The notes beneath the pieces are model-generated. The model searched no databases. It was given only the letters and a program-made list of their open reading frames with translations, and was not told where the DNA came from. Shown here piece by piece: positions 1-64,000 of a stretch of 64,000 nt of DNA. Location of the stretch: positions 242,499 to 306,498 of the forward strand of contig NZ_AMSI01000006.1 of assembly GCF_000300515.1 (NCBI RefSeq), written 5' to 3'. A program made the translations under genes and the position numbers. Within the stretch, counting starts at the first letter, position 1, and the number at the start of each line of letters is the position of its first letter. The DNA comes from Nitratireductor indicus C115 (GTDB lineage Bacteria > Pseudomonadota > Alphaproteobacteria > Rhizobiales > Rhizobiaceae).

Positions 1-1
1 G

Positions 2-1843
2 GAAACCGCCGTCGGCAGCACAATGGAAGAACTCATCATTCCTCCGGATCTGCGTGAGGCGCATCGCGAAAGGCTCAGGAAATACCTGTCCGGCGGCAAC
101 CTCCGCATTCTGAGGTCAGAGCGTATAGACACGGAAGCCATGCGCGCCAGCGGCAAACGTTTTGCCGCAGAATTCTCCTTCGGCGTCACCATCGGCAATG
201 AAGGCCCGATCTTCACCACCTACATCCGCGACATCTCCGACCGTATCCGGGCGCAGGAGGCGCTGACTGCCGCCCGCGACGAAGCGCTTGCCATGGCCAA
301 GGCGAAATCTGATTTCCTTGCCGTTATGAGCCATGAGATGCGTACACCGCTGAATGGCGTGATGGGCGTTCTGGATGTCCTGCTCGACACGAAGCTCACC
401 CGCAAGCAGCGGGATTATGTGGAAACGGGAATAACCTCGGGCGAAATTCTCCAGCGCCATATCGATGAGGTTCTCGACATCACACGGATCGAGGCTGGCG
501 CTCTCAAGCTGCGCCCCTCGCAATTCGACGTCGAAACGCTCCTGCGCGAAGTGCAGAACATCAACGAACAGGCAGCACTCCCGAGAGGAAACCGCATCGT
601 GACGGGCACCGAGCCCGGCCTGATCGTCTTTGCACAGGACCGGCATTGCCTGCGTCAGATTCTGATGAACCTGGTGTCGAACGCCATCAAGTTCACGCTG
701 AATGGCGAAATTCGGATCGAGGCCCGCGCGCTTCCAGAAGAAAACGGGAAGAACTGGGCGGAATTCACCGTCAGCGATACGGGCATGGGCATCAAGCCGG
801 AGGATATGGAGCGCATCTTCGAGGATTTCGTGATGCTCGATCCCTCTCACCGGCGCACCTCCCCCGGCTCCGGGCTCGGGCTCGGCATCTCACGCCGCAT
901 CGCCACCTTGATGGGAGGCGAAATAACCGTTGAAAGCGTACCGGAAAAGGGCAGCCGCTTTTCAGTTCGAATACCCGCATTGCCCACCCCGGCAACCGAG
1001 GAAACCCGCAGCAGACGTGGAAGGCCTCATCCCCCCGCCGCTCGGCGCCAGCACGGTCTTTCCGTGCTGCTTGTTGAGGACAACGAGACCAACCGCCTGG
1101 TCGCCCGCGCGATGCTGTCCAAGCACGGTTGCCGCATCACCGAAGCGCCCGATGGCAAGGTTGGCGTGTCGCTTGCACACGACACGCGTTTCGACCTCAT
1201 CCTCATGGATATCAGCATGCCGCGTCTGGACGGATTGCGAGCGACACAGCTTATCCGCGCAGGCGACGGTCTCTCGAAGGACGCGCCGATTATCGGCCTT
1301 ACAGCCCATGCACTGCCGGAAGAGCAACGCGAACTGAAGCGCGCGGGCATGCAGGACTGCATCATAAAGCCTCTGCGTTCGGAAAAGATCGCCGCCCTGC
1401 TTGATCGTGTCACGAGCCAACCCCGCCCCACGACCGAATATCAGGGAACGCCCTCTGAGCATCCCTCGCCGTCAGCAGTCGAACCCGCTCAACCGGCGCT
1501 GCTCGACCCTGCCACATGGGCAGAACTTCAGGGTTCGCTCCCCCCTGCGCTCCTCGAAGCGCAATTGAAGCGGTTCCATAAGGAACTGGATGAGATCGAG
1601 AGCCTCTTCACAGAGGAGAATGCAGGTTCGCTGGAACTGGAAAAGCTCTGCCGTCTCGCCCACAACCACGCGGGAACGGCGGCGATCTTCGGCGCAGGTA
1701 TCCTGCGCCAGACACTTCTCGATTTCGAGACCGCCTGCAAGAAGGGTGATATAGCGTTCCTGTCGAACCGCTGTCGCGCGGTCTGCGAGGCCGCCCGCAA
1801 CACCCGTGATGCCCTCGTCTCAAGGCAAACGGACCCGGTTTGA
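2..1843 (+). CDS. Hybrid sensor histidine kinase/response regulator with HPt domain, 5' truncated by window edge
   Basis: The frame is open to base 2, so the N-terminus lies outside the window; the ATG at 23 is internal to a PAS domain. Numbering from that Met, the PAS end (to about 72) leads through a short coiled coil to HisKA with phospho-acceptor His104 in SHEMRTPLNG. An HATPase domain follows (N-box MNLVSNAIKF, then DTGMGIK and GSGLGLG boxes), then a receiver domain (acidic VEDN near 350, phospho-Asp about 396 in LMDISMP) and a C-terminal HPt domain (AHNHAGTAA, about 547). This is a complete phosphorelay in one protein. No transmembrane segment is visible in the part present. Its partner is unknown; the LuxR-type regulator at 2545-3159 is convergent, not in the same operon. 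Confidence 0.93.
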   Translation, partial: ETAVGSTMEELIIPPDLREAHRERLRKYLSGGNLRILRSERIDTEAMRASGKRFAAEFSFGVTIGNEGPIFTTYIRDISDRIRAQEALTAARDEALAMAKAKSDFLAVMSHEMRTPLNGVMGVLDVLLDTKLTRKQRDYVETGITSGEILQRHIDEVLDITRIEAGALKLRPSQFDVETLLREVQNINEQAALPRGNRIVTGTEPGLIVFAQDRHCLRQILMNLVSNAIKFTLNGEIRIEARALPEENGKNWAEFTVSDTGMGIKPEDMERIFEDFVMLDPSHRRTSPGSGLGLGISRRIATLMGGEITVESVPEKGSRFSVRIPALPTPATEETRSRRGRPHPPAARRQHGLSVLLVEDNETNRLVARAMLSKHGCRITEAPDGKVGVSLAHDTRFDLILMDISMPRLDGLRATQLIRAGDGLSKDAPIIGLTAHALPEEQRELKRAGMQDCIIKPLRSEKIAALLDRVTSQPRPTTEYQGTPSEHPSPSAVEPAQPALLDPATWAELQGSLPPALLEAQLKRFHKELDEIESLFTEENAGSLELEKLCRLAHNHAGTAAIFGAGILRQTLLDFETACKKGDIAFLSNRCRAVCEAARNTRDALVSRQTDPV

Positions 1844-2096
1844 GGCAAAACCTATACCAATGGGTAGGTCAGCAAGCCAAAAGAACTCACACGTGTCCGT
1901 CGGGACTCATCATAACAATAACCGAGTGAGCTACGACTGTTCTCTAAGTCTGTGACACGAATCACAAACAAGAACAGTCGAATGGCGCATACGGGAAAAA
2001 ATGGCTCTGGTTTGCTTTGCGGGACTTCGGTCTTTTGCTTTGCACCATTTTCCATTGCGCCCAAGTCGGGGCGGAGGGGCACCACTCCGACAGCAT
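1844..2096. other. Intergenic stretch after the histidine kinase, no gene recognised
   Basis: No convincing coding region. A short AT-richer part around 1900-2000 could hold a promoter for a small transcript ending at the terminator at 2097-2130. A weak dyad (GTCGG at 2065-2069 with CCGAC at 2087-2091) sits directly before that terminator. Confidence 0.4.
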
Positions 2097-2130
2097 GGCC
2101 CACCGGTCTTCGCGATCGGTGGGCCTGTTT
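2097..2130 (+). terminator. Intrinsic terminator hairpin
   Basis: GGCCCACCGGT (2097-2107) pairs with ATCGGTGGGCC (2115-2125) with one G-U pair and a 7-nt loop, followed by TGTTT. It lies 250 bp beyond the kinase stop, so it may end a small RNA rather than the kinase mRNA. Confidence 0.6.
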
Positions 2131-2134
2131 CGTC

Positions 2135-2363
2135 GGCAAAACTGGAAGTGTCGACCATGCCCGCGGTTTTCTTGTCAAATCAAGCGGCTGCGCACTGCGA
2201 TCAAGGGGGCGAGCGAAGCTGTGTCTCCGCGCGATAGGAACTGCGCTGCCAGATGGAATTCTCGGCCATATCGCTGAGCTGGATCCACCCGTCCAGCTCG
2301 CTGCCTGAGCCTGGGGTGGCCGAGAGGAAGGCCCGTCGTGAAAACGGCGGGCCTTCTCATTTT
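2135..2363 (+). ncRNA. Candidate structured small RNA between two terminators
   Basis: The stretch between two plus-strand terminators carries no convincing ORF but has nested pairing. CTCGGCCA (2261-2268) pairs with TGGCCGAG (2317-2324), enclosing the perfect hairpin GAGCTGGA (2276-2283)/TCCAGCTC (2292-2299), and the terminator follows at once. I compared it from memory with 6S, SRP, tmRNA and RNase P RNA and saw none of their conserved motifs. The 5' end is a guess. Confidence 0.35.
2328..2363 (+). terminator. Strong intrinsic terminator
   Basis: AAGGCCCGTCG (2328-2338) pairs with CGGCGGGCCTT (2345-2355), one G-U pair, loop TGAAAA, followed by CTCATTTT. It would end transcription from the left, including the candidate small RNA. 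Confidence 0.8.
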
Positions 2364-2443
2364 AAGGCCCTGTGCGGCTGAACGGGCGCAAAAGCGGCAC
2401 CCGCCGGCCATAAATGCGAAAACCAAGCTGATGGATCGCTCTA

Positions 2444-2492
2444 ACGCATGTCTCCCGGAAGTGGGAACCGGTTCCGGGATAAAGACATGCGT
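2444..2492. repeat. RIME-like palindromic intergenic element
   Basis: ACGCATGTCT (2444-2453) and AGACATGCGT (2483-2492) are exact inverted repeats enclosing CCCGGAA (2454-2460) and TTCCGGG (2472-2478). A two-step palindrome of this length and composition is typical of the short mosaic palindromes scattered between genes in rhizobial genomes. That family assignment is from memory. It lies between convergent genes. Confidence 0.7.
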
Positions 2493-2544
2493 AAGATCAA
2501 GAGCTTAAAGCGCAGGGAGCGAATCTGAAAGATCGCGGTACGCT

Positions 2545-3159
2545 CTAAAAGAGCCCCGCATCGCGGGCGGCCATAGCCGCCATCGTCCGATTGCGTGCCG
2601 AAAGCTTTCGACAAAGCGTGCGGACATGCAGCTTCACCGTCACATCCTGCAGCCCGAGCAAACGGCCGATCTCCTTGTTGGACAGCCCCTCGACAATTCC
2701 TTTCAGAACTTCGAGTTCGCGCTTCGTCAGCTTCTGGGCCAGCGCATTGGGTTGCTCGCCACCATGAACCGTCATGAGCTGAACGGGAACATATTGTTCC
2801 CCTGCGGCCATGAAATGCACCGCATGGACGAAGGACTTTGCCGGGAGTGTCTTGGGCAGGAAACCGGCTGCGCCGGACGCAAGCGCTTCTTCCGCCACCG
2901 CACGGGAAGCCGTTCCGGAAAGAAGTGCGACCGGGCCTCCGAGATTCAGTTCAAGCGCCTTGCGCAAGCCTTCAAGGCCATTCATTCCCGGCATGGAATA
3001 ATCCAACAGCACGAGATCGAAAGGCCCTTCGCTGACGATTTTCTGAGCTGCTTCGTGAAAATCTCCCGCAACGGAAACCGCAACACCGGCCTCCTGCGAC
3101 AAAAAAAGACAGAGCGTGTCGCAAACCAGCTCATGGTCATCCGCAATGAGTATCTTCAC
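2545..3159 (-). CDS. NarL/LuxR-family response regulator
   Basis: A two-component regulator of about 204 residues. The N-terminal receiver domain has the acidic pair in IADDHE and the phospho-acceptor Asp in LLDYSMPGMNG. The C-terminal LuxR helix-turn-helix begins at LTKRELEVLKGI and includes LSNKEIGRLLG and the recognition region TVKLHVRTLCRKL. I chose the GTG at 3159 (VKILIADDHE) because receiver domains usually begin there and GGAG lies about 10 nt upstream; an in-frame ATG at 3207 would add 16 residues without family similarity. It is transcribed toward the hybrid kinase at 2-1843, a possible but unproven partner. Confidence 0.88.
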   Translation of the reverse strand: MKILIADDHELVCDTLCLFLSQEAGVAVSVAGDFHEAAQKIVSEGPFDLVLLDYSMPGMNGLEGLRKALELNLGGPVALLSGTASRAVAEEALASGAAGFLPKTLPAKSFVHAVHFMAAGEQYVPVQLMTVHGGEQPNALAQKLTKRELEVLKGIVEGLSNKEIGRLLGLQDVTVKLHVRTLCRKLSARNRTMAAMAARDAGLF

Positions 3160-3523
3160 AAGTTCCGGCTCCGGATACAGTCTCCAGGACGCTTTGGCAG
3201 CGTTCATGCGGGTCGGGACCCCACCACCCCATTACGAAGCAGGGACAGTATGGATCATTTCCGAGCGTACACGCCGGGTTTATTGCGTTTGCCGGCGATG
3301 CTCAAAAGGTATTTGGGATAACCCGCGCGATATCCGCCTTTGCCCCATGAAAAATGCAGTCATCACCAAAAAACGTTGAAAAAGAGGCATTTTGGCAGGC
3401 TGAAATACCACAGATTTCGGAATACCCCGGCCCCCAGCAGCCTTACTCTGTCTTAAAGCAGCCATTTCCCGTTCCCGAACACCGGCAATATATGGCTTCA
3501 GCCAATCCGTCCTGCTATCGATT
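3160..3523. other. Divergent intergenic region between response regulator and MocR gene
   Basis: About 430 bp separate the GTG of the response regulator from the GTG of the MocR gene. The MocR reading frame stays open upstream to 3354, but that part has no regulator-like residues. I see no RNA gene. Promoters for both divergent genes must lie here; the clear sites are the GGGACAA repeats annotated next. Confidence 0.5.
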
Positions 3524-3585
3524 GGGACAATCACGGGACAAAAATCGCCCGCGCAACGGGTGTCCTGAAGCCAGTAACGGGACAA
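3524..3585 (+). promoter_or_regulatory. Three direct GGGACAA repeats, probable MocR operator
   Basis: GGGACAA occurs at 3524-3530, 3535-3541 and 3579-3585 on the same strand. Start-to-start spacing is 11 and 44 bp, i.e. one and four helical turns, so all three lie on one DNA face. MocR-type dimers are known to bind direct repeats upstream of their own genes. The last copy ends 5 bp before the chosen GTG. Confidence 0.65.
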
Positions 3586-3590
3586 TTCGA

Positions 3591-4982
3591 GTGAACGACG
3601 GCAACGCACGCCTCTCCAGGGCAGATCGCATCGTCCAGCATGTGAGCGGCCTTCTCGCCGCTGGCGCCTACAAGGCGGGAGAACGCCTGCCTTCGGTACG
3701 GCAGGCAGCGCGCGAACACGGCGTTTCGAAAAACACGATGGCGGAGGCCTATGACCGCCTCGTCGCCCGCGGTCTTCTGGAGGCGCGCGCCGGCTCCGGC
3801 TATTATGTTGCCCAGTTCAAATTGCCCACCTCGGTGCCGCCCGCCCCCCATGTTGCCGCCGCCATCGACAATGTTTCACTCCTGCGCGAACAGCTCGACC
3901 AGCATTACGAGGTGCGGCCGGGCGACGGCCGGCCTCCCGCCTTCTGGATGGAGCGTTCCGAACTCAAGAGCTATTTCTCGGCGTTCAAGACGGGGGACCC
4001 TTCCGCCGTCGATTTCGGCTATGGCAGTTCCTGGGGTTACGCCCCTTTGCGCGAAAGGCTGCGGGTCCTGCTGCTTGAGCGCTCGATCACCGTTCAGCCC
4101 GAAGGCCTCCTTCTGACCCATGGCGCAAACCACGGACTCGACCTGATCATTCGCCACCTGATCGAGCCCGGAGACACGGTATTCGTCGACGATCCCGGCT
4201 ACTATCCGCTTTTTGCCAAGCTGACACTTGCCAAGGTGAAGATGGTCGGTATCCGTCGCAGCCATGATGGTCCCGACCTGGAAGACCTTGCCACCAAACT
4301 GGCCCTGCATCGCCCGAAAGTGTTCTTCACCCAGTCGCTTGCCCACAACCCGACCGGCGGCACGCTCTCGCCGGCAGTCGCGTTCGGCTTGATGCAACTC
4401 GCCGAGCGCTGGGGATTTCTGCTGGTGGAGAACGACGCGCTGGCCGACATTCTGCCATCCACCCTGCCGCGTCTTGCAGCCCTCGATCAACTCAACCGTG
4501 TGCTTTATGTCGGCACATTCTCGAAGACGCTCTCGGCGAGCCTGCGTTGCGGGTTCGTCGCCGGACATCCTTCCATCGTGAAGGCGCTGGGCAATCTGAA
4601 GATGCTGACCACGGTCGCGACCTCCGATTACGTGGAGCGCTTCGTGCACCACCTCATCCAGGGCGGCCAGTATCTGCGCCATCTGCGCCGGCTGAAAACC
4701 CGTGTCGAAGAGGCTCATAAGGCCTCCTCGGCGCGGCTTGAGGCCCTTGGCCTGACGGTCAGCCAGAGCGTGACGCCAGGCTTCTACCTGTGGGTGGAAT
4801 TCCCCGACGGCGTCGATGAGTTCGATCTCTGCCGCGCGGCAGCCGAAAGAAGCATCTTCCTGGCTCCCGGCAGTGTCTTCACACCCGGAAGATCACCGAG
4901 CGGAGCAACAGCGATCCGCGTCAATGTCGCCTACGGTACCGATCCGCGTTTTCTGGACTTCCTGCGTGACCAGCTACCCTGA
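3591..4982 (+). CDS. MocR-family regulator: GntR winged helix fused to class I aminotransferase-like domain
   Basis: About 463 residues from GTG 3591. The N-terminal GntR winged helix (SRADRIVQHVSGLL, AGERLPSVRQAAREHGVSKN, AYDRLVARGLLEARAGSGYYV) is joined to a fold-type I aminotransferase-like domain. That domain keeps the PLP-lysine region TFSKTLSASLRCGFVAG and the substrate motif HNPTGG. Such proteins sense PLP adducts of amino compounds and activate or repress nearby genes. The start was chosen because the winged helix begins just after it; the frame extends to 3354 but across its own operator repeats. Its target is unknown: the next genes (5008-7499) are convergent sugar-acid enzymes. Confidence 0.9.
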   Translation: MNDGNARLSRADRIVQHVSGLLAAGAYKAGERLPSVRQAAREHGVSKNTMAEAYDRLVARGLLEARAGSGYYVAQFKLPTSVPPAPHVAAAIDNVSLLREQLDQHYEVRPGDGRPPAFWMERSELKSYFSAFKTGDPSAVDFGYGSSWGYAPLRERLRVLLLERSITVQPEGLLLTHGANHGLDLIIRHLIEPGDTVFVDDPGYYPLFAKLTLAKVKMVGIRRSHDGPDLEDLATKLALHRPKVFFTQSLAHNPTGGTLSPAVAFGLMQLAERWGFLLVENDALADILPSTLPRLAALDQLNRVLYVGTFSKTLSASLRCGFVAGHPSIVKALGNLKMLTTVATSDYVERFVHHLIQGGQYLRHLRRLKTRVEEAHKASSARLEALGLTVSQSVTPGFYLWVEFPDGVDEFDLCRAAAERSIFLAPGSVFTPGRSPSGATAIRVNVAYGTDPRFLDFLRDQLP

Positions 4983-5007
4983 CGCAGGAGGCCGCAGAAA
5001 GAGCCTC

Positions 5008-5772
5008 TCAGGCCCGGATTTCAGCGAGATTGGAGCGGGCTTTCGACGTGGCCATGGCCAGGTCCGAACTGACAGAAACCCACGAGAAGCCCGCTTCGAG
5101 AAGCCGCCGCGCCATGGCCGGATCGGTGGCCAGAACCCCGCACGGCTTGCCCGCCTTCCGGCATGCGCTGGCCGCTGAAGCAAGTGCTGCCTGCACCTTC
5201 TCGTGCCCCACCTGACCGATCAGCCCCATGCTGGCCGAGAGATCGCCGGGGCCGATGAAGATGCAATCCACACCGTCGACCGCCGCGATCTCGGGCAGTT
5301 TGCCGAGAGCGTTGATGGTCTCGATCTGCAGCGTCACGCAAATCTCGCTTGCAGCCTTGCTAAAATAATCGCTTACGCCGCCATAGCGCGCGGCCCGGTG
5401 CATTGCGGCGGCGCCACGGATACCGTGCGGCGGATAGCGTGTCGAGCGAACGGCGGCCTCCGCCTCCTCCACGCTTTCGATGAAGGGGAACATCAGGCTT
5501 TGCGCCCCGCAATCCAGCAACCGCTTGACGATGACGGGATCGTTCCACGGAATGCGCACCAGACTGGCGCTGGGCGTGCCGGCCACCGCCTGCAGGAGCG
5601 CCAACGTCTGCGGCACGTCATTCGGCGTATGCTCCATGTCGATTACGATGAAATCATACCCACAGCAGCCCATGGCCTCAGCCATGACCGGGCTCGTGCT
5701 CATCGTCCAGGTGCCGATCATGGGAGGATTGGCGTTGAGACCGCGCTTGAAGGTGTTGACTGGAAGGTCCAT
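5008..5772 (-). CDS. HpcH/HpaI-family 2-keto-3-deoxy acid aldolase
   Basis: A class II, metal-dependent aldolase of 254 residues that would cleave a 2-keto-3-deoxy acid to pyruvate and an aldehyde (relatives: HpaI, GarL, RhmA). Visible motifs are VIDMEHTPND (general-base His), LVRIPWND (Arg), QIETINALGKLPEI (metal-binding Glu) and IFIGPGDLSASMG (metal-binding Asp). I chose the ATG at 5770-5772 (MDLPVNTFKRG), which overlaps the dehydratase stop as TGATG, so the two are translationally coupled. The longer open frame to 5907 runs inside the dehydratase gene. With the upstream dehydratase it makes a two-step aldonate route: dehydration, then aldol cleavage. The exact sugar acid cannot be read from sequence. 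Confidence 0.9.
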   Translation of the reverse strand: MDLPVNTFKRGLNANPPMIGTWTMSTSPVMAEAMGCCGYDFIVIDMEHTPNDVPQTLALLQAVAGTPSASLVRIPWNDPVIVKRLLDCGAQSLMFPFIESVEEAEAAVRSTRYPPHGIRGAAAMHRAARYGGVSDYFSKAASEICVTLQIETINALGKLPEIAAVDGVDCIFIGPGDLSASMGLIGQVGHEKVQAALASAASACRKAGKPCGVLATDPAMARRLLEAGFSWVSVSSDLAMATSKARSNLAEIRA

Positions 5773-7499
5773 CAGAAAATCTCCGGTTCGGGCGTCGCAG
5801 CGCCGGCTTGAAGGAAATCGAAATCGCAGCCCTTGTCGGCTTGCGTCACATGCGTCTCGAACATGGCGCCGTATCCGCGGCCGTAATGGGCGGGCGGCGG
5901 TGTCCATGCGGCGCGCCGGCGCTCGAGCTCGGCAGGCTCGACCAGCATGTCGAGACGCCTTTCCGGCACATCGAGCACCACTTCGTCACCGGTTCGCAGC
6001 AGTGCCAGCGGACCGCCCACATGGGCCTCGGGCGCCACATGCAGAATGCAGGTGCCGTAATGGGTTCCGCTCATGCGGGCATCCGACATACGCACGATAT
6101 CCGTGATGCCCTGCTCCAGAAGCCGTTTCGGCATGGGCAAGGCGCCCCATTCGGGCATGCCCGGACCGCCGACCGGCCCCGCTCCCCGCAACACGAGAAC
6201 CGTATCCTTGTCGATCTGAAGCCCAGGGTCGTCGATATTGCGGGTAAGCTCACCATGATTGTCGAAGACAACGGCCCGTCCGCGATGCTGCAGGAGGTGC
6301 GGGCTGGCTGCCGAAGGCTTGATGACCGCACCGTCGGGCGCCAGATTGCCGCGCAGGACCGCGAATGCGGGTGCCTCCGTAACCGGCCGGTCGAGCGGAC
6401 GAATGACCTCGTCGTTCCAGCATTGCGCACCGGCAATCGTCTTGCCCAGCGACTTGCCGCTGATGGTCGGAGCATTCAGGTCCAGCCGGTCAGAGAGCCG
6501 GGCAAGCAGCGCAGGCAGACCGCCCGCAAAATAGAAATCCTCCATCAGATACCCCCCGGCAGGGAAGATATTGACGAGCACCGGCGTGCGTCGGGCCGCC
6601 TCGTCAAAGGCGTCGAGCGACAAGTCGATACCGGCCCGCGCCGCCATCGCGACAAGGTGAATGACCGCATTGGTCGATCCACCGAGAGCGGCAGTAACTT
6701 CCACCGCATTGCGAACCGATGCCGGGGTGATGACCCTTGAAGGCTTCAGGTCGTCCCACACCATTTCCACGATGCGCTCCCCGCAAAGCGAGGCCATACG
6801 GGGATGCGCCGAATCCGCGGCCGGGATGCTGGTCGCACCCGGAAGCGTGAAACCGAGCGTCTCCGTGAGCGACGTCATGGTCGAAGCCGTTCCCATCGTG
6901 TTGCATGTACCGGGAGACCGGGTCGAGATACCCTCGACATCGGCGAGATCCTCGCCGCTTAGGCGACCACCGCGATAGGCATCCCAATATTTGCGTGTGT
7001 GCGTTCCCGCCCCCACGACCTCACCGCGCCAGCGCCCGTTCAGCATGGGACCGGCCGGACAAAAGATGACCGGAATATCCATGCTGAATGCACCCATCAG
7101 CAGCCCGGGCGTGGTCTTGTCGCAACCGCCCATCAGCACCGCTCCGTCAATGGGCAGCGAGCGCAGAAGCTCTTCCACTTCAATGGCCAGCAGGTTGCGA
7201 TAGAGCATGGTGGTGGGTTTCACCATCACCTCGCCAAGAGACATCGCCGGCAGTTCCACCGGAAACCCTCCGGCACGAATGATACCCCGGCGCACGGCTT
7301 CGGCCCGCCCGCGCAGATGCACGTGGCAAGGGCTCAGCTCGCTCCACGTATTGATGATCGCGATGACGGGGCGGCCGACGAACTCCTCGCGCCGAAACCC
7401 CATCTGCTGCCCGCGCTGGCGATGGGCGAAGGCACGCATGTCGCTGGCGCTGAACCAACGCGCGCTGCGCAACTGGTCGGCGGTTTTACGTCTTTCCAT
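5772..7499 (-). CDS. IlvD/Edd-family sugar-acid dehydratase
   Basis: A 575-residue iron-sulfur dehydratase, close in length to L-arabinonate/D-xylonate dehydratases. It would remove water from an aldonic acid to give a 2-keto-3-deoxy acid. Cluster and substrate motifs are GGCDKTTPGLLMGAF, GTCNTMGTASTM and MSDARMSGTHYGTCILHVAP. I chose ATG 7499 (MERRKTADQ) because GGAGA lies 7-8 nt upstream; the frame continues to 7559 without homology. It sits downstream of tctA in an apparent tctCBA-dehydratase-aldolase operon, so the importer probably supplies the substrate. A biosynthetic IlvD role is unlikely because it is coupled to an HpaI aldolase rather than to branched-chain genes. Confidence 0.9.
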   Translation of the reverse strand: MERRKTADQLRSARWFSASDMRAFAHRQRGQQMGFRREEFVGRPVIAIINTWSELSPCHVHLRGRAEAVRRGIIRAGGFPVELPAMSLGEVMVKPTTMLYRNLLAIEVEELLRSLPIDGAVLMGGCDKTTPGLLMGAFSMDIPVIFCPAGPMLNGRWRGEVVGAGTHTRKYWDAYRGGRLSGEDLADVEGISTRSPGTCNTMGTASTMTSLTETLGFTLPGATSIPAADSAHPRMASLCGERIVEMVWDDLKPSRVITPASVRNAVEVTAALGGSTNAVIHLVAMAARAGIDLSLDAFDEAARRTPVLVNIFPAGGYLMEDFYFAGGLPALLARLSDRLDLNAPTISGKSLGKTIAGAQCWNDEVIRPLDRPVTEAPAFAVLRGNLAPDGAVIKPSAASPHLLQHRGRAVVFDNHGELTRNIDDPGLQIDKDTVLVLRGAGPVGGPGMPEWGALPMPKRLLEQGITDIVRMSDARMSGTHYGTCILHVAPEAHVGGPLALLRTGDEVVLDVPERRLDMLVEPAELERRRAAWTPPPAHYGRGYGAMFETHVTQADKGCDFDFLQAGAATPEPEIF

Positions 7500-7518
7500 A
7501 TTTCGTCTCCGGAATGGC

Positions 7519-7542
7519 GGCGGGCCTGCGTGAAGGCCCGCC
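7519..7542 (-). other. Intercistronic hairpin between tctA and the dehydratase
   Basis: GGCGGGCCT (7519-7527) pairs perfectly with AGGCCCGCC (7534-7542). No T-run follows on the minus strand, so it is more likely an mRNA processing or stability element than a terminator. It lies just before the ribosome binding site of the dehydratase. Confidence 0.5.
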
Positions 7543-7592
7543 ATCGGCATGTGGGGCAAGGGGCCGGAAGGTCCCGGTATGGCCAGAGCGTA

Positions 7593-9086
7593 TCAGGCCG
7601 TGTTTTCGCGGGGGCGCCGCAGGCCGAGCAATATCGGCTTGGCCAGAAGCAGCGCGGTAACGATGAAGAGCACGAGTGCGATGGGGTGCTCGGTCAGGAA
7701 AAGCGTGGCATCGCCGTCGGTAATCACCAACGCCTGCCGCAGGCTGAGTTCCATCTGCGAGCCGAGCACAAGACCGATGACCATCGGCGCGATGGGCACA
7801 TGGAAGTAACGGAAGAGAAACCCCACAATGCCGGCGGCAACCATCGTCATCACATCGAACATGCTGCTGCGCACGCCATAGGAACCGACGACGCAGAAGA
7901 AGACCACAAGCGTGAAGATGATCGCCTCGGGAGCCTTCAGTGCAAATGCGATGGCGCGGATCGTGGCCAGCGCGATGACCAGCATTGCGATATTGATGAT
8001 GATCAGGACGATGAAGCTCGCATAGACGATATCGGGGTTCTCCACCATCAGCCGAACGCCCGGCGTGATGCCCTGGATGATGAGCGTGGACAGCATGATC
8101 GCCGTAACCGCATCGCCTGGAATGCCGAGCGCAAGCGTCGGCACAAGCGCCCCGCCTGTAACCGCGTTGTTCGCGGATTCGGCAGCGATGATGCCGTCCG
8201 GCTCGCCCTTGCCGAAACCATCCCCCCGAGGCGAGGTGCGCTTTGCTTCCGCATAGGAGATGAAGGCAGCGGTGGCCGCGCCGGTTCCCGGCAGGACGCC
8301 GATCACCGAACCGATCACGGACGATTTCAAAAGAACGCCAAGGCGCCCCTTCCATTCCCCAAGAGAGGGCAATGTCATGCGCGAAAACGCCGGCACGGCG
8401 CCAGCCTCCGCCCGTTCACCGGCGATGCGCGAGAAGACCTCCGAAAGGGCGAAGAGCCCCACCACCATCGACACGAGATCGAAACCTGCCGAAAGCGGAA
8501 AATAGCCGAAGGTGAAACGCAGGTCACCGCTGATCGGGTCGGAGCCGACCGCCCCGCACCACAAGCCTATCGCACCCGCAAGCAGCCCCTTGATCATGCT
8601 GCCGCGCGAAATCGTGGCAATGCACGTAAGCGCGAGGCAGATGAGGGCAAAAACTTCGACCGGGCCGAAATTGAGCGCGAAGGCGGCAAGCTGGGGCGCG
8701 AGCAAAATCAGGACCACGCAGGAAAACAACCCCCCGAAAACGGAAGCGGCGGTGGCCCAGCCGAGCGCATGCCCCGGTTTTCCTAGTTTCGTCATGGAAA
8801 AACCGTCGAGCACGGTGGCTGCCGACTGCGGCGTTCCGGGAGCATTGATGAGGATGGCCGCAATGGACCCGCCATAGATCGAACCGCAATAGACACTGAG
8901 CAGGAGCGCAATGGCCGGCATCTGCCCCATCACGAAGGTGAAAGGCAGGCAGATTGTGATACCGATGATCGAACCGAGGCCGGGGATTGCGCCGATCACG
9001 ATACCGAGTGCGGTACCGGTGACGATCGCCAGCCAGACCATCGGATCGGTTATCAGCCAGAGGGCGGCTCCGAGGGCTTCAAACAT
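7593..9086 (-). CDS. tctA: Tripartite tricarboxylate transporter, large membrane subunit (TctA)
   Basis: A 497-residue multi-span inner-membrane protein of the TctA family. Diagnostic features are the glycine-rich GAIPGLGSIIGI and GTPQSAATVLDG segments, the repeated VLPGTGAATAAFISY segment, and AESANNAVTGGALVPTLALG followed by IPGDAVTAIMLS. It forms the ion-driven channel of a TTT importer with TctB (9099-9554) and the periplasmic binding protein TctC (9620-10549), all in one minus-strand operon with short gaps. The family name comes from citrate transport, but linkage to sugar-acid enzymes here suggests an aldonate or aldarate. Confidence 0.93.
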   Translation of the reverse strand: MFEALGAALWLITDPMVWLAIVTGTALGIVIGAIPGLGSIIGITICLPFTFVMGQMPAIALLLSVYCGSIYGGSIAAILINAPGTPQSAATVLDGFSMTKLGKPGHALGWATAASVFGGLFSCVVLILLAPQLAAFALNFGPVEVFALICLALTCIATISRGSMIKGLLAGAIGLWCGAVGSDPISGDLRFTFGYFPLSAGFDLVSMVVGLFALSEVFSRIAGERAEAGAVPAFSRMTLPSLGEWKGRLGVLLKSSVIGSVIGVLPGTGAATAAFISYAEAKRTSPRGDGFGKGEPDGIIAAESANNAVTGGALVPTLALGIPGDAVTAIMLSTLIIQGITPGVRLMVENPDIVYASFIVLIIINIAMLVIALATIRAIAFALKAPEAIIFTLVVFFCVVGSYGVRSSMFDVMTMVAAGIVGFLFRYFHVPIAPMVIGLVLGSQMELSLRQALVITDGDATLFLTEHPIALVLFIVTALLLAKPILLGLRRPRENTA

Positions 9087-9098
9087 GGGAGAGCTCGT

Positions 9099-9554
9099 TC
9101 AGATTGTCACGAACCAGGGCGAGGCTGGCAGCCCGATCTGGATCACGTAGGTAAATAGCGCCCAGACGGACACGGGCAGGACCACGCTCGCCAGGGGAAG
9201 CAGAACGGGGTTGCGAAAACCGAAGACCGCCAGGCTCAGGAAGGCGCAGGGCACGCTGGCGATCAGGAAGCCGAGCTGCGGTATGAGCGCCACATAGGTA
9301 ACCACGATGGCCATGAAGGCGGCGAGCCTTCCAAGAGCCCATTGCTCCGCTTCCATCCCCTTGCGAAACGCCTCGAGCGCGCCCGCGAGCGCAAGCAGGA
9401 TCCACAGTGCGAGAACGACCCGCGGAAAGAACATCATGGCGCGGGCACTGCCCGCCGAGCTTTGATAGCTCGGATCGAAACTGTGCCAAAGGAGCAGCCC
9501 CCCGGCTAACCCAAGGATCAGAAAGAAGCCTGAGCTTCGTGCGTGAGTTGTCAT
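9099..9554 (-). CDS. tctB: Tripartite tricarboxylate transporter, small membrane subunit (TctB)
   Basis: A 151-residue protein with four predicted membrane spans: SGFFLILGLAGGLLLW, MMFFPRVVLALWILLALAG, LAAFMAIVVTYVALIPQLGF and a C-terminal pair ending in SVWALFTYVIQIGLPASPW. Length, span pattern and position between tctC and tctA identify it as TctB, although the family has little sequence conservation. It ends 12 bp before the TctA start. TctB supports the large subunit in the ion-coupled transport complex. Confidence 0.87.
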   Translation of the reverse strand: MTTHARSSGFFLILGLAGGLLLWHSFDPSYQSSAGSARAMMFFPRVVLALWILLALAGALEAFRKGMEAEQWALGRLAAFMAIVVTYVALIPQLGFLIASVPCAFLSLAVFGFRNPVLLPLASVVLPVSVWALFTYVIQIGLPASPWFVTI

Positions 9555-9573
9555 GTCGTTTGTCCGCTAAGGC

Positions 9574-9600
9574 AGGCGGCCGGAACCCTTCCAGCCGCCT
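9574..9600 (-). other. Intercistronic hairpin after tctC
   Basis: AGGCGGC (9574-9580) pairs with GCCGCCT (9594-9600), lying between tctC and tctB on the minus-strand transcript. Such hairpins often protect the 3' end of the binding-protein message so that it accumulates above the membrane subunits. Confidence 0.5.
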
Positions 9601-9619
9601 GGATCAAACCATCTCGGGA

Positions 9620-10549
9620 CTATTTCTTGATGCCGACGGCGTTCACGACGCCCTTCATCGATTCGTATTCACGGTGCACGAAGTCCGTGAACTCCTGGCC
9701 GATCATCGGGCGAAGATTGATGCCGATCTTCTTGGCCGACTCCTTGAAGGCATCCGAATTCACAGCTTCATCGCAAGCCTTGGTGAGCTGCTCTACGATC
9801 TCGCCCGGCACCTTGGAGGACACGAAGACCCCCGCCCAAAGCGAAAACTGCACGTCATGGCCAAGTTCCTTCATCGTTGGAACATCGGGCACTTCCGGGA
9901 GGCGCTCCGGCGACAGGGCGGCAATCGGCGTGACGTCATAGCGCGTCACGATGACCGGCGTATCCGCAAACAGGTCGATTGTGCCATTGGCGAGTGAAAG
10001 CATGGCAGGCCCCGCCCCCTTGTCGGGAACGTGCCGGCCTTCCAGACCAAGCGCTGCCGTGGAGGCGGCAGAAGCCAGGTGATTGATCGTGCCAGGTCCG
10101 GTGGAGCCGTAGGTGATCTTCCCCTTCTTCACCAGGTCGTCCACCGATTGCAGGGGACCCTTCTTGTTGGTGACGAGAACGAGATTGGACTGGTAGATGT
10201 TGCAGATCGGCTGCCAGGAATCGATGTTGTAAGGCAGATCGCGCAGGTGGTTCTGCACCGTCACCGGCCCAAGCGGCACAAAGCCGATGGTCAGCCCGTC
10301 CGGCTTCGCCGTCACGATTTCATTTGCACCGACCGTGCCGGCAGCGCCATCCGCGTTTTTCACCACCACGTTTCCGCCAAGCGCCTTGCCCAGCTCCGGC
10401 GCGAGCGCGCGCGCCACGGAATCATTTGTGCCGCCCGCGCTGAACGGCACGATCATCGTTACCGTGCTGTCGGGATAAGCATGACTGCTGGCCGACAGTG
10501 CAAGCACGGCGGCTGCGGCCACAAGCATGGATTTTCCGAGTTTAAGCAT
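9620..10549 (-). CDS. tctC: Tripartite tricarboxylate transporter substrate-binding protein (TctC/Bug family)
   Basis: A 309-residue periplasmic binding protein with a Sec signal peptide (MLKLGKSMLVAAAAVLALSA, cleavage near SSHA). Bug-family features are VTMIVPFSAGGTNDSVARAL at the mature N-terminus, a GGNVVVKNADGAAGTVGANE loop that binds the carboxylate, and GSTGPGTINHL. I chose ATG 10549 because GGGAGGAAC lies just upstream. It heads the tctCBA-dehydratase-aldolase operon, downstream of the LacI-type operator at 10598-10615 and divergent from the enolase gene at 10741. Confidence 0.92.
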   Translation of the reverse strand: MLKLGKSMLVAAAAVLALSASSHAYPDSTVTMIVPFSAGGTNDSVARALAPELGKALGGNVVVKNADGAAGTVGANEIVTAKPDGLTIGFVPLGPVTVQNHLRDLPYNIDSWQPICNIYQSNLVLVTNKKGPLQSVDDLVKKGKITYGSTGPGTINHLASAASTAALGLEGRHVPDKGAGPAMLSLANGTIDLFADTPVIVTRYDVTPIAALSPERLPEVPDVPTMKELGHDVQFSLWAGVFVSSKVPGEIVEQLTKACDEAVNSDAFKESAKKIGINLRPMIGQEFTDFVHREYESMKGVVNAVGIKK

Positions 10550-10597
10550 GTTCCTCCCTTTCCTCCTCGATACCGGGCTTGTCATTTCGTGAAGCCC

Positions 10598-10615
10598 GAT
10601 GGTATCGATACCATC
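10598..10615. promoter_or_regulatory. Perfect LacI-type operator between divergent units
   Basis: GATGGTATCGATACCATC is an 18-bp perfect palindrome with the central CG typical of LacI-family operators. It lies 49 bp upstream of tctC and 126 bp upstream of the enolase-superfamily gene, so one repressor could control both. The likely binder is the LacI protein at 11930-12991. Confidence 0.82.
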
Positions 10616-10740
10616 ATCAGGGAAGAAGCCGCCGATTGTCAACGGCCATCTTCCCGATTGATGGCCGCAAAACCTGGGAGAGCCGTTCCGACGCTTCCCC
10701 GGAAAGGCGCCTGCACACTGATCCTGGGAGGGGTTTAGCT

Positions 10741-11946
10741 TTGGAAATCAAGGAAATCCGGACGCTGATACTGAATGATCGGCCCAATCAGCTCTGGCTG
10801 GAGATCGAGACCGACGAAGGCGTTACCGGGCTTGGAGAAACTTTTTTTGGAGCCCAATCGGTTGCCGCCTATGTCCATACCGTGGCTGCTCCCCATCTGA
10901 TCGGCAAGAACCCGCTCGACATCGAAGGACACGCCCGCGCGCTCAAACCGCGTCACGGTTTCCGCAGCAACGGTGCCGAGATTCGCGGCAATTCCGCGAT
11001 CGACATCGCGCTGTGGGATCTGATGGGCAAGGCGTTCGATGCGCCGCTCCACACCTGCCTGGGCGGCGCTTCGCGCAACGAGATCGCCGTCTACAACACC
11101 TGCGCCGGCTACAATTACCTCAAACCCTCCGTGCGCCTCGCTCAGGCCCGCTCGCTCGATTGGGGCGGCACGGAACAAGGCCCCTACGACGATCTGCAGG
11201 CGTTTCTGGACACCCCCGAAGACCTGGCCCGAAGCCTGATCGACGAGGGTTACACCGCCATGAAGATATGGCCCTTCGACCGGGCTGCGATGAAACATGG
11301 CGGCCAGTATATCGACCGGGAGGACCTTGAAGCCGGCATAGACATCGTGAGGCGCATCCGCAAGGCGGTGGGCGACAGGATCGGCATCATGATGGAATGC
11401 CATTCATTGTGGAACCTTCCGACCGCCAAGCGCATAGCCCGCAGGCTGGAGGAATTCGATCTGGAATGGCTTGAGGATATGGTCCGTCCCGACGATATCG
11501 GCGCGCTCGCCGAACTTTCAGCCTTCACCAGCACCCCCATATGCGCAAGCGAACTCATGGGAACGCGACACAATTATCGCGATCTTCTCGAAGCGCGCGC
11601 CGCATCGGTCGTGATGATCGACCTTACATGGTGCGGCGGCCCGACCGAGGCGCGCAAGATTGCCGCTATGGCCGACACCTATAGCCGCCCGGTGACCATG
11701 CACGACTGCACCGGCCCCGTGTCCTTCGCCTGCGGCGTTCATCTCTCCATGCACGCTCCGAACGCCATGCTTCAGGAGATGACGCGCGCCCACTACTCAA
11801 GCTGGTATCGCGACGTTGTCGACGGTTTGCCTCTGGTCGAGAACGGGCGCGTCATGGCACCGCAATCGCCGGGACACGGATTGTCCCTCTCAAAGGGTCT
11901 GCGCAAAAATCCCGGGCTGCAAGTTCAGGTCACCCGGCAGGAATGA
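10741..11946 (+). CDS. Enolase-superfamily (mandelate racemase group) sugar-acid dehydratase
   Basis: A 401-residue enolase-superfamily enzyme. The N-terminal capping domain includes WLEIETDEGVTGLGE. Barrel motifs are MKIWPFD (Lys of strand 2), IMMECHSLWN, EWLEDMVRPDD and ICASELMG (three Glu metal ligands), and an Asp (VVMIDLTWCGG) with His (VTMHDCTGP) resembling the mandelate-racemase His-Asp pair. It probably dehydrates an acid sugar. I chose TTG 10741 because GGGAGGGG ends about 8 nt upstream (10726-10733) and homology begins there. It is divergent from the TTT operon, shares the LacI operator, and its 3' end overlaps the convergent LacI gene by 17 bp. The specific substrate is unknown. 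Confidence 0.88.
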   Translation: MEIKEIRTLILNDRPNQLWLEIETDEGVTGLGETFFGAQSVAAYVHTVAAPHLIGKNPLDIEGHARALKPRHGFRSNGAEIRGNSAIDIALWDLMGKAFDAPLHTCLGGASRNEIAVYNTCAGYNYLKPSVRLAQARSLDWGGTEQGPYDDLQAFLDTPEDLARSLIDEGYTAMKIWPFDRAAMKHGGQYIDREDLEAGIDIVRRIRKAVGDRIGIMMECHSLWNLPTAKRIARRLEEFDLEWLEDMVRPDDIGALAELSAFTSTPICASELMGTRHNYRDLLEARAASVVMIDLTWCGGPTEARKIAAMADTYSRPVTMHDCTGPVSFACGVHLSMHAPNAMLQEMTRAHYSSWYRDVVDGLPLVENGRVMAPQSPGHGLSLSKGLRKNPGLQVQVTRQE

Positions 11947-12991
11947 CGGGCGCCAGGCTTCCCGCGCCCGTGCTTTCACGCACGATGAGCGGCGTGTCGA
12001 GCACAACCACGCTGCCGGTCACATCGGCACCGGAAATCCGCTCCATCATCAAATTCGCCGCGCGTTTCCCAACCTCGTAGCGCGGCATCTGCACCGTGGT
12101 GAGGCTGGGATAAAGCTGCGAGGCGATGTCGTAGTCGCCGATACCGGCAAGCTTGATCTGTCCGGGAACGGAAATCCCCTGCCGCTGGCACTCGAAAAGT
12201 GCGCCCGCGGCGGGATAATCGCTCCCGAACACGACCGCATCCACTTCGGGATGGTCGCGCAGAATGCGCCGCATCGCTTCAGCACCGCCGGCAATTCCAA
12301 TGGGCCCCTGTGCGGGTGCAAGCGTCAGCGCAAAATCGATCCCCCGATCCTGAAGCGCCTTGCGATATCCCTTTTCGCGTGTGCCAGCGCGGTCGCCGGA
12401 TTCATAATTGCCGCGCACGAATGCAATACGCCGCGCACCCTGCTCGACCAGGTGATGGGTGATCTCCTCGCCGATCTGGAAATGCGAAAAGCCAACCGAC
12501 ATATCGATGGGCTTGTCGGAAATGTCCCAGAATTCCACAACCGGCGTTCCCATGCGCCGAAACATCTCGCTCGTTGCCGGCGAGTGCTCCGTCCCCGTGA
12601 TGAACGCGCCCGCAGGCCGCCAGGAGAGCATCAGCCGAAGTAGATCTTCCTCGATATCGAGCGAATAGCGCGATGTGCCGAGCAGAATATGCATGCCGTG
12701 CTTGTCGAGCACATCGGTGATGCCCTGAATCGTGTCGGCGAATGTGGATTCGGCAATGCTCGGAACGATGATCACAACGGCATTGCTGCGGCTGGATGAC
12801 AGAATGCCCGCAATCGAATTGGGGATATAGTTGAGTTCACGCATCGCCTCGTAAATGCGCTTGCGAAGGGCCGGCGAGACACTGTCGGGATTGCGCAGCG
12901 CACGGGACACGGTGATCGTTCCCACCCCTGCCCGTTCGGCGACATCCCTCATCCGTGGATGCCGCCTGGCCTCTGGATTTGCGTTGGACAC
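11930..12991 (-). CDS. LacI-family transcriptional regulator
   Basis: A 353-residue regulator. The N-terminal HTH (MRDVAERAGVGTITVSRALRN) and hinge helix (LNYIPNSIAGILSSSRSNAV) precede a periplasmic-binding-protein-like sensor domain (VVIIVPSIAESTFADTIQGI; VDAVVFGSDYPAAGALF; IKLAGIGDYDIA). The sequence resembles the GntR/gluconate-type LacI subgroup, fitting a sugar-acid ligand. It lies convergent to the enolase gene, overlapping its end by 17 bp, and very likely binds the palindrome at 10598-10615 to control both the importer operon and the enolase gene. No operator of the same sequence is visible before its own start. Confidence 0.93.
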   Translation of the reverse strand: MSNANPEARRHPRMRDVAERAGVGTITVSRALRNPDSVSPALRKRIYEAMRELNYIPNSIAGILSSSRSNAVVIIVPSIAESTFADTIQGITDVLDKHGMHILLGTSRYSLDIEEDLLRLMLSWRPAGAFITGTEHSPATSEMFRRMGTPVVEFWDISDKPIDMSVGFSHFQIGEEITHHLVEQGARRIAFVRGNYESGDRAGTREKGYRKALQDRGIDFALTLAPAQGPIGIAGGAEAMRRILRDHPEVDAVVFGSDYPAAGALFECQRQGISVPGQIKLAGIGDYDIASQLYPSLTTVQMPRYEVGKRAANLMMERISGADVTGSVVVLDTPLIVRESTGAGSLAPVIPAG

Positions 12992-13199
12992 GTCCGATTC
13001 CTCACAAGCCGTCGCGAGGATTTTCTACTACGCAACAAACCACCCATGCGCAAATCGAAGCGCACCGGCATATCAGAATAAGGAGGGCCGCAAGACCGGG
13101 ATCACCATCTCGGGGCCACCGCCTGCAGCCGATGCATTTCCGGCCGAAGCGGCATCGCCGCGTGTTCGCATGGGCGTGAAAAATGAGGGATCAAGTGTC

Positions 13200-14069
13200 T
13201 TAGTCGGCCTCGCTGAAAGCGTAACGGGCTTCGAGTTGCTTGTAGAAATCGTGATTGACGGTCTCCTGCCGTTCCTTGAACGAAGCAACCATATGCTCAA
13301 GCCCGGCCGCGCTGCCATTCTCGCGGATCGCGGTGAGAACCTCGCGCATTGCCTTGACGGCGGCCTGAAGCGGCGCGTTCGCATAGATGATGCCGGCAAA
13401 CCCCATCTCCTGCAGACGCTTCTGCGACAGGATGGGGGTCTTTCCGCCGATCACCAGATTGCAGATCTGCGGGCCTGGGCACTCAGCGCCAATGCGCGCA
13501 AGGTCTGCCTCCGCCTGCGGCGCTTCGACAAAGAGCAGGTCAGCACCCGCTTCGCGGAACAGATGGGCGCGCTCGATTGCCGCATCGATGCCGTCGGTCG
13601 CGATCGCATCGGTTCGTGCAAGCACAAGCGTCTCCTCGGATTTGCGCGCATCGACCGCAGCCTTGATCTTCCCCACCATCTCGCCGGCCGATACCACGGC
13701 CTTCCCGTCGAAATGGCCGCAGCGTTTGGGGAACACCTGATCTTCGAGCTGGATGGCCGAAGCGCCCGCACGCTCGAACATCTGCACGGTGCGATAGACA
13801 TTCACCCCGTTGCCGAAACCCGTATCGCCATCGGCAATGAGCGCAATGTCGACCGCATCGCGAATGGTCCAGACATGGTCCGCCATCTCCTTGACCGAGA
13901 TCAGACCGACATCCGGCTTGCCGAGATAGGTGTTCGTGACCCCCGCCCCCGTCACCAGAAGGGCACGGTAGCCGGTCGCCTCGATCACGCGGGCAGCAAG
14001 CGCGTTGGCAGCTCCCGGAATGAGTTCGCCGGCCGCGGGAACCAGAATCGACTTCAGGGATGGGCGCAT
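13200..14069 (-). CDS. Isocitrate lyase/PEP mutase-family C-C lyase (2-methylisocitrate lyase-like)
   Basis: A 289-residue member of the ICL/PEP mutase superfamily. It shows the Mg-binding strand LIADGDTGFGN, the metal/substrate motif IQLEDQVFPKRCGH (catalytic Cys retained in KRCGH), LARTDAIATDG and FVEAPQ. The retained Cys supports true lyase activity, as in 2-methylisocitrate or 2,3-dimethylmalate lyases, rather than oxaloacetate decarboxylase or mutase. I chose ATG 14069 (MRPSLKSILV), which has AAGGAGCG upstream; the frame to 14168 adds unrelated residues. It is divergent from the aconitase gene at 14250, so the pair could perform hydroxyl isomerisation then cleavage of a tricarboxylate. 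Confidence 0.88.
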   Translation of the reverse strand: MRPSLKSILVPAAGELIPGAANALAARVIEATGYRALLVTGAGVTNTYLGKPDVGLISVKEMADHVWTIRDAVDIALIADGDTGFGNGVNVYRTVQMFERAGASAIQLEDQVFPKRCGHFDGKAVVSAGEMVGKIKAAVDARKSEETLVLARTDAIATDGIDAAIERAHLFREAGADLLFVEAPQAEADLARIGAECPGPQICNLVIGGKTPILSQKRLQEMGFAGIIYANAPLQAAVKAMREVLTAIRENGSAAGLEHMVASFKERQETVNHDFYKQLEARYAFSEAD

Positions 14070-14107
14070 CGGTCGCTCCTTCGCGATCTGAAAAACTCCG
14101 CCCCTTA

Positions 14108-14182
14108 TTGCATACAAAAATAGAGTTTCAACACCGAATCTTTTGGAGTTGACGAGTCTCAAACACAAAAGTTACATACAAT
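14108..14182. promoter_or_regulatory. CATACAA-containing sites between lyase and aconitase, possible GntR/FCD operators
   Basis: TTGCATACAA (14108-14117) and TTACATACAAT (14172-14182) share a core, with a third CATACAA at 14259-14265 just inside aconitase. The near-palindromic TTG-N4-CAA form resembles sites of FadR-subfamily regulators, and such a regulator closes this cluster (20010-20675). The assignment is inference. Confidence 0.45.
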
Positions 14183-14199
14183 CCAGCTTTGGAGGAGGA

Positions 14200-14228
14200 G
14201 ACGAGGCAGCGGCAATGCTGGCCTCGTC
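14200..14228 (+). promoter_or_regulatory. Hairpin in the aconitase 5' leader
   Basis: GACGAGGC (14200-14207) pairs perfectly with GCCTCGTC (14221-14228), extended inward by AGC/GCT across one bulge. It follows a purine run GGAGGAGGAG (14191-14200) and ends 21 nt before the aconitase ATG, where it could affect translation or mRNA stability. Confidence 0.45.
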
Positions 14229-14249
14229 GCCCTAGGTCGAGGGTGGAGA

Positions 14250-16931
14250 ATGGGCCTGCATACAAAATTGCCGAAAACGCTGAACGACGTTGAGAGAACG
14301 CTGCGTGTCGGCACGCGAGACTATCGATTTGTGTCGCTTGCAGCACTGCAGGACGCGATGCCGAGCGCGCGCATTGCCGAGCTGCCGGTTTCGCTCAAGG
14401 TCCTTCTGGAAAACCTTCTGCGCAATGTCGCCCGCGGTAGCGTCTCGGTGGAGGACGTGGCGGCGATTGCCCATGGCGGCGACGCGGGCGACCGCGAGAT
14501 CTGCTTCCATCCGGTCCGCGTCCTGATGCCCGATTCTTCAGGCATACCTCTTCTCGCCGATCTCACCGCCATGCGCGCTGCAATGGTGCGCTCGGGCAAG
14601 GACGGCAATGGCGTCAACCCGCTCATCCCCGTGGATATCGTGGTCGATCATTCGGCAACGGCCGAATTCGCCCGCAGCAGCACCGCTCTTTCGCGCAACC
14701 TGGAACTTGAGTACCGGCTGAACGACGAGCGCTACAAATTCCTCAAATGGGCAGCCACCGCCTACGAAAACTTCCGCGTCCTGCCTCCCGGCAGCGGCAT
14801 CGTCCACCAGGTCAATCTCGAATTCCTCGCACGCCCGGTCTGGAGCGAGGAAATCGACGGCGTGTTCTGGGCCTATCCCGACACTCTGGTCGGCATGGAC
14901 AGCCATACGCCCATGATCAACGGCATCGGCGTTCTTGGCTGGGGCGTCGGTGGCATCGAGGCCGGTTCGGCCATGCTCGGTGAACCCATCACCATGCAGC
15001 TGCCCGAAGTGGTCGGCTGCCGCCTTAGCGGCGCACTGCGCGAAGGCGTGACCAGCACTGACCTCGTGCTCACCGTGACCGAGCGCCTGCGCAAGGTCGG
15101 GGTCGTCGGCCGGCTGGTCGAATTCACAGGGCCGGGGCTCACCGCTCTGTCCATTCCTGACCGTGCGACGCTTGCCAACATGGCCCCCGAATACGGGGCG
15201 ACCATGGGCTTCAGCCCGATTGACGCCGAGACCATACGCTACCTGCGTGAAAGCGGCCGAACCGAAGCCGATGTCGCGCTTGCGGAAGCCTATGCGAAGG
15301 AGCAGGGCATGTGGGGCGGCGAGGACGAGCGCCGGACCTACACGCAGCTCATTGAGATCGATCTGTCTGAGATCGAAACCTCGGTTGCCGGCCCCCGCCG
15401 CCCGCAGGACCGGCGACGTCTGGCCGATGTTCCGGCAAGCTTCGGAGAGTTCTTCGAAGGCAAGGCCGTACCGAGCGCACCGGCGCCTTCCACCGGCGAA
15501 AAACGCCCGCTGGTCGATGGTGACGTCGTTATTGCCTCCATCACCTCCTGCACCAACACGTCGAACCCCTCCCTTCTCGTCGCCGCAGGACTTCTTGCGC
15601 GCAAGGCTCACGCCATGGGGCTGGAAGCGAAGGCATGGGTGAAGACATCCCTGTCGCCTGGGTCGCGCATTGTTGCCGACTATCTTGCTGCATCCGGTCT
15701 GCAGACGGATCTCGACGCCGTGGGTTTCAACATCGTCGGCTTCGGCTGCATGACCTGTGCTGGGGGTTCCGGCTCGCTCGCACCCGAGATCGAGGCCGAA
15801 ATCCGGGAAAACAACCCGGTGGTGGCCGCCGTTCTTTCCGCCAACCGCAATTTCGAGGGGCGCACCCATCCTCTGGCGCGTGCCGGCTACCTGTGCTCTC
15901 CCCCACTGACCATTGCCTATGCGCTGGCGGGCAACGTGATGATCGATTTCGAAAAGGACCCGCTCGGCCTGACCGCCGAAGGGCGCGCGGTCTACTTGCG
16001 CGACATCTGGCCCGATGCCCATGAAGTGGCCGAGATCGTCTCGCGCCATGTGACGCCCGATCTGTTCGCCGCACGCAAGACGCGCCTTTTCGAGGGCGAC
16101 GAATACTGGTCCCGGCTGGAAGCGCCATCCGAAGAGCTTTTCGAATGGTCGCCCGAAAGCACCTATCTGCGCTGCCCGCCCTTCTTCGACCCGGAATTCG
16201 TGGACCGGGCGCGCGGCACTCCCGATATTGCGGGAGCGCGGGCGCTTCTCGTTCTCGGCGACAGCATCACGACCGATCACATTTCGCCCGGCTCTGCCAT
16301 CCCCGAGGACAGCGAAGCCGGCCGCTATCTCAAGTCTTGTGGCATCGAGCCCCACAATTTCAGTTCCTACATCGCCCGGCGCGTGAACCACGAAGTGATG
16401 ATGCGCGGCACCTTCGCGAATCTGCGCCTTGTCAACGAAATGGCGCCGGGCCGAACGGGCGGCTTCACCCGCATGCAGCCGAATGGCGAGGAAATGTCCG
16501 TCTTCGAGGCCTCGCAGCGCTATCGCGATGCAAGAACCCCGCTGGTGGTCGTTGCGGGCAAGGAATATGGCACCGGCTCGTCCCGCGATTGGGCCGCCAA
16601 GGGAACCCGGCTTCTCGGGGTCAACGCCATCCTGGCCGAAAGCTTCGAACGCATCCACCGCTCGAACCTGGTGGGCATGGGCGTTCTGCCTTTGCAGTTC
16701 CGCCCCAATGAAAGCCGCCACACATGGAAACTGGACGGCACCGAAACCTATGGCATTCGCAATCTCGAAGAGGGTCTCAAGCCCAAGGCCGAGCTGAAGG
16801 TGACGGTGCACAGGGCAAACGGGGAGCGTGTCGACATACCGGTGATCTGCCGCATCGACACCGACCGCGAGCTTGAATGGTATCGCAACGGCGGCGTGCT
16901 TCAGCACGTCTTCCGGGCGATGCGCGATTAA
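14250..16931 (+). CDS. acnA: Aconitate hydratase, AcnA-type
   Basis: A full-length aconitase of 893 residues, a [4Fe-4S] enzyme interconverting citrate and isocitrate through cis-aconitate. Motifs in order: DSHTPMINGIGVLGWGVGGI, ITSCTNTSNP (first cluster Cys), VGFGCMTCAG (the other two cluster Cys), a C-terminal swivel domain with LGDSITTDHISPGSAI, and GTGSSRDWAAKG. The ATG at 14250 has GGAG only 1-2 nt away, which is unusually tight, but homology begins soon after. It heads a cluster with a TTT importer and a GntR regulator, opposite an ICL-family lyase. This suggests a pathway paralogue for an imported tricarboxylate, though a housekeeping role is possible since the rest of the genome is not visible. 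Confidence 0.95.
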   Translation: MGLHTKLPKTLNDVERTLRVGTRDYRFVSLAALQDAMPSARIAELPVSLKVLLENLLRNVARGSVSVEDVAAIAHGGDAGDREICFHPVRVLMPDSSGIPLLADLTAMRAAMVRSGKDGNGVNPLIPVDIVVDHSATAEFARSSTALSRNLELEYRLNDERYKFLKWAATAYENFRVLPPGSGIVHQVNLEFLARPVWSEEIDGVFWAYPDTLVGMDSHTPMINGIGVLGWGVGGIEAGSAMLGEPITMQLPEVVGCRLSGALREGVTSTDLVLTVTERLRKVGVVGRLVEFTGPGLTALSIPDRATLANMAPEYGATMGFSPIDAETIRYLRESGRTEADVALAEAYAKEQGMWGGEDERRTYTQLIEIDLSEIETSVAGPRRPQDRRRLADVPASFGEFFEGKAVPSAPAPSTGEKRPLVDGDVVIASITSCTNTSNPSLLVAAGLLARKAHAMGLEAKAWVKTSLSPGSRIVADYLAASGLQTDLDAVGFNIVGFGCMTCAGGSGSLAPEIEAEIRENNPVVAAVLSANRNFEGRTHPLARAGYLCSPPLTIAYALAGNVMIDFEKDPLGLTAEGRAVYLRDIWPDAHEVAEIVSRHVTPDLFAARKTRLFEGDEYWSRLEAPSEELFEWSPESTYLRCPPFFDPEFVDRARGTPDIAGARALLVLGDSITTDHISPGSAIPEDSEAGRYLKSCGIEPHNFSSYIARRVNHEVMMRGTFANLRLVNEMAPGRTGGFTRMQPNGEEMSVFEASQRYRDARTPLVVVAGKEYGTGSSRDWAAKGTRLLGVNAILAESFERIHRSNLVGMGVLPLQFRPNESRHTWKLDGTETYGIRNLEEGLKPKAELKVTVHRANGERVDIPVICRIDTDRELEWYRNGGVLQHVFRAMRD

Positions 16932-16980
16932 CGCCGCCGGCGCCCGGCCGCGGCAGAAAGTTCATTCGGGAGGAGAACCA

Positions 16981-17994
16981 ATGACCGAGAACAACGACAA
17001 ACTGCATCTCAAGCGTCGCAGCTTCATGATCGGAGCCGCAGCCGTCGGGGCTGGCCTTGCCATGCCTTCCCTTTCACGTGCGGCAAGCTGGCCCGAGCGT
17101 CCATTGACCATGATCGTTCCATCGGACGCCGGCGGCAGCCTCGACCGTACGATCCGCGGTCTCTCGACGGTCATGCAAAAGCATATCGGCCAGCCGATCC
17201 AGGTGGAAAACCGCCCCGGCGGCTCGTTCATGCTGGGCGTGCGCTATTTCCTCCAGCAACCGCAGGATGGCGATGTAATCCTGGCGCATGCATTGTCGCC
17301 TTACATCGCATCCTCGATCCTGTTCCATGACGCGCCCTACAAGATGGAGGACTTTTCCTTCATCAACGCCCATTGGTCGGACTGGGACGTGATCGCAGCC
17401 TATAAGGATTCGCCTTACCAGACGCTGCCCGATCTGCTGAAGGCCATCAAGGAAAACCCGAAAAAGGTCCGTGCCAGCGTCGTGACGGGTTCCAGCGGAC
17501 ATCTGACAACGCTTCTGATGCTCCAGCGCTCGGGCATTCCCATCGAGAACCTGAATCTCGTCACCTTCCAGGGCGGCGGTCAGGCACGACAGGCGATTGC
17601 CGGCGGTCAGGTGGATTTCATCGTCATCGCCGGCAGCGGCAGCGAAGGCATCCGCGACTTCATCAAACCGCTTGCCGTGGTTCGCGACACCCCGCATGCC
17701 GATTGGGATGCCCCTGTCCTCGGCGAAGCCACCAAGCCGCTCGGCCTCTCCCTCCCCGTTCTTCCGGGGTCCATGCGCGGCCTCGCCATGTCTTCGGGCT
17801 TCCGCGCCGAACATCCCGACCGCTGGGACATCATCTCGTCGGCCTACAAGGCGACTCTTGAAGATCCTGAATTCATTGAGTTCGCCGAAACCAACGCCAT
17901 GGGCCACGACTGGCTGGGGGCGGAGGAGACCACAGCGAAGGTCATGGCGGTGCATGACGTGTTTGCGGAATTCAAGCCGCTCCTGCAGCGCTGA
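16981..17994 (+). CDS. tctC: TTT-family substrate-binding protein with Tat-type signal
   Basis: A 337-residue Bug/TctC-family periplasmic protein. The N-terminus LKRRSFMIGAAAVGAGLAMP has twin arginines before a hydrophobic stretch and an A-x-A-like end (SRAAS), suggesting Tat export, unlike the Sec-type signal of the window's other TctC. Mature features are LTMIVPSDAGGSLDRTIRGL, IQVENRPGGSFMLGVRYF and ASVVTGSSGHLTTL. I chose ATG 16981 because GGGAGGAG precedes it by a few nt; the frame from 16873 overlaps aconitase. It lies 49 bp after acnA and 12 bp before tctB, so acnA-tctCBA-GntR is likely one operon. Confidence 0.9.
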   Translation: MTENNDKLHLKRRSFMIGAAAVGAGLAMPSLSRAASWPERPLTMIVPSDAGGSLDRTIRGLSTVMQKHIGQPIQVENRPGGSFMLGVRYFLQQPQDGDVILAHALSPYIASSILFHDAPYKMEDFSFINAHWSDWDVIAAYKDSPYQTLPDLLKAIKENPKKVRASVVTGSSGHLTTLLMLQRSGIPIENLNLVTFQGGGQARQAIAGGQVDFIVIAGSGSEGIRDFIKPLAVVRDTPHADWDAPVLGEATKPLGLSLPVLPGSMRGLAMSSGFRAEHPDRWDIISSAYKATLEDPEFIEFAETNAMGHDWLGAEETTAKVMAVHDVFAEFKPLLQR

Positions 17995-18006
17995 CGGCGA
18001 ACTGCC

Positions 18007-18471
18007 ATGAAGCGCGTTCTTCGAAACCCCGGCAATCTTCTGGTTGTTCTGGGCTGTGCGGCGGCGACGATAGCCTATGTGCTCGACGCGCAGGCGCGGT
18101 CCCGCTCGATCGAGAACCTCGCCTTCATCGTGCCGCTCGCCGTCGCGGTTCTGGCCCTGTGCCTGCTCGTCCTCTTCACGCAGCAGGAGCCGGCTGAGAA
18201 CGCAAAGACCAAGGGGGCAGAGAAACCCCGGGGAGGCGCGGCAAACGCAGCGCTTCCCTATTACTGCTTCGGCGCTTTCGTCGCCTATGTCCTGTCGATT
18301 CCACATCTCGGTTTCGATGTGGCGAATATGATTTTCGTGGCGCTGTTCGTCTGGCTGCAATCGCGCCGCCAACCGCTGCGCGCCCTCTTGTTCGGACTCG
18401 TTTTCGGCCTTGGCGCGGCTTGGGTCTTCCAGACCATCCTGCCCTACCGGCTCCCCATGACCCTGCTTTAG
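18007..18471 (+). CDS. tctB: TTT small membrane subunit (TctB)
   Basis: A 154-residue protein with four predicted spans: PGNLLVVLGCAAATIAYVLD, NLAFIVPLAVAVLALCLLVL, AFVAYVLSIPHLGFDVANMI and ALLFGLVFGLGAAWVFQTIL. A charged cytoplasmic loop (AENAKTKGAEKPRGG) lies between spans 2 and 3. Size, topology and position between TctC and TctA identify it. No strong Shine-Dalgarno is visible, so translation is probably coupled to tctC, whose stop is 12 bp upstream. Confidence 0.85.
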   Translation: MKRVLRNPGNLLVVLGCAAATIAYVLDAQARSRSIENLAFIVPLAVAVLALCLLVLFTQQEPAENAKTKGAEKPRGGAANAALPYYCFGAFVAYVLSIPHLGFDVANMIFVALFVWLQSRRQPLRALLFGLVFGLGAAWVFQTILPYRLPMTLL

Positions 18472-18482
18472 GAGCGGCTACG

Positions 18483-20006
18483 ATGTGGCTCGACTTTTCG
18501 GCGATAGACGGGGCTCTGTCCCTTCTCGGCAGTTCCTGGACTGCCTGGGCGGTCGTCCCTCTCGGCCTGATGATCGGCCTCGTCTTCGGCGCCATCCCCG
18601 GCATGCAGACGTCCATGGCCATGGCGATCTTTCTGCCGGCCACGCTTTACATGGACTTCCTGTCGGCAATGCTTTTCCTGACCTCCATCTTCACCGGAGG
18701 CGGTTTTGGCGGTGGCATATCCTCGATCCTGCTCGGCATACCCGGCACGTCGACAGCGGTTGCCACGACCTTCGACGGTTGGCCGATGACCCAGAAGGGG
18801 CAGCACAATGAGGCGCTCGGCGCAGCGCTTTTCTCCTCCTGCGCCGGCATGCTCTTCTCCTACATACTCCTGTTCCTGACGATCGGTTTTCTTGCCAGCT
18901 TCGTCTTGAATTTCGGTCCGCTCGAAATGTTGATGGTGGCGCTGTGGGGCGTCACCCTGATCGGCATCCTCGGCGGCGCAAGCTTTTCCAAGGGACTGCT
19001 TGCTGGCCTCTTCGGCCTGCTGCTTGGAACCATCGGCACGAGCCCCATCGGCATCACGCGCGGCACGATGGGAATTCCCGATCTGCTGGACGGCATTCCC
19101 GTCGTACCGGCAATGCTTGGCCTGTTTGCGGTCTCCGAGCTAATCGGCCTGACCCAGCGCGACTATATCGTCGGGGCGGAAGGCGCGCGCAAACTGAGTT
19201 TCCGCCGCATCATCGCCGGCTTCGGCATGGCCATGCGCTATCCCGTCATTCTTCTCCAGGGCAGCGTGATGGGCGCCCTCATCGGAGCCATTCCAGGCGT
19301 AGGCTCTTCCGTGTCGAACCTTGCCTCCTATGCGGAAGCGCGCCGGCGCGACGAGAACCCCGGGAGCTTCGGGCAAGGGAACCCGAAGGGTGTGGTCGCC
19401 GCCGAATCTGCGAATTCGAGTTCTGAAGGCGGCTCGATGGTAACACTCCTCGCCCTCGGTCTGCCGGGTGGTGGCGGCACCGCTGTCATGCTGGCGGCCT
19501 TCGCTGCCCACAACATCACAGGCGGCCCGAAATTCATTCGCGACCAGACCGACATCGTCTATGCGATCATCCTGGGCAATCTCGCGCAGGCCTTCTTCCT
19601 GATGTTCCTGGGGCTGTTCACCATCCATTTCATCAGCGCGCTCGTGAAGGTTCCGATCCGCTATCTGACTGCCGCCGTGCTCGTGATGTCGGTAACCGGC
19701 GCCTATGCGCTGACAGGCAGCATGCTCGGGCCCTATGTGCTGGTAGCCTTCGGCGCTCTCGGCTGGATAATGCGCCGTTTCGACTATTCCATACCCGCCA
19801 TGGTGGTAGGCCTTCTGATGGGCAGCCTTTGCGATACCAATCTGGTATATGTCTATCAGATCAGCGGCGGAGACTGGCATTACCTCTTCGAACGTCCCCT
19901 GGCCTTGGCCCTGGCCGTCCTTCTGCTGATCTGCGTAGCGGTCGTGCCGGCCCTGCGCTGGCTCAAGGAAACGCGCCGGCAAGCCGGTGCAAGCAATGCA
20001 GGATAG
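18483..20006 (+). CDS. tctA: TTT large membrane subunit (TctA)
   Basis: A 507-residue TctA-family permease. Conserved segments are GLVFGAIPGMQTSMAMAIFL, GGISSILLGIPGTSTAVATT, GALIGAIPGVGSSVSNLASY and AAESANSSSEGGSMVTLLAL followed by GLPGGGGTAVMLAAF. I chose ATG 18483 because AGGAG sits 7-8 nt upstream and the hydrophobic N-terminus begins there; the open frame from 18420 overlaps tctB. Together with 16981-18471 it completes a second TTT importer, diverged from the one at 7593-10549, probably for the tricarboxylate handled by aconitase and the ICL-family lyase. Confidence 0.93.
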   Translation: MWLDFSAIDGALSLLGSSWTAWAVVPLGLMIGLVFGAIPGMQTSMAMAIFLPATLYMDFLSAMLFLTSIFTGGGFGGGISSILLGIPGTSTAVATTFDGWPMTQKGQHNEALGAALFSSCAGMLFSYILLFLTIGFLASFVLNFGPLEMLMVALWGVTLIGILGGASFSKGLLAGLFGLLLGTIGTSPIGITRGTMGIPDLLDGIPVVPAMLGLFAVSELIGLTQRDYIVGAEGARKLSFRRIIAGFGMAMRYPVILLQGSVMGALIGAIPGVGSSVSNLASYAEARRRDENPGSFGQGNPKGVVAAESANSSSEGGSMVTLLALGLPGGGGTAVMLAAFAAHNITGGPKFIRDQTDIVYAIILGNLAQAFFLMFLGLFTIHFISALVKVPIRYLTAAVLVMSVTGAYALTGSMLGPYVLVAFGALGWIMRRFDYSIPAMVVGLLMGSLCDTNLVYVYQISGGDWHYLFERPLALALAVLLLICVAVVPALRWLKETRRQAGASNAG

Positions 20007-20009
20007 CGC

Positions 20010-20675
20010 ATGACGGACAGGATGGAATCCGGATCGCTCGTGGATTTCGTTGTGGATCGGATCGAGAAAGCCATATTGCTCGGCGATTATCCGGCCGGAA
20101 TGAAACTGTCCGAGCAGTCCCTCGCCACCGAGCTGGGCGTCAGCCGCAGCCCCCTGCGCGAGGCGTTCCGCCGGCTGGAGGGCAAGAAGCTCGTCGTGCG
20201 CCGTCATAATGCCGGCGCACGGGTGGCCGAGCATTCCGCCAAGGAACTGCGCGAGGTTCTGGAAATTCGCGAGGCGCTGGAAAGTTATGCTGCGCGCAAG
20301 GCCGCCGAAAACATGTCCGAGGAGGAGAAAGCGGCTCTCCTGCGCCTCGTCGAACAGCAGCGCGAATATGAGCGCCTTGGCACCACCGTCGACCGTAACC
20401 AGTCACCGGAGCAGGACTTTCATCTCTTCGTGATCCGCGGGAGCAAGAACGACCGCCTCTCCGACATGCTCTATGGCGATCTCTATTACGCACTGCGCGT
20501 TCTGCGCTATCGTTCCAGCGCTCATGCGGGCCGAAGCCGGCTGGCAATCGAGGAACATGCCGTCGTGGCCACAGCCATCGCGACCGGCCAACCGGAGGTG
20601 GCCGAACAGGCCATGCGCGTTCATCTGCGCCGTTCGCATGAGAACATGCTCAATGCCGAGCGGACCCGGAACTGA
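20010..20675 (+). CDS. GntR-family regulator, FadR/FCD subgroup
   Basis: A 221-residue regulator. The N-terminal winged helix (LSEQSLATELGVSRSPLREAFRRLEGKKLVV) is joined to an FCD ligand domain with the metal/acid-binding pattern of Asp (EQDFHLFVI) and His residues (EEHAVVATAI and the terminal AMRVHLRRSHEN). The start lies 3 bp after the tctA stop with AGGA upstream, so it is the last gene of the acnA-tctCBA operon and probably controls it. FCD domains commonly bind citrate-like or small carboxylic acids, which fits the neighbours. Likely sites are the TTGCATACAA-type motifs upstream of acnA. Confidence 0.9.
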   Translation: MTDRMESGSLVDFVVDRIEKAILLGDYPAGMKLSEQSLATELGVSRSPLREAFRRLEGKKLVVRRHNAGARVAEHSAKELREVLEIREALESYAARKAAENMSEEEKAALLRLVEQQREYERLGTTVDRNQSPEQDFHLFVIRGSKNDRLSDMLYGDLYYALRVLRYRSSAHAGRSRLAIEEHAVVATAIATGQPEVAEQAMRVHLRRSHENMLNAERTRN

Positions 20676-20680
20676 ACCGC

Positions 20681-20716
20681 AAGACGCCACGCGACCGGTC
20701 GCAAACGTGACGCCTT
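20681..20716 (+). terminator. Possible imperfect terminator between convergent genes
   Basis: An imperfect dyad centred on the palindrome GCGACCGGTCGC (20691-20702) extends outward to AAG/CTT at 20681 and 20716 and is followed by GTATATT. It would separate the GntR gene from the convergent FAH gene. The stem has several mismatches. Confidence 0.35.
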
Positions 20717-20729
20717 GTATATTACCCCG

Positions 20730-21422
20730 TCAGGCGCTGACCCGGTTGGTGAGCTTACCGAGCCCTTCGATGGAAATTTCCACCACGTCGCCCCTTTCGA
20801 GACCACCGACGCCGGCAGGCGTTCCGGAATAGATCAGATCGCCCGGACGCAGCTCCACAAACTGCGACAGGGCAGCGATCACATCGGGAACCGCCCAGAT
20901 CATTTGCGACAGATCGCCGGTCTGACGGACCGTGCCGTTGACGCTCAGCGCGATAGCTCCTTTCGCGGGATGGCCGATCTCGGAAACCGGATGAATGGGG
21001 CCACAAACGGCTGAACCGTCGAACCCCTTCGCCATGGTCCATGGCCGGCCGAGCTTCTTGGCCTCCGCCTGAATATCGCGGCGCGTGAGATCGTTGCCGA
21101 TGGCATAACCCCAGACGAGATCGAGCGCGGAAGCAGGCTCGATATCGCGTCCGCCCTTTCCAAGCGCGACCACGAGCTCAGCCTCGTGCTCCAGCCGGTC
21201 GGTAAGCGTGGGATAGGGAATATCCGCCTCGCCCACCACCAGCGCGTCGGCGGGTTTATCGAAGAAGAAGGGCGGTTCGCGGTCGGGATCATGCCCCATC
21301 TCGCGGGCGTGATCGGCATAGTTGCGCCCGACGCAGAAAATGCGGCGCACCGGAAAACGCGCTTGCGATCCGGCGACAGGCAGGCTCGGAACCACCGGCG
21401 GTGAGATGACGTAATCGGTCAT
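20730..21422 (-). CDS. Fumarylacetoacetate hydrolase-family protein
   Basis: A 230-residue FAH-fold protein of the short acylpyruvase/isomerase type. Motifs are FCVGRNYADHAREMGHD, FFFDKPADAL, the metal-binding HEAELVVALGKGGRD and AIGNDLTRRDIQ, and IYSGTPAGVGGLERGDVV. Members hydrolyse or decarboxylate 2,4-dioxo acids. I chose ATG 21422 (MTDYVISPP), 17 bp after the SDR stop with GGAG upstream. It is last in the glutaminase-SDR-FAH minus-strand operon. A 2,4-dioxo substrate made by the SDR is plausible but unproven. Confidence 0.88.
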   Translation of the reverse strand: MTDYVISPPVVPSLPVAGSQARFPVRRIFCVGRNYADHAREMGHDPDREPPFFFDKPADALVVGEADIPYPTLTDRLEHEAELVVALGKGGRDIEPASALDLVWGYAIGNDLTRRDIQAEAKKLGRPWTMAKGFDGSAVCGPIHPVSEIGHPAKGAIALSVNGTVRQTGDLSQMIWAVPDVIAALSQFVELRPGDLIYSGTPAGVGGLERGDVVEISIEGLGKLTNRVSA

Positions 21423-21439
21423 GTGTCGCTGCTCCAATG

Positions 21440-22228
21440 TCAGATATTGCGCAAAAGGCCGCCATCCACCCGCAAGCTCGTCCCGGTGATATAGCCTGCG
21501 CGTCCCGAGCACAGGAAACAGGCCGCATCGGCGAATTCGCGCGGGGCGCCATAGCGCCCCATGGGGATCGTCGCCCGCGATGCCGCGGCAACCTCATCCG
21601 CGGTCTTTCCGCTGCGCTTCGCAGCGGCTGCATCGAGCTGGTCGACACGATCCGTGTGAATGCGGCCCGGTATCAGCCCGTTCACCGTGACGCCGTCAGC
21701 CGCGACTTCCGCTGCAAGCGTCTTTGCCCATCCCACAAGGGAAAGGCGCAGCGTGTTGGAAAGACCGAGATTGGGGATCGGCTGAACCACGCCGGACGAC
21801 AGAAGCACCAGAATGCGCCCAAATCCCTTTTCGCGCATATGCGGAAGCAGGGCAGTGGCGATGCGGATCGGCGCTTCGACCATGGTCTGAAACTGCGGCG
21901 CCAGGTTCTCTGGATCAAGCGAGGCCATCGGTCCGGGCGGCGGGCCGCCTCCGTTCAGGACCAGAATATCGGGCATCTCGCCGGCCTTCACCTGCTCGAT
22001 GGCCGCTGCGACCGCCTCCGGATTGCCCAGATCGGCAACAAGCGTCGAAATCCGCCCCCTGGCCGTCGCGGCGATCTCTTCACGCACCGCTTCCAGCTTC
22101 TCGGCGGAACGCCCGCTGAGAATGACATTCGCCCCCTCGGCAGCAAGTCCCTCCGCAATGGCGCGGCCAAGCCCGCCGGAAGCACCGAAGACCAGGGCGG
22201 TGCGGCGGTCGAGTTCAAGATCCATCAT
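21440..22228 (-). CDS. SDR-family oxidoreductase lacking the canonical YxxxK motif
   Basis: A 262-residue short-chain dehydrogenase. The cofactor motif is TALVFGASGGLGRAI and the second-strand Arg (LSGRSAEKL) suggests NADP. NGGG and the Ser strand (LLSSGVVQ) are present. Where the catalytic Tyr-x-x-x-Lys should be, the sequence reads PIPNLGLSNTLRLSLVGWAK, so Tyr and Lys are replaced by an SNxxR arrangement. C-terminal GYITGTSLRVDGG is typical. The same altered motif appears in the SDR at 50696-51481. Either this clade uses other catalytic residues or it binds cofactor for a different reaction. It lies between the glutaminase-like gene and the FAH gene in one operon. Confidence 0.88.
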   Translation of the reverse strand: MMDLELDRRTALVFGASGGLGRAIAEGLAAEGANVILSGRSAEKLEAVREEIAATARGRISTLVADLGNPEAVAAAIEQVKAGEMPDILVLNGGGPPPGPMASLDPENLAPQFQTMVEAPIRIATALLPHMREKGFGRILVLLSSGVVQPIPNLGLSNTLRLSLVGWAKTLAAEVAADGVTVNGLIPGRIHTDRVDQLDAAAAKRSGKTADEVAAASRATIPMGRYGAPREFADAACFLCSGRAGYITGTSLRVDGGLLRNI

Positions 22229-22237
22229 ACTCTCCTG

Positions 22238-23395
22238 TCAGGCCCGGCGGGTGCGGGCAAAATTGCGTGTTTCGGCAACGAAAGCGCGAATGAGCGGATG
22301 CGGGCGATCCGGGCGCGAGGACAACTCGGGATGCCCTTGCATGCCCATGTAGAATCCATCCACCGCTTCGATGGCATCGGCTATGTTCTGTTCCGGCGAA
22401 CCGCCGAGCGCGCAGACCCTCACGCCGCGCGTTTCAAGACCGGCATGAAGCTCCGGCGCGAGCCGATAGCGATGGTTGCAGGCAATGCCGGTCTCACTGC
22501 CCAGTATCCGTGCCAGGCGCGATCCCTCGACCGGTCGGGTTTCACGCTGCCCGAGACGATATTCGCCGCTTTCGATACGAACGAAACTGTGCCGCGCGCT
22601 GGCCGGAGCGGCTTCCGCCATATCGGCGTTTTCCCAGCCCGAAAGCTCGCGCGCTACCGCCGTCGACATGCTTTGCATGCCAAGACACAGGCCTATGATC
22701 GGCAGCCCCACCTTGCGGGCGGCCTGCGCCATCGCAACCTGCCCGGCCACCGCAGACATTTCCGAACCGCCGGGCAGAAGCACCCCGTCGACACCATCGA
22801 AATCGACCGGCAAAAACTGGCGAGGGTCGAGATAGCGAACAGCGCTTCCCGGCGCCTCGCACTCGATGGCGTCCGCAAGCGCTGCAAGCGGCGCGGGACA
22901 GGTTTCGAAAAACTGCCGCGCAGGCCCCGCAATGGCAAAGGTCAGGCCGGAAGGCTCGGCGGGCTCGGGCATCTCCAGCCGGACGCGCCCATGGTCATCC
23001 CGCCAGCCGACGATCTGCCCCTCCGCGTCGACGAAACTGTTCCCCTCGATGCGAACCTTGCGCTCCTCGACTGCGTCGGCGTAAAGGCCGGCCAGAACCT
23101 CAGCATTCTTGAGAAAGGCGTTGTGAGCCGGCACCACCGCGAGACCGTCCCACGTTCTCAGCGCGTCGAGCGGTCTGGCGGCCGGCAAGCCCAGCCGCTC
23201 CACCCAGATCAGCCCGCTCGGAACCAGGGCGCCATCGGCAGCCACATGCTGTGCAGCATCGGGATGACAGGAATAATCGAAGCGGGCTTCCGGCCAGAAC
23301 ACCTGCCCGCCCTCGCGTGCAGCGACAAGGGCTGCAGCAGCGCCGAAAAGCGCGGGGTCTTCCGTCTCATGCCGGACAATGACGACGCGTGTCAT
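22238..23395 (-). CDS. Orphan CTP-synthase-type class I glutamine amidotransferase with unknown N-terminal domain
   Basis: A 385-residue protein. About the last 230 residues match the glutaminase half of CTP synthase: VLLPGGSEMSAV (oxyanion strand), GLCLGMQSMST (nucleophile Cys), a CNHRYRLAPE segment like the HRHRYEVN of CTP synthase, and GMQGHPELSSRPDRPHPL (catalytic His and Glu). The CTP-synthase ATPase domain is absent; instead there is an unrecognised N-terminal part of about 150 residues (MTRVVIVRHETEDPALF onward). I chose ATG 23395, with AAGGAAATCC upstream. It may be an amidase or gamma-glutamyl hydrolase acting on a pathway amide. It is divergent from the aminotransferase at 23578. 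Confidence 0.82.
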   Translation of the reverse strand: MTRVVIVRHETEDPALFGAAAALVAAREGGQVFWPEARFDYSCHPDAAQHVAADGALVPSGLIWVERLGLPAARPLDALRTWDGLAVVPAHNAFLKNAEVLAGLYADAVEERKVRIEGNSFVDAEGQIVGWRDDHGRVRLEMPEPAEPSGLTFAIAGPARQFFETCPAPLAALADAIECEAPGSAVRYLDPRQFLPVDFDGVDGVLLPGGSEMSAVAGQVAMAQAARKVGLPIIGLCLGMQSMSTAVARELSGWENADMAEAAPASARHSFVRIESGEYRLGQRETRPVEGSRLARILGSETGIACNHRYRLAPELHAGLETRGVRVCALGGSPEQNIADAIEAVDGFYMGMQGHPELSSRPDRPHPLIRAFVAETRNFARTRRA

Positions 23396-23437
23396 GGATT
23401 TCCTTTGCGCAATAACGAGCGGCTTCTGCCCAAAGAA

Positions 23438-23454
23438 TGTGCATAAATTGCACA
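23438..23454. promoter_or_regulatory. Palindrome in the divergent promoter region
   Basis: TGTGCA (23438-23443) and TGCACA (23449-23454) form an inverted repeat with 5-bp spacing, between the glutaminase-like gene and the aminotransferase. A second inverted repeat, ATATTGT (23522-23528) and ACAATAT (23547-23553), lies nearer the aminotransferase. Both are candidate regulator sites; no cognate regulator gene is adjacent. Confidence 0.45.
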
Positions 23455-23577
23455 AAACGTACAATGAAGAACCCATCTTCACCTTAGTGATTATCGGTCA
23501 TATCCAAAATTTTCAAGATTCATATTGTATTTTTTTTCAATTATAGACAATATCAGAAACCCATTGGAGGAACAGGC

Positions 23578-24783
23578 ATGAACGCCAGACTTTCGCCCCG
23601 GATGGCCGTCATCGGAGCGTCGCCCACCGCAGAAATTTCCAACAAGCTGCGCGCACTCGCCTCTGGGGGCGCGAAGGTCATCAATCTTGGTGAAGGCGAA
23701 CTCGATTTCCCCACACCCGAACATATCTGCGAGGCAGGCATCGCGGCGATCCGTGCGGGCGACACGAAATATACAGCCGTTTCCGGCACGGCCGCGCTGA
23801 AGGCGGCAATCGCGCGCAAGTTCGAACGCGAGAATGGCCTTCGCTATCCCGCCTCCGGCATCATCGCCGGCACGGGTGCCAAGCAGCTCATCTTCAACGC
23901 CTTTCTGGCCACCCTCGGCGAAGGTGACGAGGTCATCGTGCCCGCGCCCTACTGGGTCAGCTATCCTGACATGATCCGGCTTGCAGGCGCAACGCCTGTC
24001 ATTCTTCCCTGCCGTGCCAAAGACGGCTGGAAGCTGACCTCAGAGGCTCTCGCCGAAGCGCTGACGCCGCGTACCCGCTGGGTGATCCTGAATTCTCCCA
24101 ACAATCCGACCGGCGCCGTCTATACGAACCAGGAATTCGCCGCGCTGGAAAAAGTCCTCCTGCCCCATGACGTGCTGATCATGGCCGACGACATCTACGA
24201 GCACATCGTGCACGACGGCAGCTTCGCTGCTCCGGCGACGGCCATGCCTGCCTTGTTCGACCGCATCCTGACGATCAACGGCGTTTCCAAGGGCTATTCC
24301 ATGACCGGGTGGCGCCTTGGCTATGCTGGCGGTCCCGAATGGCTGATCCGCGCCATGGACGTTCTTCAGTCGCAAAGCACCTCGAACCCGTCGACCATTT
24401 CACAGGCAGCAGCCATCGCCGCGCTGGATGGCGACATGGCCTTTCTGAGCGGCTGGAAGGAGATACTGCTCAGCCGCCGCGACCGCGTGCTTGAAGCCAT
24501 CGGGAAAATGCCTGGCCTTTCCGCCCTTGCAACGCCTGGTGCCTTCTATGTCTTCGCTGATTGCACTGGCCTTTACGGCGCGAGAACGCCAAAGGGCGAG
24601 GAACTCACATCCGATCTCGACGTTGCCGGCTACATCCTGGACGCAGCCCATGTCGGCATGGTGCATGGATCGGCTTTCGGCATGCCGGGGCACCTTCGCA
24701 TCGCCTATGCCATCGATGACGACAAACTCGCCGAGGCCCTTTCACGCGTGGGCGATGCACTTGCAAGGCTCCAGAGAAACTGA
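23578..24783 (+). CDS. Class I PLP-dependent aminotransferase (aspartate aminotransferase-like)
   Basis: A 401-residue fold-type I aminotransferase of the AspC/AatA type found in many bacteria. Motifs are VINLGEGELDFPTPEHI, NSPNNPTGAVYTNQEF, ADDIYEHIVHDG (PLP-binding Asp and Tyr), the Schiff-base Lys in INGVSKGYSMTGWRLGYAGG, and the carboxylate-binding Arg in HLRIAYAID. GGAGGA at 23566-23571 gives a strong start. It is monocistronic, ends at a strong terminator (24812-24841), and is transcribed away from the glutaminase-SDR-FAH operon. It could supply or use a 2-oxo acid in either neighbouring pathway; substrate specificity cannot be read here. Confidence 0.92.
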   Translation: MNARLSPRMAVIGASPTAEISNKLRALASGGAKVINLGEGELDFPTPEHICEAGIAAIRAGDTKYTAVSGTAALKAAIARKFERENGLRYPASGIIAGTGAKQLIFNAFLATLGEGDEVIVPAPYWVSYPDMIRLAGATPVILPCRAKDGWKLTSEALAEALTPRTRWVILNSPNNPTGAVYTNQEFAALEKVLLPHDVLIMADDIYEHIVHDGSFAAPATAMPALFDRILTINGVSKGYSMTGWRLGYAGGPEWLIRAMDVLQSQSTSNPSTISQAAAIAALDGDMAFLSGWKEILLSRRDRVLEAIGKMPGLSALATPGAFYVFADCTGLYGARTPKGEELTSDLDVAGYILDAAHVGMVHGSAFGMPGHLRIAYAIDDDKLAEALSRVGDALARLQRN

Positions 24784-24811
24784 ACGCCCCACTGGCAGGA
24801 ACCCAAACAAA

Positions 24812-24841
24812 AAAACCCCGTCGCTTACGCGGCGGGGTTTT
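24812..24841. terminator. Strong bidirectional intrinsic terminator
   Basis: AAAACCCCGTCGC (24812-24824) pairs with GCGGCGGGGTTTT (24829-24841) with one G-U pair and a TTAC loop. A-rich and T-rich flanks let it work in both directions. It separates the convergent aminotransferase and DHDPS-family genes. Confidence 0.9.
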
Positions 24842-24858
24842 CATTAGGCGGGATGGAT

Positions 24859-25782
24859 TCAGGCTGCGAGCTTCAATCCGGCACGCGCATCGGCGGCAAG
24901 CCTTTCCATAACAGCGCGCAGCTTGGGAAGCACTGAATCCGGGACATCGCGCAGCGGCAGGCGAACCGAACCGCCATCGAAGCCCCGCATATTCATGGCC
25001 GCCTTCACAAGCTGCGGCTGACCATGCGCACGGGCCAGGGCGCGGTAATCGTACCAGAGCGCATGCAATTCACGCGCCTTGGCGGCATCACCGGCCTCGA
25101 CAGCCTGGTATGTGGCAAGGATGAGTTCCGGCAACGCTCCGCTATTGGTCGTGGAGAAACCGTCGAAGCCCGTCATAACCGGCCCAAGGAAAGCGAGATC
25201 CGATGCGCAGAACGTCTTGACCCGACCGCGCAGGCTGTTGGCGATGCGGTCGATAGCCGTCGGGTTGAGATCGCCCTGCTTCAGCCCGACCATGCCGTCG
25301 ATATCCGCCAGCCGCTCGATCAGCGCAGGCGACAGCGTGATGCCGATGCCCGGCGCGTTGTAGATGATGATGCCGGTCTTGGAGAGCGGTGCGACCTCGC
25401 GAAAGAACTCGACGATCTGATCGTCGGTAATCTCGGAGACGAATGGTGCCGTCACCATCGGCACCCCGCCCAGATCGCCGGCAAGCTTCGTCAACTCGAA
25501 CACGTCACGGGGATCTGAACCAGCAGAGCACAGCATGGCCGGAATGCGGTCGCCGATCACGTCCATCACGTGAGTGAAGATTTCGGCGCGCTCGGCAACT
25601 GTCATGGTCGGGAATTCGCCATAGGTTCCTCCGATCAGGACCCCGTCATATCCAAGCTCGATAACCCGTTCGACATTGCGCGCGAGGCCGGCCTTGTCCA
25701 AGGCACCATCCTTTGCGAACGGCGTCATGGTGATGTTGAAAATACCCTTCAGACGCGCTTGCGCCTCTTCCCTGTTCTGCAT
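24859..25782 (-). CDS. Dihydrodipicolinate synthase-family lyase
   Basis: A 307-residue class I aldolase of the DHDPS/NAL superfamily. Features are FNITMTPFAKDGALD, GVLIGGTYGEFPTMT, the catalytic Tyr in GIIIYNAPGIG, and the Schiff-base Lys in MVGLKQGD. The usual GTTGE is GGTYGE here, pointing away from lysine synthesis. Catabolic members act as 2-keto-3-deoxy acid aldolases or dehydratases, or as pyrroline-hydroxycarboxylate deaminase in hydroxyproline breakdown. It is the last of seven genes in a minus-strand operon with an amino-acid ABC importer, M20, enolase-superfamily and M24 enzymes. Confidence 0.9.
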   Translation of the reverse strand: MQNREEAQARLKGIFNITMTPFAKDGALDKAGLARNVERVIELGYDGVLIGGTYGEFPTMTVAERAEIFTHVMDVIGDRIPAMLCSAGSDPRDVFELTKLAGDLGGVPMVTAPFVSEITDDQIVEFFREVAPLSKTGIIIYNAPGIGITLSPALIERLADIDGMVGLKQGDLNPTAIDRIANSLRGRVKTFCASDLAFLGPVMTGFDGFSTTNSGALPELILATYQAVEAGDAAKARELHALWYDYRALARAHGQPQLVKAAMNMRGFDGGSVRLPLRDVPDSVLPKLRAVMERLAADARAGLKLAA

Positions 25783-25805
25783 GGGAAATCTCCTTCTTGA
25801 TGGTT

Positions 25806-26978
25806 TCAGGCGCCGACGCGGGTGAGGTCACGCGACACGGTGCCAAGCTGACGCCAGCCTGTTTCCGTCACGACGATTGTTTCGGACACGCCGACCGTAA
25901 AGCGCCCGTAAATGCGCAGTGCCGGCGGCAGGTGGAACGTCATGCCCGGCTGGAGCTCGGTCTTCACGCCCGTGTTGAGCGAGAGGATCGCACCCTCCCC
26001 CCAGTCCGGGGCGAAGGAAATGCCGACCGAATAGCCAAGTCGTTTGCGGAAATTGTCGGTGTAGCCAGCTGCATCGATCACCTTCTGGCAGGCGATATGC
26101 GGCACTTCGCAGGCCACGCCCGGCCTCACCTCGTCGAGAGCCGCTGCAAGTGCCTCCTGGCAGACCTTCATCATCTCCTCGGCTTCCGCCGGCACTGGCC
26201 CGACCCAGGCAGAGCGCATCAGCGCGGCGTGATAGCGGTCGTGCACCGCTGCCATTTCGAGGAAGGCCGGATCATTCTGTGTGAGCGGCGTGCGGCGCCA
26301 TGTGCCGTGCGGCACGCCGGTGCGCTTGCCCGTGGAGACAAGCGGCTCCATTCCCATATATTCGGAGCCCGCCCGGATCGCAGCTTCCATCATGGCTGCC
26401 ACGAGATCGTTGTCCGTCGCACCGGGCTTTACGGCCATGAGCCCCGCCCTCATGCCCGCATCCACATAGGACGCCGCCTTTTCGAGCTTTTCCACCTCGA
26501 GCGGCGACTTGACGGCGCGCAACGCCTCCACGATCCCCGCACCGTCATGAACGGTGCCAAGCGCTGCCTGCAGCGTCTCATAAACGGCAATCGGCAGGAA
26601 CCAGCCGCGCTTGTCGATGGCCACCCGCTTGCCTGAAAGCCCCTTGCTGGCGATTACCTTCATGAGGAAACCGATCGGGTCCTCGCTGTCCTGATAGACC
26701 TCGGCATCGGGGATGAAGGTGTTGGCGATGAAATTGAAATATTCAAGCTGCCGGATCACGAAGACCGGATCGCCCTCGGCCGGCAGAACGAGCGCCTGGA
26801 AGGTGTAGTAGCCCGGTGTCTGCTGGCCGGTCAGATAGAAGATGTTTTCCGGCCCGGTGATGACCAGCGCATCCAGCCCGGCGCGCGCGAGCCCTGCCCG
26901 TGCGCGGGCCTGCCGCTTCTCATACTCCTCTTTCGGGAAGGCCGATTCCTGTCCCAGCACCACACCTGCGGTATCCAT
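25806..26978 (-). CDS. M24 (pita-bread) hydrolase without metal ligands, creatinase-like
   Basis: A 390-residue M24-fold protein: N-terminal creatinase domain (LARAGLDALVITGPENIFYLTG) and C-terminal pita-bread domain. Four of the five canonical metal ligands are gone. The DxxxxxxGYxxDxTRT region reads FLEMAAVHDRYHAALMRSA (Asp to Glu and Asp to Ala), GHGIG reads GYSVG, and IEPG reads LPPA. A His (GVPHGTW) and Glu residues (FLEM and VTETG) in the positions used by creatinase remain. That pattern marks non-metal members such as creatinase and ectoine hydrolase, which cleave a C-N bond. It overlaps no gene but starts 1 bp after the enolase stop. It is probably a pathway amidohydrolase, not a peptidase. 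Confidence 0.88.
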   Translation of the reverse strand: MDTAGVVLGQESAFPKEEYEKRQARARAGLARAGLDALVITGPENIFYLTGQQTPGYYTFQALVLPAEGDPVFVIRQLEYFNFIANTFIPDAEVYQDSEDPIGFLMKVIASKGLSGKRVAIDKRGWFLPIAVYETLQAALGTVHDGAGIVEALRAVKSPLEVEKLEKAASYVDAGMRAGLMAVKPGATDNDLVAAMMEAAIRAGSEYMGMEPLVSTGKRTGVPHGTWRRTPLTQNDPAFLEMAAVHDRYHAALMRSAWVGPVPAEAEEMMKVCQEALAAALDEVRPGVACEVPHIACQKVIDAAGYTDNFRKRLGYSVGISFAPDWGEGAILSLNTGVKTELQPGMTFHLPPALRIYGRFTVGVSETIVVTETGWRQLGTVSRDLTRVGA

Positions 26979-26979
26979 C

Positions 26980-28077
26980 TCATTCTCCCAGGGAAACAGG
27001 CGCGGAAGGCGCCATGAACTTCAATCCGAGGCCAGCTGCCTCGCAAACCTCAACGCGGCCATCCGCATAGGAAAGCCCTTCGGCCGGATCGTTGACGAGA
27101 CCATCCGCGCCGTAGAGCTCCGCATGCAAAGGGCGGGTCGCGACGGCCAGATGCAGCGCGGCGGCGGTCGCCACCGCGCCTTCGTTCATCTGTCCGATCA
27201 TGAAGGCGATGCCCGCGCCCTCGAGCGCGCGGGCAGCAGCAAGCGCCGGCGTCAATCCGCCCAGCTTGATCAGTTTCAGATGCCCTTGAAGCATACCGTG
27301 CGCATCGTCGCGCCGCGCGATCAGCTCATGCACATCGGCAGGCGAGGCAAGGCTTTCGTCCAGCATGAGAGGCATCGGCGCACCCGCGGCAAGCCTTACC
27401 ATCGCATCCCAGTCGCCTGCCGCAAGGGGCTGCTCCAGATATGCAAGGCCGTAAGGCGCCAGCGCCGCAAGGCGCTCCGGCGCCTCCACTTCGCTCCAGG
27501 CGCCGTTCGCATCGGCGGCAAGCTTCACGCGCTTGCCATAGGCCGCACGGATACGCGCATGCCGCGCGCAATCGGTTTCGATGTCCTGCCCGACCCGAAG
27601 CTTCAGGTCGCAGAAGCCACGCGAGACATAATCCGCAACCTGCCGGTCGAAGGCGTCGTCGGAAGAGAGGAATAGCGTCTGGTTGGTCGCATGCGAGAGT
27701 GCACGCCGCTCCCCCGCGAGAAAATGGGCGAGTGGCAGTCCGGCGCGCTTCGCGCTCAGATCCCACAGCGCGATGTCGATCAGCATGCGCACCGGCGCCG
27801 GAAACCCGCTTTCCTGCAATCCGGCGCGCAATATCTCGGGCGGCGTATCCCAATCCGTCGTTGAAACGGCCTTGCGGGCGGCAGCAAGAAGATCATCGGG
27901 CTGATAACCGTTGAGATAGGCGCAATTGATGCGCACCTCTCCGATGGCGCGATGTTGCCCATCGTCGAGTTCCAGATAGAGCGTGTCCAGCCCCGCGACC
28001 GGCCCCGAACTCGCGGTATGCACCGTCAGCCCCGCATAGGTCAGCATGCTGCGATAGAGCTGCGCCTTCATGGTCAC
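26980..28077 (-). CDS. Enolase-superfamily (muconate-lactonizing group) enzyme with KxR motif
   Basis: A 365-residue enolase-superfamily protein. Metal ligands are AADANGAW (Asp), YLEQPL (Glu) and LMLDESLA (Asp/Glu); the opposite-face catalytic Lys is in LKLIKLGG. The strand-2 acid/base motif, normally KxK, reads DLKLRVG, so the second Lys is Arg. Family members include dipeptide epimerases, N-succinylamino-acid racemases and 3-hydroxyproline dehydratase; loss of one catalytic Lys argues against simple two-base racemisation. It overlaps the M20 stop by 4 bp (ATGA) and abuts the M24 start, so tight coupling with both hydrolases is expected. I cannot assign the reaction. Confidence 0.86.
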   Translation of the reverse strand: MTMKAQLYRSMLTYAGLTVHTASSGPVAGLDTLYLELDDGQHRAIGEVRINCAYLNGYQPDDLLAAARKAVSTTDWDTPPEILRAGLQESGFPAPVRMLIDIALWDLSAKRAGLPLAHFLAGERRALSHATNQTLFLSSDDAFDRQVADYVSRGFCDLKLRVGQDIETDCARHARIRAAYGKRVKLAADANGAWSEVEAPERLAALAPYGLAYLEQPLAAGDWDAMVRLAAGAPMPLMLDESLASPADVHELIARRDDAHGMLQGHLKLIKLGGLTPALAAARALEGAGIAFMIGQMNEGAVATAAALHLAVATRPLHAELYGADGLVNDPAEGLSYADGRVEVCEAAGLGLKFMAPSAPVSLGE

Positions 28078-29231
28078 GGCTTCAGAATGCGCCGGGCGAT
28101 ATCGGCATAAATGACAGCGCTCTCGATGAACTCGTCCACCGGCACGAACTCATCGGGGCGATGGGCGACGCGTATGTCACCGGCCCCGATCACAACACCT
28201 TCCGCACCCGCTTCAGTGAAATGGACGAGGTCGCAGGCTCCCTGGAAACCAAAAGGCCCCGGCTCCTTGACGCCCGCCGCGCGGCATGCCTCCAACGAAG
28301 CCTGGACGATTGGCGCTCCGATGCCTGTTTCCGTCGCTCCGCCGGTGGTCGCGTGGTAGCCCACGATCTCGGCACGTATCCCAAGGCATTCTTCCGCCTG
28401 CTCAAGAAGCTCGCGGATCTCGACTTCCGCGCTTGCGTCCGTCTCACCGGGAATAAGCCGCCGGTCGAGCAGCATTTCGCATTCAGCCGGAATGACATTG
28501 TCCGCATGCCCGCCCTTGATACGTGTGACGGTCAGGCTGGGATTGCCGACAAGCGCGTGGCTACGCTTCGCCAGCTCATTCTCATGAAAGGCCGCCAGAA
28601 GAGGCATCAATTGGCCGGCGCGGAAAACCGCGTTATCACCGAGATGCGGGCTGCCGGAATGGGCGGCCTTGCCGGCGATGCGGACGACCGGGCGGAAGGA
28701 CCCCTTATGCGCCGAAAAGCAGGCATTGCCCGTCGGCTCCCCAACCACCACGACATCGATTTTCGGCCGGGATGCCGCATAGTGGCGAGCACCGGCGCTT
28801 GCCACTTCCTCATCGCCGGTAAAGACGGCCATCAGCGTGCCCGACCACGCCTGCTTCTGCGCAACCAGCATGCGCACGGCCTCGATCATGGCGGCGAGCG
28901 GGCCCTTGCAATCGCAACTGCCCCGCCCGAACAGCTTTCCCTCGCGCTCGGAAAGCGTAAAGGCATCGGAAGTCCAGCCATCGCCCGCTGGAACCGTATC
29001 CATATGGGTGTTGAACGCGAAAACCGGCCCCTCGCCATTGACGAGGCTGGCTTCCACATTGAAGCGGCCCGGATCGTATTCGATCAGTTTCACCTCGAAG
29101 CCCAGGGGCACGAGCACGTCGCGAACCCACACGGCGACCTTGCCTTCACCGCCCGGCGGATTTTCCGAATTGATCGCGACCAGTTCGGCAAGCTCGCGCT
29201 TCATGCGAGCGGCATCGGGACGGAAATCCAT
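28074..29231 (-). CDS. M20-family metallohydrolase (ArgE/DapE-type deacylase)
   Basis: A 385-residue di-zinc amidohydrolase. Ligands are visible in NTHMDTVPAGDG (His), SCDCKGPLAAMIEA (bridging Asp) and FTGDEEVASAGARHY (Glu general base and metal Glu), with VVVGEPTG following and a lid dimerisation domain. It would hydrolyse an N-acyl amino acid or dipeptide. I favour ATG 29231 (MDFRPDAARMKREL), 9 nt after AAGGGA; an ATG at 29252 would add seven residues. It follows the ABC ATPase in the seven-gene operon and overlaps the enolase start by ATGA. The role is likely removal of an acyl or amide group from the imported compound. Confidence 0.9.
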   Translation of the reverse strand: MDFRPDAARMKRELAELVAINSENPPGGEGKVAVWVRDVLVPLGFEVKLIEYDPGRFNVEASLVNGEGPVFAFNTHMDTVPAGDGWTSDAFTLSEREGKLFGRGSCDCKGPLAAMIEAVRMLVAQKQAWSGTLMAVFTGDEEVASAGARHYAASRPKIDVVVVGEPTGNACFSAHKGSFRPVVRIAGKAAHSGSPHLGDNAVFRAGQLMPLLAAFHENELAKRSHALVGNPSLTVTRIKGGHADNVIPAECEMLLDRRLIPGETDASAEVEIRELLEQAEECLGIRAEIVGYHATTGGATETGIGAPIVQASLEACRAAGVKEPGPFGFQGACDLVHFTEAGAEGVVIGAGDIRVAHRPDEFVPVDEFIESAVIYADIARRILKP

Positions 29232-29258
29232 TTGGGGCATTCCCTTGTGCAATTGGGT

Positions 29259-29999
29259 TCAGTGCAGGATCTGGTTGAGGAACTGCTGAGCGCGCGGGCT
29301 GACCTCGCCGCCGAAGAACACGTCGCTCGACGCGTTCTCGATGATCGAGCCCTGTTCCATGAAGATGATCCGGTCGGCGGCTCGGCGCGCGAAGCCCATT
29401 TCATGGGTCACGCAGACCGAAGTCATTCCATCGGCCGAAAGCTCGGTCATCACATCGAGCACTTCGCGGATCATCTCGGGATCGAGCGCCGAGGTCGGCT
29501 CGTCATAGAGCATGAGCTTCGGCTTCATCGCCAGCGCGCGGGCGATCGCCACACGCTGCTGCTGGCCGCCGGACAACTCATCGGGCAGATGGTCCGCGCG
29601 GTCCGGGATGTGCACCTTCTTCAGAAGTTCCACCGCCAGATCATGCGCGTCATGCCGCGAATAGCCAAGCACCTTCATGGGCGCCAGCATGATGTTCTCG
29701 ACCGCGTTCAGATGCTGGAAGAGTTCGAAGTTCTGGAACACCATGCCGATCTGCGCACGCAGCTTGTCGGCATTGCGCAAGTCTTCGGTGATCTCCTTGC
29801 CCTGAAAGCGGATCGATCCGTCCGATGGCGGCTCAAGCAGATTGATGCAGCGCAGAAGCGTCGACTTGCCGGAACCGGAGGGGCCGATGAGAACCACGGT
29901 CTCGCCCTTGTTGACCGAGAAGGAGCACTCTTTGAGCACCTGCAACGGCCCGAACGACTTGTTGACGCCGGTGACTTCGAGAAAAGCGGGATTGGTCAT
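29259..29999 (-). CDS. Polar amino-acid ABC transporter ATP-binding protein
   Basis: A 246-residue ATPase of the GlnQ/HisP type. It has Walker A (LIGPSGSGKSTLLRC), Q-loop (GMVFQNFELFQHL), signature (DELSGGQQQRVAIARAL), Walker B (LMLYDEPTSALDPE) and H-loop (CVTHEMGFARR). I chose ATG 29999 (MTNPAFLEV); the longer frame to 30569 runs out of frame through the permease gene. It works with the permease at 30008-30724 and the binding protein at 30871-31695; only one permease gene is present, so the membrane part is probably a homodimer. Confidence 0.93.
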   Translation of the reverse strand: MTNPAFLEVTGVNKSFGPLQVLKECSFSVNKGETVVLIGPSGSGKSTLLRCINLLEPPSDGSIRFQGKEITEDLRNADKLRAQIGMVFQNFELFQHLNAVENIMLAPMKVLGYSRHDAHDLAVELLKKVHIPDRADHLPDELSGGQQQRVAIARALAMKPKLMLYDEPTSALDPEMIREVLDVMTELSADGMTSVCVTHEMGFARRAADRIIFMEQGSIIENASSDVFFGGEVSPRAQQFLNQILH

Positions 30000-30007
30000 C
30001 GCGAACC

Positions 30008-30724
30008 TCAATGCTTGTCTTCTGCGGGCTGAAGAAGGGCGGACAGGAGAGAACGCTTCTCGACGCGGCTCCGTTTCGGCTCCAGCGCGCGCTCCATCCA
30101 GTACTGTCCGGCCATGAAGATGGTCGTCAGCGCGAGATAGTAGATGCCGGCGGCGCTCAGCGCCTCGAAATAGCGGAACGTGGCGGATGCCGTCTGGTTT
30201 GCGACGAGCAACAGCTCTTCGACTGCGATCACTGAAACCAGCGCCGAGGTCTTCAGCATGCCGATCGTCTGGTTGCCGATGGGCGGCAGCATGATGCGGG
30301 CGGCCTGCGGCATCACCACATGGCGCAGCACCATGGTCCTGGTCATCCCCAGCGCCATGCCGGCCGTACGCTGTCCGCTTTTGATAGCCTGAAGGCCGGA
30401 CCGGATGATCTCGGCCATATAGGCGCCTTCGTTCAGCGAAAGCGCGATCACGCCCGAGGCAAAGGCGGAAAGCCTGATGCCGAATGTCGGCAGCACATTG
30501 TAGATGAAAATGATCTGAAAGAGGACCGGCGTTCCCCGGAAGAGCCAGAGGTAGAAGACGGTCAGCCATTTGACGGGCGGGAACTTCACCTGGTTCAGAA
30601 GCGCCAGCAGAAAGCCTGCCAGAAGACCAAAGACCAGGGAGCTGACCGTAATCAGCAAGGTCATGATCGCGCCGTGAATGAAAGTGGGCGAGACGAGGTA
30701 CTGGAAGACCAGTTCAAGTGACAT
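30008..30724 (-). CDS. Polar amino-acid ABC transporter permease
   Basis: A 238-residue His/Glu/Gln/Arg-type permease with about five spans, for example IMTLLITVSSLVFGLLAGFL and LTVFYLWLFRGTPVLFQIIF. The EAA loop for ATPase coupling is EIIRSGLQAIKSGQRTAGMALGMTRTMVLRHVVMP. It begins downstream of two intercistronic hairpins behind the binding-protein gene and is followed 8 bp later by the ATPase. It imports an amino acid or derivative into the operon's pathway. Confidence 0.93.
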   Translation of the reverse strand: MSLELVFQYLVSPTFIHGAIMTLLITVSSLVFGLLAGFLLALLNQVKFPPVKWLTVFYLWLFRGTPVLFQIIFIYNVLPTFGIRLSAFASGVIALSLNEGAYMAEIIRSGLQAIKSGQRTAGMALGMTRTMVLRHVVMPQAARIMLPPIGNQTIGMLKTSALVSVIAVEELLLVANQTASATFRYFEALSAAGIYYLALTTIFMAGQYWMERALEPKRSRVEKRSLLSALLQPAEDKH

Positions 30725-30777
30725 CAGTCAGCTTTTCCCGTTTTGAAATACGTTAAGCCAGCGTTGCCGGCCGGACA

Positions 30778-30832
30778 GCCGGAGGCCAAAACCTCCGGCA
30801 AGAGCTTTGTGCTGTCAGGTAAAAGACCTGAC
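30778..30832 (-). other. Two intercistronic hairpins between binding-protein and permease genes
   Basis: GCCGGAGG (30778-30785)/CCTCCGGC (30792-30799) and GTCAGGT (30814-30820)/ACCTGAC (30826-30832) are perfect stems. Neither is followed by a clear minus-strand T-run, so they probably stabilise or attenuate the message and raise binding-protein levels over permease. Confidence 0.6.
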
Positions 30833-30870
30833 GCCCGCATCGATGCGGAAACAAGAACGCTCGAGGTCGC

Positions 30871-31695
30871 TCAGTCGAACAGGGAAACCGAGGCGGGCAG
30901 CTTCCACTTGGCGATCATCGCCTTGTAGGAACCGTCCTCCACCATCGCCTTGATCGCGGCCTGCAATGCAGCCTGCAATTCGGTCGCGCCCTTGGGCGTG
31001 GCAATGCCGATCTGTGTGTTCATCTCGAACGGCTCGCCGGCGATCTCGAACACGCCCTGCATCTTCTCCAGTGCCATGACGGCACCCGGCGTGCTTTCAT
31101 AGTTGGCGTCGGCGCGTCCCTGGCTCAGCGAAAGCGCGCTGTCCTGTGCGGTCGGCAGCGTCAGCACCTTGACCTCGCCGAGGCCAGCAGCCTTGCACCG
31201 GTCATTGTCGGCGCGCGCCTGGCTTTCGGAAATACCGCCGAGCGTGACCGCAATGGTCTTGCCGCAGATGGAATCGTCGCGGCCGGTAATGCCCTTGGGG
31301 TTGCCCGCCTGCACCATAACATTGTTGCCGATCTTCAGATAGGGAACAAAGTCCACCTGCTCGGAGCGGGTCGGGTTGATGTACATGGCCGAGTTGATGA
31401 TATCGATGCGCCCGCCCTGCAAAGCCGGGATAAGCCCCTTGAACTCCATGTTCATGGCGGACGTCTCAACCTTCAGCTTCTCGGCAAGGCCATTGATGAA
31501 GTCGATATCGAAGCCGGTGAGCTTCCCATCCAGCATGTATTCGAACGGCGCAAAGCTGGCGGCGACGCCATAGGTGAGCTTGCCGCTCTCGACAAGCTTG
31601 GCGCCATCGAGTGTCTGGGCCGATGCCGCGCCGGAAAATGCGGCAACTGCCAGCGGCGCAGCGGCAAGGAAGAGATTGCGAAGAATGCGTTTCAT
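30871..31695 (-). CDS. Amino-acid ABC transporter substrate-binding protein (family 3)
   Basis: A 274-residue periplasmic protein: Sec signal (MKRILRNLFLAAAPLAVAAF, cleavage near ASA-QT) and an SBP_bac_3 fold with KLTYGVAASFAPFEYMLDGK, LTGFDIDFINGLAEKL, the ligand region IPALQGGRIDIINSAMYINP and TLGGISESQARAD. Presence of two mature Cys (ICGK and DRCKAAG) fits a disulfide of this family. I chose ATG 31695, where the signal peptide begins. It is the first gene of the seven-gene operon and the likely point of control by the divergent GntR gene at 32006. Confidence 0.93.
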   Translation of the reverse strand: MKRILRNLFLAAAPLAVAAFSGAASAQTLDGAKLVESGKLTYGVAASFAPFEYMLDGKLTGFDIDFINGLAEKLKVETSAMNMEFKGLIPALQGGRIDIINSAMYINPTRSEQVDFVPYLKIGNNVMVQAGNPKGITGRDDSICGKTIAVTLGGISESQARADNDRCKAAGLGEVKVLTLPTAQDSALSLSQGRADANYESTPGAVMALEKMQGVFEIAGEPFEMNTQIGIATPKGATELQAALQAAIKAMVEDGSYKAMIAKWKLPASVSLFD

Positions 31696-32005
31696 GCGGA
31701 GTTCCCCATTATTGGTTGCAGGAGCGTTGATTGCGTGCCCTGAGCGCCTTTGTGGCTGCCTCATTGTTTTTATTTAAACACTTGTACAATCCGTTTTGAA
31801 ACCCGTCAACCCATTCCGTCTGCGAGAAAACGATAAACGGGCTTGCCATCGGCTTTGCAGATTTGGTTATAGTTACGGAGAATTCCGCATCTTCCCGCAG
31901 CGGAATACTGGTGCAAAATTATGCAAAACCGGCTGCGAGAAGTTTGAAAATTGACCAGATTGCCTGTACAATAGGCAAACAACAATACAATTTGCCTCCC
32001 CGAAA
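31696..32005. promoter_or_regulatory. AT-rich divergent promoter region with candidate GntR operators
   Basis: This 310-bp region separates the binding-protein operon and the GntR regulator. TTGCCTgtacaatAGGCAA (31960-31978) is an inverted repeat with a 7-bp centre, 28 bp before the regulator ATG. The central TGTACAAT (31965-31972) recurs as TTGTACAAT at 31782-31790, 87 bp upstream of the binding-protein gene. Two copies flanking a divergent region suggest control of both units. No ORF is supported here. Confidence 0.6.
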
Positions 32006-32905
32006 ATGGATACAAACCCTCGTCAGAACCGCTATCTCCTTGCCAATCGGATCATCGAACTGGCGCGCGCCTCGCGGTTCCAGGCAGATTATCATCTGCG
32101 CGAACAGCAACTGGCCGACACGCTTCAGGTCTCGCGCACACCGATCCGCGCAGCCTTGATGCTGCTCGAGGAACAAGGGGTCGTGGAAGCACGCAAGAAC
32201 AAGGGCTTCTTCATGAAGCTCGGCGCCGAGGAACTCGGCCGTGCGGAAGTGGAAATACCGACCTCACCGCAGCAGGACCTCTATGCGCGGATTGTCGAGG
32301 ATCGGCTGTCCAACCAGCTCGGCGAGACCATCGGACAAGCGGAAATCCTGCGCCGTTACGGCGTGGAGCGCAATGTACTGCAAAAAACCCTGTCGGCATT
32401 GACCGCAGACGGGCTGATCACGCGCGGCCCTGGCCGCAACTGGACCTTCCAGCCCACACTCGACAACAAATTCGCCCTCGACGCGAGCTATGCGTTTCGC
32501 GAAGTGATCGAGCCGGCCGGCATATTGATGGACAGCTTCCGCGCGCATCCTGCTGCCCTTGAGCATATTCGCCTCGAACATCTGAACCTTCTGGCCCGGC
32601 CCGACGTCAACAGCCTGCCGGGGCGACAGCTGTTCGAACTCGACGCCAGTTTTCACGAGACCATCGCGGAGTGTTCGGGCAACACCTTCCTGCTCCAGTC
32701 GATCCAGCAGCAGAACCGGCTGCGCCGTCTTCTGGAGTTTGCGAGCTACAACAATGGCCGCCGCGTACGCGAATGGTGCCAGGAACATCTGCGCATCATC
32801 ACCGCACTCGAGGAGGGAGACCGCAACCGCGCCGCCGACCTCATGCGGGGCCACCTCGACACCGCACGCGCCAGCTCCGAGCGCTCCAAGCGCAGCGGCG
32901 GCTGA
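32006..32905 (+). CDS. GntR-family regulator with two tandem winged-helix domains and FCD-like domain
   Basis: A 299-residue protein, longer than the usual 220-250. Residues about 10-70 are a GntR winged helix (LREQQLADTLQVSRTPIRAALMLLEEQGVVEARKN with FFM wing). Residues about 90-150 look like a second winged helix (DLYARIVEDRLSNQLG, ILRRYGVERNVLQKTLSALTADGLITR). The rest is an all-helical FCD-type ligand domain (FELDASFHETIAECSGNTF; EWCQEHLRIITALEEGD; LMRGHLDTA) with its metal-site His residues. It is divergent from the seven-gene amide/amino-acid operon and probably binds the TGTACAAT sites between them. The second DNA-binding domain could allow longer or bipartite operators. Confidence 0.88.
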   Translation: MDTNPRQNRYLLANRIIELARASRFQADYHLREQQLADTLQVSRTPIRAALMLLEEQGVVEARKNKGFFMKLGAEELGRAEVEIPTSPQQDLYARIVEDRLSNQLGETIGQAEILRRYGVERNVLQKTLSALTADGLITRGPGRNWTFQPTLDNKFALDASYAFREVIEPAGILMDSFRAHPAALEHIRLEHLNLLARPDVNSLPGRQLFELDASFHETIAECSGNTFLLQSIQQQNRLRRLLEFASYNNGRRVREWCQEHLRIITALEEGDRNRAADLMRGHLDTARASSERSKRSGG

Positions 32906-32947
32906 CACAAAGCGCAGGGAAGCGCACTTGGCATTTCCATCCAGGGC

Positions 32948-32975
32948 ATATATGAACCATATACGATTCATATAT
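32948..32975. promoter_or_regulatory. Perfect palindrome before the ParD-like gene
   Basis: ATATATGAA (32948-32956) and TTCATATAT (32967-32975) are exact inverted repeats separated by 10 bp, ending 10 bp before the ATG at 32986. Ribbon-helix-helix proteins bind such sites on their own promoters, so autoregulation by the ParD-like product is likely. Confidence 0.65.
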
Positions 32976-32985
32976 GGAGAACCCG

Positions 32986-33198
32986 ATGGGCATCGTGAAC
33001 ATCGACGACGAACTGCATGATCAGCTGCGCCGTGCAAGCAAGGTGTCGCTTCGCTCGATTAACGCGCAGGCCGCCTATTGGATCAAGATCGGCATGCTGT
33101 GCGAGACCAATCCCACGCTCAGCTTCGCGGAAATCATTGGGCGCGAGCTGGACGCGGCAGGCGTATCCGCCCAGTCGATGGCTGCGGCAGAAGCATGA
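32986..33198 (+). CDS. ParD-like ribbon-helix-helix protein
   Basis: A 70-residue protein: MGIVNIDDELHDQLRRASKV begins with a beta strand followed by helices, the pattern of the ParD-like antitoxin family. SLRSINAQAAYWIKIG is the second helix region. I chose ATG 32986 because GGAG (32976-32979) lies 6 nt upstream; ATG 32974 would add MENP and sit inside the palindrome. No ParE-like toxin follows. Instead the gene overlaps a methionine aminopeptidase by ATGA. The role is probably autoregulation of the pair; whether it binds or controls the aminopeptidase is unknown. Confidence 0.82.
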   Translation: MGIVNIDDELHDQLRRASKVSLRSINAQAAYWIKIGMLCETNPTLSFAEIIGRELDAAGVSAQSMAAAEA

Positions 33199-33968
33199 TC
33201 AAAAGCTCCGGTGAACTTGCTCTGATGGCCGAATCCGGCCGGCTTCTGGCGTCCGTATTCGAACTTCTGGACCGCACTCCCCTTGTCGGCAGATCGACGC
33301 TTGAGATCAACGATATGGTCGAGCGTTTCATAGTGCACGACCTTGGCGCGCGTCCGGCGAGCAAGGGACAGTATGGCTATGGTTTCGTGCTGAATGCCTC
33401 GGTCAACGACGTGGTCTGCCACGGCGTCCCCTCGCAGACATCGATCCTGAAGGACGGCGATATCGTCAATCTCGACATCACGCTCGAAAAGAACGGCTAT
33501 ATCGCTGATTCCAGCAAGACTTATCTGATCGGCAAGGTCAATCCGGCCGCCAGGCGCCTGGTGCAGACAGCCTATGACGCCATGTGGATGGGCATTCAGG
33601 CAGTTCGCCCCGGCGCACGCCTCGGAGACATCGGCTGGGCAATCGAACGTCACGCCAAACGCAATGGATATTCGGTTGTGAGGGAATTCTGCGGCCATGG
33701 CATCGGCAAGGAGATGCATGAGGAGCCCCAGATTCTGCACTTCGGAAAGCCGGGAACGGGTCCTATCCTTCGCAGGGGAATGGTCTTCACCATCGAGCCG
33801 ATGCTCAATCGCGGAAGGCGTAACGTCAAGACAGAGGCCGACGGGTGGACCGTTTCCACGAAAGACGGATCGCTTTCCGCGCAGTTCGAGCACACCGTGG
33901 CCGTTACGGATTCAGGCGTTTCGGTGCTCACATTGCGCCGGGACGAAACCGGCAGGCACGCCGCCTGA
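33195..33968 (+). CDS. map: Type I methionine aminopeptidase
   Basis: A 257-residue MetAP removing N-terminal Met from proteins. All five metal ligands are present: LDITLEKNGYIADSSKTY (two Asp), CGHGIGKEMHEEP (His), FTIEPM (Glu) and FEHTVAV (Glu), and the substrate His is in VVCHGVPS. So it should be active, unlike the M24 protein at 25806. The start ATG 33195 overlaps the ParD-like stop as ATGA, indicating translational coupling. It has no ribosomal or secY neighbours, as the housekeeping copy usually would, so it is probably a second, accessory MetAP. Confidence 0.92.
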   Translation: MIKSSGELALMAESGRLLASVFELLDRTPLVGRSTLEINDMVERFIVHDLGARPASKGQYGYGFVLNASVNDVVCHGVPSQTSILKDGDIVNLDITLEKNGYIADSSKTYLIGKVNPAARRLVQTAYDAMWMGIQAVRPGARLGDIGWAIERHAKRNGYSVVREFCGHGIGKEMHEEPQILHFGKPGTGPILRRGMVFTIEPMLNRGRRNVKTEADGWTVSTKDGSLSAQFEHTVAVTDSGVSVLTLRRDETGRHAA

Positions 33969-33993
33969 GGGCGCAAGACGTCCGGCTGGTCGC

Positions 33994-34068
33994 TTCAGTG
34001 CAGGACCTGGCTGACGAAGAGCCGGCTGCGCTCGCTTACCGCCTCTGAAAGAACACCTTGGGTACGGA
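33994..34068 (-). pseudogene. Possible remnant of an amino-acid ABC ATPase C-terminus
   Basis: On the minus strand the last codons before a TGA at 33994-33998 read QGVLSEAVSERSRLFVSQVL followed by His. This resembles the tail of amino-acid ABC ATPases (compare SPRAQQFLNQILH ending the intact one at 29259). Nothing recognisable lies upstream before the next gene at 34093. If real, it is a decayed gene end left by deletion. Confidence 0.35.
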
Positions 34069-34092
34069 CACCGACAAGGCGTAAAACCTAAA

Positions 34093-35169
34093 TCACTCCG
34101 GGTCCCTGCGCATGCCACTTGCCCTGTCGAAGACATGGATGCGGCGGCGCTCGATACCCGAGCGGAAGGTTTCGCCGACGGCCACCCGATGCTCCCCGTC
34201 GACGATGGCCGTCACGGTCTTGCCGCCATAGCTGAAATAGACAAGCGTCTGTGCGCCCATAGGCTCGATCATGATGACCTCGCCACACACGGCCTCTCCC
34301 GCATCGTTGTTTATCAGCTCCGGGCGCAACCCGATGATGATCTCCTGCCCGTCTGCAACACCAAGGGCCGGATCGAGCTCCAGCGCATTTCCGTCAGCCA
34401 GCTGCGCCCGCAGATGCCCGTCGCCGCGCGCCGCCCTCGCCTCCAGAAAGTTCATGGCCGGCGATCCTATGAAACCGGCAACAAACAGATTGGCCGGGCG
34501 GTTATAGAGATCGAGCGGGCTTCCCTGCTGCTCCACATGTCCCTTGTTGAGCACGACCAGGCGGTCGGCCAGCGTCATCGCCTCGATCTGATCGTGCGTC
34601 ACATAGACAGAGGTCGTTTTCACCTTCTGGTGCAACTGCTTGATTTCGGCACGCATGGCCACCCTCAGCTTCGCATCGAGGTTTGAAAGCGGCTCGTCGA
34701 ACAGAAACACCTTGGGACTGCGCACGATGGCCCGGCCCATGGCGACCCTCTGCCGCTGCCCGCCGGAGAGCTGCCCGGGCTTGCGGTCGAGAAGCGCTTC
34801 CAGATCGAGCATACGCGCAGCCTCCGCCACCCGCTCCCGGATCTCCGCCTTGGGCTTCTTGGCGAGCCTGAGATTGAAGGACATGTTTTCGGCAACGGTC
34901 ATCTGCGGATAGAGCGCATAGGACTGGAACACCATTGCGATATTGCGATCCTTGGGACTGACATCGTTGACCTTGCGCCCCTCGATCCAGACTTCACCGC
35001 CGCTGACCTCTTCAAGGCCGGCGATCATGCGCAGAAGCGTGGACTTTCCGCAGCCCGAAGGCCCCACCAAAGCCACGAACTCACCGGATTCGATTTCCAG
35101 ATCGATACCAGGGATGACATTGACCGCGCCGAAGGTTTTCCGCACGCCGTTCAGAATCACTGAAGCCAT
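34093..35169 (-). CDS. CUT1 sugar ABC transporter ATP-binding protein (UgpC/MalK type)
   Basis: A 358-residue ATPase: Walker A GPSGCGKSTLLRMIAG, Q-loop MVFQSYALYPQM, signature GQLSGGQRQRVAMGRAI, Walker B VFLFDEPLSNLD, H-loop VTHDQIEAM. A C-terminal TOBE/regulatory domain (GLRPELINN; MGAQTLVYFSY) is present as in MalK. It is the last transporter gene of a minus-strand operon (binding protein 37028, permeases 36044 and 35217, then this). The operon also carries kinase, aldolase, aldehyde dehydrogenase and enolase genes upstream. Confidence 0.95.
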   Translation of the reverse strand: MASVILNGVRKTFGAVNVIPGIDLEIESGEFVALVGPSGCGKSTLLRMIAGLEEVSGGEVWIEGRKVNDVSPKDRNIAMVFQSYALYPQMTVAENMSFNLRLAKKPKAEIRERVAEAARMLDLEALLDRKPGQLSGGQRQRVAMGRAIVRSPKVFLFDEPLSNLDAKLRVAMRAEIKQLHQKVKTTSVYVTHDQIEAMTLADRLVVLNKGHVEQQGSPLDLYNRPANLFVAGFIGSPAMNFLEARAARGDGHLRAQLADGNALELDPALGVADGQEIIIGLRPELINNDAGEAVCGEVIMIEPMGAQTLVYFSYGGKTVTAIVDGEHRVAVGETFRSGIERRRIHVFDRASGMRRDPE

Positions 35170-35216
35170 ATTCGTCTCTCAGCCGAAAACCGGCTCTTTC
35201 CTTTGTCGTTTCGCAT

Positions 35217-36047
35217 TCAGCCCTTCACGCTGCCGGCAGCCATGCCCGACACGATGAAGCGCTGCATCAGAAGGTAGAGGGCGACCGCGGGCAGTGTGTA
35301 GACCACGCCCACAGCCATCACCGACTGGATGGGCGTGGAAATCTCGCCGATGAAGCCCGCGAGCCCTACGGAGGCAGGCTTGAGCGTGTCGTTGGTGATG
35401 AAGGTCAGCGCAAAGACATACTCGTTCCAGCCATGGAAGAAGGCGATCACGGCCGAAGCGGCGACCGAGGGCATGATGACGGGAAGCACCACCCGCACCA
35501 GCGCATTGATCCCCGTGCACCCGTCCAGCACCGCCGCTTCCTCTATCTCCACCGGCACCGTGTCGAAGGCGTTCTTCAGGATCCAGGTGATAACCGGCAG
35601 CGTGAAAGCCGTGTTGGCAAGGATGAGGCCTGCGTAGGAATTCAAGAGCCCGAGCGGCGAGAAGATGGAGAAGAGCGGCACCACGAGAACTGCCTCCGGC
35701 AGCATCTGCGTCACCAGCAAGCCGATGCCCACCCCGGCCTTGCCCCAGAAGGGAAACCGGGCGAAGGCATAGCCGAGCGGGATTGCCAGCGCCAGCGTCA
35801 GCACGGTCGTTCCGGCGGCGATGATGAAACTGTTGGCAAGCCAGGTCTTAACCGCTCCCTCCTCGAATATCTGGGCGAAAATGCCCAGTTGCGAGAGGGA
35901 CGGCACGAGTTGCGGCGACGCGGCGAACATGTTCGCATCCGACGTCGTGGCGGTCACGAACATCCAGTAAAAGGGAAAGATCGCGAGCCCTGCCAGCACG
36001 AAGATAATGACCAACGCCGCATGGCTGATGAATTCGGAGCGGGTCAT
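35217..36047 (-). CDS. CUT1 sugar ABC transporter permease (MalG type)
   Basis: A 276-residue permease with six spans, beginning AALVIIFVLAGLAIFPFYWM. The EAA coupling loop is EIEEAAVLDGCTGINALVRV (the EAAxxDG form typical of sugar permeases) followed by VLPVIMPSVAASAVIAF. The end VSGMAAGSVKG is typical of MalG-type proteins. Its start overlaps the MalF-type stop by ATGA. It forms a heterodimeric channel with 36044-36967. Confidence 0.94.
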   Translation of the reverse strand: MTRSEFISHAALVIIFVLAGLAIFPFYWMFVTATTSDANMFAASPQLVPSLSQLGIFAQIFEEGAVKTWLANSFIIAAGTTVLTLALAIPLGYAFARFPFWGKAGVGIGLLVTQMLPEAVLVVPLFSIFSPLGLLNSYAGLILANTAFTLPVITWILKNAFDTVPVEIEEAAVLDGCTGINALVRVVLPVIMPSVAASAVIAFFHGWNEYVFALTFITNDTLKPASVGLAGFIGEISTPIQSVMAVGVVYTLPAVALYLLMQRFIVSGMAAGSVKG

Positions 36048-36967
36048 CGCATTTTCTCCGCACGGGTTGCACGGTTGGCGACCGCGAAATAGGCGATGGT
36101 CACGAGAACGGACACGGCCATGCCCACCATGCCGACGGCTGCCGCCTCGCCCAGCTTGTTGATGATGAAGCCGCGCCGATAAAGGTCAATCACCAGCGTA
36201 TTGGTAGACCCGACGGGACCGCCCTGCGTGAGCAGCCAGATGAGCTCGAAACGGCGGATCGACCAGATCGTCATCAAAAGCGCAAGCAAGGCCACCGTCG
36301 GCCGGATCACTGGCCAGGTCACGGCATGGAACTGTGCCCACAATCCGGCTCCGTCGATCTGGGCCGCCTCCTTGAGTTCCTTCGGAACGGACTGGAGCGA
36401 AGCCAGGATAACAACCGCGGTGAAGGGAAAAAGCTGCCAAATCGTAATGGCAAGCACCGTGATGAGCGCAAGGCTTGGATTGTCCAGCCAGAGCCCTTCG
36501 GCAGGCATCAGGCCAAGCGGCTCCAGCCCGCGATTGACGATGCCGTACTGGCCGTTGAGCATCCAGCGGAACACCAGCGCAATCGCCACCGGCGGTGCAG
36601 CCCAGGGAATGATGATCAACGAGCGCACGAAGGAACGTCCGGTAAACTCCCGGTCCATCAAAAGCGCGGCGAAAAGGCCAAGACCGATGGTGCCGATGAC
36701 GCAGCCGGCCACGTAGATCGCAGTGACCTGAATGGAGTTGAAGAAATTCGGATCGCGCAGCAGGCGCGAGAAATTGGCGACACCGATGAAATTGAAACGG
36801 CTCGGATTGAGCAGCGACGTGTTGGAAACCGAAAGCCGCATCTCCTGCAGCAACGGTATCCCCTGGAAGACCAGAAGATAGACCACACCCGGCAGGACCA
36901 GCATATAAGGCAGCCATCGGCTGCCATGAATCCTGGCAAGCTGCGTTCCGTGACTATGTGAACTCAT
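36044..36967 (-). CDS. CUT1 sugar ABC transporter permease (MalF type)
   Basis: A 307-residue permease with six spans (LPYMLVLPGVVYLLVFQGIP first). The coupling loop is ELKEAAQIDGAGLWAQFHAV followed by TWPVIRPTVALLALLM. I chose ATG 36967 (MSSHSHGTQ) with AGGTGA upstream; the frame to 37015 runs through a hairpin and is unlikely to be translated. It is separated from the binding-protein gene by that hairpin and coupled to the MalG-type gene by an ATGA overlap. Confidence 0.93.
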   Translation of the reverse strand: MSSHSHGTQLARIHGSRWLPYMLVLPGVVYLLVFQGIPLLQEMRLSVSNTSLLNPSRFNFIGVANFSRLLRDPNFFNSIQVTAIYVAGCVIGTIGLGLFAALLMDREFTGRSFVRSLIIIPWAAPPVAIALVFRWMLNGQYGIVNRGLEPLGLMPAEGLWLDNPSLALITVLAITIWQLFPFTAVVILASLQSVPKELKEAAQIDGAGLWAQFHAVTWPVIRPTVALLALLMTIWSIRRFELIWLLTQGGPVGSTNTLVIDLYRRGFIINKLGEAAAVGMVGMAVSVLVTIAYFAVANRATRAEKMR

Positions 36968-36986
36968 GGCGTCTTTCACCTGCAAA

Positions 36987-37013
36987 GCTCCCGCGCTGCA
37001 AAAGCGCGGGAGC
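36987..37013 (-). other. Intercistronic hairpin after the sugar-binding-protein gene
   Basis: GCTCCCGCGCT (36987-36997) pairs perfectly over 11 bp with AGCGCGGGAGC (37003-37013), loop GCAAA. No T-run follows toward the permease. It is probably a 3' stabiliser or attenuator that raises binding-protein expression. Confidence 0.7.
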
Positions 37014-37027
37014 ATTCCGAAGGTTAT

Positions 37028-38233
37028 TTAGCGCAGGGCTTCTACCTGCGACTGGGCTTCGTTCATCGCCGCAGCGACATCCGTCTGACCGGCCAGAACA
37101 CGCATCACCGCCTCGACGACGATATTGCGCACCTGCGGGGTTTCGGCCTCCAGCCCTTGTGGCATGAAGGGAAGCGCCACATCGCCCAGACTGTCGAACA
37201 CTTCGATATAGGGCGCCTTCTCCAATTCCTCCTTGGTGCGCGCAATCGGCGTTGCCGCCGTCGAGCCACCGAGGAAGCCTTGCACCTTCGCCTGCGTCTC
37301 TGGCGTAAGGAACCATTTCATGAATGCCTTGGCCGCATCCGGGCTCTTGGAATTGCCGTTGATGGCGAGTGCAGCCATCACCTGGCCGATTGCCTTGGTG
37401 GGAAGCGGCGCCGGCGCCGCGGCAATGGCCGCATCCGGATTGGTGCCCTTCAACACGGTCGGAATGCCGCCATTGTCGATCATCATGGCGATCTTGCCTT
37501 CCGCGAACATGCGGCGATAAGTGGCCGCATCCGCACCCTTGGGAATGACATTGGCGTCATAGAGCGTCTTGTAGGCGGTCACGCCGGCAATCGTTTCGGC
37601 ACTGTTGATGGTCGGGTTTCCATCGACGGCCCAATGGCCTCCATTACCATAGACATAGTTCGACAAATCATACCAGACACCGGCTTCTTCAGCCTGCGTG
37701 TGCCGGAATGCAAACCCGTAGACACCGTCCTTGGTCTGCGCCTTGGCCTCCGCCACCAGTTCATCGAACGTGGTCGGCACTTTCGTGACAAGCGTCGGAT
37801 TATAAATGAGGGCATAGTTCGAGATGTCGAGCGCCACGCCATATTGCACGCCATCGACGATCAGCGAGTTGTTGCCGGGAAGCAGCGTCACACCATCCAC
37901 GACTTCGTCCAGCGACACGAGCAGCCCCGCCTCTGCGGCGGCATAGATGTTCGGCTGATCGAAGGCAATGACGTCTGGACCGCCACCGCCGCCCATCTGT
38001 GTGAACATGGTGGTGCCGAAGGACGAGAAAGGCGTCGTGACAGGTGTCACATGAACAGCGTCCTGGCTCTGATTGAACTCCTCCACGAGCGCAGTGAGCA
38101 ACGGACCGCGCAGCGGCTCGCCGAGCATGGACGCGGCAAAGCTGATTTCTGCGGGCTCTGCCGCTGCCGCGGCCACCGAACCCAGAAGCGCCAGGGCAGC
38201 CACCCCGGCCATGAGATTACGTCTATCGATCAT
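37028..38233 (-). CDS. CUT1 sugar ABC transporter substrate-binding protein
   Basis: A 401-residue family 1 extracellular binding protein. The signal peptide (MIDRRNLMAGVAALALLGSV, cleavage near AAA-EP) is followed by EFNQSQDAVHV, GGGGGPDVIAFDQPNIY, FRRMFAEGKIAMMIDNGG-type ligand segments (here YRRMFAEGKIAMMIDN) and KAFMKWFLTPETQAK near the end. GGAGACCAGG precedes the ATG. A twin Arg is present at RR near the N-terminus, but the context is more like Sec. It delivers a sugar or sugar acid to the permease pair at 35217-36967. Confidence 0.93.
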   Translation of the reverse strand: MIDRRNLMAGVAALALLGSVAAAAAEPAEISFAASMLGEPLRGPLLTALVEEFNQSQDAVHVTPVTTPFSSFGTTMFTQMGGGGGPDVIAFDQPNIYAAAEAGLLVSLDEVVDGVTLLPGNNSLIVDGVQYGVALDISNYALIYNPTLVTKVPTTFDELVAEAKAQTKDGVYGFAFRHTQAEEAGVWYDLSNYVYGNGGHWAVDGNPTINSAETIAGVTAYKTLYDANVIPKGADAATYRRMFAEGKIAMMIDNGGIPTVLKGTNPDAAIAAAPAPLPTKAIGQVMAALAINGNSKSPDAAKAFMKWFLTPETQAKVQGFLGGSTAATPIARTKEELEKAPYIEVFDSLGDVALPFMPQGLEAETPQVRNIVVEAVMRVLAGQTDVAAAMNEAQSQVEALR

Positions 38234-38261
38234 CCTGGTCTCCTCCCTTTGATGATGGACT

Positions 38262-39617
38262 TCAGAACCCCTGCGCCATTGGAACAGGGGTGGTCTCGAC
38301 GGCTATCGGCGGACTGACGCCTGCCGCCATGCCCGCAAGGAGTGCAGCACCCCTACTGGCAGTTTCGATGATCTCGGGTTGCTCGAAGGGCCCGAGAATG
38401 TCCTTTTTGAGCGTGCGCACCAGCAGCGACCTGAGCCCACCGCCGGTGGCCACGATGCGGTCATGCGCACCGGCAAAATCCTGCATGCGCCCGACGAGCA
38501 CGCTTGCCCGTCGCTGCACCGCCTCGACCGTCGCCCGCCAGACGGCGGCCGGGTCCGGCTCATAACCGATGTTCGAAAGGCTGGCATTCTCCAGCCAGAC
38601 ATTGTCCACGACGGGGCTGCTCGGCGTCGTCGACAGGCGCAATGCCGCCCTGTCGAGTTCCTCCATATCCGCCTCGCCCTTGCCCATAAGCTTGAGGAAA
38701 CGCCACATGCCGATGCCCGAGCGAAGACTTGCAGTGAGCTGCACCTGACCGCTGAAGATGTCTCGACCAACGGCGATCTCCTGTTCCACTGCCTTCACCA
38801 GCGTGGCGCGGGTGATGTTCATCGCCGGCAGCCGGCGGATGAGCGCTTCCCCCGTACCGCAGGAATCGAGCAGGTTTGCCTGTCCCGTCGCGCCGACACC
38901 CACGCCGGCGGACAGGTGATCCATGCCGCACACGGTGACGGTTGCCCCGGCAAGGCGCGCATAGGTGCCGGTGACAACACCCCAGCTTTCGCCAGCGTGC
39001 CGGAGCTCGGAGAAAAGGCCACTCGGTGCACCGACGCAGGCCAGAAGATCTTCGGCCTCACGCTTTTCCACCACATCGAAAATACCCGTCCGGCTGGCGA
39101 GCGAAGGCTCCGTCGCCATGACGCCGGTAAGCCGGTAGGCAAACCACTCGGGAACGTTCATCCAGCGGCTCCAGAACGTTCTTGGCGCCACCTCGTGCAT
39201 GAACCACTCGAACTTCATGATGCTGGGCTTGAGATTGAGCGGCAAACCGGTCAGCCCGGCAAAGCCACGCGCGCCCATCACTGCCTCGATGCGGCTCACA
39301 GTGTCGCTGCCATGCTGATCATACCAGGGCAGGATCGGCGCGACCGGCTTGCCCGCACGGTCGACGATGACGCCCGACTCCGCGAACCCGGTTACCCCGA
39401 TGCCGAGCACGGTATGAGCGCCCGCCACCTTGTGAAGGGCGCGCATGAGTTGCTCAAACAGCACTTCCGGATCGAGTTGCCGCCCCTTCGGCGTATCCTC
39501 CCACGGGGTCAGCGCGGACGCCAATGCCAGATGCACGCCATCTGCGCCCACCGCCTGAACCTTGCAGGCGGTGCTGCCGATATCGACCCCGATCAGGATG
39601 CCGCTTGCATCGCTCAT
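38262..39617 (-). CDS. FGGY-family carbohydrate kinase
   Basis: A 451-residue ASKHA-fold sugar kinase. The phosphate-1 loop is GVDIGSTACKVQAVG; other elements are ILPWYDQHG (substrate), a GMDHLSAGVGVGATG segment with LLDSCGTGEAL, and the adenosine motif IVATGGGLRSLL near the C-terminus. It would phosphorylate a sugar, sugar acid or keto-deoxy acid. I chose ATG 39617 (MSDASGILIGVDIG), 2 nt after the aldolase stop; the longer frame overlaps the aldolase. Position directly after an IolC-C-type aldolase parallels inositol breakdown, where a kinase product is cleaved by that aldolase. Confidence 0.9.
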   Translation of the reverse strand: MSDASGILIGVDIGSTACKVQAVGADGVHLALASALTPWEDTPKGRQLDPEVLFEQLMRALHKVAGAHTVLGIGVTGFAESGVIVDRAGKPVAPILPWYDQHGSDTVSRIEAVMGARGFAGLTGLPLNLKPSIMKFEWFMHEVAPRTFWSRWMNVPEWFAYRLTGVMATEPSLASRTGIFDVVEKREAEDLLACVGAPSGLFSELRHAGESWGVVTGTYARLAGATVTVCGMDHLSAGVGVGATGQANLLDSCGTGEALIRRLPAMNITRATLVKAVEQEIAVGRDIFSGQVQLTASLRSGIGMWRFLKLMGKGEADMEELDRAALRLSTTPSSPVVDNVWLENASLSNIGYEPDPAAVWRATVEAVQRRASVLVGRMQDFAGAHDRIVATGGGLRSLLVRTLKKDILGPFEQPEIIETASRGAALLAGMAAGVSPPIAVETTPVPMAQGF

Positions 39618-39619
39618 GG

Positions 39620-40531
39620 TCAGTCGCGCTCCGCCCGGAAGGTTTCCACGTAGGAGGAAAAGCGTGCAGCGATGGCTGAAACCGCTTCTGCCCGACTCAG
39701 GCTGCCGTCCATCAGGCCAACGAGACTGTCGGCCCATGTGGAGCGGCCGATGGCGAAGCCCGTGAAACCTGGAACCCGCGCGGCCTTGCGGGTCCAGTCA
39801 AGGATGACCGGCTCCTCGGCACCGCGTCCCAGTATGATGCAGGCCACATGATCGCGCCCGCCGGCACGAGCCTGATCGGCAACCGCCTGATAGTCGGCGA
39901 CTTCGGTCAGCCCCTCAACCTTCCAGACATCCGCTTCGATGCCCGCTTCCTGATATTGAGCGATGGTTTCCACCATCATCGATGGACGCAGTTTCGTGTC
40001 GAAGCGCTCGCGTGAACCACCGACCGAAGCAAGCTGCTCCGGTGTCGGGAAAACCAGTAGCTCCAGCATGAATTTATAGGGGCGTGGCTTGAGCCAGTCC
40101 GAAAGTTCCTTCAGCCGGCTCTTCGAAAGGGCAACCGATTCCGGCTTGATGGCATCGTTGCGGATAGCCAGAACCTTCACCTGATCCGGTTCGAAGGCCT
40201 CGATATGCCGGTCGAACGCTTCGCCATATTCAAGCTCGAACACCTCCTGCATGGAACGTTCGGCGGGCATGGCAAGCACGATGCCGAGCTCCTTTGCCCG
40301 GTGAGCAATCGCCGCGCCGCATTCCTCATCCACGAGAATGCCGACATCGGACGGAGCAAGGCGAAGCGGCCCAAGACTTTCCAGAAGCCCGTCGAAGATC
40401 ACTTCCTTGAGTTCGGAAAAGTCGACCTTCCGACCCTGAAAGGTCCCGCCATTCTCGCCGAACATCTTGATCAGCGAGGCCCGGTGATCGAAGGCGAGTA
40501 TATAGAGGGGCGGTAAATTGGAAGCAGGCAT
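39620..40531 (-). CDS. IolC C-terminal (DUF2090)-type aldolase
   Basis: A 303-residue protein resembling the DUF2090 domain fused to IolC kinases and LacD-like class I aldolases. Features are LYILAFDHRASLIKMFG at the start, ILVDEECGAAIA, KFMLELLVFPTPEQL, the candidate Schiff-base Lys in DVWKVEGLTE, and ACIILGRGAEEPVILDWTRKAA. In inositol breakdown the relative cleaves 2-deoxy-5-keto-gluconate 6-phosphate to DHAP and malonate semialdehyde. Here it stands alone, between an FGGY kinase and an aldehyde dehydrogenase, so a phosphorylated keto-deoxy acid is a likely substrate. Confidence 0.82.
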   Translation of the reverse strand: MPASNLPPLYILAFDHRASLIKMFGENGGTFQGRKVDFSELKEVIFDGLLESLGPLRLAPSDVGILVDEECGAAIAHRAKELGIVLAMPAERSMQEVFELEYGEAFDRHIEAFEPDQVKVLAIRNDAIKPESVALSKSRLKELSDWLKPRPYKFMLELLVFPTPEQLASVGGSRERFDTKLRPSMMVETIAQYQEAGIEADVWKVEGLTEVADYQAVADQARAGGRDHVACIILGRGAEEPVILDWTRKAARVPGFTGFAIGRSTWADSLVGLMDGSLSRAEAVSAIAARFSSYVETFRAERD

Positions 40532-40555
40532 GATCTTGAAAAAGTCCCTCTGGTT

Positions 40556-42031
40556 TCAGTAAGCGGCCAGTTGCATGGCGACCGTCTTGATACGGGTGTA
40601 GAAGGCGAGACCGTCGAGCCCGTGCTCCTTGAAGGGGGAGCCGGAATCCTTGAACCCGCCGAATGGCTGATGCACGTCCCAACCGCTCGGCGGCAGGTTG
40701 ATGACGGCCTGACCGGTTTCGATGCTTGCAACGAAGCGGTGCGCAGCCGTCAGGTCATTGGTGAAGACGCCCGCCGCAAGCCCGTATTCCGTGTCGTTGG
40801 CCAGTGCGATTGCCTCATCGAGCGCATCGAAAGCGAGCACGGCGACCACCGGGCCGAAAACCTCCTCGTTCCAGATGCGCATTGCAGAAGAGACGCCCGT
40901 CAAAACCGTCGGCTGAACGAAACAACCTCGCCCATAGGGCCCTTCACTGAGCGGTGCTCCGCCGAAGGCCACCCGAGCGCCCTCCTCGCGGGCGCTGCCG
41001 ATCAGCTCCAGTACCTTGGAGCGCTGGCGCTCGTTCACCACCGGCCCCATGGTCGTTGCCTCGTTCGAAGCCGATCCGACCTGAACCTGTCCGGCCAGGG
41101 CCGCGAGCTTCTGCTCCACTTCGCCAAGAATGGAGCGGTGCACCAGAAGCCTGCTGACCGCCGTGCAACGCTGGCCGGTCTGACCAAAGATTGCCGGTAC
41201 GAGTTGCTTGAGGGCGCCGTCCACGTCCGCATCCGCGAGAAGAACTGCCGAATTCTTGCCGCCCATCTCGGTCTGCAACCGGGCCCTTCCGCCAGCAAGC
41301 GCCCGGCGCAGATATTTGCCGGTGGCGGTCGATCCCGTGAAGGTCACGCCGCCGATCCGCGGATCATCCGTCAGCACGGTTCCCCAGCCGGAGACATCGC
41401 CCGTGACCGTGTTCAGGACACCCGCCGGAAGGCCGGCCTCAACAAACATCTGCGCCAGTATCAGCGCGATTGCGGGCGTATCGGGCGAAGGCTTGAGCAC
41501 CACCGTGTTGCCGGAGATCAGCGCCGGTGCGATCTTGCGGCAGGGAACCATCAGCGGATCGTTCCATGGCGTGATTGCAAGCACGACGCCAAGAGGCTCG
41601 TGTACCGTCCAGGCGGAAACACCCGGCCTCCGGTCGGGGATAAGATCGCCATAGGGCAACCGGCCGATGCCGGCATAAAATTCAAGCATTTCTGCGCTGC
41701 GCTCGACCTCGATACCGGCCTCTCCATGGGTTTTGCCCATTTCGAAAGAAATCAGGTCACGCAGCTCTTCCGCACGTTCCCGGATCAGCCCGGCCACGCG
41801 GAAGAGCAGCTTCCCGCGCTCGACACTTGGCGTCGCACGCCAGGACGGCAGCGCTGAAGCCGCAGCATCGATTGCCGCCTTCACATCCTGCGGTCCCATC
41901 GCGGGGACATGGGCCAGAATGCGCTCCTGATCCGCCGGATCGAGCGAGGTCATGCCACCGCCGGGACCTCCGTCAGGGTTGCCCACCCATTCGCCGGCAA
42001 CCAGGTTTTTCAGCTTGAGCGGAAACTGCAT
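40556..42031 (-). CDS. NAD(P)-dependent aldehyde dehydrogenase
   Basis: A 491-residue ALDH: ITPWNDPLMVPCRKIAPALI (active-site Asn), NTVVLKPSPDTPAIA (cofactor Lys), TFTGSTATGKYL, QTEMGGKNSAVLL (general-base Glu), FGQTGQRCTAVSRLL (catalytic Cys), and EEVFGPVVAVL. I chose ATG 42031 because GGGAGGGTGAG lies upstream; the frame to 42061 overlaps the enolase end. In this operon it would oxidise the semialdehyde released by the aldolase. The sequence is not of the CoA-acylating IolA type as far as I can judge. Confidence 0.93.
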   Translation of the reverse strand: MQFPLKLKNLVAGEWVGNPDGGPGGGMTSLDPADQERILAHVPAMGPQDVKAAIDAAASALPSWRATPSVERGKLLFRVAGLIRERAEELRDLISFEMGKTHGEAGIEVERSAEMLEFYAGIGRLPYGDLIPDRRPGVSAWTVHEPLGVVLAITPWNDPLMVPCRKIAPALISGNTVVLKPSPDTPAIALILAQMFVEAGLPAGVLNTVTGDVSGWGTVLTDDPRIGGVTFTGSTATGKYLRRALAGGRARLQTEMGGKNSAVLLADADVDGALKQLVPAIFGQTGQRCTAVSRLLVHRSILGEVEQKLAALAGQVQVGSASNEATTMGPVVNERQRSKVLELIGSAREEGARVAFGGAPLSEGPYGRGCFVQPTVLTGVSSAMRIWNEEVFGPVVAVLAFDALDEAIALANDTEYGLAAGVFTNDLTAAHRFVASIETGQAVINLPPSGWDVHQPFGGFKDSGSPFKEHGLDGLAFYTRIKTVAMQLAAY

Positions 42032-42036
42032 CGTGC

Positions 42037-43170
42037 TCACCCTCCCGTAACGTTCTGCCATTCACCCACGAGATATTTGTCGAGCGCCGCCTCGTCGAAA
42101 TCGAAGCCGAGCCCCGGCTGCTCGTGCAGGTTCAGCTCGCCATTGTCGAAGGAGAGCTGGCGGTCGATGATGTCGCACAGATTGTGCACGCCGTTGCCGA
42201 CGAAGAATTCGACATAATCCGCGCTGGGAAATGCGCTTACGAGCGGTGCATGCAGATCGTGGAACCAGTGCGGGCAGAGCGTCACGCCATAGGCGCTGGC
42301 CAGGTCGGCGATGCGCCGCAATTCGCTGATGCCGCCGCAAACCGCGGCATCCTGCTGTAGAATGATCGCAGCGCCCGCATCGAGCAGTTCCTTGCTGCGC
42401 CAGCGGCCGGCTTCGATCTCGCCCGTCGCCACGCTGATCGGCGTTTCGCGGGCAAGACGCGCGTGGTTGATGATGTCGTCCGGGCTGAACGGCTCCTCGA
42501 TCCAGTACGGATTGTAGGGTTCCCAGAGGCGCAGCGCGCCAAGCGCTGCCGGAAGGTCCTTCCATGCATTGTTCGCATCGAGCATAAGGACACCATCGGG
42601 ACCGATGGCGTCGCGTGCCGCCGCGATGCGATCCGCATCCTCGGCCGCACTCACCCGGCCCACCTTCATCTTGACTGCCTTGAAGCCCTTCTCGACATAG
42701 GAAGTCATTTCCTTGTGGACGCCTTCGACCCCCTTGCCCTCCAGGTAATAGCCGCCGCTGGCATAGGCCTTCACCCGGTTGGAGCGACCGCCCAGATATT
42801 TGTGAAGCGGCAGATTGGCCGCCCGTGCATTGCGATCCCAAAGAGCGATATCGATAGCCGACAGCGCGCGCATGACGGAACCAACCCGGCCATGCAAGAG
42901 GCTCTCCTGGTACATGGCGCCCCAGGCACCTTCCACCAGATGCGCATCCATACCGAGAACCACGGGCCCGAGCAGGTCGGTGACAGCCATCGTTGCCAGC
43001 TGGGCGGCGCGGTGACCTGGATAGCAGAAGCCAATGCCGGTGACGCCATCGTCGCCAGTGACACGAACGAGCGTGTATTCGCGCTGTAGAACGGTGCGGC
43101 TGGAGAAGCCAGTCGGGGCCGGCAGCGGAATGCTGGCCGTAGCCGCCTCAATCTTTCGAATGGTCGTCAC
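42037..43170 (-). CDS. Enolase-superfamily (mandelate racemase group) acid-sugar dehydratase or racemase
   Basis: A 377-residue enolase-superfamily enzyme with a full catalytic set: KAVKMKVG (KxK), LMLDANNAW (Asp), YWIEEPF (Glu), VATGEIEAG (Glu), ILQQDAAVCGG (Asp) and LCPHWFHDLH (His). KxK plus the His-Asp pair is the mandelate racemase pattern, used for racemisation or dehydration of acid sugars. I chose GTG 43170 (VTTIRKIEA), which has GAGGA 8 nt upstream; ATG 43203 would add 11 residues. It is the first gene of the kinase-aldolase-ALDH-transporter operon and is divergent from its LysR gene. Confidence 0.9.
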   Translation of the reverse strand: MTTIRKIEAATASIPLPAPTGFSSRTVLQREYTLVRVTGDDGVTGIGFCYPGHRAAQLATMAVTDLLGPVVLGMDAHLVEGAWGAMYQESLLHGRVGSVMRALSAIDIALWDRNARAANLPLHKYLGGRSNRVKAYASGGYYLEGKGVEGVHKEMTSYVEKGFKAVKMKVGRVSAAEDADRIAAARDAIGPDGVLMLDANNAWKDLPAALGALRLWEPYNPYWIEEPFSPDDIINHARLARETPISVATGEIEAGRWRSKELLDAGAAIILQQDAAVCGGISELRRIADLASAYGVTLCPHWFHDLHAPLVSAFPSADYVEFFVGNGVHNLCDIIDRQLSFDNGELNLHEQPGLGFDFDEAALDKYLVGEWQNVTGG

Positions 43171-43264
43171 GTCAAATCCTCGTTCAATCTCCGCACAGCG
43201 CATGGGTGGCTTGCGTGAGATGCACGTTAGGCTTGACCTTAGATGAAATCAAAATGATAGTTTG

Positions 43265-43277
43265 GATATCTAATATC
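43265..43277. promoter_or_regulatory. Short dyad at the LysR divergent promoter
   Basis: GATAT (43265-43269) and ATATC (43273-43277) form an AT-rich inverted repeat 16 bp before the LysR ATG. It could be part of a LysR box controlling the divergent enolase operon. Confidence 0.3.
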
Positions 43278-43292
43278 AGGATTTCCGATAAT

Positions 43293-44219
43293 ATGGACAT
43301 ACGTTCGCTGCGAACCTTCATCTCCGTTGTTGAGAACCGTGGTTTCGCCAACGCTGCCGATGCATTGCATTACTCGCAACCCACGGTAAGCGCGCATATC
43401 GCCTCGCTTGAGGAAGATTTGGGCGTGGAGCTGTTTCATCGCGATCGCCGGCCGGTGGAGCTCACCCCGCCCGGCGCAGCGCTTCTGCCTCACGCCCGCG
43501 CCATCCTGAACCAGATGGAAGCAGCGCGCGGCGATGTCTCCGATTTCCTGGGTGCCAAGCGCGGCACCGTGCGCCTCGGCACCTATCCGAGCGCCACGGC
43601 AGGCTACATCCCCACCCTGCTCGACCAGTTCCGGGAGGTATATCCTCTGGTGGATATCCATCTGGTGGAACTGGGCGGCGCCTATATGGAGCAGGCGGCC
43701 ATCGCCGGGGATGTTAACCTGTTCCTGCGCCAGACGACCCCGCCGCTCTCAAGCGTGAAGTTCGAGAGCCTGCCCCTGTGGCAGGAGGACTTCAAGGTTG
43801 TCTTCAGGCCGGAGCACGAACTGGCAAAGACATTCGGACCGATCCCACCGGATGAGCTTTTAAGGCACCGGCTCATCATGACCGGCCGCTATCAGACGGA
43901 GGGAATTCTTACCCATCCCTTCTGGCACCATCTCGGCGAACCACCGAAACTGGCATTCGAGGTGAGCCAGCCTCAATCCCTCATCGAGCTCGTCCGCTCC
44001 CGTCAGGGGGTCGGCGTCACCACGGCTCTGGCTCTTCACGTCTCGCGCGTCGATAACCTGATCGTGCGCGCCATAGACGACCCGCTGGCCGTGCGCGATG
44101 TCTGTCTTTACTGGCCGAAGAACCGCGCCCTTTCGGTCGCCGCCCGCACATTGCGGGATTTCATGTACAAGAAGGCCAGCATTCCAAGCTGCGCCCGCCC
44201 CGCGCCCCACCTTTCCTAA
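43293..44219 (+). CDS. LysR-family transcriptional regulator
   Basis: A 308-residue LTTR. The N-terminal winged HTH is MDIRSLRTFISVVENRGFAN, ADALHYSQPTVSAHIASLEE, LGVELFHRDRRPVELTPPGA; the effector domain begins near KRGTVRLGTYPSATAGYIP. I chose ATG 43293 because LTTRs begin at this residue pattern; the frame from 43206 adds unrelated sequence. It is divergent from the enolase-ALDH-aldolase-kinase-ABC operon, the usual arrangement for an LTTR activating its neighbour in response to a pathway intermediate. Confidence 0.92.
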   Translation: MDIRSLRTFISVVENRGFANAADALHYSQPTVSAHIASLEEDLGVELFHRDRRPVELTPPGAALLPHARAILNQMEAARGDVSDFLGAKRGTVRLGTYPSATAGYIPTLLDQFREVYPLVDIHLVELGGAYMEQAAIAGDVNLFLRQTTPPLSSVKFESLPLWQEDFKVVFRPEHELAKTFGPIPPDELLRHRLIMTGRYQTEGILTHPFWHHLGEPPKLAFEVSQPQSLIELVRSRQGVGVTTALALHVSRVDNLIVRAIDDPLAVRDVCLYWPKNRALSVAARTLRDFMYKKASIPSCARPAPHLS

Positions 44220-44334
44220 GGCCACGTGGAAAGGCCGAGGACTGAGCAGTTTTCAGCGCTGGCGCAGCATTCCTCATTCGCGATTGCGATTGTCCCGCGC
44301 GAGACTGGAGGCAAGGTGAAAGGAGCCTGCACGC

Positions 44335-45114
44335 ATGGTTTCCAGCATGATCCACTGCGCCAAACACCCGAGCGGATATGCCGAACTCGTCATCGACCGG
44401 CCGCAGGCCCGCAACGCCTTGTGTGTGGCCCTGACCGATGCGATGGCACAGACCCTGGAGCGGCTTCGCGAAGACAGCGAAACACGGGTCGTTCTTCTGC
44501 GTTCGGAGGGAGACCACTTCGCCGCCGGAGCCGATATTCGCGAAATGCTCGACATGAGTGCCGAAACCGCGCGCGCAACGGATTTTGCCGGCTGCTGCGT
44601 GGCACTTGGTGACTTCCCCAAACCCGTGATCGGATTGGTTCAAGGTTATGCACTCGGCGGCGGCTGCGAACTCGTGGAGATGTGCGACATCGTCCTGGCT
44701 GCCGAGAACGCCGTTTTCAGTCATCCCGAAATCAGCCTCGGGACCATGCCGGGCGCCGGTGGCACACAGCGCCTGCCAAGGCTGATTGGCACGGCCAAGG
44801 CAATGGACATGCTTCTGTCCGGCCACCGCATGGACGCAATCGAAGCCGAACGCTGCGGTCTTGTTTCCCGCATCGTTCCACCTGACCGGCTCCTTGAGGA
44901 GGGACGTGAATACGCCAGCGGACTTGCGGCCCTTTCAGGCACAGTCCTGAACTCGATCAAGAAAGCTGTCCGCGCAAGTATGGAAATGCCCCTCAAGGAG
45001 GGGCTGAAATTGGAACGCGCGCTCTTCCACCAGACGCTGGGCCTGCCCGACCGGCAGGAAGGAATGCGCGCCTTCACCGAACGCCGCAAACCACTCTTCA
45101 ACGCCACGCGCTGA
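44335..45114 (+). CDS. Enoyl-CoA hydratase/isomerase family protein
   Basis: A 259-residue crotonase-fold protein. Motifs are FAAGADIREM (oxyanion hole), VQGYALGGGCELVEMCDIVL, and the two catalytic acids in FSHPEISLGTMPGAGGTQRL, as in hydratases of fatty-acid or aromatic breakdown. AAAGGAG precedes the ATG by about 9 nt; the second ATG (MIHCAKH) is an alternative. It lies 115 bp after the LysR gene and is convergent with the ThDP-enzyme gene. No thiolase, CoA ligase or acyl-CoA dehydrogenase is nearby, so its pathway is unclear. Confidence 0.9.
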   Translation: MVSSMIHCAKHPSGYAELVIDRPQARNALCVALTDAMAQTLERLREDSETRVVLLRSEGDHFAAGADIREMLDMSAETARATDFAGCCVALGDFPKPVIGLVQGYALGGGCELVEMCDIVLAAENAVFSHPEISLGTMPGAGGTQRLPRLIGTAKAMDMLLSGHRMDAIEAERCGLVSRIVPPDRLLEEGREYASGLAALSGTVLNSIKKAVRASMEMPLKEGLKLERALFHQTLGLPDRQEGMRAFTERRKPLFNATR

Positions 45115-45146
45115 AGAACGAAGACCGGGAGGAATATCCGGTTATT

Positions 45147-45176
45147 CTGCGGCCGGGCCAGGTTGCCCGGTCGCAG
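45147..45176. terminator. Bidirectional hairpin between convergent genes
   Basis: CTGCGGCCGGGC (45147-45158) pairs with GCCCGGTCGCAG (45165-45176) with one G-U pair and a 6-nt loop. It lies between the convergent enoyl-CoA hydratase and ThDP-enzyme genes. No clear T-run flanks it, so termination strength is uncertain. Confidence 0.5.
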
Positions 45177-45193
45177 CATCGATGCTCGGCGAG

Positions 45194-46843
45194 CTAGTGC
45201 GCCTTGTCCTTCTTGAGCACGAGCTCATCATACTCGCGGCTCGAGACGAGCGCCTCGACAATCATCGGCTTACCGGTGGCAAAGGCTTCGCGCAGCGCCT
45301 TGCGGAATCCTTCCCGGTCGCTTGCCGTCATCACAGGAACGCCGAAGATATTGTCGCCGCCAATGGTGCCTTTGGCCCGAATGGGCGTGCCATAGATCGG
45401 GTTCTGCTTCTTCTGCTGCTTGATGCGGATAAGCGCCAGGTCATTGTCCGTCAGCACCACGGTGACGATGGGCAGGTTGAGCCGCACGGCAGTTGCCAGT
45501 TCCCCCGCGGACATCAGGAACCCGCCATCACCCACGACCGTGCAGACATCGGCTTGCGGCCTGCACAGCTTCGCTGCAATGGCAGCGGGAATCCCGAAGC
45601 CCATGGTCGACCATCCGTTGGTCATGATCTGCCGGCCTGGTGCGGGCGTAAGCCATTTCTGGCCGATGAGATGAGTATGTGCCCCCACATCGCAGGTCAT
45701 GATGCCGTCCTGAGGCAGAACCTCGCGGAGGATATCGAGTGCCGCGCAGGGGCCAAACGCATCGATGCCCTTGAGCCGTTCGAACATCGCTTCGCGCCGC
45801 TCCTTCAGCGCCGCCATGTCCCATTCCTTTGGATCCATCGACACGGTCCCCAAGGCGGCCACGCTGGAAACGATGTCGCCCGTCACCTCAAGCAGGTCGG
45901 GGTAAACCTCACGATCAATATCGGCGGGCTCATCGTCGATATTGATCAGCGCCACTTCCGGCGCCCATGCCTCGACGTTGAACTCGACGGGATCATAACC
46001 CACCAGAACCACCAGATCGGCCTGCTGGTGGGTCTTGCCGACTTCGTCGGAAAGGGCATGGAACAGAACCCCCGCATAGCAGGGGTGATCTTCAGCAATC
46101 AGCCCCTTGGCCATGGGTGTGATGACCACGGGAATACCGTGAGCCTCGGCGAAACGCACAACGGCATCGCCCACGCCGGTTCGCACCGCGGAGAGCCCCA
46201 GTGCGATGACCGGCTTCCGCGCAACGCGAAGCGCAGCCTGCATTGCCTCGATGCTGGCGGCAGAAGCCTTTTCCGGTATCGCCGGATGCGATACCGCCAG
46301 GCCCGTCGCCGGAACATTCATCTCGGCACTCATGCCGACCGGCAACCCGACATGGACCGAACCGGGCCGCCCCGAAAGCGCCACCGTCGCAGCATCGGAA
46401 AAGATTTCGCGAACCTTGTCCGCCTCAAGCCTGGTCGTCTTCTTCGTCACCGGAGCGAACAGCGCCTGATGATCGATCCCCATCTGGGTGACCCTGCCGC
46501 GCATCGGTGCGGGCATCTCGTCGGTCAGCGCAATCATGGGCGAGCGATCCAGCAACGCTCCGCCGACACCCGTCGACAGATTTGTCGCGCCAGGACCGAA
46601 AGTGCCGAAGCAGATGCCAGGCACGCCGGTCAGGCGACCGCAGACATCGGCCATGATCGCTCCCGTCCCCTCATGGGTGGTCAGGACGAACTCGATGCCG
46701 TCGGTCGTGCGCATGGCTTCCATATAGTCCACCCAGCCACCGCTCGGAACGCCGAAGACATGATGCACGCCCAGATCGCGCAATGTTTCGACCACTTGCC
46801 GTGCGACGCTCGTTTTTTCGCTTGCGGTCCGTGCGCTTGTCAT
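45194..46843 (-). CDS. Thiamine-diphosphate-dependent 2-oxo acid decarboxylase/lyase (acetolactate synthase superfamily)
   Basis: About 549 residues with the three-domain ThDP layout. The N-terminal Pyr domain has the cofactor-activating Glu in LTTHEGTGAIMAD. The middle domain has VVLVGYDPVEFN. The PP domain has VVGDGGFLMSAGEL to VVLTDNDLALI (metal/ThDP motif). FAPVTKKTTRL after MGIDHQAL is typical of acetolactate-synthase relatives. I chose ATG 46843, 4 nt after the aldehyde dehydrogenase stop; ATGs at 46855 and 46870 would overlap that gene. Pairing with the ALDH suggests 2-oxo acid to aldehyde to acid. No small regulatory subunit gene is present, so branched-chain synthesis is unlikely. 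Confidence 0.87.
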   Translation of the reverse strand: MTSARTASEKTSVARQVVETLRDLGVHHVFGVPSGGWVDYMEAMRTTDGIEFVLTTHEGTGAIMADVCGRLTGVPGICFGTFGPGATNLSTGVGGALLDRSPMIALTDEMPAPMRGRVTQMGIDHQALFAPVTKKTTRLEADKVREIFSDAATVALSGRPGSVHVGLPVGMSAEMNVPATGLAVSHPAIPEKASAASIEAMQAALRVARKPVIALGLSAVRTGVGDAVVRFAEAHGIPVVITPMAKGLIAEDHPCYAGVLFHALSDEVGKTHQQADLVVLVGYDPVEFNVEAWAPEVALINIDDEPADIDREVYPDLLEVTGDIVSSVAALGTVSMDPKEWDMAALKERREAMFERLKGIDAFGPCAALDILREVLPQDGIMTCDVGAHTHLIGQKWLTPAPGRQIMTNGWSTMGFGIPAAIAAKLCRPQADVCTVVGDGGFLMSAGELATAVRLNLPIVTVVLTDNDLALIRIKQQKKQNPIYGTPIRAKGTIGGDNIFGVPVMTASDREGFRKALREAFATGKPMIVEALVSSREYDELVLKKDKAH

Positions 46844-46847
46844 ATTC

Positions 46848-48341
46848 TCACTCATAGGCTGCGCAGACATATTTCAGCTCCATAAAATCCTGCATTCCGT
46901 AGGGGCCGCCTTCGCGTCCAAGCCCCGATTGCTTGACGCCACCGAAGGGGATGGGCGCTCCAGTCATCTTTGATGTGTTGATGCCGACCATGCCGTATTC
47001 GAGACGACTGGACACCCGCTCGGCGCGGCTGAGATCCCGTGTGTGCAGATAGGCGGCAAGGCCGTATTCGGTGGCGTTGGCTCGGCGGATCGCATCTTCC
47101 TCGGTCGCGAAACGGCTGATGCCGGCAACCGGTCCGAAAGTCTCTTCATGCATGATGAGCATGCCGTCGGCCACATTCGACAGCACCGTCGGCGCATAGA
47201 AATTCGGTCCCGCATTGTGCACCTGACCGCCAAGCTCCAGTCGTGCGCCGCGTCTTTGAGCATCCTCGACCTGCTCGTGCACTTTCTGGAGGGCCTTGCC
47301 GTGAATCATCGGCCCGATATTCACGCCCGAGGCAAATCCATCCCCCACCTTCAGCCTTGTCGCGCGGTCCACAAACCCTTCGACAAACCGGTCGTAGAGA
47401 CGGTCCTGTACGAAGATGCGGTTGGCAGCGAGGCAGTCCTGCCCTGTCGTCTGGAACTTGGCGTTCATGGCGTCGTCCATGGCACGCTCCAGATCGGCAT
47501 CCTCGAAAACGATGAAGGGGGCGTGGCCACCCAGTTCGAGGCTCACCTTCTTGATGGTCGGCGCGCAAAGGCCTGCAATCACGCGCCCGACCTCGGTGGA
47601 ACCGGTGAAGGAAACGGCACGCACACGCGCGTCGCCGCACAACAGGGGAACCACCCGCCGCGAATTGCCCGTCACGACCGAAAAGACGCCTTTCGCAAAA
47701 CCGGCTTCCTCGGCCAGACGCGCCAGCGCCAGTGCAGAGAATGGCGTCTGTGAGGACGGCAGGCCGATGACGGAACATCCCGCAGCAAGTGCCGCAGCCG
47801 CCTTGCGCGCCAGCATTGCGGAAGGAAAATTCCACGGCGTGATTGCCGCCACAATACCGATCGGCGCCCGATTGACATGCAACCGGCGGCCCGGAAGATG
47901 GCTGCGCAAAACGTCTCCGCCATCACGCTTGGTCTCCTCCGCATACCAGCGGATGAAGCTTGCCGCATAGTCGATCTCGCCAAGGGATTCGTGAAGCGGT
48001 TTGCCCTGCTCAAGGGTTATCAGCGCGGCAAGCCCTTCCCGCCTGGCCATCATCAGGTCGCACCAGGCATTGAGGATGCGGCTGCGCTCGGCAGGAAGAA
48101 ACCCGGACCAGACCTTCAACCCGTCTTCGGCGGCATCGATAGCTTCCATGATCTGGGTGTCTGACAGATCGGGGGCGGTTCCCACCATCTCCCCTGTTGC
48201 CGGATCGTGGACCGCATAGGATTTGCCCCCGTCACCCGCCTGCCAACGACCGGCAAAGAAGGCACGATCTTCGATCAGCGCTCGTGCGCGCTCACGTGGA
48301 TGCTCGAAATAGCCCACCTTATGCTCCCGGCTTGAGGTCAT
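46848..48341 (-). CDS. NAD(P)-dependent aldehyde dehydrogenase, succinate-semialdehyde dehydrogenase-like
   Basis: A 497-residue ALDH close to GabD in length and motifs: ITPWNFPSAMLARKAAAAL (active-site Asn), SFTGSTEVGRVI, SLELGGHAPFIVFEDADLE (general-base Glu), FQTTGQDCLAANRIFV (catalytic Cys), EETFGPVAGI, and GMVGINTSKMTGAPIPFGG near the end. I chose ATG 48341 (MTSSREHK) because family homology begins soon after; the frame continues to 48506 through the upstream terminator, so earlier starts are unlikely. It forms a two-gene unit with the ThDP enzyme, whose 2-oxo acid decarboxylation would give its aldehyde substrate. Confidence 0.92.
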   Translation of the reverse strand: MTSSREHKVGYFEHPRERARALIEDRAFFAGRWQAGDGGKSYAVHDPATGEMVGTAPDLSDTQIMEAIDAAEDGLKVWSGFLPAERSRILNAWCDLMMARREGLAALITLEQGKPLHESLGEIDYAASFIRWYAEETKRDGGDVLRSHLPGRRLHVNRAPIGIVAAITPWNFPSAMLARKAAAALAAGCSVIGLPSSQTPFSALALARLAEEAGFAKGVFSVVTGNSRRVVPLLCGDARVRAVSFTGSTEVGRVIAGLCAPTIKKVSLELGGHAPFIVFEDADLERAMDDAMNAKFQTTGQDCLAANRIFVQDRLYDRFVEGFVDRATRLKVGDGFASGVNIGPMIHGKALQKVHEQVEDAQRRGARLELGGQVHNAGPNFYAPTVLSNVADGMLIMHEETFGPVAGISRFATEEDAIRRANATEYGLAAYLHTRDLSRAERVSSRLEYGMVGINTSKMTGAPIPFGGVKQSGLGREGGPYGMQDFMELKYVCAAYE

Positions 48342-48489
48342 CGCTTTCGCCGGGACTATCGACCTGAACCACGCTCGGAAACAAACGAATAGCGTGATGC
48401 CCATGAATGAGCTGTGATCATGCATGAACACCTGCTCGTCCCGTTTTCTCCAGGTTTCAAAGGGCATCGCGGGCACACCCCCCACAACG

Positions 48490-48521
48490 AAATGAGCCCG
48501 GCGCATGCACCGGGCTCATTT
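48490..48521 (-). terminator. Strong intrinsic terminator after the amidase gene
   Basis: AAATGAGCCCGG (48490-48501) pairs perfectly with CCGGGCTCATTT (48510-48521), 12 bp with an 8-nt loop. Read on the minus strand it ends in CATTTCGTTG. It ends the long transport-SDR-amidase operon before the ALDH-ThDP unit. Confidence 0.85.
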
Positions 48522-48555
48522 CGCACAAATTGTTTCTGCTCCGAGGCTATATGAC

Positions 48556-49980
48556 CTAGAGGGCGAGCCCGCCTGCAAAGCGCAGGAGATCGAGGTCACC
48601 ATAGGGGCGCCCGATGATCTGCACCGCAACCATTTGACCGCTCTCGGAGAGCCGGAACGGAATCGCCACCGCCGGCAGGCCAAGACTGTTGACCCACCGA
48701 TTGAAATCGAGAAGTTCGAGCGTCAGCGCGCGAACGCTCTCGGCCGGCCCGTTCAGTTCTTTCCGCCGATAACAGCCGCGCGGCGTGATGGGCGAGACGA
48801 TCAGATCGCATTTCGACAGGGTGCCTGCGAGAAAATCGGCGGTCAGGCGAGACCGGATACGCTGGGCAACATCATAGTCCCGGCGTGCAATGGAGGCCCC
48901 TATGGCAAGGCGCTGGCGCACATTTCCCGTAAAGGCATCCGGCATCTCCTCGAATGCAGGATGCAGGAACCGAGCCGCCTCATAGCCGGTGATGACCGTG
49001 GCAATGCCGTTGCACAAGGCAAGGTCGGGCACTGCAACATCTTGCCCCGAACCCGAGCGGGCAGCCGCCAGAAACCGGTTCAGCGCCTTTGCGGTATCCG
49101 CATCGCTCGCCGCAAACAGCTCCTGCGCGATGCCGATCCGCATGCCGCTTTCCGCCTTCCGCCAGGCCGGAGACGATTTCCCGATCAGCGTTTCAGCGAC
49201 CCGGCGAAGCATGCGGGCATCGCTGGCAACAATCGCCGGACAATCATGGCTGTGGCTCAAAGGCACGAGCCCGGACGCATCGAGCAGCCCATTGGTCGGC
49301 TTCCATCCCCACACCCCGCAAAATGCCGCCGGAATACGGATGGACCCTCCCGTATCCGTGCCGATTGCAAACGGCACGATCCCCGCGCCGACGGCAACTG
49401 AGGAGCCGGAAGACGACCCGCCGACCAGAAGCTCGGGATCAAGCGGATTGATCGGTGCCCCGTAAAAGGGGTTCTCGCCGGTCGTCGAATAGCTGAAAGG
49501 GTCGAGATTGGTCGCACCGACCGGAATGGCCCCGGCTGCAAATAGGCGTTCAAGAAGCGGTGCCTGCTCCACACCTCGCGACGGAAAACGATAGGGTGTT
49601 CCATCGCCGGGCAGATGGCCATGCGCGAAGAAGACATCCTTGAACGCGAAGGGGAGATTGGCGAGCGTTCCGTCCCCCATTGCCTTCCCACCGGTCATCG
49701 AATGGGCCTCTTCCTCCGAAAAGAGGCGGATGAAGGCATTGAGCGCCTGCCGTTCATCGGCTCTGCGGCGTGCACTTTCGAACGCATTCGAGGGCGCATG
49801 TTCTCCCGCGAGCGCTTCTGCGGCTCCTCCGTCGCGGCGCTCCCCTTCGGCGGCAAGGATTTCGTTCACGAAAGGCGAGGCGCCGGTCGTCTCGTGGGTA
49901 TCGAGCACCTGCTTCAGCCCAAGAACGGCATCCTGCACACCCGATGGGTTCGGGGGATCGAAAGCGAGAGTGGCAGTCAT
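48556..49980 (-). CDS. Amidase signature-family hydrolase
   Basis: A 474-residue amidase-signature enzyme. The Ser-cisSer-Lys triad is visible: Lys in LPFAFKDVFF, cis-Ser in VGGSSSGSSVAVGAG and nucleophile Ser in FAIGTDTGGSIRIPAAFCG. It hydrolyses a C-N amide bond, releasing ammonia. I favour ATG 49980 (MTATLAFDPP), 17 bp after the RraA stop; ATG 50001 would overlap it. It is the last gene before the terminator at 48490. With the PuuE-like ring-opening candidate at 52345 it could act on the half-amide formed from a cyclic imide; GatA is unlikely because gatB/C are absent and length fits catabolic amidases. Confidence 0.91.
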   Translation of the reverse strand: MTATLAFDPPNPSGVQDAVLGLKQVLDTHETTGASPFVNEILAAEGERRDGGAAEALAGEHAPSNAFESARRRADERQALNAFIRLFSEEEAHSMTGGKAMGDGTLANLPFAFKDVFFAHGHLPGDGTPYRFPSRGVEQAPLLERLFAAGAIPVGATNLDPFSYSTTGENPFYGAPINPLDPELLVGGSSSGSSVAVGAGIVPFAIGTDTGGSIRIPAAFCGVWGWKPTNGLLDASGLVPLSHSHDCPAIVASDARMLRRVAETLIGKSSPAWRKAESGMRIGIAQELFAASDADTAKALNRFLAAARSGSGQDVAVPDLALCNGIATVITGYEAARFLHPAFEEMPDAFTGNVRQRLAIGASIARRDYDVAQRIRSRLTADFLAGTLSKCDLIVSPITPRGCYRRKELNGPAESVRALTLELLDFNRWVNSLGLPAVAIPFRLSESGQMVAVQIIGRPYGDLDLLRFAGGLAL

Positions 49981-49997
49981 TCCCCCGATATCTCCAT

Positions 49998-50672
49998 TCA
50001 AACGTGGCCGTAGACCTTCAGCGCTTCGCTGAGGGTCATTCCATTGGCGAGCTCCCGCCGGATGTTGATTTCGCCGGCCGTCAGCGCCTCCGCCTTCTCG
50101 AGGACGGCCTCGATGCGGGCGGCGGGAATGACGATGGCGCCATCTGCGTCGGCCAGAATAAAGTCGCCCGGCGCAACCTCAACATGTTTCGACGTCGCGC
50201 CACGGATAAACACCGGTACTTGCCACGCATTCACCTTCCAGCGCCCGATAGACTGGACCGGCGAGCGGTATCTGGCGAAGACCGGAAAATCATGCTGGTT
50301 GAGCCAGGCGATATCGCGCACACCGCCATCCGCGAGCGCGCCGACACATCCTCTCTCCTTCAGCCCGAGTGCGATCAGCTCCCCGAAATAACAAGTGCCA
50401 TCGCCATCGCCCGACCAGACGGAAATTTCATCTTCGGAAATCCCCTGGCAGGCTGTCATCTTTTCGGCATCTCCCCCCATACCATAGGGTGTGGACTGGC
50501 CACGTATCGTATAGGCAAAGCCCGCGAGCTTGCCGCTTGTGCCTGAAAAGCTGCGAAAATCCGCAGCCAGGCCCTGGTGAAGCAGCCCCATGTCATCGAG
50601 CACATCGGCGACATTGGACGTATCAACCTTGAGAAAGCGCGCGCGGATTTCCGCCCGGATGTTCTGGGACAT
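49998..50672 (-). CDS. RraA-like 4-hydroxy-4-methyl-2-oxoglutarate aldolase/oxaloacetate decarboxylase family
   Basis: A 224-residue RraA-fold protein. DTSNVADVLDDMG near the N-terminus, GELIALGLKERGCVGALADGGVRD (the G-x-R-D metal and substrate motif of class II pyruvate aldolases) and APGDFILADADGAIVIPAAR are present. Catabolic relatives cleave 4-hydroxy-4-methyl-2-oxoglutarate or decarboxylate oxaloacetate; RraA proper, an RNase E inhibitor, is shorter. It lies between SDR and amidase genes, so a pyruvate-forming aldolase or oxaloacetate decarboxylase step is the better guess. Confidence 0.87.
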   Translation of the reverse strand: MSQNIRAEIRARFLKVDTSNVADVLDDMGLLHQGLAADFRSFSGTSGKLAGFAYTIRGQSTPYGMGGDAEKMTACQGISEDEISVWSGDGDGTCYFGELIALGLKERGCVGALADGGVRDIAWLNQHDFPVFARYRSPVQSIGRWKVNAWQVPVFIRGATSKHVEVAPGDFILADADGAIVIPAARIEAVLEKAEALTAGEINIRRELANGMTLSEALKVYGHV

Positions 50673-50695
50673 ATTCAGTACTCCTGAAAAAGGGA

Positions 50696-51481
50696 TCAGA
50701 TGCTGGCGATCAACCCGCCGTCGACGCGAATGGTCGATCCGGTGATGTAACCCGCCTGACGGCTGGCGAGGAAAGCGACCGCCGCGCCATATTCGGCCGG
50801 ATCGCCATAACGCCCCACGGGTATGGAGCCGGTGCTTTCAGCTTCGACCTCGGCGACAGCACGGTTCTCCCGCTTCGCCTTTGCCTCGTCGAGCTGGCGT
50901 ATGCGAGCGGTTGCAATCCGCCCGGGCAGAATGATGTTGGCTGTAACGCCGTCGCGTGCGACCTCGCGCGACAACGTCTTCGACCAGCCGACAAGCGACA
51001 TGCGCACGGCATTCGATATGCCAAGATTGGGAATTGGCGCCACCACACCCGAAGACGTGCTGGTGACAATGCGTCCGAACTTGCGGGCACGCATACCGGG
51101 CAGAAAACGGTCCGTGACCGCAAAGACGGAGCAGGCCATGGAGCCGAAATAGCGCATCCAATCCTCCCCGTTCACGCCCGCGGCGGTGGTTGGCGGCGGG
51201 CCGCCCGTATTGTTGACGAGAATATCCACGCCGCCATGGCTTTCTTCGATTGCCGCAGCATGACGCTCCAGCGCCTTGGTGTCGGCAATGTCCCAGACCA
51301 GCGCATGGGCCTCGCCGCCGGCTGCGCGAATGCGCCCCGCCACGGTCGAAAGCGCGTCCTCATTGATGTCGGCCACGAAAAGGCGCGCGCCCTCCGCCGC
51401 CAGAGCCTCGGCAATGGCACCGCCAAGCCCGCCCCCCGCGCCGAAGACCAGCGCGGTTTTTTCTTTTAATCCGAAATCCAT
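50696..51481 (-). CDS. SDR-family oxidoreductase lacking the canonical YxxxK motif (second copy)
   Basis: A 261-residue SDR: TALVFGAGGGLGGAI cofactor motif, LFVADINEDAL with an acidic second strand (suggesting NAD), NNTGGPPP, and the Ser strand STSSGVVAPIPNLG. The catalytic Tyr and Lys positions read ISNAVRMSLVGWSK, the same SNxxR replacement as at 21440-22228. C-terminal GYITGSTIRVDGG is typical. About half the residues appear shared with the other copy, so they form one unusual clade. It lies 12 bp after the aspartate-dehydrogenase-like gene in one operon. Confidence 0.88.
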   Translation of the reverse strand: MDFGLKEKTALVFGAGGGLGGAIAEALAAEGARLFVADINEDALSTVAGRIRAAGGEAHALVWDIADTKALERHAAAIEESHGGVDILVNNTGGPPPTTAAGVNGEDWMRYFGSMACSVFAVTDRFLPGMRARKFGRIVTSTSSGVVAPIPNLGISNAVRMSLVGWSKTLSREVARDGVTANIILPGRIATARIRQLDEAKAKRENRAVAEVEAESTGSIPVGRYGDPAEYGAAVAFLASRQAGYITGSTIRVDGGLIASI

Positions 51482-51493
51482 GTCAGTCTCCGG

Positions 51494-52342
51494 TCAGGTG
51501 CCGACCCGCAGGGGTGCGCGCAGCCTTCTGAGCGCCGCGATCACCGAAAGGGCAGTGATGCGCCCCGTCTTCGGGTTTTCGCTGGGAATGTTCTCGATGG
51601 ACATCGAGAAGGATGCACTGTCGGAATCCACCTCGATGTGATGCGTATTGCGCTTCAGGGCGGGGTCCGCCCAGATGTCGAGCTGTGTCTTGTCCGGCCC
51701 GAGGCCTGCTAGCGACAAGGCGACCGCAACATTCAGATTGGCAGGAAACCCCACTGCCGCCTCACGCGCGGTGCCGGAAAAGACACGCAACGGCTCCTTG
51801 ATGTCCTGAATGTCGATATTGTTCGAAACCAGATAAGGAGCGCCCACGAGCCCTGTCACGGGTTTGCGCGTGGTCATGCGCACGCTGCGGATTTCACCCT
51901 CGGCAGCGGCACTCACCGCATCGAGCCCGAGCAGAGCTCCCGAAGGCACGATGATCTGGCCGCCATTTTCGCGGGCCGTATCGATCAGGTCCATATTCCG
52001 CAGCAGGGCACCGCAGGAAAGCACCACCGCCTTCTTGCCCTGGCTCACGAAGGGCAGAACCACCTCGCGCAGGATCGCGGCGGGAGCGCATTCCACAACC
52101 ACGTCGGCATGCAGCTCCAGCTCACGCAGATCGACAATGGCCGTATTTGCATGACCGGGCCCGAGCTTCTCGCGGGCCGCATCCTTGTCGCGCACCGCGA
52201 TGGCGCCGAGCTCGAATCCCGGCAGGCCATCAGCCAGCCTGCGCGCGATCTGCAGACCGACAGCGCCAAGACCGGCCACGGCAACCCGCAACGGTCTTTC
52301 ACTGGCTGTTTCGGGCAGGTTGGGAGCATTTGCCAATGCCAT
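51494..52342 (-). CDS. nadX: Aspartate dehydrogenase-like (NadX-family) oxidoreductase
   Basis: A 282-residue NAD(P)-dependent amino acid dehydrogenase. The Rossmann motif is VAVAGLGAVGLQIARRL, with VVVECAPAAILREVVLPF, VPSGALLGLDAVSAAAEGEI, FPANLNVAVALSLAGLGPD, and a catalytic-region His in RNTHHIEVDS. The family oxidises L-aspartate to iminoaspartate/oxaloacetate plus ammonia; homologues beside SDR and RraA genes may act on other amino or hydroxy acids. It ends 12 bp before the SDR start and begins 2 bp after the PuuE-like gene's stop. NAD biosynthesis is unlikely because nadA and nadC are absent. Confidence 0.88.
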   Translation of the reverse strand: MALANAPNLPETASERPLRVAVAGLGAVGLQIARRLADGLPGFELGAIAVRDKDAAREKLGPGHANTAIVDLRELELHADVVVECAPAAILREVVLPFVSQGKKAVVLSCGALLRNMDLIDTARENGGQIIVPSGALLGLDAVSAAAEGEIRSVRMTTRKPVTGLVGAPYLVSNNIDIQDIKEPLRVFSGTAREAAVGFPANLNVAVALSLAGLGPDKTQLDIWADPALKRNTHHIEVDSDSASFSMSIENIPSENPKTGRITALSVIAALRRLRAPLRVGT

Positions 52343-52344
52343 GG

Positions 52345-53232
52345 CTACACCTTTCGGTTGGCGGACAGCGCCGCGTAGTGATCGTGAATTTGACCGGGCG
52401 TGGTGAACCAGATACGGTCGCTGTGCTCTTTCAGCTTGTCGAGCACGCGCCGGAACTGGCGAAGCCGGAACGGCTGCCCCACCAGGAATGTGTGAATGGT
52501 GATGCCATAGACCAGAGACTGATCCCGGGACTGGTCGAGCATCTCTTCCAGATTGTCGATCGCCATGTCGGCAAACGCGCTCGCCGTGCCGTCATGCAGC
52601 GCGATCATCGGAATGTCGTTGACCTCATGGGGATAGGGAACGCTCATCAGCGGGCCGTGCGCGGTTTTCAGCCATGCGGGCTGATCGTCGATCGGCCAGT
52701 CCAGCGTGTAGTCGAACCCCCGCTCCTTGAGCAGGTCCTCGGTGTTTGCGCTTGGATGCGCGCCGGGCGACATCCATCCCTTCGGCGCCTGCCCCTCATG
52801 CTGCTCGATCAGGCGCGCCACGCGGTCGATTGCAGCGGCTTCCTCCTTCTCGTCCATGCCGTTGGGATGCTCGGAGTTGGTATGGCCATGGGCAATGAAC
52901 TCGTCGCCGCGCCGGCGGAACTGCTCGAGAAGCTCGGGACAGTGGTCATAGCAAGCCGTGTTCAGAAGGATCGCCAATGGCAGATCATATTCGTCGAACA
53001 GGCGGGCAAGCCGGAAACCGCCGACACGGTTTCCGTATTCACGCCAGCCCCAATTGTAGCTGTTGGGATGCTGGAGCCCCGGCGAATAGGCGAGCCCCAG
53101 CCCCGAACCATAGGAAAAATGCTCGACACAGAGGGCCACGTAGACGGCCAGCCGCTTCCCCTCCGGCCAGGTGAAATCCGGTCGGTTTTCGATGGGCGAA
53201 TAGGTCAATCTCGGATTGTTCAGAAATTCCAT
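52345..53232 (-). CDS. Polysaccharide deacetylase-fold protein, PuuE (allantoinase/cyclic imidase)-like
   Basis: A 295-residue NodB-fold hydrolase. Elements are VYVALCVEHFSYGSG, REYGNRVGGFRLARLFDEYD, LPLAILLNTACYDHCPELLE, FIAHGHTNSEHPNG (metal-binding His) and GWMSPGAHPSANTEDLLKER, with IHTFLVGQPFRLRQF near the end. The RxxGNRVG region is typical of the PuuE branch, whose characterised members open rings of allantoin or cyclic imides rather than deacetylate sugars. It has no signal peptide, so it is cytoplasmic. It follows the RbsB-like importer genes and precedes NadX in one operon, which suits opening of an imported ring compound. Confidence 0.86.
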   Translation of the reverse strand: MEFLNNPRLTYSPIENRPDFTWPEGKRLAVYVALCVEHFSYGSGLGLAYSPGLQHPNSYNWGWREYGNRVGGFRLARLFDEYDLPLAILLNTACYDHCPELLEQFRRRGDEFIAHGHTNSEHPNGMDEKEEAAAIDRVARLIEQHEGQAPKGWMSPGAHPSANTEDLLKERGFDYTLDWPIDDQPAWLKTAHGPLMSVPYPHEVNDIPMIALHDGTASAFADMAIDNLEEMLDQSRDQSLVYGITIHTFLVGQPFRLRQFRRVLDKLKEHSDRIWFTTPGQIHDHYAALSANRKV

Positions 53233-53261
53233 TGTGCGGCCTCCTGTCTGATGCGCTTCTG

Positions 53262-54212
53262 TTACGGACGGTAGCCTTCCGGGGCGACCACATCGCCCAG
53301 ATCGACCGTGTCGACATTGCTGGCGTCAATCAGAAGCGCCGGCGTGACGATGCTCTTCTCGACAGCAACGCCCTTGGACGCATCGACGGCAGCCTTGAGC
53401 GCCGCCCTGCCCTGCGCCACGATCTTCTGGATCGAGGTGCATGCAAGCTTGCCGGACTTGATGAGGTCCTGCGCGGTGGGGCTGAGATTGGAGGCCGTGA
53501 ACACCACGTTCTTGATCCCCGCAGCCTCGAAGGCGTTGATGACCCCTGCAGCCATGTCGTCCGTGGCCGAATAGACGCCGTTGACATCCGGAAAGCGCTG
53601 GCTCCAGTCCTCGGCAACTCTGAGCGCATCATTGCGGTTGTCGGCGAGACGGGATTCCGCAACGACCTTCATGTCCGGAAATTCGGCTGTGAGCGTCTCG
53701 TTGAAACCGGCAGCGCGCCGGTCCGACCAGGTCTGTCCCTGCGGACCGGCCATCATTGCGACCTCGCCCTTGCCGGACAGGGCCTTGCCCATGCATTCCG
53801 CCTGCAGCTTGCCCATATCGTAATGGTCGGCGCTGACGACCGCGCTCAGCCCTTCATTGGAGGGCGGCGAGGAAATACCGACGACCTTGATGCCGGCAGC
53901 AAGCGCCTGCTCGACCACCGGAGCTATGGAATCCCCGTTCGTCGCCCCGATAACGATGGCGTCGACACCGCGCTGCACCAGGTCCTGGATCTGCGAAATC
54001 TGCTGCACGGCATTGGCGTCGCCACCGGCATCGACGACGATCAGTTCGACGCCGGCTTCCTCTGCCGCCTTCTGGACGCCATAGGTGGCCGAGACCCAGA
54101 AGGAGGAGGCAAGGCTCGGCACGGAGAAGCCGATGGTTTCGGCCTGGGCAGCGGAGGCCGCCGAGATCGCGAGAAGCGCGGCTGCGGCCCTCAGTTTTGT
54201 TTTGAAAGTCAT
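53262..54212 (-). CDS. RbsB-type ABC transporter substrate-binding protein
   Basis: A 316-residue periplasmic binding protein: signal peptide MTFKTKLRAAAALLAISAAS ending at AQA-ET, then a Peripla_BP_4 fold with IGFSVPSLASSFWVSATYGV, DANAVQQISQIQDLVQRGVD, AIVIGATNGDSIAPVVEQAL, QTWSDRRAAGFNETL, and NGVYSATDDMAAGVINAFEA. Such proteins usually bind sugars or related polar ligands. It is the last transporter gene after ATPase (56162) and two permeases (55191, 54217), with the PuuE-like gene 29 bp downstream. Confidence 0.93.
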   Translation of the reverse strand: MTFKTKLRAAAALLAISAASAAQAETIGFSVPSLASSFWVSATYGVQKAAEEAGVELIVVDAGGDANAVQQISQIQDLVQRGVDAIVIGATNGDSIAPVVEQALAAGIKVVGISSPPSNEGLSAVVSADHYDMGKLQAECMGKALSGKGEVAMMAGPQGQTWSDRRAAGFNETLTAEFPDMKVVAESRLADNRNDALRVAEDWSQRFPDVNGVYSATDDMAAGVINAFEAAGIKNVVFTASNLSPTAQDLIKSGKLACTSIQKIVAQGRAALKAAVDASKGVAVEKSIVTPALLIDASNVDTVDLGDVVAPEGYRP

Positions 54213-54216
54213 GGTC

Positions 54217-55194
54217 TCAATTCCCCTTTTTTCGGGCCCGTTTTTTCAGCCGGGTCACCAATTGTGGCGCAACGCTTACGGAGGATGCGGCAATGATCAC
54301 TGCGCCAATCGCGATCTCTGCCGTGAACGGTGAAATGCCCGACATGTTGAGGCCGCTGCCGAGCGACTGGATGAAAGCAGCCCCGAGGAGCGTGCCCAGC
54401 GGCGAGGCCACGCCACCCGTCAACGCGGTTCCGCCGATCACGGCAGAGGCAATGGACTGAAGCTCCATGCCCGATCCGTCCGTCGGAAGGCCCGCACCGG
54501 CGCGGGCAAGCATGGCAAGGCCCGCAAGGCTCGCGAACAGACCGGCGAGTTGGTAGGCCGCGATATGCACACGCACAGCATTCATGCCGACCAGTCTTGC
54601 CGCGTCGGGGTTGGAACCGAACATCAGGATGCGACGGCCAAGCAGCGTGAAACGGATGATGCATGCGGCGGCGCCGACGCCGGCGAAGGCAAGCCAGGCG
54701 AGCGGGGCAAGCCCGAACCAGTTCCCATAGGCGAGTTGCAGCATCGCACCAGGCTCGCTCATCGGGATGACCTGGCCGGAATCGCTGACGAGAAGGCTGA
54801 GCCCCCGCGCCCCGATCAGCATGCCAAGCGTCGTGACGATGGGCTGAACCTCGACGCGTGCAATCAGGAAGCCATTGATCGTTCCGGCGACAAGCCCCGT
54901 CAGGAGCCCTGCCAGAAGGCCGACCGGCCCCACCGCGTTCCAGGCGAGCGCGGCCACGACACTGGACAGCGCCGCCACCGCTCCGACGGAAATATCGAAA
55001 CCGCGCACTGTTAGTGCGAACATCTGTCCCGTTGCGAGGAGAACGAGCACACTCATCTGCAATGCGATGCTGGCGGCATTTCCGGTTGTCATGTAGCGGC
55101 CATTCAGGAGACCGAAGAGACACCAGACCCCGACGAGAAACAGGAATGCGACGAGCGCCCGCGCATGCAGGAGACGATGGATCAGAGCGCTCAT
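54217..55194 (-). CDS. RbsC-type ABC transporter permease
   Basis: A 325-residue permease with about nine spans. Motifs are RGFDISVGAVAALSSVVAA, LVAGTINGFLIARVEVQPIV-type segment, TTLGMLIGARGLSLLVSDSG and ASAVIGGTALTGGVASPLG near the C-terminus. I chose ATG 55194 because it overlaps the upstream permease stop by ATGA; the reading frame extends to 56220 but upstream of 55194 it runs out of phase with that permease. It pairs with 55191-56165 as a heterodimer. Confidence 0.92.
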   Translation of the reverse strand: MSALIHRLLHARALVAFLFLVGVWCLFGLLNGRYMTTGNAASIALQMSVLVLLATGQMFALTVRGFDISVGAVAALSSVVAALAWNAVGPVGLLAGLLTGLVAGTINGFLIARVEVQPIVTTLGMLIGARGLSLLVSDSGQVIPMSEPGAMLQLAYGNWFGLAPLAWLAFAGVGAAACIIRFTLLGRRILMFGSNPDAARLVGMNAVRVHIAAYQLAGLFASLAGLAMLARAGAGLPTDGSGMELQSIASAVIGGTALTGGVASPLGTLLGAAFIQSLGSGLNMSGISPFTAEIAIGAVIIAASSVSVAPQLVTRLKKRARKKGN

Positions 55195-56165
55195 CGCCGG
55201 GCTCCCTTGAAGAGGATCTGAAGATCGACGGAGAACCCTGCCGCAAGCCGCTGCATGACGACCGACACGACGATCACCAGCGCAATAAGCAATTGCTGGA
55301 TGGCGACCGGATAGTTGAGGAGCACGACGGCATTGTTGAGCATCGCGATGATCGCGACCCCTGCGATCACCTGGATCGCCGACCCGCGTCCTCCGGTCAA
55401 CGGTATGCCACCGATCGCACAGGCCGCGATGGTCTGAAATGGCAGGTCCGGCATAAGATTGGGCTGGCCCGACCCCACGCGGCTCGTCAGGATGACGCTC
55501 GCCACACCCGCAAACAGTCCCGCCAATACATAGCCCGTGAAGAGCGTGCCTTTCACGCCGATGCCTGAAAGGCGAGCGGCACTTGCATTGGCGCCCACGA
55601 GATAGAACCGGCGTCCGAGTTCCGTGTGTGCGAGCAGCCCCCACAAACACAGGAGCGCAATTGCGGCGAGAAGCACGGCGACTGGAATTCCCATGACCTC
55701 GCCGACGGCAGGCCAGCGGAAGAGCATGCTCGGCGCCGCGTCGATGGGCAGGCCGCCTGCCAGACTGGAAGCCAGCCCGTGGCCGATCATCAGCGTGCCA
55801 AGCGTCACCACCACCGCCGGCAGGCCGATGCCGGCAATGAGCGTCGCATTGAGAACGCCAACCAGCACCACCACCACGACCCCCGCCAGAAAGGCAGCGA
55901 CAGGCCCGACGCTCGGCAACAGCATGACGGTTACGACCGACGCGAGAGCGACCGACGAACCGAAGGAAAACTCTATTCCCCCGAGAATCAGGACGATGGC
56001 CTGACCGCAAGCGACGATTGCCAGGATCGCGGCAATACGTGCAACATTCTCGAGATTTCCCGGATTGGCGAAACGCGGCACGAAAAGGGCGCAGACCACA
56101 AAGAACACGAGCGCGATCAACACTGACACGGGGACAGAACGGATATGCCTTGAAAGAGCAGTCAT
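55191..56165 (-). CDS. RbsC-type ABC transporter permease
   Basis: A 324-residue permease of the branched/ribose type. It begins with a membrane span (VSVLIALVFFVVCALFVPRF), carries GGIEFSFGSSVALASVVTVM, VGVLNATLIAGIGLPAVVVT followed by LGTLMIGHGLASSLAGGLP, and IAACAIGGIPLTGGRGSAIQ near the end. Its start overlaps the ATPase stop by ATGA, as its stop overlaps the second permease start, so the transporter subunits are translated as a coupled chain. Confidence 0.92.
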   Translation of the reverse strand: MTALSRHIRSVPVSVLIALVFFVVCALFVPRFANPGNLENVARIAAILAIVACGQAIVLILGGIEFSFGSSVALASVVTVMLLPSVGPVAAFLAGVVVVVLVGVLNATLIAGIGLPAVVVTLGTLMIGHGLASSLAGGLPIDAAPSMLFRWPAVGEVMGIPVAVLLAAIALLCLWGLLAHTELGRRFYLVGANASAARLSGIGVKGTLFTGYVLAGLFAGVASVILTSRVGSGQPNLMPDLPFQTIAACAIGGIPLTGGRGSAIQVIAGVAIIAMLNNAVVLLNYPVAIQQLLIALVIVVSVVMQRLAAGFSVDLQILFKGARR

Positions 56166-57700
56166 GCCGCTGCTCCCGCCAGCGCGCCGATGATGTCCTG
56201 GCGCTGTGCACCACGCGCAAAGGCCCCCGTAATGGCCTGGTCCTGCACGATCAGCACGCGATGGCAGATGCTGAGCAGCTCATCGATATCGCTTGAGGCC
56301 ACGATGACGCACACACCCCTTTGCGAAGCCTCCAGCACCACTTCATGGATCGCCCGCCGCGCAGCCACGTCCACACCCCGCGTCGGTTCGCACATGACGA
56401 GGAGTTTCAGCCCGTCGATCAAAAGATTGCGGGCCACCACGAGCTTCTGCTGATTGCCACCGCTGAAATCGGCAGCTTCGAATTCGAACCGGAAAGGAAA
56501 GAGCCCGATCCGCTCAAGGATTTCGTGCGCCTGCCGATGCTCCTGGCGCTTGCGCAGAAAGCCCCATCTGGAAATCAGGCCATGGCTTGCCGCCGACGTA
56601 TTCTGGAGCACACCCAGAATGCTGAAAACACCGTCGGCGTGCCGGTCCGTCGGCACGAAGCCGATGCCATTGGCCACGGCCTCCTTACGGCGACCCGCCC
56701 GCACAGCGGTTTCCTCGATCATCACTACGCCGGAAACCGGCTCCAGCGCGCCTGCAATGGCTTCGGCGATACGGTCCGCACCACTTCCAACAATGCCGGC
56801 AAGCCCCACGACCTCGCCACGCGCCACCTCGAAATGCACAGGTTCTGCACCCTGGCGCAGACGCAGATCGCGGATCGCAACGACGACGTCGTCCTTATGC
56901 GGAGCGATGTCGGTAATGGGCGCGACATCCTTGCCCACCATGGCGAGCACGATATCCCGCGTCGAGATATCCTCCATGACGGCGCCGCTGATAGCGCAGA
57001 CACCGTCGCGGATGACTGTCAAACGATCTGCGACAGCGACGACCTCATCCAGCTTGTGGCTGATGAAGAGAATAGCCGTGCCCCGCGCCCGAAGCTTGTC
57101 GATGGTCTGAAGCAGGACTTCCGACTCCGCATGGGTCAGCGCGGCTGTCGGCTCGTCAAGAACGAGCACCTTCGCCTCCTGTGCGATAGCGCGCGCAATT
57201 TCCAGAAGCTGCATTTCGCCGATGGAAAGCTCGCGGCACAGCGCATCCAGGGATAGGGTGAGCCCCACTTCCGAAAGCCAGCCACGCATGACCTCATCGG
57301 AAGGCATGGCCTTCGAGGCCAACATCCCCCGGGCCATGCCAAGACTGAAGGCAGCGAGGTTTTCCCTGACCGTCAGATCGGGAAATTGGCTGAGATGCTG
57401 GTAGATCGGGAAAATTCCCTTCGAGATCGCATGCCGCACGGAACGGAAGCTTGTCGCCTCCCCCTCGACCGCGAGCGAACCCTTGGTGGGGCGCAACGCG
57501 CCGAGCAGTATCTTCACGAGCGTGGATTTTCCCGCTCCGTTGCCGCCGAGCAGCGCGTGAACCTCGCCACGATATAAATCCAGATCCACTTGCCGGATCG
57601 CCTGGGTGGCCCCGAAGGACATGGCGATGGAGCTTGCGCTCAGCACCGGCGTCCGGCGTGTATCTTCGCTCCGTTCCAGCTCTGCGCTTGCCTGCCCCAT
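56162..57700 (-). CDS. RbsA-type ABC transporter ATP-binding protein with two nucleotide-binding domains
   Basis: A 512-residue tandem ATPase. The first half has Walker A LLGGNGAGKSTLVKIL, signature LSIGEMQLLEIARAI and Walker B VLVLDEPTAALT. The second half has a degenerate Walker A (AGIVGSGADRIAEAIAG) and signature FSGGNQQKLVVARNLL with LLVMCEPTRGVDVAARR, as usual for RbsA. It is the first gene of the operon that runs through two permeases, binding protein, PuuE-like, NadX-like, SDR, RraA and amidase genes to the terminator at 48490. It is divergent from the LysR gene at 57819. Confidence 0.94.
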   Translation of the reverse strand: MGQASAELERSEDTRRTPVLSASSIAMSFGATQAIRQVDLDLYRGEVHALLGGNGAGKSTLVKILLGALRPTKGSLAVEGEATSFRSVRHAISKGIFPIYQHLSQFPDLTVRENLAAFSLGMARGMLASKAMPSDEVMRGWLSEVGLTLSLDALCRELSIGEMQLLEIARAIAQEAKVLVLDEPTAALTHAESEVLLQTIDKLRARGTAILFISHKLDEVVAVADRLTVIRDGVCAISGAVMEDISTRDIVLAMVGKDVAPITDIAPHKDDVVVAIRDLRLRQGAEPVHFEVARGEVVGLAGIVGSGADRIAEAIAGALEPVSGVVMIEETAVRAGRRKEAVANGIGFVPTDRHADGVFSILGVLQNTSAASHGLISRWGFLRKRQEHRQAHEILERIGLFPFRFEFEAADFSGGNQQKLVVARNLLIDGLKLLVMCEPTRGVDVAARRAIHEVVLEASQRGVCVIVASSDIDELLSICHRVLIVQDQAITGAFARGAQRQDIIGALAGAAA

Positions 57701-57775
57701 CCTGCCCGCCTGTTGATTGAAACCATCGTCATGATGATTTGCCAGCCGGGGAGTGACAAACGATTTGCATTCGTG

Positions 57776-57800
57776 TCATGCATTAGTAAAAATCATGCAT
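57776..57800. promoter_or_regulatory. Direct TCATGCAT repeats, probable LysR operator
   Basis: TCATGCAT occurs at 57776-57783 and 57793-57800, 17 bp apart, and each contains the palindrome ATGCAT. They lie between the divergent LysR gene and the RbsA operon, ending 19 bp before the chosen LysR start. Confidence 0.55.
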
Positions 57801-57818
57801 GAGCAAGTCAGGTGCATC

Positions 57819-58790
57819 ATGAAAAAACGGCTGCTGCCTCCCCTTTCCGCGCTTCATGGTTTCGAGGCGTCAGCCCGGCATCTCTCCTTCACGAAAGCCG
57901 CCGAGGAGCTCTACGTGACGCAAGGCGCGATCAGCCGGCAGGTGCGGCAACTCGAGGATTTCCTTGGGGTTGCACTGTTCGAGCGTTACACGAGGCGCAT
58001 AGAGCTGACGGATGCCGGGGAAGAATTCCACACGGTCGTTTCGGATGTGCTCGATCAGCTTTCGAATGTCGCGCGTCGCGTGAAGCGGCGCAACGAAACG
58101 GATATTCTGACGGTTTCGGTACTGCCAAGTTTCGCCTCGGCCTGGCTCATGCCGCGCCTTTATCTCTTCACGGAGAAGCACCCGTCCATCGAGGTCCGGC
58201 TTCACACCTCGATCGATCCGGTGAGCTTCGGTTCATCGGGACCGGACGTTGCGATCCGTGTCGGACGCGTGCCCGGCAAGCATTATGAACGCAACCAGCC
58301 GCGCATAGAGCTGGAGATGGCAGAGAGCTGGCGCGGCATTCATATCGACGAACTGCTTCCCGACCGGCTGGTCACGGTGTGCAGTCCCAAGCTGCTGGAT
58401 GGCCGAGCCTCTCTGACACCGGACGACATGACGGAGCTGCCGCTCATTCATACGACGAGCCGGCGTTTTGCATGGCCCGATTGGCTCCACGCGCACGGTG
58501 TCACATTTCCCGGCAGCGCTGCTCAGGGCCTTGAGCTAGGGCATTTCTTCATGTCCATCGAGGCTGCGTTGCGCGGGCGCGGTGTGGCCATCGTCCCGGA
58601 TATTGTCGCCCGGCAGGAGGTCGAGCTTGGCCGGCTTGTGATCGCCTGTGCAAGCACGCTCGAAAGCGCCGGCGATTACTGCCTCCTGACCCCCGACAGC
58701 AGCCTCCAACGCCCCTCCATCGCGCATTTCCGCGAATGGCTGTTGAGCGAGATTTCCGGACACCAGAAGCAGGCGGCTATCCCCGAATAG
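57819..58790 (+). CDS. LysR-family regulator, GcvA-like
   Basis: A 323-residue LTTR of the GcvA/AmpR branch: LLPPLSALHGFEASARHLSF, TKAAEELYVTQGAISRQVRQ, LEDFLGVALFERYTRRIELT, then an effector domain (LTVSVLPSFASAWLMPRL; GPDVAIRVGRVPG; PDIVARQEVELGRLV). I chose ATG 57819 (MKKRLLPPL), where the family pattern begins; ATG 57795 lies within one of the TCATGCAT repeats and would add eight residues. It is divergent from the RbsABC-PuuE-NadX-SDR-RraA-amidase operon, which it probably controls. Confidence 0.92.
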   Translation: MKKRLLPPLSALHGFEASARHLSFTKAAEELYVTQGAISRQVRQLEDFLGVALFERYTRRIELTDAGEEFHTVVSDVLDQLSNVARRVKRRNETDILTVSVLPSFASAWLMPRLYLFTEKHPSIEVRLHTSIDPVSFGSSGPDVAIRVGRVPGKHYERNQPRIELEMAESWRGIHIDELLPDRLVTVCSPKLLDGRASLTPDDMTELPLIHTTSRRFAWPDWLHAHGVTFPGSAAQGLELGHFFMSIEAALRGRGVAIVPDIVARQEVELGRLVIACASTLESAGDYCLLTPDSSLQRPSIAHFREWLLSEISGHQKQAAIPE

Positions 58791-58965
58791 ACTGTGGCAG
58801 CGGCTGCATCGCGCTGCGCTTTGCTTCAAAAGGTTTTCGCTCCAGTCTCAACCGGACCAAGATTCCCGCGGTCGAAGGACCTATCCCTCGTTGAGCGCCT
58901 CGCCGAATTCACGCACCTAATACCGCTGTGCTTCTTTGCCATAAATGTTCCAGGCCAGAGACGGC

Positions 58966-60759
58966 CTAGAAGCGTGCAGTTATTGCGCCTTGGATATTCC
59001 AGTCGCCGGCATTCGTGTTCCCGCCATCGCCAAGAGCAAGGCCGGCAACGAAACTTGCCGTAAAGTTGTCGGCAATATTGTAATCGAAGCCTACCCCAAG
59101 CCCGCCGAGGGTCGTGTTGCGATCCGTGGTATGGTCGCGTCCAAATCCGAGATCGGCGAAAAGATAGGGCGAGAAGCTGTCTTGCAAGGGTGGAAACCAG
59201 TTGCCTGCCGCCCGGTTACCCAGCAGCGAGAAGCTCGGCAGGCGCAGCTCGTTGCGCCAGACGATGCCGCTGTCCACGCTGACATCGTCGTAATTATAAC
59301 CCCTCACCGCATAACGCCCTCCGAGCGCTATGCGTTCCGTATCCGGCAGCGCCTCGCCGGAAAAGGTTGCCGAGATCGAGGACATCCAGGAGAGCCGCCC
59401 CGGCAATGGTGTGGCGCGCGTTACGTCCATGGCGACATAGGCATAGCTGAGATCATCGATCCTGCCGTTGGAAAACGTCTGCCAACTGGCCGCGTCATTG
59501 CCGTGGAGCACGCCGCCCGGATTGGCCTTGAGCCGCACATCCACGGCCGTTTTCCCCCAGCGATCCTGAAAATTGCCGCTCCAGCCCAGGACCAGCTGGA
59601 AAAGCTCGGCGCTGCCGTCTGCAACCGGCACGCCAAAGAACAAGGTACTCCGCTCAAGGCGCTTGAATTCGACACCGCCATAAACGTCTCCCCAATAACG
59701 TCCCGGCAGGATGTTCGAGATCGCCGAGCGATAGATTATGGGCAGTTCGAACGTGGTGTTCTCGATGGTGAAAAAGCGGTTTGGACGCTCGCTGGTGGCG
59801 ACCAGCGCCGGCGCGATTTCCAGGCTTTGCCGGGCAAAGGTCGGGATGGTGATCCTTCCGGCATGGCTGATATAGCCTGAATATTCCCCTTTCCGGGGAA
59901 TGAGGATGTCCGGATCGCTCCAGATGTCGTCACTTGCCGTTATCTGATAGGAAACCCAGGGCCCGCCCGGCAGCGGCAGGCGGGCATTGCCTCCCAGAAA
60001 ATAACGGTCCCGCCCGGTATCCCCCGAGCCGGAGTTCGACCAGCCGGCAAAAACCTGCCAGGGCCTCTGCGCTTTGACGGTGACGTCGAGATTGCTGAGC
60101 GCAGCATCCTCGCCGGGGCGAAAGACCCCTTCCGCGCGCCGATAGGGCGAGCGGTTCAGCCAGGTGAGATCCTCTTCCAGAGCGCGCGCATCGATCCTCT
60201 CTCCCGGAGCCGCACGCAACCCCTTCCTGATGCCCTGAGCTTCATTTTGGGCAACGCCCTCGACTTTCACCTGGCCCGTCCGAAACTCGATGACACGAAC
60301 CTGCAGCACACCGCTGGTGATCTCCTGTGGCGGCAGGGTGACGGAAACGAACGGATAGCCTGCATCCTTGTAGGCTCGGGCTATAGCTGCCTGAATCCTG
60401 CCCGCGAGCGCCAGCGTCAACGGCTCGCCGATGAACGGGCGCAGGGCTGCTTCGGCAACCGTTTGGTCGATGATCCCGCTACGGCCTCCGATGCCTTTGG
60501 GCGGCGTGGCGGCAACCGCATCGTTCTCACCGATCAGAAAGACGCCGGCGAGGTCGACACCGAGGGGCGTCGTGTCTGTTGCACCGAATTCCTGCGCGTC
60601 CACGCCGAGAGACACTGGCTCGCCCGGTGTGGCGCGTGGCAGGTTGCGCTCGATAGCCGATTGCGCCAGCGCTGCCGGATGACAGAGCAGGATGCCCGCA
60701 GTCAGTGCAGCGGGAAGCATTATATGCTGGCGGCTTAAAAACTTCGACACCATGATCAT
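58966..60759 (-). CDS. Two-partner secretion outer-membrane transporter (TpsB, ShlB/FhaC/HecB family)
   Basis: About 597 residues. A signal peptide (SRQHIMLPAALTAGILLCHP to ALAQ) leads to a periplasmic part with POTRA-type segments (FIGEPLTLALAGRIQAAIAR, AYKDAGYPFVSVTLPPQEIT, LQVRVIEFRTGQVKVEGV) and then a 16-strand-type beta-barrel (RYFLGGNARLPLPGG; RIALGGRYAVRGYNYDDVSV, with the VRGY motif of this family; final Phe in ITARF for BAM assembly). It would export the adhesin at 60756 across the outer membrane. ATG 60759 overlaps the adhesin stop as ATGA, so tpsA precedes tpsB, and they are translationally coupled. ATG 60753 is an alternative start. Confidence 0.92.
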   Translation of the reverse strand: MIMVSKFLSRQHIMLPAALTAGILLCHPAALAQSAIERNLPRATPGEPVSLGVDAQEFGATDTTPLGVDLAGVFLIGENDAVAATPPKGIGGRSGIIDQTVAEAALRPFIGEPLTLALAGRIQAAIARAYKDAGYPFVSVTLPPQEITSGVLQVRVIEFRTGQVKVEGVAQNEAQGIRKGLRAAPGERIDARALEEDLTWLNRSPYRRAEGVFRPGEDAALSNLDVTVKAQRPWQVFAGWSNSGSGDTGRDRYFLGGNARLPLPGGPWVSYQITASDDIWSDPDILIPRKGEYSGYISHAGRITIPTFARQSLEIAPALVATSERPNRFFTIENTTFELPIIYRSAISNILPGRYWGDVYGGVEFKRLERSTLFFGVPVADGSAELFQLVLGWSGNFQDRWGKTAVDVRLKANPGGVLHGNDAASWQTFSNGRIDDLSYAYVAMDVTRATPLPGRLSWMSSISATFSGEALPDTERIALGGRYAVRGYNYDDVSVDSGIVWRNELRLPSFSLLGNRAAGNWFPPLQDSFSPYLFADLGFGRDHTTDRNTTLGGLGVGFDYNIADNFTASFVAGLALGDGGNTNAGDWNIQGAITARF

Positions 60760-63700
60760 TCCACCGCGGCGCTGAGCCATGCACCGTAAGACCGGTTGCA
60801 CGGATGAACGGTTATCGGACCGCTCTCGCGAACGATCACCGGCTCACAGGTGTCGGTCGTTCCATCACCTGCCTCGACAGGCAGAGGGGGAGAGGACTCG
60901 AATGTTTGCGGCCGCACGGTTGGTGTCGGCACACCAGGCTCATCGAGGACGGTCAGAACCCCACCGAGATATGTCAGGTCGTAATTGGCCGACAAGACCA
61001 GCGAGCCTTGATCGATGTCATACGCGCCGGCTGGCGAGTTCGCGTCAGCCGGCGTCCAAAGGCTGCCGCTCAACTGATCGCCATTCACCAGAGTTCCCGA
61101 CACGATGTTGTAGGTCAACGCGGGATTGGCTTCGTTGATAGTGCGTTGCAGATCGTCCGCCTGCACCGTCACCGCGCGTCTGTTAACCGTCACATCCGCA
61201 CCGGTAAAGGCGATCTGGTAATTGCCGCCGGCCGATAACGAACCCTGCGAGATCCCATAGCTGCCGACATTGCTGGTGGATGTCGCATTGCTGGACAGCG
61301 CCCCGGTGAGCACCGACGCATCGTCGCCACCGACCAATCCGCCATAGGTATAGCCGAGGGTCGGCGCGCCGTCGCCGTAAGTCATGCTCGCCGCATTTGC
61401 CGCCACCCACAGGGTCGCCGGCGTAATGTCTGCGCTGGAGGTTGCGGTCGAAGCAATCGTATAGTTGCCCGCATCCGCGCCGGTCAGGCCGATGCCGGTG
61501 ACGGTGACGGTCTTGCTCGTGCCGACGTTCTTGTCCGAGAAGGCAAAGCTGGCGCTGGACACCCCCACCGTATCGCCACTGACGAGGCCGCTCAAAGTCC
61601 CGATGGAGCCGGTGCCAGCCGTCGTGCCGTCGTAGACCTTGTCGTTGGCCAAGGCGATGACCGTCAGGGCCTTCGGCGTGATGTTCGCCGTGGTCGCGGC
61701 AGTCGATGCCAGCGTGTAGTTGCCCGCATCCGCGCCGGTCAGGCCGATGCCGGTGACGGTGACGGTCTTGCTCGTGCCGACGTTCTTGTCCGAGAAGGCA
61801 AAGCTGGCGCTGCCGGACACATTCACCACATCGCCGCCGATGAGACCGGAAAGACTTCCAAAGCTACCGGTTGCTACGGTGGTGCCGTCATAGATCTTGC
61901 TGTCGGCGTCGACCGAAACGGTGAGCGCCTTCGGCGTGATGGCGAGAGAACCTGAAACAAGCGTCAGGTCGTAGCCGAACTGGCTTGAATACAGACCGCT
62001 TAGGGACAGGTCGGCGCCGGTGTAGACGCCCGCATCCGCGTTGGCAGCCAGATAGCCGGCCGTGCCGAAGATCAGGGCGCTGTCATAGGGCGAGCCGTAG
62101 ACGAGCGTGCCGACATCGGCGCTTGTGGCGCTGCCGTCATAGGTCTTGGTGCTGTTGCCGCCCGTCACCGTCAGCCCGGTCATGAAGCTGCGCAGCAAGG
62201 GCGCGGTGTTGCCCTCATAGATGCGCCACGCCGCGCCTGTGCCGCCCTCGTCGTCGACGTCGAAGCCGTGGTCGACAAAGGTCGAAAGCTGCTTCATCTC
62301 GGCGCTGGTGACGCCATCGACATTGGAGACGGTGCCGACGCCGAGATCGCCGACGGCCACCGACTGCCCGCTTGCCTCGCGGTCCCAGACACTGTCCGTG
62401 AGATTGAAATAAATGTACGCGCTCTGACCGACCAGGCCGCCCGACAAGGCCCCATCCACCAGGCCCGAGGCGTATGAAGTGGTGACGCTGGCCCGGTCGG
62501 CCCAGCCGATGAGCCCGCCGGCGATGCCGGAGCCACCCGACGCAACAGTGCTGCCCGATGCGTAGGAATCGGAGACATGAAGCCCGTCCGCCAAGCCGAC
62601 CAATCCGCCTGCGATGCCGGAGTCGCCCGACGCGGTCGTGCTGCCCGATGTGAAGGCGTTGGAGATTCCGACATTGCCGCTCGCAAGACCAACCAGCCCG
62701 CCTACCTTGGCATTGCTGTCGGTCCCGAGGACCGATCCGGAAAACCAGGAGCCCGAAATCGAGAAATTGCTATCAAGGCGGCCGACGAGACCGCCCAAAT
62801 TGCTGTCGTCACCCACCGAAGTGACTGTTGCCGACGCCCAGGAATTCGTGATGCTGCCGTCATCATATGTATAACCGATCAGTCCGCCCACGCGTTGGCC
62901 GGAAACGGTTCCGGTAAAGCTTGAGTCCGTGAGGTTCAGGCCCGCTTCCACATAGCCGAACAGGCCACCGGCCTCGGAGTTCGCACCACCGGAAACATCG
63001 ACGTCGGCGCGAATATTCGTGGCCGTCCTGGACTCTGCGCTGGAATAGTATCCCCCGACCCCGCCGACCCTGTAGGAGGAGCCGCCTGACACCGTGCCAC
63101 TGACGTAGATATTGGCCAGGGTCAAGGTACCGGCATAGCTCTGCGAATGTCCAAACAGGATGCCTGCCTCATAGTTGCCGGCTGCAACAACATGAGCGTT
63201 GGTGAGAGACAGGTCCTTGATTTCAACCGATACGGCGCTGCCGGATTCGAGTTGGTTGTCCCAAGTACCAATGAGGCCGGCGTTGTCATTGGGTTTGTAA
63301 ACGTATAGCCCGTCGATGGTATGTCCGCCGCCGTCGAGAGAGCCGGCGAGAAAGACAGGAGCGAACCCCACGCCACCGTTCCATTCGGATGTGCCCGTGG
63401 CATCGATGTCGGCGACGAGCTGGTAGCTGCGGCCGTTATTGCCGGATGGTTGGTTCCCGAGAGTATCCAGTCCCGTGATCCCCTGCAGGCCGTAGACATC
63501 GAAAAGCTGATAAGGGTCCGCGACGGAACCATCGCCACCCTGCGCCCTCACAAAGCTTGCGTTGTAGTGGTTCGTCCTGAAATCAAGCGCCTCGAAGGAC
63601 GGCAGGCTCGCCCCGACCTGATACCAGTAGCCCTTCGGGAGATTGAAGGTGCCGACATCGACCGTGCCGTCGGAGCCGGTGCTGATCGTACCGACGTCGT

Positions 63701-64000
63701 CGCTTCCGCCCGTGCCATTGGCACGCAGCGTCAAGCCGCCATTCTTGCCGTCGATCGCGCCGTTGAGCGCGATATCGTCGTCGGAGTTCAGCGTCAGCGT
63801 GCCGGTGCCATTCCAGGCGACGCCGCTGTTGAGCAGGATCGAGCCGGCATTGGTTGTCTTCAGCGTCCGGTCGGCGTCGATGGTGAAGGTGCCGCCGCTG
63901 GTCAGCGACAGGAGCCCGCCCGCGGTCAGGTCCTGATCGAGCGTGTAGGAGGATGCGGCGTTGACATAAACACCCTCGCCGCTCGCGGTGAGCTGGGTCG
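60756..64000 (-). CDS. TpsA-type filamentous adhesin, N-terminus beyond the window
   Basis: About 1080 residues are visible and the frame is open to the right edge, so the signal peptide and TPS domain are not seen. From N to C: beta-helical Thr/Ser/Gly-rich sequence with LTLNSDDDIALNGAIDGKNG; a run of GLUG-type repeats (AGGLFGYVE, VGGLIGYTY, LGGLVGRLD, VGGLVGLAS, AGGLVGLAD, AGGLIGWAD, SGGLVGQSA; about 62,400-63,100); YDG/MBG-type domains (KIYDGTTVATG, KVYDGTTAGTG, MTYGDGAPTLGYTY; about 60,950-62,150); and a Cys-containing tail ending GAWLSAAVE. It is the passenger of TpsB and probably mediates adhesion or biofilm formation. GC-rich Thr/Gly/Ser composition differs from the metabolic genes. 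Confidence 0.9.
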   Translation of the reverse strand, partial: TQLTASGEGVYVNAASSYTLDQDLTAGGLLSLTSGGTFTIDADRTLKTTNAGSILLNSGVAWNGTGTLTLNSDDDIALNGAIDGKNGGLTLRANGTGGSDDVGTISTGSDGTVDVGTFNLPKGYWYQVGASLPSFEALDFRTNHYNASFVRAQGGDGSVADPYQLFDVYGLQGITGLDTLGNQPSGNNGRSYQLVADIDATGTSEWNGGVGFAPVFLAGSLDGGGHTIDGLYVYKPNDNAGLIGTWDNQLESGSAVSVEIKDLSLTNAHVVAAGNYEAGILFGHSQSYAGTLTLANIYVSGTVSGGSSYRVGGVGGYYSSAESRTATNIRADVDVSGGANSEAGGLFGYVEAGLNLTDSSFTGTVSGQRVGGLIGYTYDDGSITNSWASATVTSVGDDSNLGGLVGRLDSNFSISGSWFSGSVLGTDSNAKVGGLVGLASGNVGISNAFTSGSTTASGDSGIAGGLVGLADGLHVSDSYASGSTVASGGSGIAGGLIGWADRASVTTSYASGLVDGALSGGLVGQSAYIYFNLTDSVWDREASGQSVAVGDLGVGTVSNVDGVTSAEMKQLSTFVDHGFDVDDEGGTGAAWRIYEGNTAPLLRSFMTGLTVTGGNSTKTYDGSATSADVGTLVYGSPYDSALIFGTAGYLAANADAGVYTGADLSLSGLYSSQFGYDLTLVSGSLAITPKALTVSVDADSKIYDGTTVATGSFGSLSGLIGGDVVNVSGSASFAFSDKNVGTSKTVTVTGIGLTGADAGNYTLASTAATTANITPKALTVIALANDKVYDGTTAGTGSIGTLSGLVSGDTVGVSSASFAFSDKNVGTSKTVTVTGIGLTGADAGNYTIASTATSSADITPATLWVAANAASMTYGDGAPTLGYTYGGLVGGDDASVLTGALSSNATSTSNVGSYGISQGSLSAGGNYQIAFTGADVTVNRRAVTVQADDLQRTINEANPALTYNIVSGTLVNGDQLSGSLWTPADANSPAGAYDIDQGSLVLSANYDLTYLGGVLTVLDEPGVPTPTVRPQTFESSPPLPVEAGDGTTDTCEPVIVRESGPITVHPCNRSYGAWLSAAVE
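61462..61557 (-). repeat. 96-bp exact direct repeat, copy 1, within the adhesin
   Basis: Identical over 96 bp to 61717-61812, offset 255 bp (85 codons). It encodes the SFAFSDKNVGTSKTVTVTGI core of the YDG domain. The flanking codons differ, so the core was recently duplicated or homogenised. Confidence 0.85.
61717..61812 (-). repeat. 96-bp exact direct repeat, copy 2, within the adhesin
   Basis: Second copy of the 96-bp repeat at 61462-61557. Recombination between copies would change the adhesin by exactly 85 residues without a frameshift. Confidence 0.85.

Follow-up and report, generated by a model that had tools for sequence, protein, structure and literature searches.

A probable autorepressed second methionine aminopeptidase paired with a ParD-like repressor in a horizontally moving two-gene cassette

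Introduction

Predicted ribbon-helix-helix (RHH) proteins of the ParD-like family (PF11903) are known from operons with a ParE-like toxin (PF15781), in which the RHH gene comes first and its partner overlaps it or lies adjacent to it. The locus described here shares the RHH family and this arrangement but differs from these operons in that the partner is a methionine aminopeptidase (MetAP), the RHH protein has a fixed Met-Gly start, and the operator is built of CRTATAYG repeats spaced by 11 bp. A partner other than ParE is also found in the pair Rv0366c/Rv0367c, which is listed in TASmania as a zeta toxin with a ParD_like antitoxin (PMC6504116); this indicates that the ParD_like family exchanges partners, although the partner in the Rv pair is of the zeta type and not a MetAP, and the term “aminopeptidase” is absent from the main text of that source. 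The second component resembles the housekeeping Map (TIGR00500), with which it shares the catalytic and metal-binding residues and the P1' pocket, but it is a second copy that forms a distinct clade (support 100/100), lies under an RHH-type operator and has replacements at the P1 residues 59, 62, 70 and 177.

N-terminal methionine excision is essential in bacteria; it is near-universal and usually regarded as constitutive. The existence of a mobile spare MetAP under its own control would mean that this excision is regulated in bacteria and that the enzyme performing it can be swapped, and it would be a case of a toxin-antitoxin chassis put to use with a housekeeping enzyme. In the open-licence literature, no paper was found that links ParD-like proteins with methionine aminopeptidase or aminopeptidase, none with the term DUF3423, which we take to be the old name of the ParD-like family, and none on a “second methionine aminopeptidase”. 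The existing annotation labels the two genes separately, as a ParD-like family protein and map. As judged from the sequences, the locus is an antitoxin-type operon with a second, partly remodelled MetAP in the toxin slot.

The gene pair in Nitratireductor indicus

The window, that is, the whole stretch of 64,000 nucleotides that was analysed, comes from the nearly complete 5.0 Mb genome of N. indicus C115. On its plus strand, a predicted RHH repressor of 70 aa (32986..33198; MGIVNIDDELHDQ..., with the Met-Gly start MGIVNI...) is followed by a MetAP of 257 aa (33195..33968), and the stop codon of the former and the start codon of the latter share the ATGA at 33195-33198. An earlier sequence-only reading had described this pair as a ParD-like gene overlapping a complete MetAP gene with all metal ligands intact, possibly a second MetAP of the organism, and each of these points was borne out. 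The 11-bp tandem operator, the remodelled methionine pocket, the invariant Met-Gly start and the divergent MetAP lineage described below go beyond that reading. The RHH protein matches the PF11903 ParD_like profile with 73 bits (cut-off 23), and the MetAP matches TIGR00500, type I methionyl aminopeptidase, with 292.7 bits (cut-off 171.35); H79, D97, D108, H171, H178, E204 and E235 (E. coli numbering) are all present; and another MetAP, 48% identical to that of the cassette and with an ordinary P1 pocket (TYYCFW), is encoded elsewhere in the genome (G000:C13:49289-49924). The PF11903 match is the only one in the genome.

The RHH protein most likely starts at the ATG at 32986, behind a Shine-Dalgarno-like GGAG (32976..32979, plus strand) that shares the last base of the operator, and not at the ATG at 32974. 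The latter also opens the RHH reading frame, but it falls within the third operator repeat, and among 144 related loci there are 77 in which the RHH protein can begin only at Met-Gly (including L091, whose upstream region is cut off by a contig end). The neighbouring genes (32006-32905 and 34093-38233), identified by eye as encoding a GntR-type regulator and a sugar ABC transporter, have no evident link with the cassette. Among the matches listed, the closest named relatives of the pair come from Mesorhizobium, Aminobacter and Phyllobacterium.

Distribution and mobility

A survey of 398 evenly drawn Pseudomonadota genomes, in which a PF11903 match within 500 bp of a MetAP was counted as linked, shows the adjacency of ParD-like and map genes, for which the earlier reading had proposed such a survey, to be widespread and not rare: PF11903 has 117 matches in 109 genomes, and 48 of these matches are linked. 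The linked genomes (n=48) encode two MetAPs in 47 cases and three in one, a count that takes in G604:C135:129562-130314; at E 1e-20, the genomes with unlinked PF11903 only have one MetAP in 52 cases, two in 2 and none in 7. Close homologues of the cassette MetAP, counted as type A at E 1e-85 or better, occur in 35 of the 398 genomes, all but one of them (34/35) within the linked set. In the family to which N. indicus belongs, PF11903 was found in 42 of 247 genomes, and a MetAP lies downstream in 27 of the 30 loci read. Among named genomes, a MetAP stands beside the RHH gene in 80/80 loci, these being the best 80 of 591 matches, picked by similarity to an alignment with seven of eight members linked to a MetAP. 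The gap between the two genes is -4 in 91 of 141 linked loci, and the cassette operator precedes most of the MetAP-linked relatives read, which come from alpha-, beta- and gammaproteobacteria. The MetAP matches of two loci, L082 (residues 113-252) and L094 (residues 2-103), are partial and possibly represent broken or frameshifted copies; the residue counts given below cover the 141 linked MetAPs less these two.

The distribution of the cassette is patchy. The RHH protein matches 162 plasmid records, and a MetAP adjoins it in the few that were read. The RHH protein and its upstream region are identical in a Klebsiella plasmid, Burkholderia cenocepacia and Halotalea (L035, L108, L109), and the upstream regions are likewise identical in Solimonas, Cupriavidus and Extensimonas (L079, L084, L104), with one residue of the RHH protein different in L104. 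Identical or nearly identical sequences in such distant hosts suggest recent transfer. A search of 50,697 phage records for a phage origin gave no match; the RHH gene is present on three viral contigs, each with a MetAP nearby, which may be proviruses with host DNA. A search at megablast sensitivity found the Klebsiella-type pair in no E. coli. When three genomes of the same genus were compared with the locus (40 candidates scored in each), only ABC-ATPase regions and weak matches in the MetAP region aligned.

No recurrent neighbour was found in the 80 named loci, where any cluster of open reading frames of at least 90 aa, those overlapping the pair aside, is present in at most five; the unit therefore appears to consist of the two genes and the operator. 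In one Pantoea plasmid, msrA lies directly downstream of the pair. An Acinetobacter seifertii plasmid (L037) carries the pair between ISAba825 transposase and recombinase genes, about 1.6 kb from an OXA-58 gene. A contig titled Bacillus subtilis SK7B5 (L089) carries a pair very similar to those of Stenotrophomonas (L090, L111) and probably belongs to a contaminated assembly.

Operator and promoter

Upstream of the RHH gene, three CRTATAYG repeats with a period of 11 bp (32947-32954, 32958-32965 and 32969-32976) match the consensus at 24/24 positions, a score reached by 0/5000 sequences obtained by dinucleotide shuffling of the upstream 80 bp. The sequence-only reading had placed a perfect 9+9 bp palindrome over the promoter. 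The inverted repeat is exact (ATATATGAA at 32948-32956 and TTCATATAT at 32967-32975), but the tandem array of three CRTATAYG units describes the site better, the appearance of an inverted repeat being due to the fact that every unit is palindromic or nearly so.

The array is conserved. Among 138 distinct 80-bp upstream regions, which comprise those of MetAP-linked loci and of three Met-Gly RHH genes without a MetAP, a score of 19/24 or more at period 11 is reached by 125, compared with 0.07% of dinucleotide shuffles, and at other periods (8-10 and 12-15) by only 0 to 9 of the 138; loci with MetAPs of type B score 17-21 of 24. No such operator was found upstream of 38 PF11903 genes located away from a MetAP (one of them with a short upstream region), where the maximum is 16/24. 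The promoter-covering repeat of the earlier reading thus seems to be a conserved operator particular to the MetAP-linked branch. In the whole N. indicus genome, the 28-base operator pattern with zero mismatches occurs only at the cassette, where both strands of the one site match. A search of this genome for a wider RHH regulon with up to three mismatches returned the cassette site (both strands and a match shifted by 11 bp) and a single further match, with three mismatches; the reversed-pattern control gave one match. RHH proteins bind short repeats on one face of the helix, and the 11-bp spacing fits this mode of binding. An operator that travels with the MetAP-linked branch and apparently has one target in N. 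indicus fits autoregulation.

The promoter itself would lie beneath the operator. A putative -35 element, TTGGCA (32928..32933, plus strand), is followed after a 15 bp spacer by a putative -10 element, TATATG (32949..32954, plus strand), within the first repeat; the alternative -10 element TATGAA (32951-32956) would give a spacer of 17 bp. Across 125 upstream regions of relatives, TTG[ACG][ACG] is in excess at two distances from the operator window, 19-21 bp upstream with 48 counts and 10 bp upstream with 22 counts, the former distance being equivalent to a spacer of 15-17 bp to a TATAYG unit that serves as the -10 element.

The ParD-like protein

All 135 distinct MetAP-linked RHH proteins read begin with Met-Gly-[IVL]-[VI]-[NKS]-[IL], encoded from an ATG, GTG or TTG start codon. 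The 38 unlinked PF11903 proteins read mostly begin with MS, MP, MA or MT, with one Met-Leu and one Met-Glu; one of them has a possible Met-Gly start (L152, MGMPVR), and none has the start MG[IVL][VI].

The AlphaFold2 model of the RHH monomer, of modest confidence (pLDDT 71.5), contains three helices (H8-17, H25-41 and H47-57) and no strand. A Foldseek search with this model returned nothing significant, and a profile search of the PDB with the RHH protein gave no match. Contact between the RHH protein and the MetAP is possible, given that E54, A58 and G59 are invariant in 25 linked RHH proteins and that conservation of the tail following the core is at much the same level as in ParE-linked RHH proteins. 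In a comparison of 53 linked type A with 24 unlinked sequences, most but not all of which have a ParE-like open reading frame, the mean conservation of the tail is 0.47 in both groups, that of the core is 0.79 (linked type A) versus 0.64 (unlinked), and the tail/core ratio is 0.60 versus 0.72. These values are weak evidence on whether the pair acts as a toxin and its antitoxin, a reading considered below.

The methionine pocket and the MetAP lineages

In E. coli MetAP, the P1 subsite is formed by C59, Y62, Y65, C70, F177 and W221, and P1' by C78, Y168, E204, M206 and Q233 (PMC10724148, Table 2). At the P1 positions the N. indicus cassette MetAP has S, Q, Y, N, M and W, compared with the canonical C/P/T59, Y62, Y/F65, C70, F177 and W221, while its P1' pocket (C78, Y/F168, E204, M206, Q233) is unaltered. 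By alignment to E. coli MetAP, the four replaced residues are S56 (codon 33360-33362, for C59), Q59 (33369-33371, for Y62), N67 (33393-33395, for C70) and M174 (33714..33716, for F177), all on the plus strand. On this sequence comparison, the cassette enzyme is a divergent rather than a typical type I MetAP, with a P1 pocket that departs from the canonical one. The same replacements characterize type A, the main MetAP clade of the cassettes, with S at 59 in 123/124 sequences, Q62, N70 and M177 in 124/124 each, and P1' unchanged. The 15 type B sequences all retain Y62 and carry N59 and Y177, and the 22 other MetAPs aligned have P, T or C at 59, Y62 in 21/22, and C70 and F177 in 22/22 each. No catalytic or metal residue varies among the aligned MetAPs, whether of type A (124), of type B (15) or of neither (22).

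In the PDB, the cassette MetAP is best matched, at about 250-264 bits, by what are presumably the enzymes of Pseudomonas aeruginosa and E. coli; full-length type A members score more than 300, so that type A does not seem to be represented among the structures. The altered methionine pocket is of relevance to MetAP as a drug target. The lysines that we take to be those of the ribosome loop (K211, K218, K224 and K226) were considered as a mark of spare MetAPs and rejected, since other MetAPs vary there as well.

Two readings take the pocket itself as the key. According to one, the cassette confers resistance by target replacement: a spare MetAP with an altered P1 site would survive a natural MetAP inhibitor to which the main enzyme succumbs, with the RHH protein switching it on. 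The replacement of four of six P1 residues in 123-124/124 type A enzymes and of positions 59 and 177 in 15/15 type B enzymes speaks for such a role, as do the patchy distribution, the carriage on plasmids and the presence of the same or almost the same cassette in hosts that are only distantly related; nevertheless, no biosynthesis or export gene recurs in the neighbourhood of the 80 named loci, and no inhibitor turned up in this analysis. The other reading is that of a substrate-shifted aminopeptidase, whose more polar P1 site takes a modified first residue, for example N-terminal methionine sulfoxide. It would account for the exchange of Cys, Tyr, Cys and Phe for Ser, Gln, Asn and Met at P1 while C78, E204, M206 and Q233 of P1' remain unaltered, and it agrees with the msrA gene of the Pantoea plasmid, but no msr or oxidative-stress family is found in the neighbour clusters of the 80 named loci. 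Resistance is an unlikely function of the cassette, and a shift in substrate is not a probable one either: the pocket of a further lineage, type C, is ordinary, which counts against both.

Types A, B and C each form one clade (support 100/100, 100/98 and 100/99, respectively). A common origin is possible for types A and B (support 86/74), and type C sits in the tree among alphaproteobacterial housekeeping-type MetAPs; A+C or B+C as one clade was rejected (p-AU 0.00034 and 0.00014). The MetAP gene lies downstream of the RHH gene in types A and B and is divergent from it in 7/7 type C loci. The named carriers of type B are Pantoea, Erwinia and a Comamonadaceae plasmid. Type C stands beside the RHH gene of a Sulfitobacter plasmid and also occurs in one viral contig and in five of 248 genomes of one family, which were searched with the Sulfitobacter RHH protein; a sixth match (L237) is not of the Met-Gly type. 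In the seven type C loci (L228, L226 and L232-L236) the RHH protein starts with Met-Gly (7/7), the upstream region is operator-like (18-21/24) and the MetAP pocket is of the ordinary TYYCFW composition; the five genomes of the 248-genome family have two MetAPs each. At least two MetAP lineages thus appear to have been joined independently to the same type of repressor, and what they have in common would be MetAP activity rather than an altered pocket. Of the hints at a functional link between the repressor and methionine excision, this shared activity is the strongest.

The repeated recruitment also bears on a further account, an ordinary duplicated MetAP under simple autoregulation that responds to no special signal, with Gly2 and the pocket changes incidental. 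Such an origin agrees with the match of the enzyme to the ordinary MetAP model. The pocket changes, for their part, are invariant throughout type A, MetAPs of more than one lineage have been joined to one type of repressor, and the operator is conserved; these points indicate a maintained function and make the account a rather improbable one.

Proposed function

The cassette probably provides a spare MetAP, autorepressed and contained in a self-sufficient, horizontally moving unit of two genes. The RHH protein, a member of an antitoxin family, would act as the dedicated autorepressor by binding the three 11-bp-spaced repeats, which extend over the -10 region as far as the Shine-Dalgarno sequence. 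The MetAP would fill the slot held by a ParE-like toxin in other operons of the family and would be used as an enzyme, the operon being induced when methionine removal becomes limiting.

The trigger might be the N-terminus of the repressor itself. Met-Gly is a preferred MetAP substrate. By analogy with other RHH proteins, residues 2-6 would form the DNA-contacting strand, which would place Met1 at the DNA surface; with Met1 retained or modified, the repressor would hold the operator less tightly, and the spare MetAP would be made until processing is restored. Failure of excision owing to an inhibitor, metal limitation or a modified methionine would release the repressor in the same way. That the state of Met1 switches the operator, and the RHH protein is in this sense a sensor of N-terminal methionine excision, is put forward tentatively, as a possibility that we hold to be less probable than its converse. 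Small second residues are common, most unlinked relatives have a cleavable S, P, A or T in this position, and Gly2 may be structural. Should the N-terminus of the repressor prove to be the trigger, the protein would represent a direct sensor of methionine excision.

Relatives outside the pairing

There are 69 unlinked PF11903 matches in the survey, and of the 40 loci read 38 gave an RHH protein by profile (L184 and L185 gave none). By eye, the downstream open reading frame is ParE-like in 29/38, P-loop (zeta-like) in 5/38 and neither in 4/38. Three partner pieces were compared with Pfam: the two ParE-like ones matched PF15781, and the P-loop one gave only AAA-type matches below the cut-off and no match to a zeta family.

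This company, together with the antitoxin family of the RHH protein, the antitoxin-first order, the 4-bp overlap, the putative operator and the carriage on plasmids, is what a type II toxin-antitoxin system would have, with the MetAP as a toxin that over-trims N-termini and the ParD-like protein neutralising it. An altered P1 pocket could mean off-target trimming, and the tail of linked RHH proteins is in absolute terms no less conserved than the ParE-linked tail. Relative to the core, the tail is somewhat less conserved, which is a weak point against the toxin role, as the ordinary pocket of type C is a further one. Two type A MetAPs, moreover, stand without an RHH gene, one in a single genome of the 35 with type A (L213, G517) and one on a Legionella adelaidensis plasmid (L229). 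Both have intact catalytic residues and a pocket altered as in type A; no RHH gene was found in the 3.0 kb (L213) and 6.8 kb (L229) read around them (best E 0.4), and no clear operator remnant precedes them, the scores of 16/24 (L213) and 13/24 (L229) being at or little above background. These solo enzymes suggest that the MetAP does not need the RHH protein as an antidote, and they make a toxin role unlikely. A PADLOC search gave no match for either protein; with the partner in no known toxin family and two intact solo MetAPs, the toxin-antitoxin-like module contemplated in the earlier reading was not supported as a toxin-antitoxin pair in the narrow sense.

The repressor, for its part, can apparently serve other genes, since three of the 30 loci read in the N. 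indicus family (L011, L023 and L025) encode a Met-Gly RHH protein behind an operator-like upstream region (18-19/24) and no MetAP. Two of them (L011 and L025, both 19/24) have similar SnoaL/NTF2-like open reading frames downstream, that of L011 matching below Pfam cut-offs, and the third (L023) has no clear partner. In another genome, with one MetAP, a PF11903 match (G238:C45:3779-3955) is interrupted by an in-frame TAG and is possibly part of a decaying cassette.
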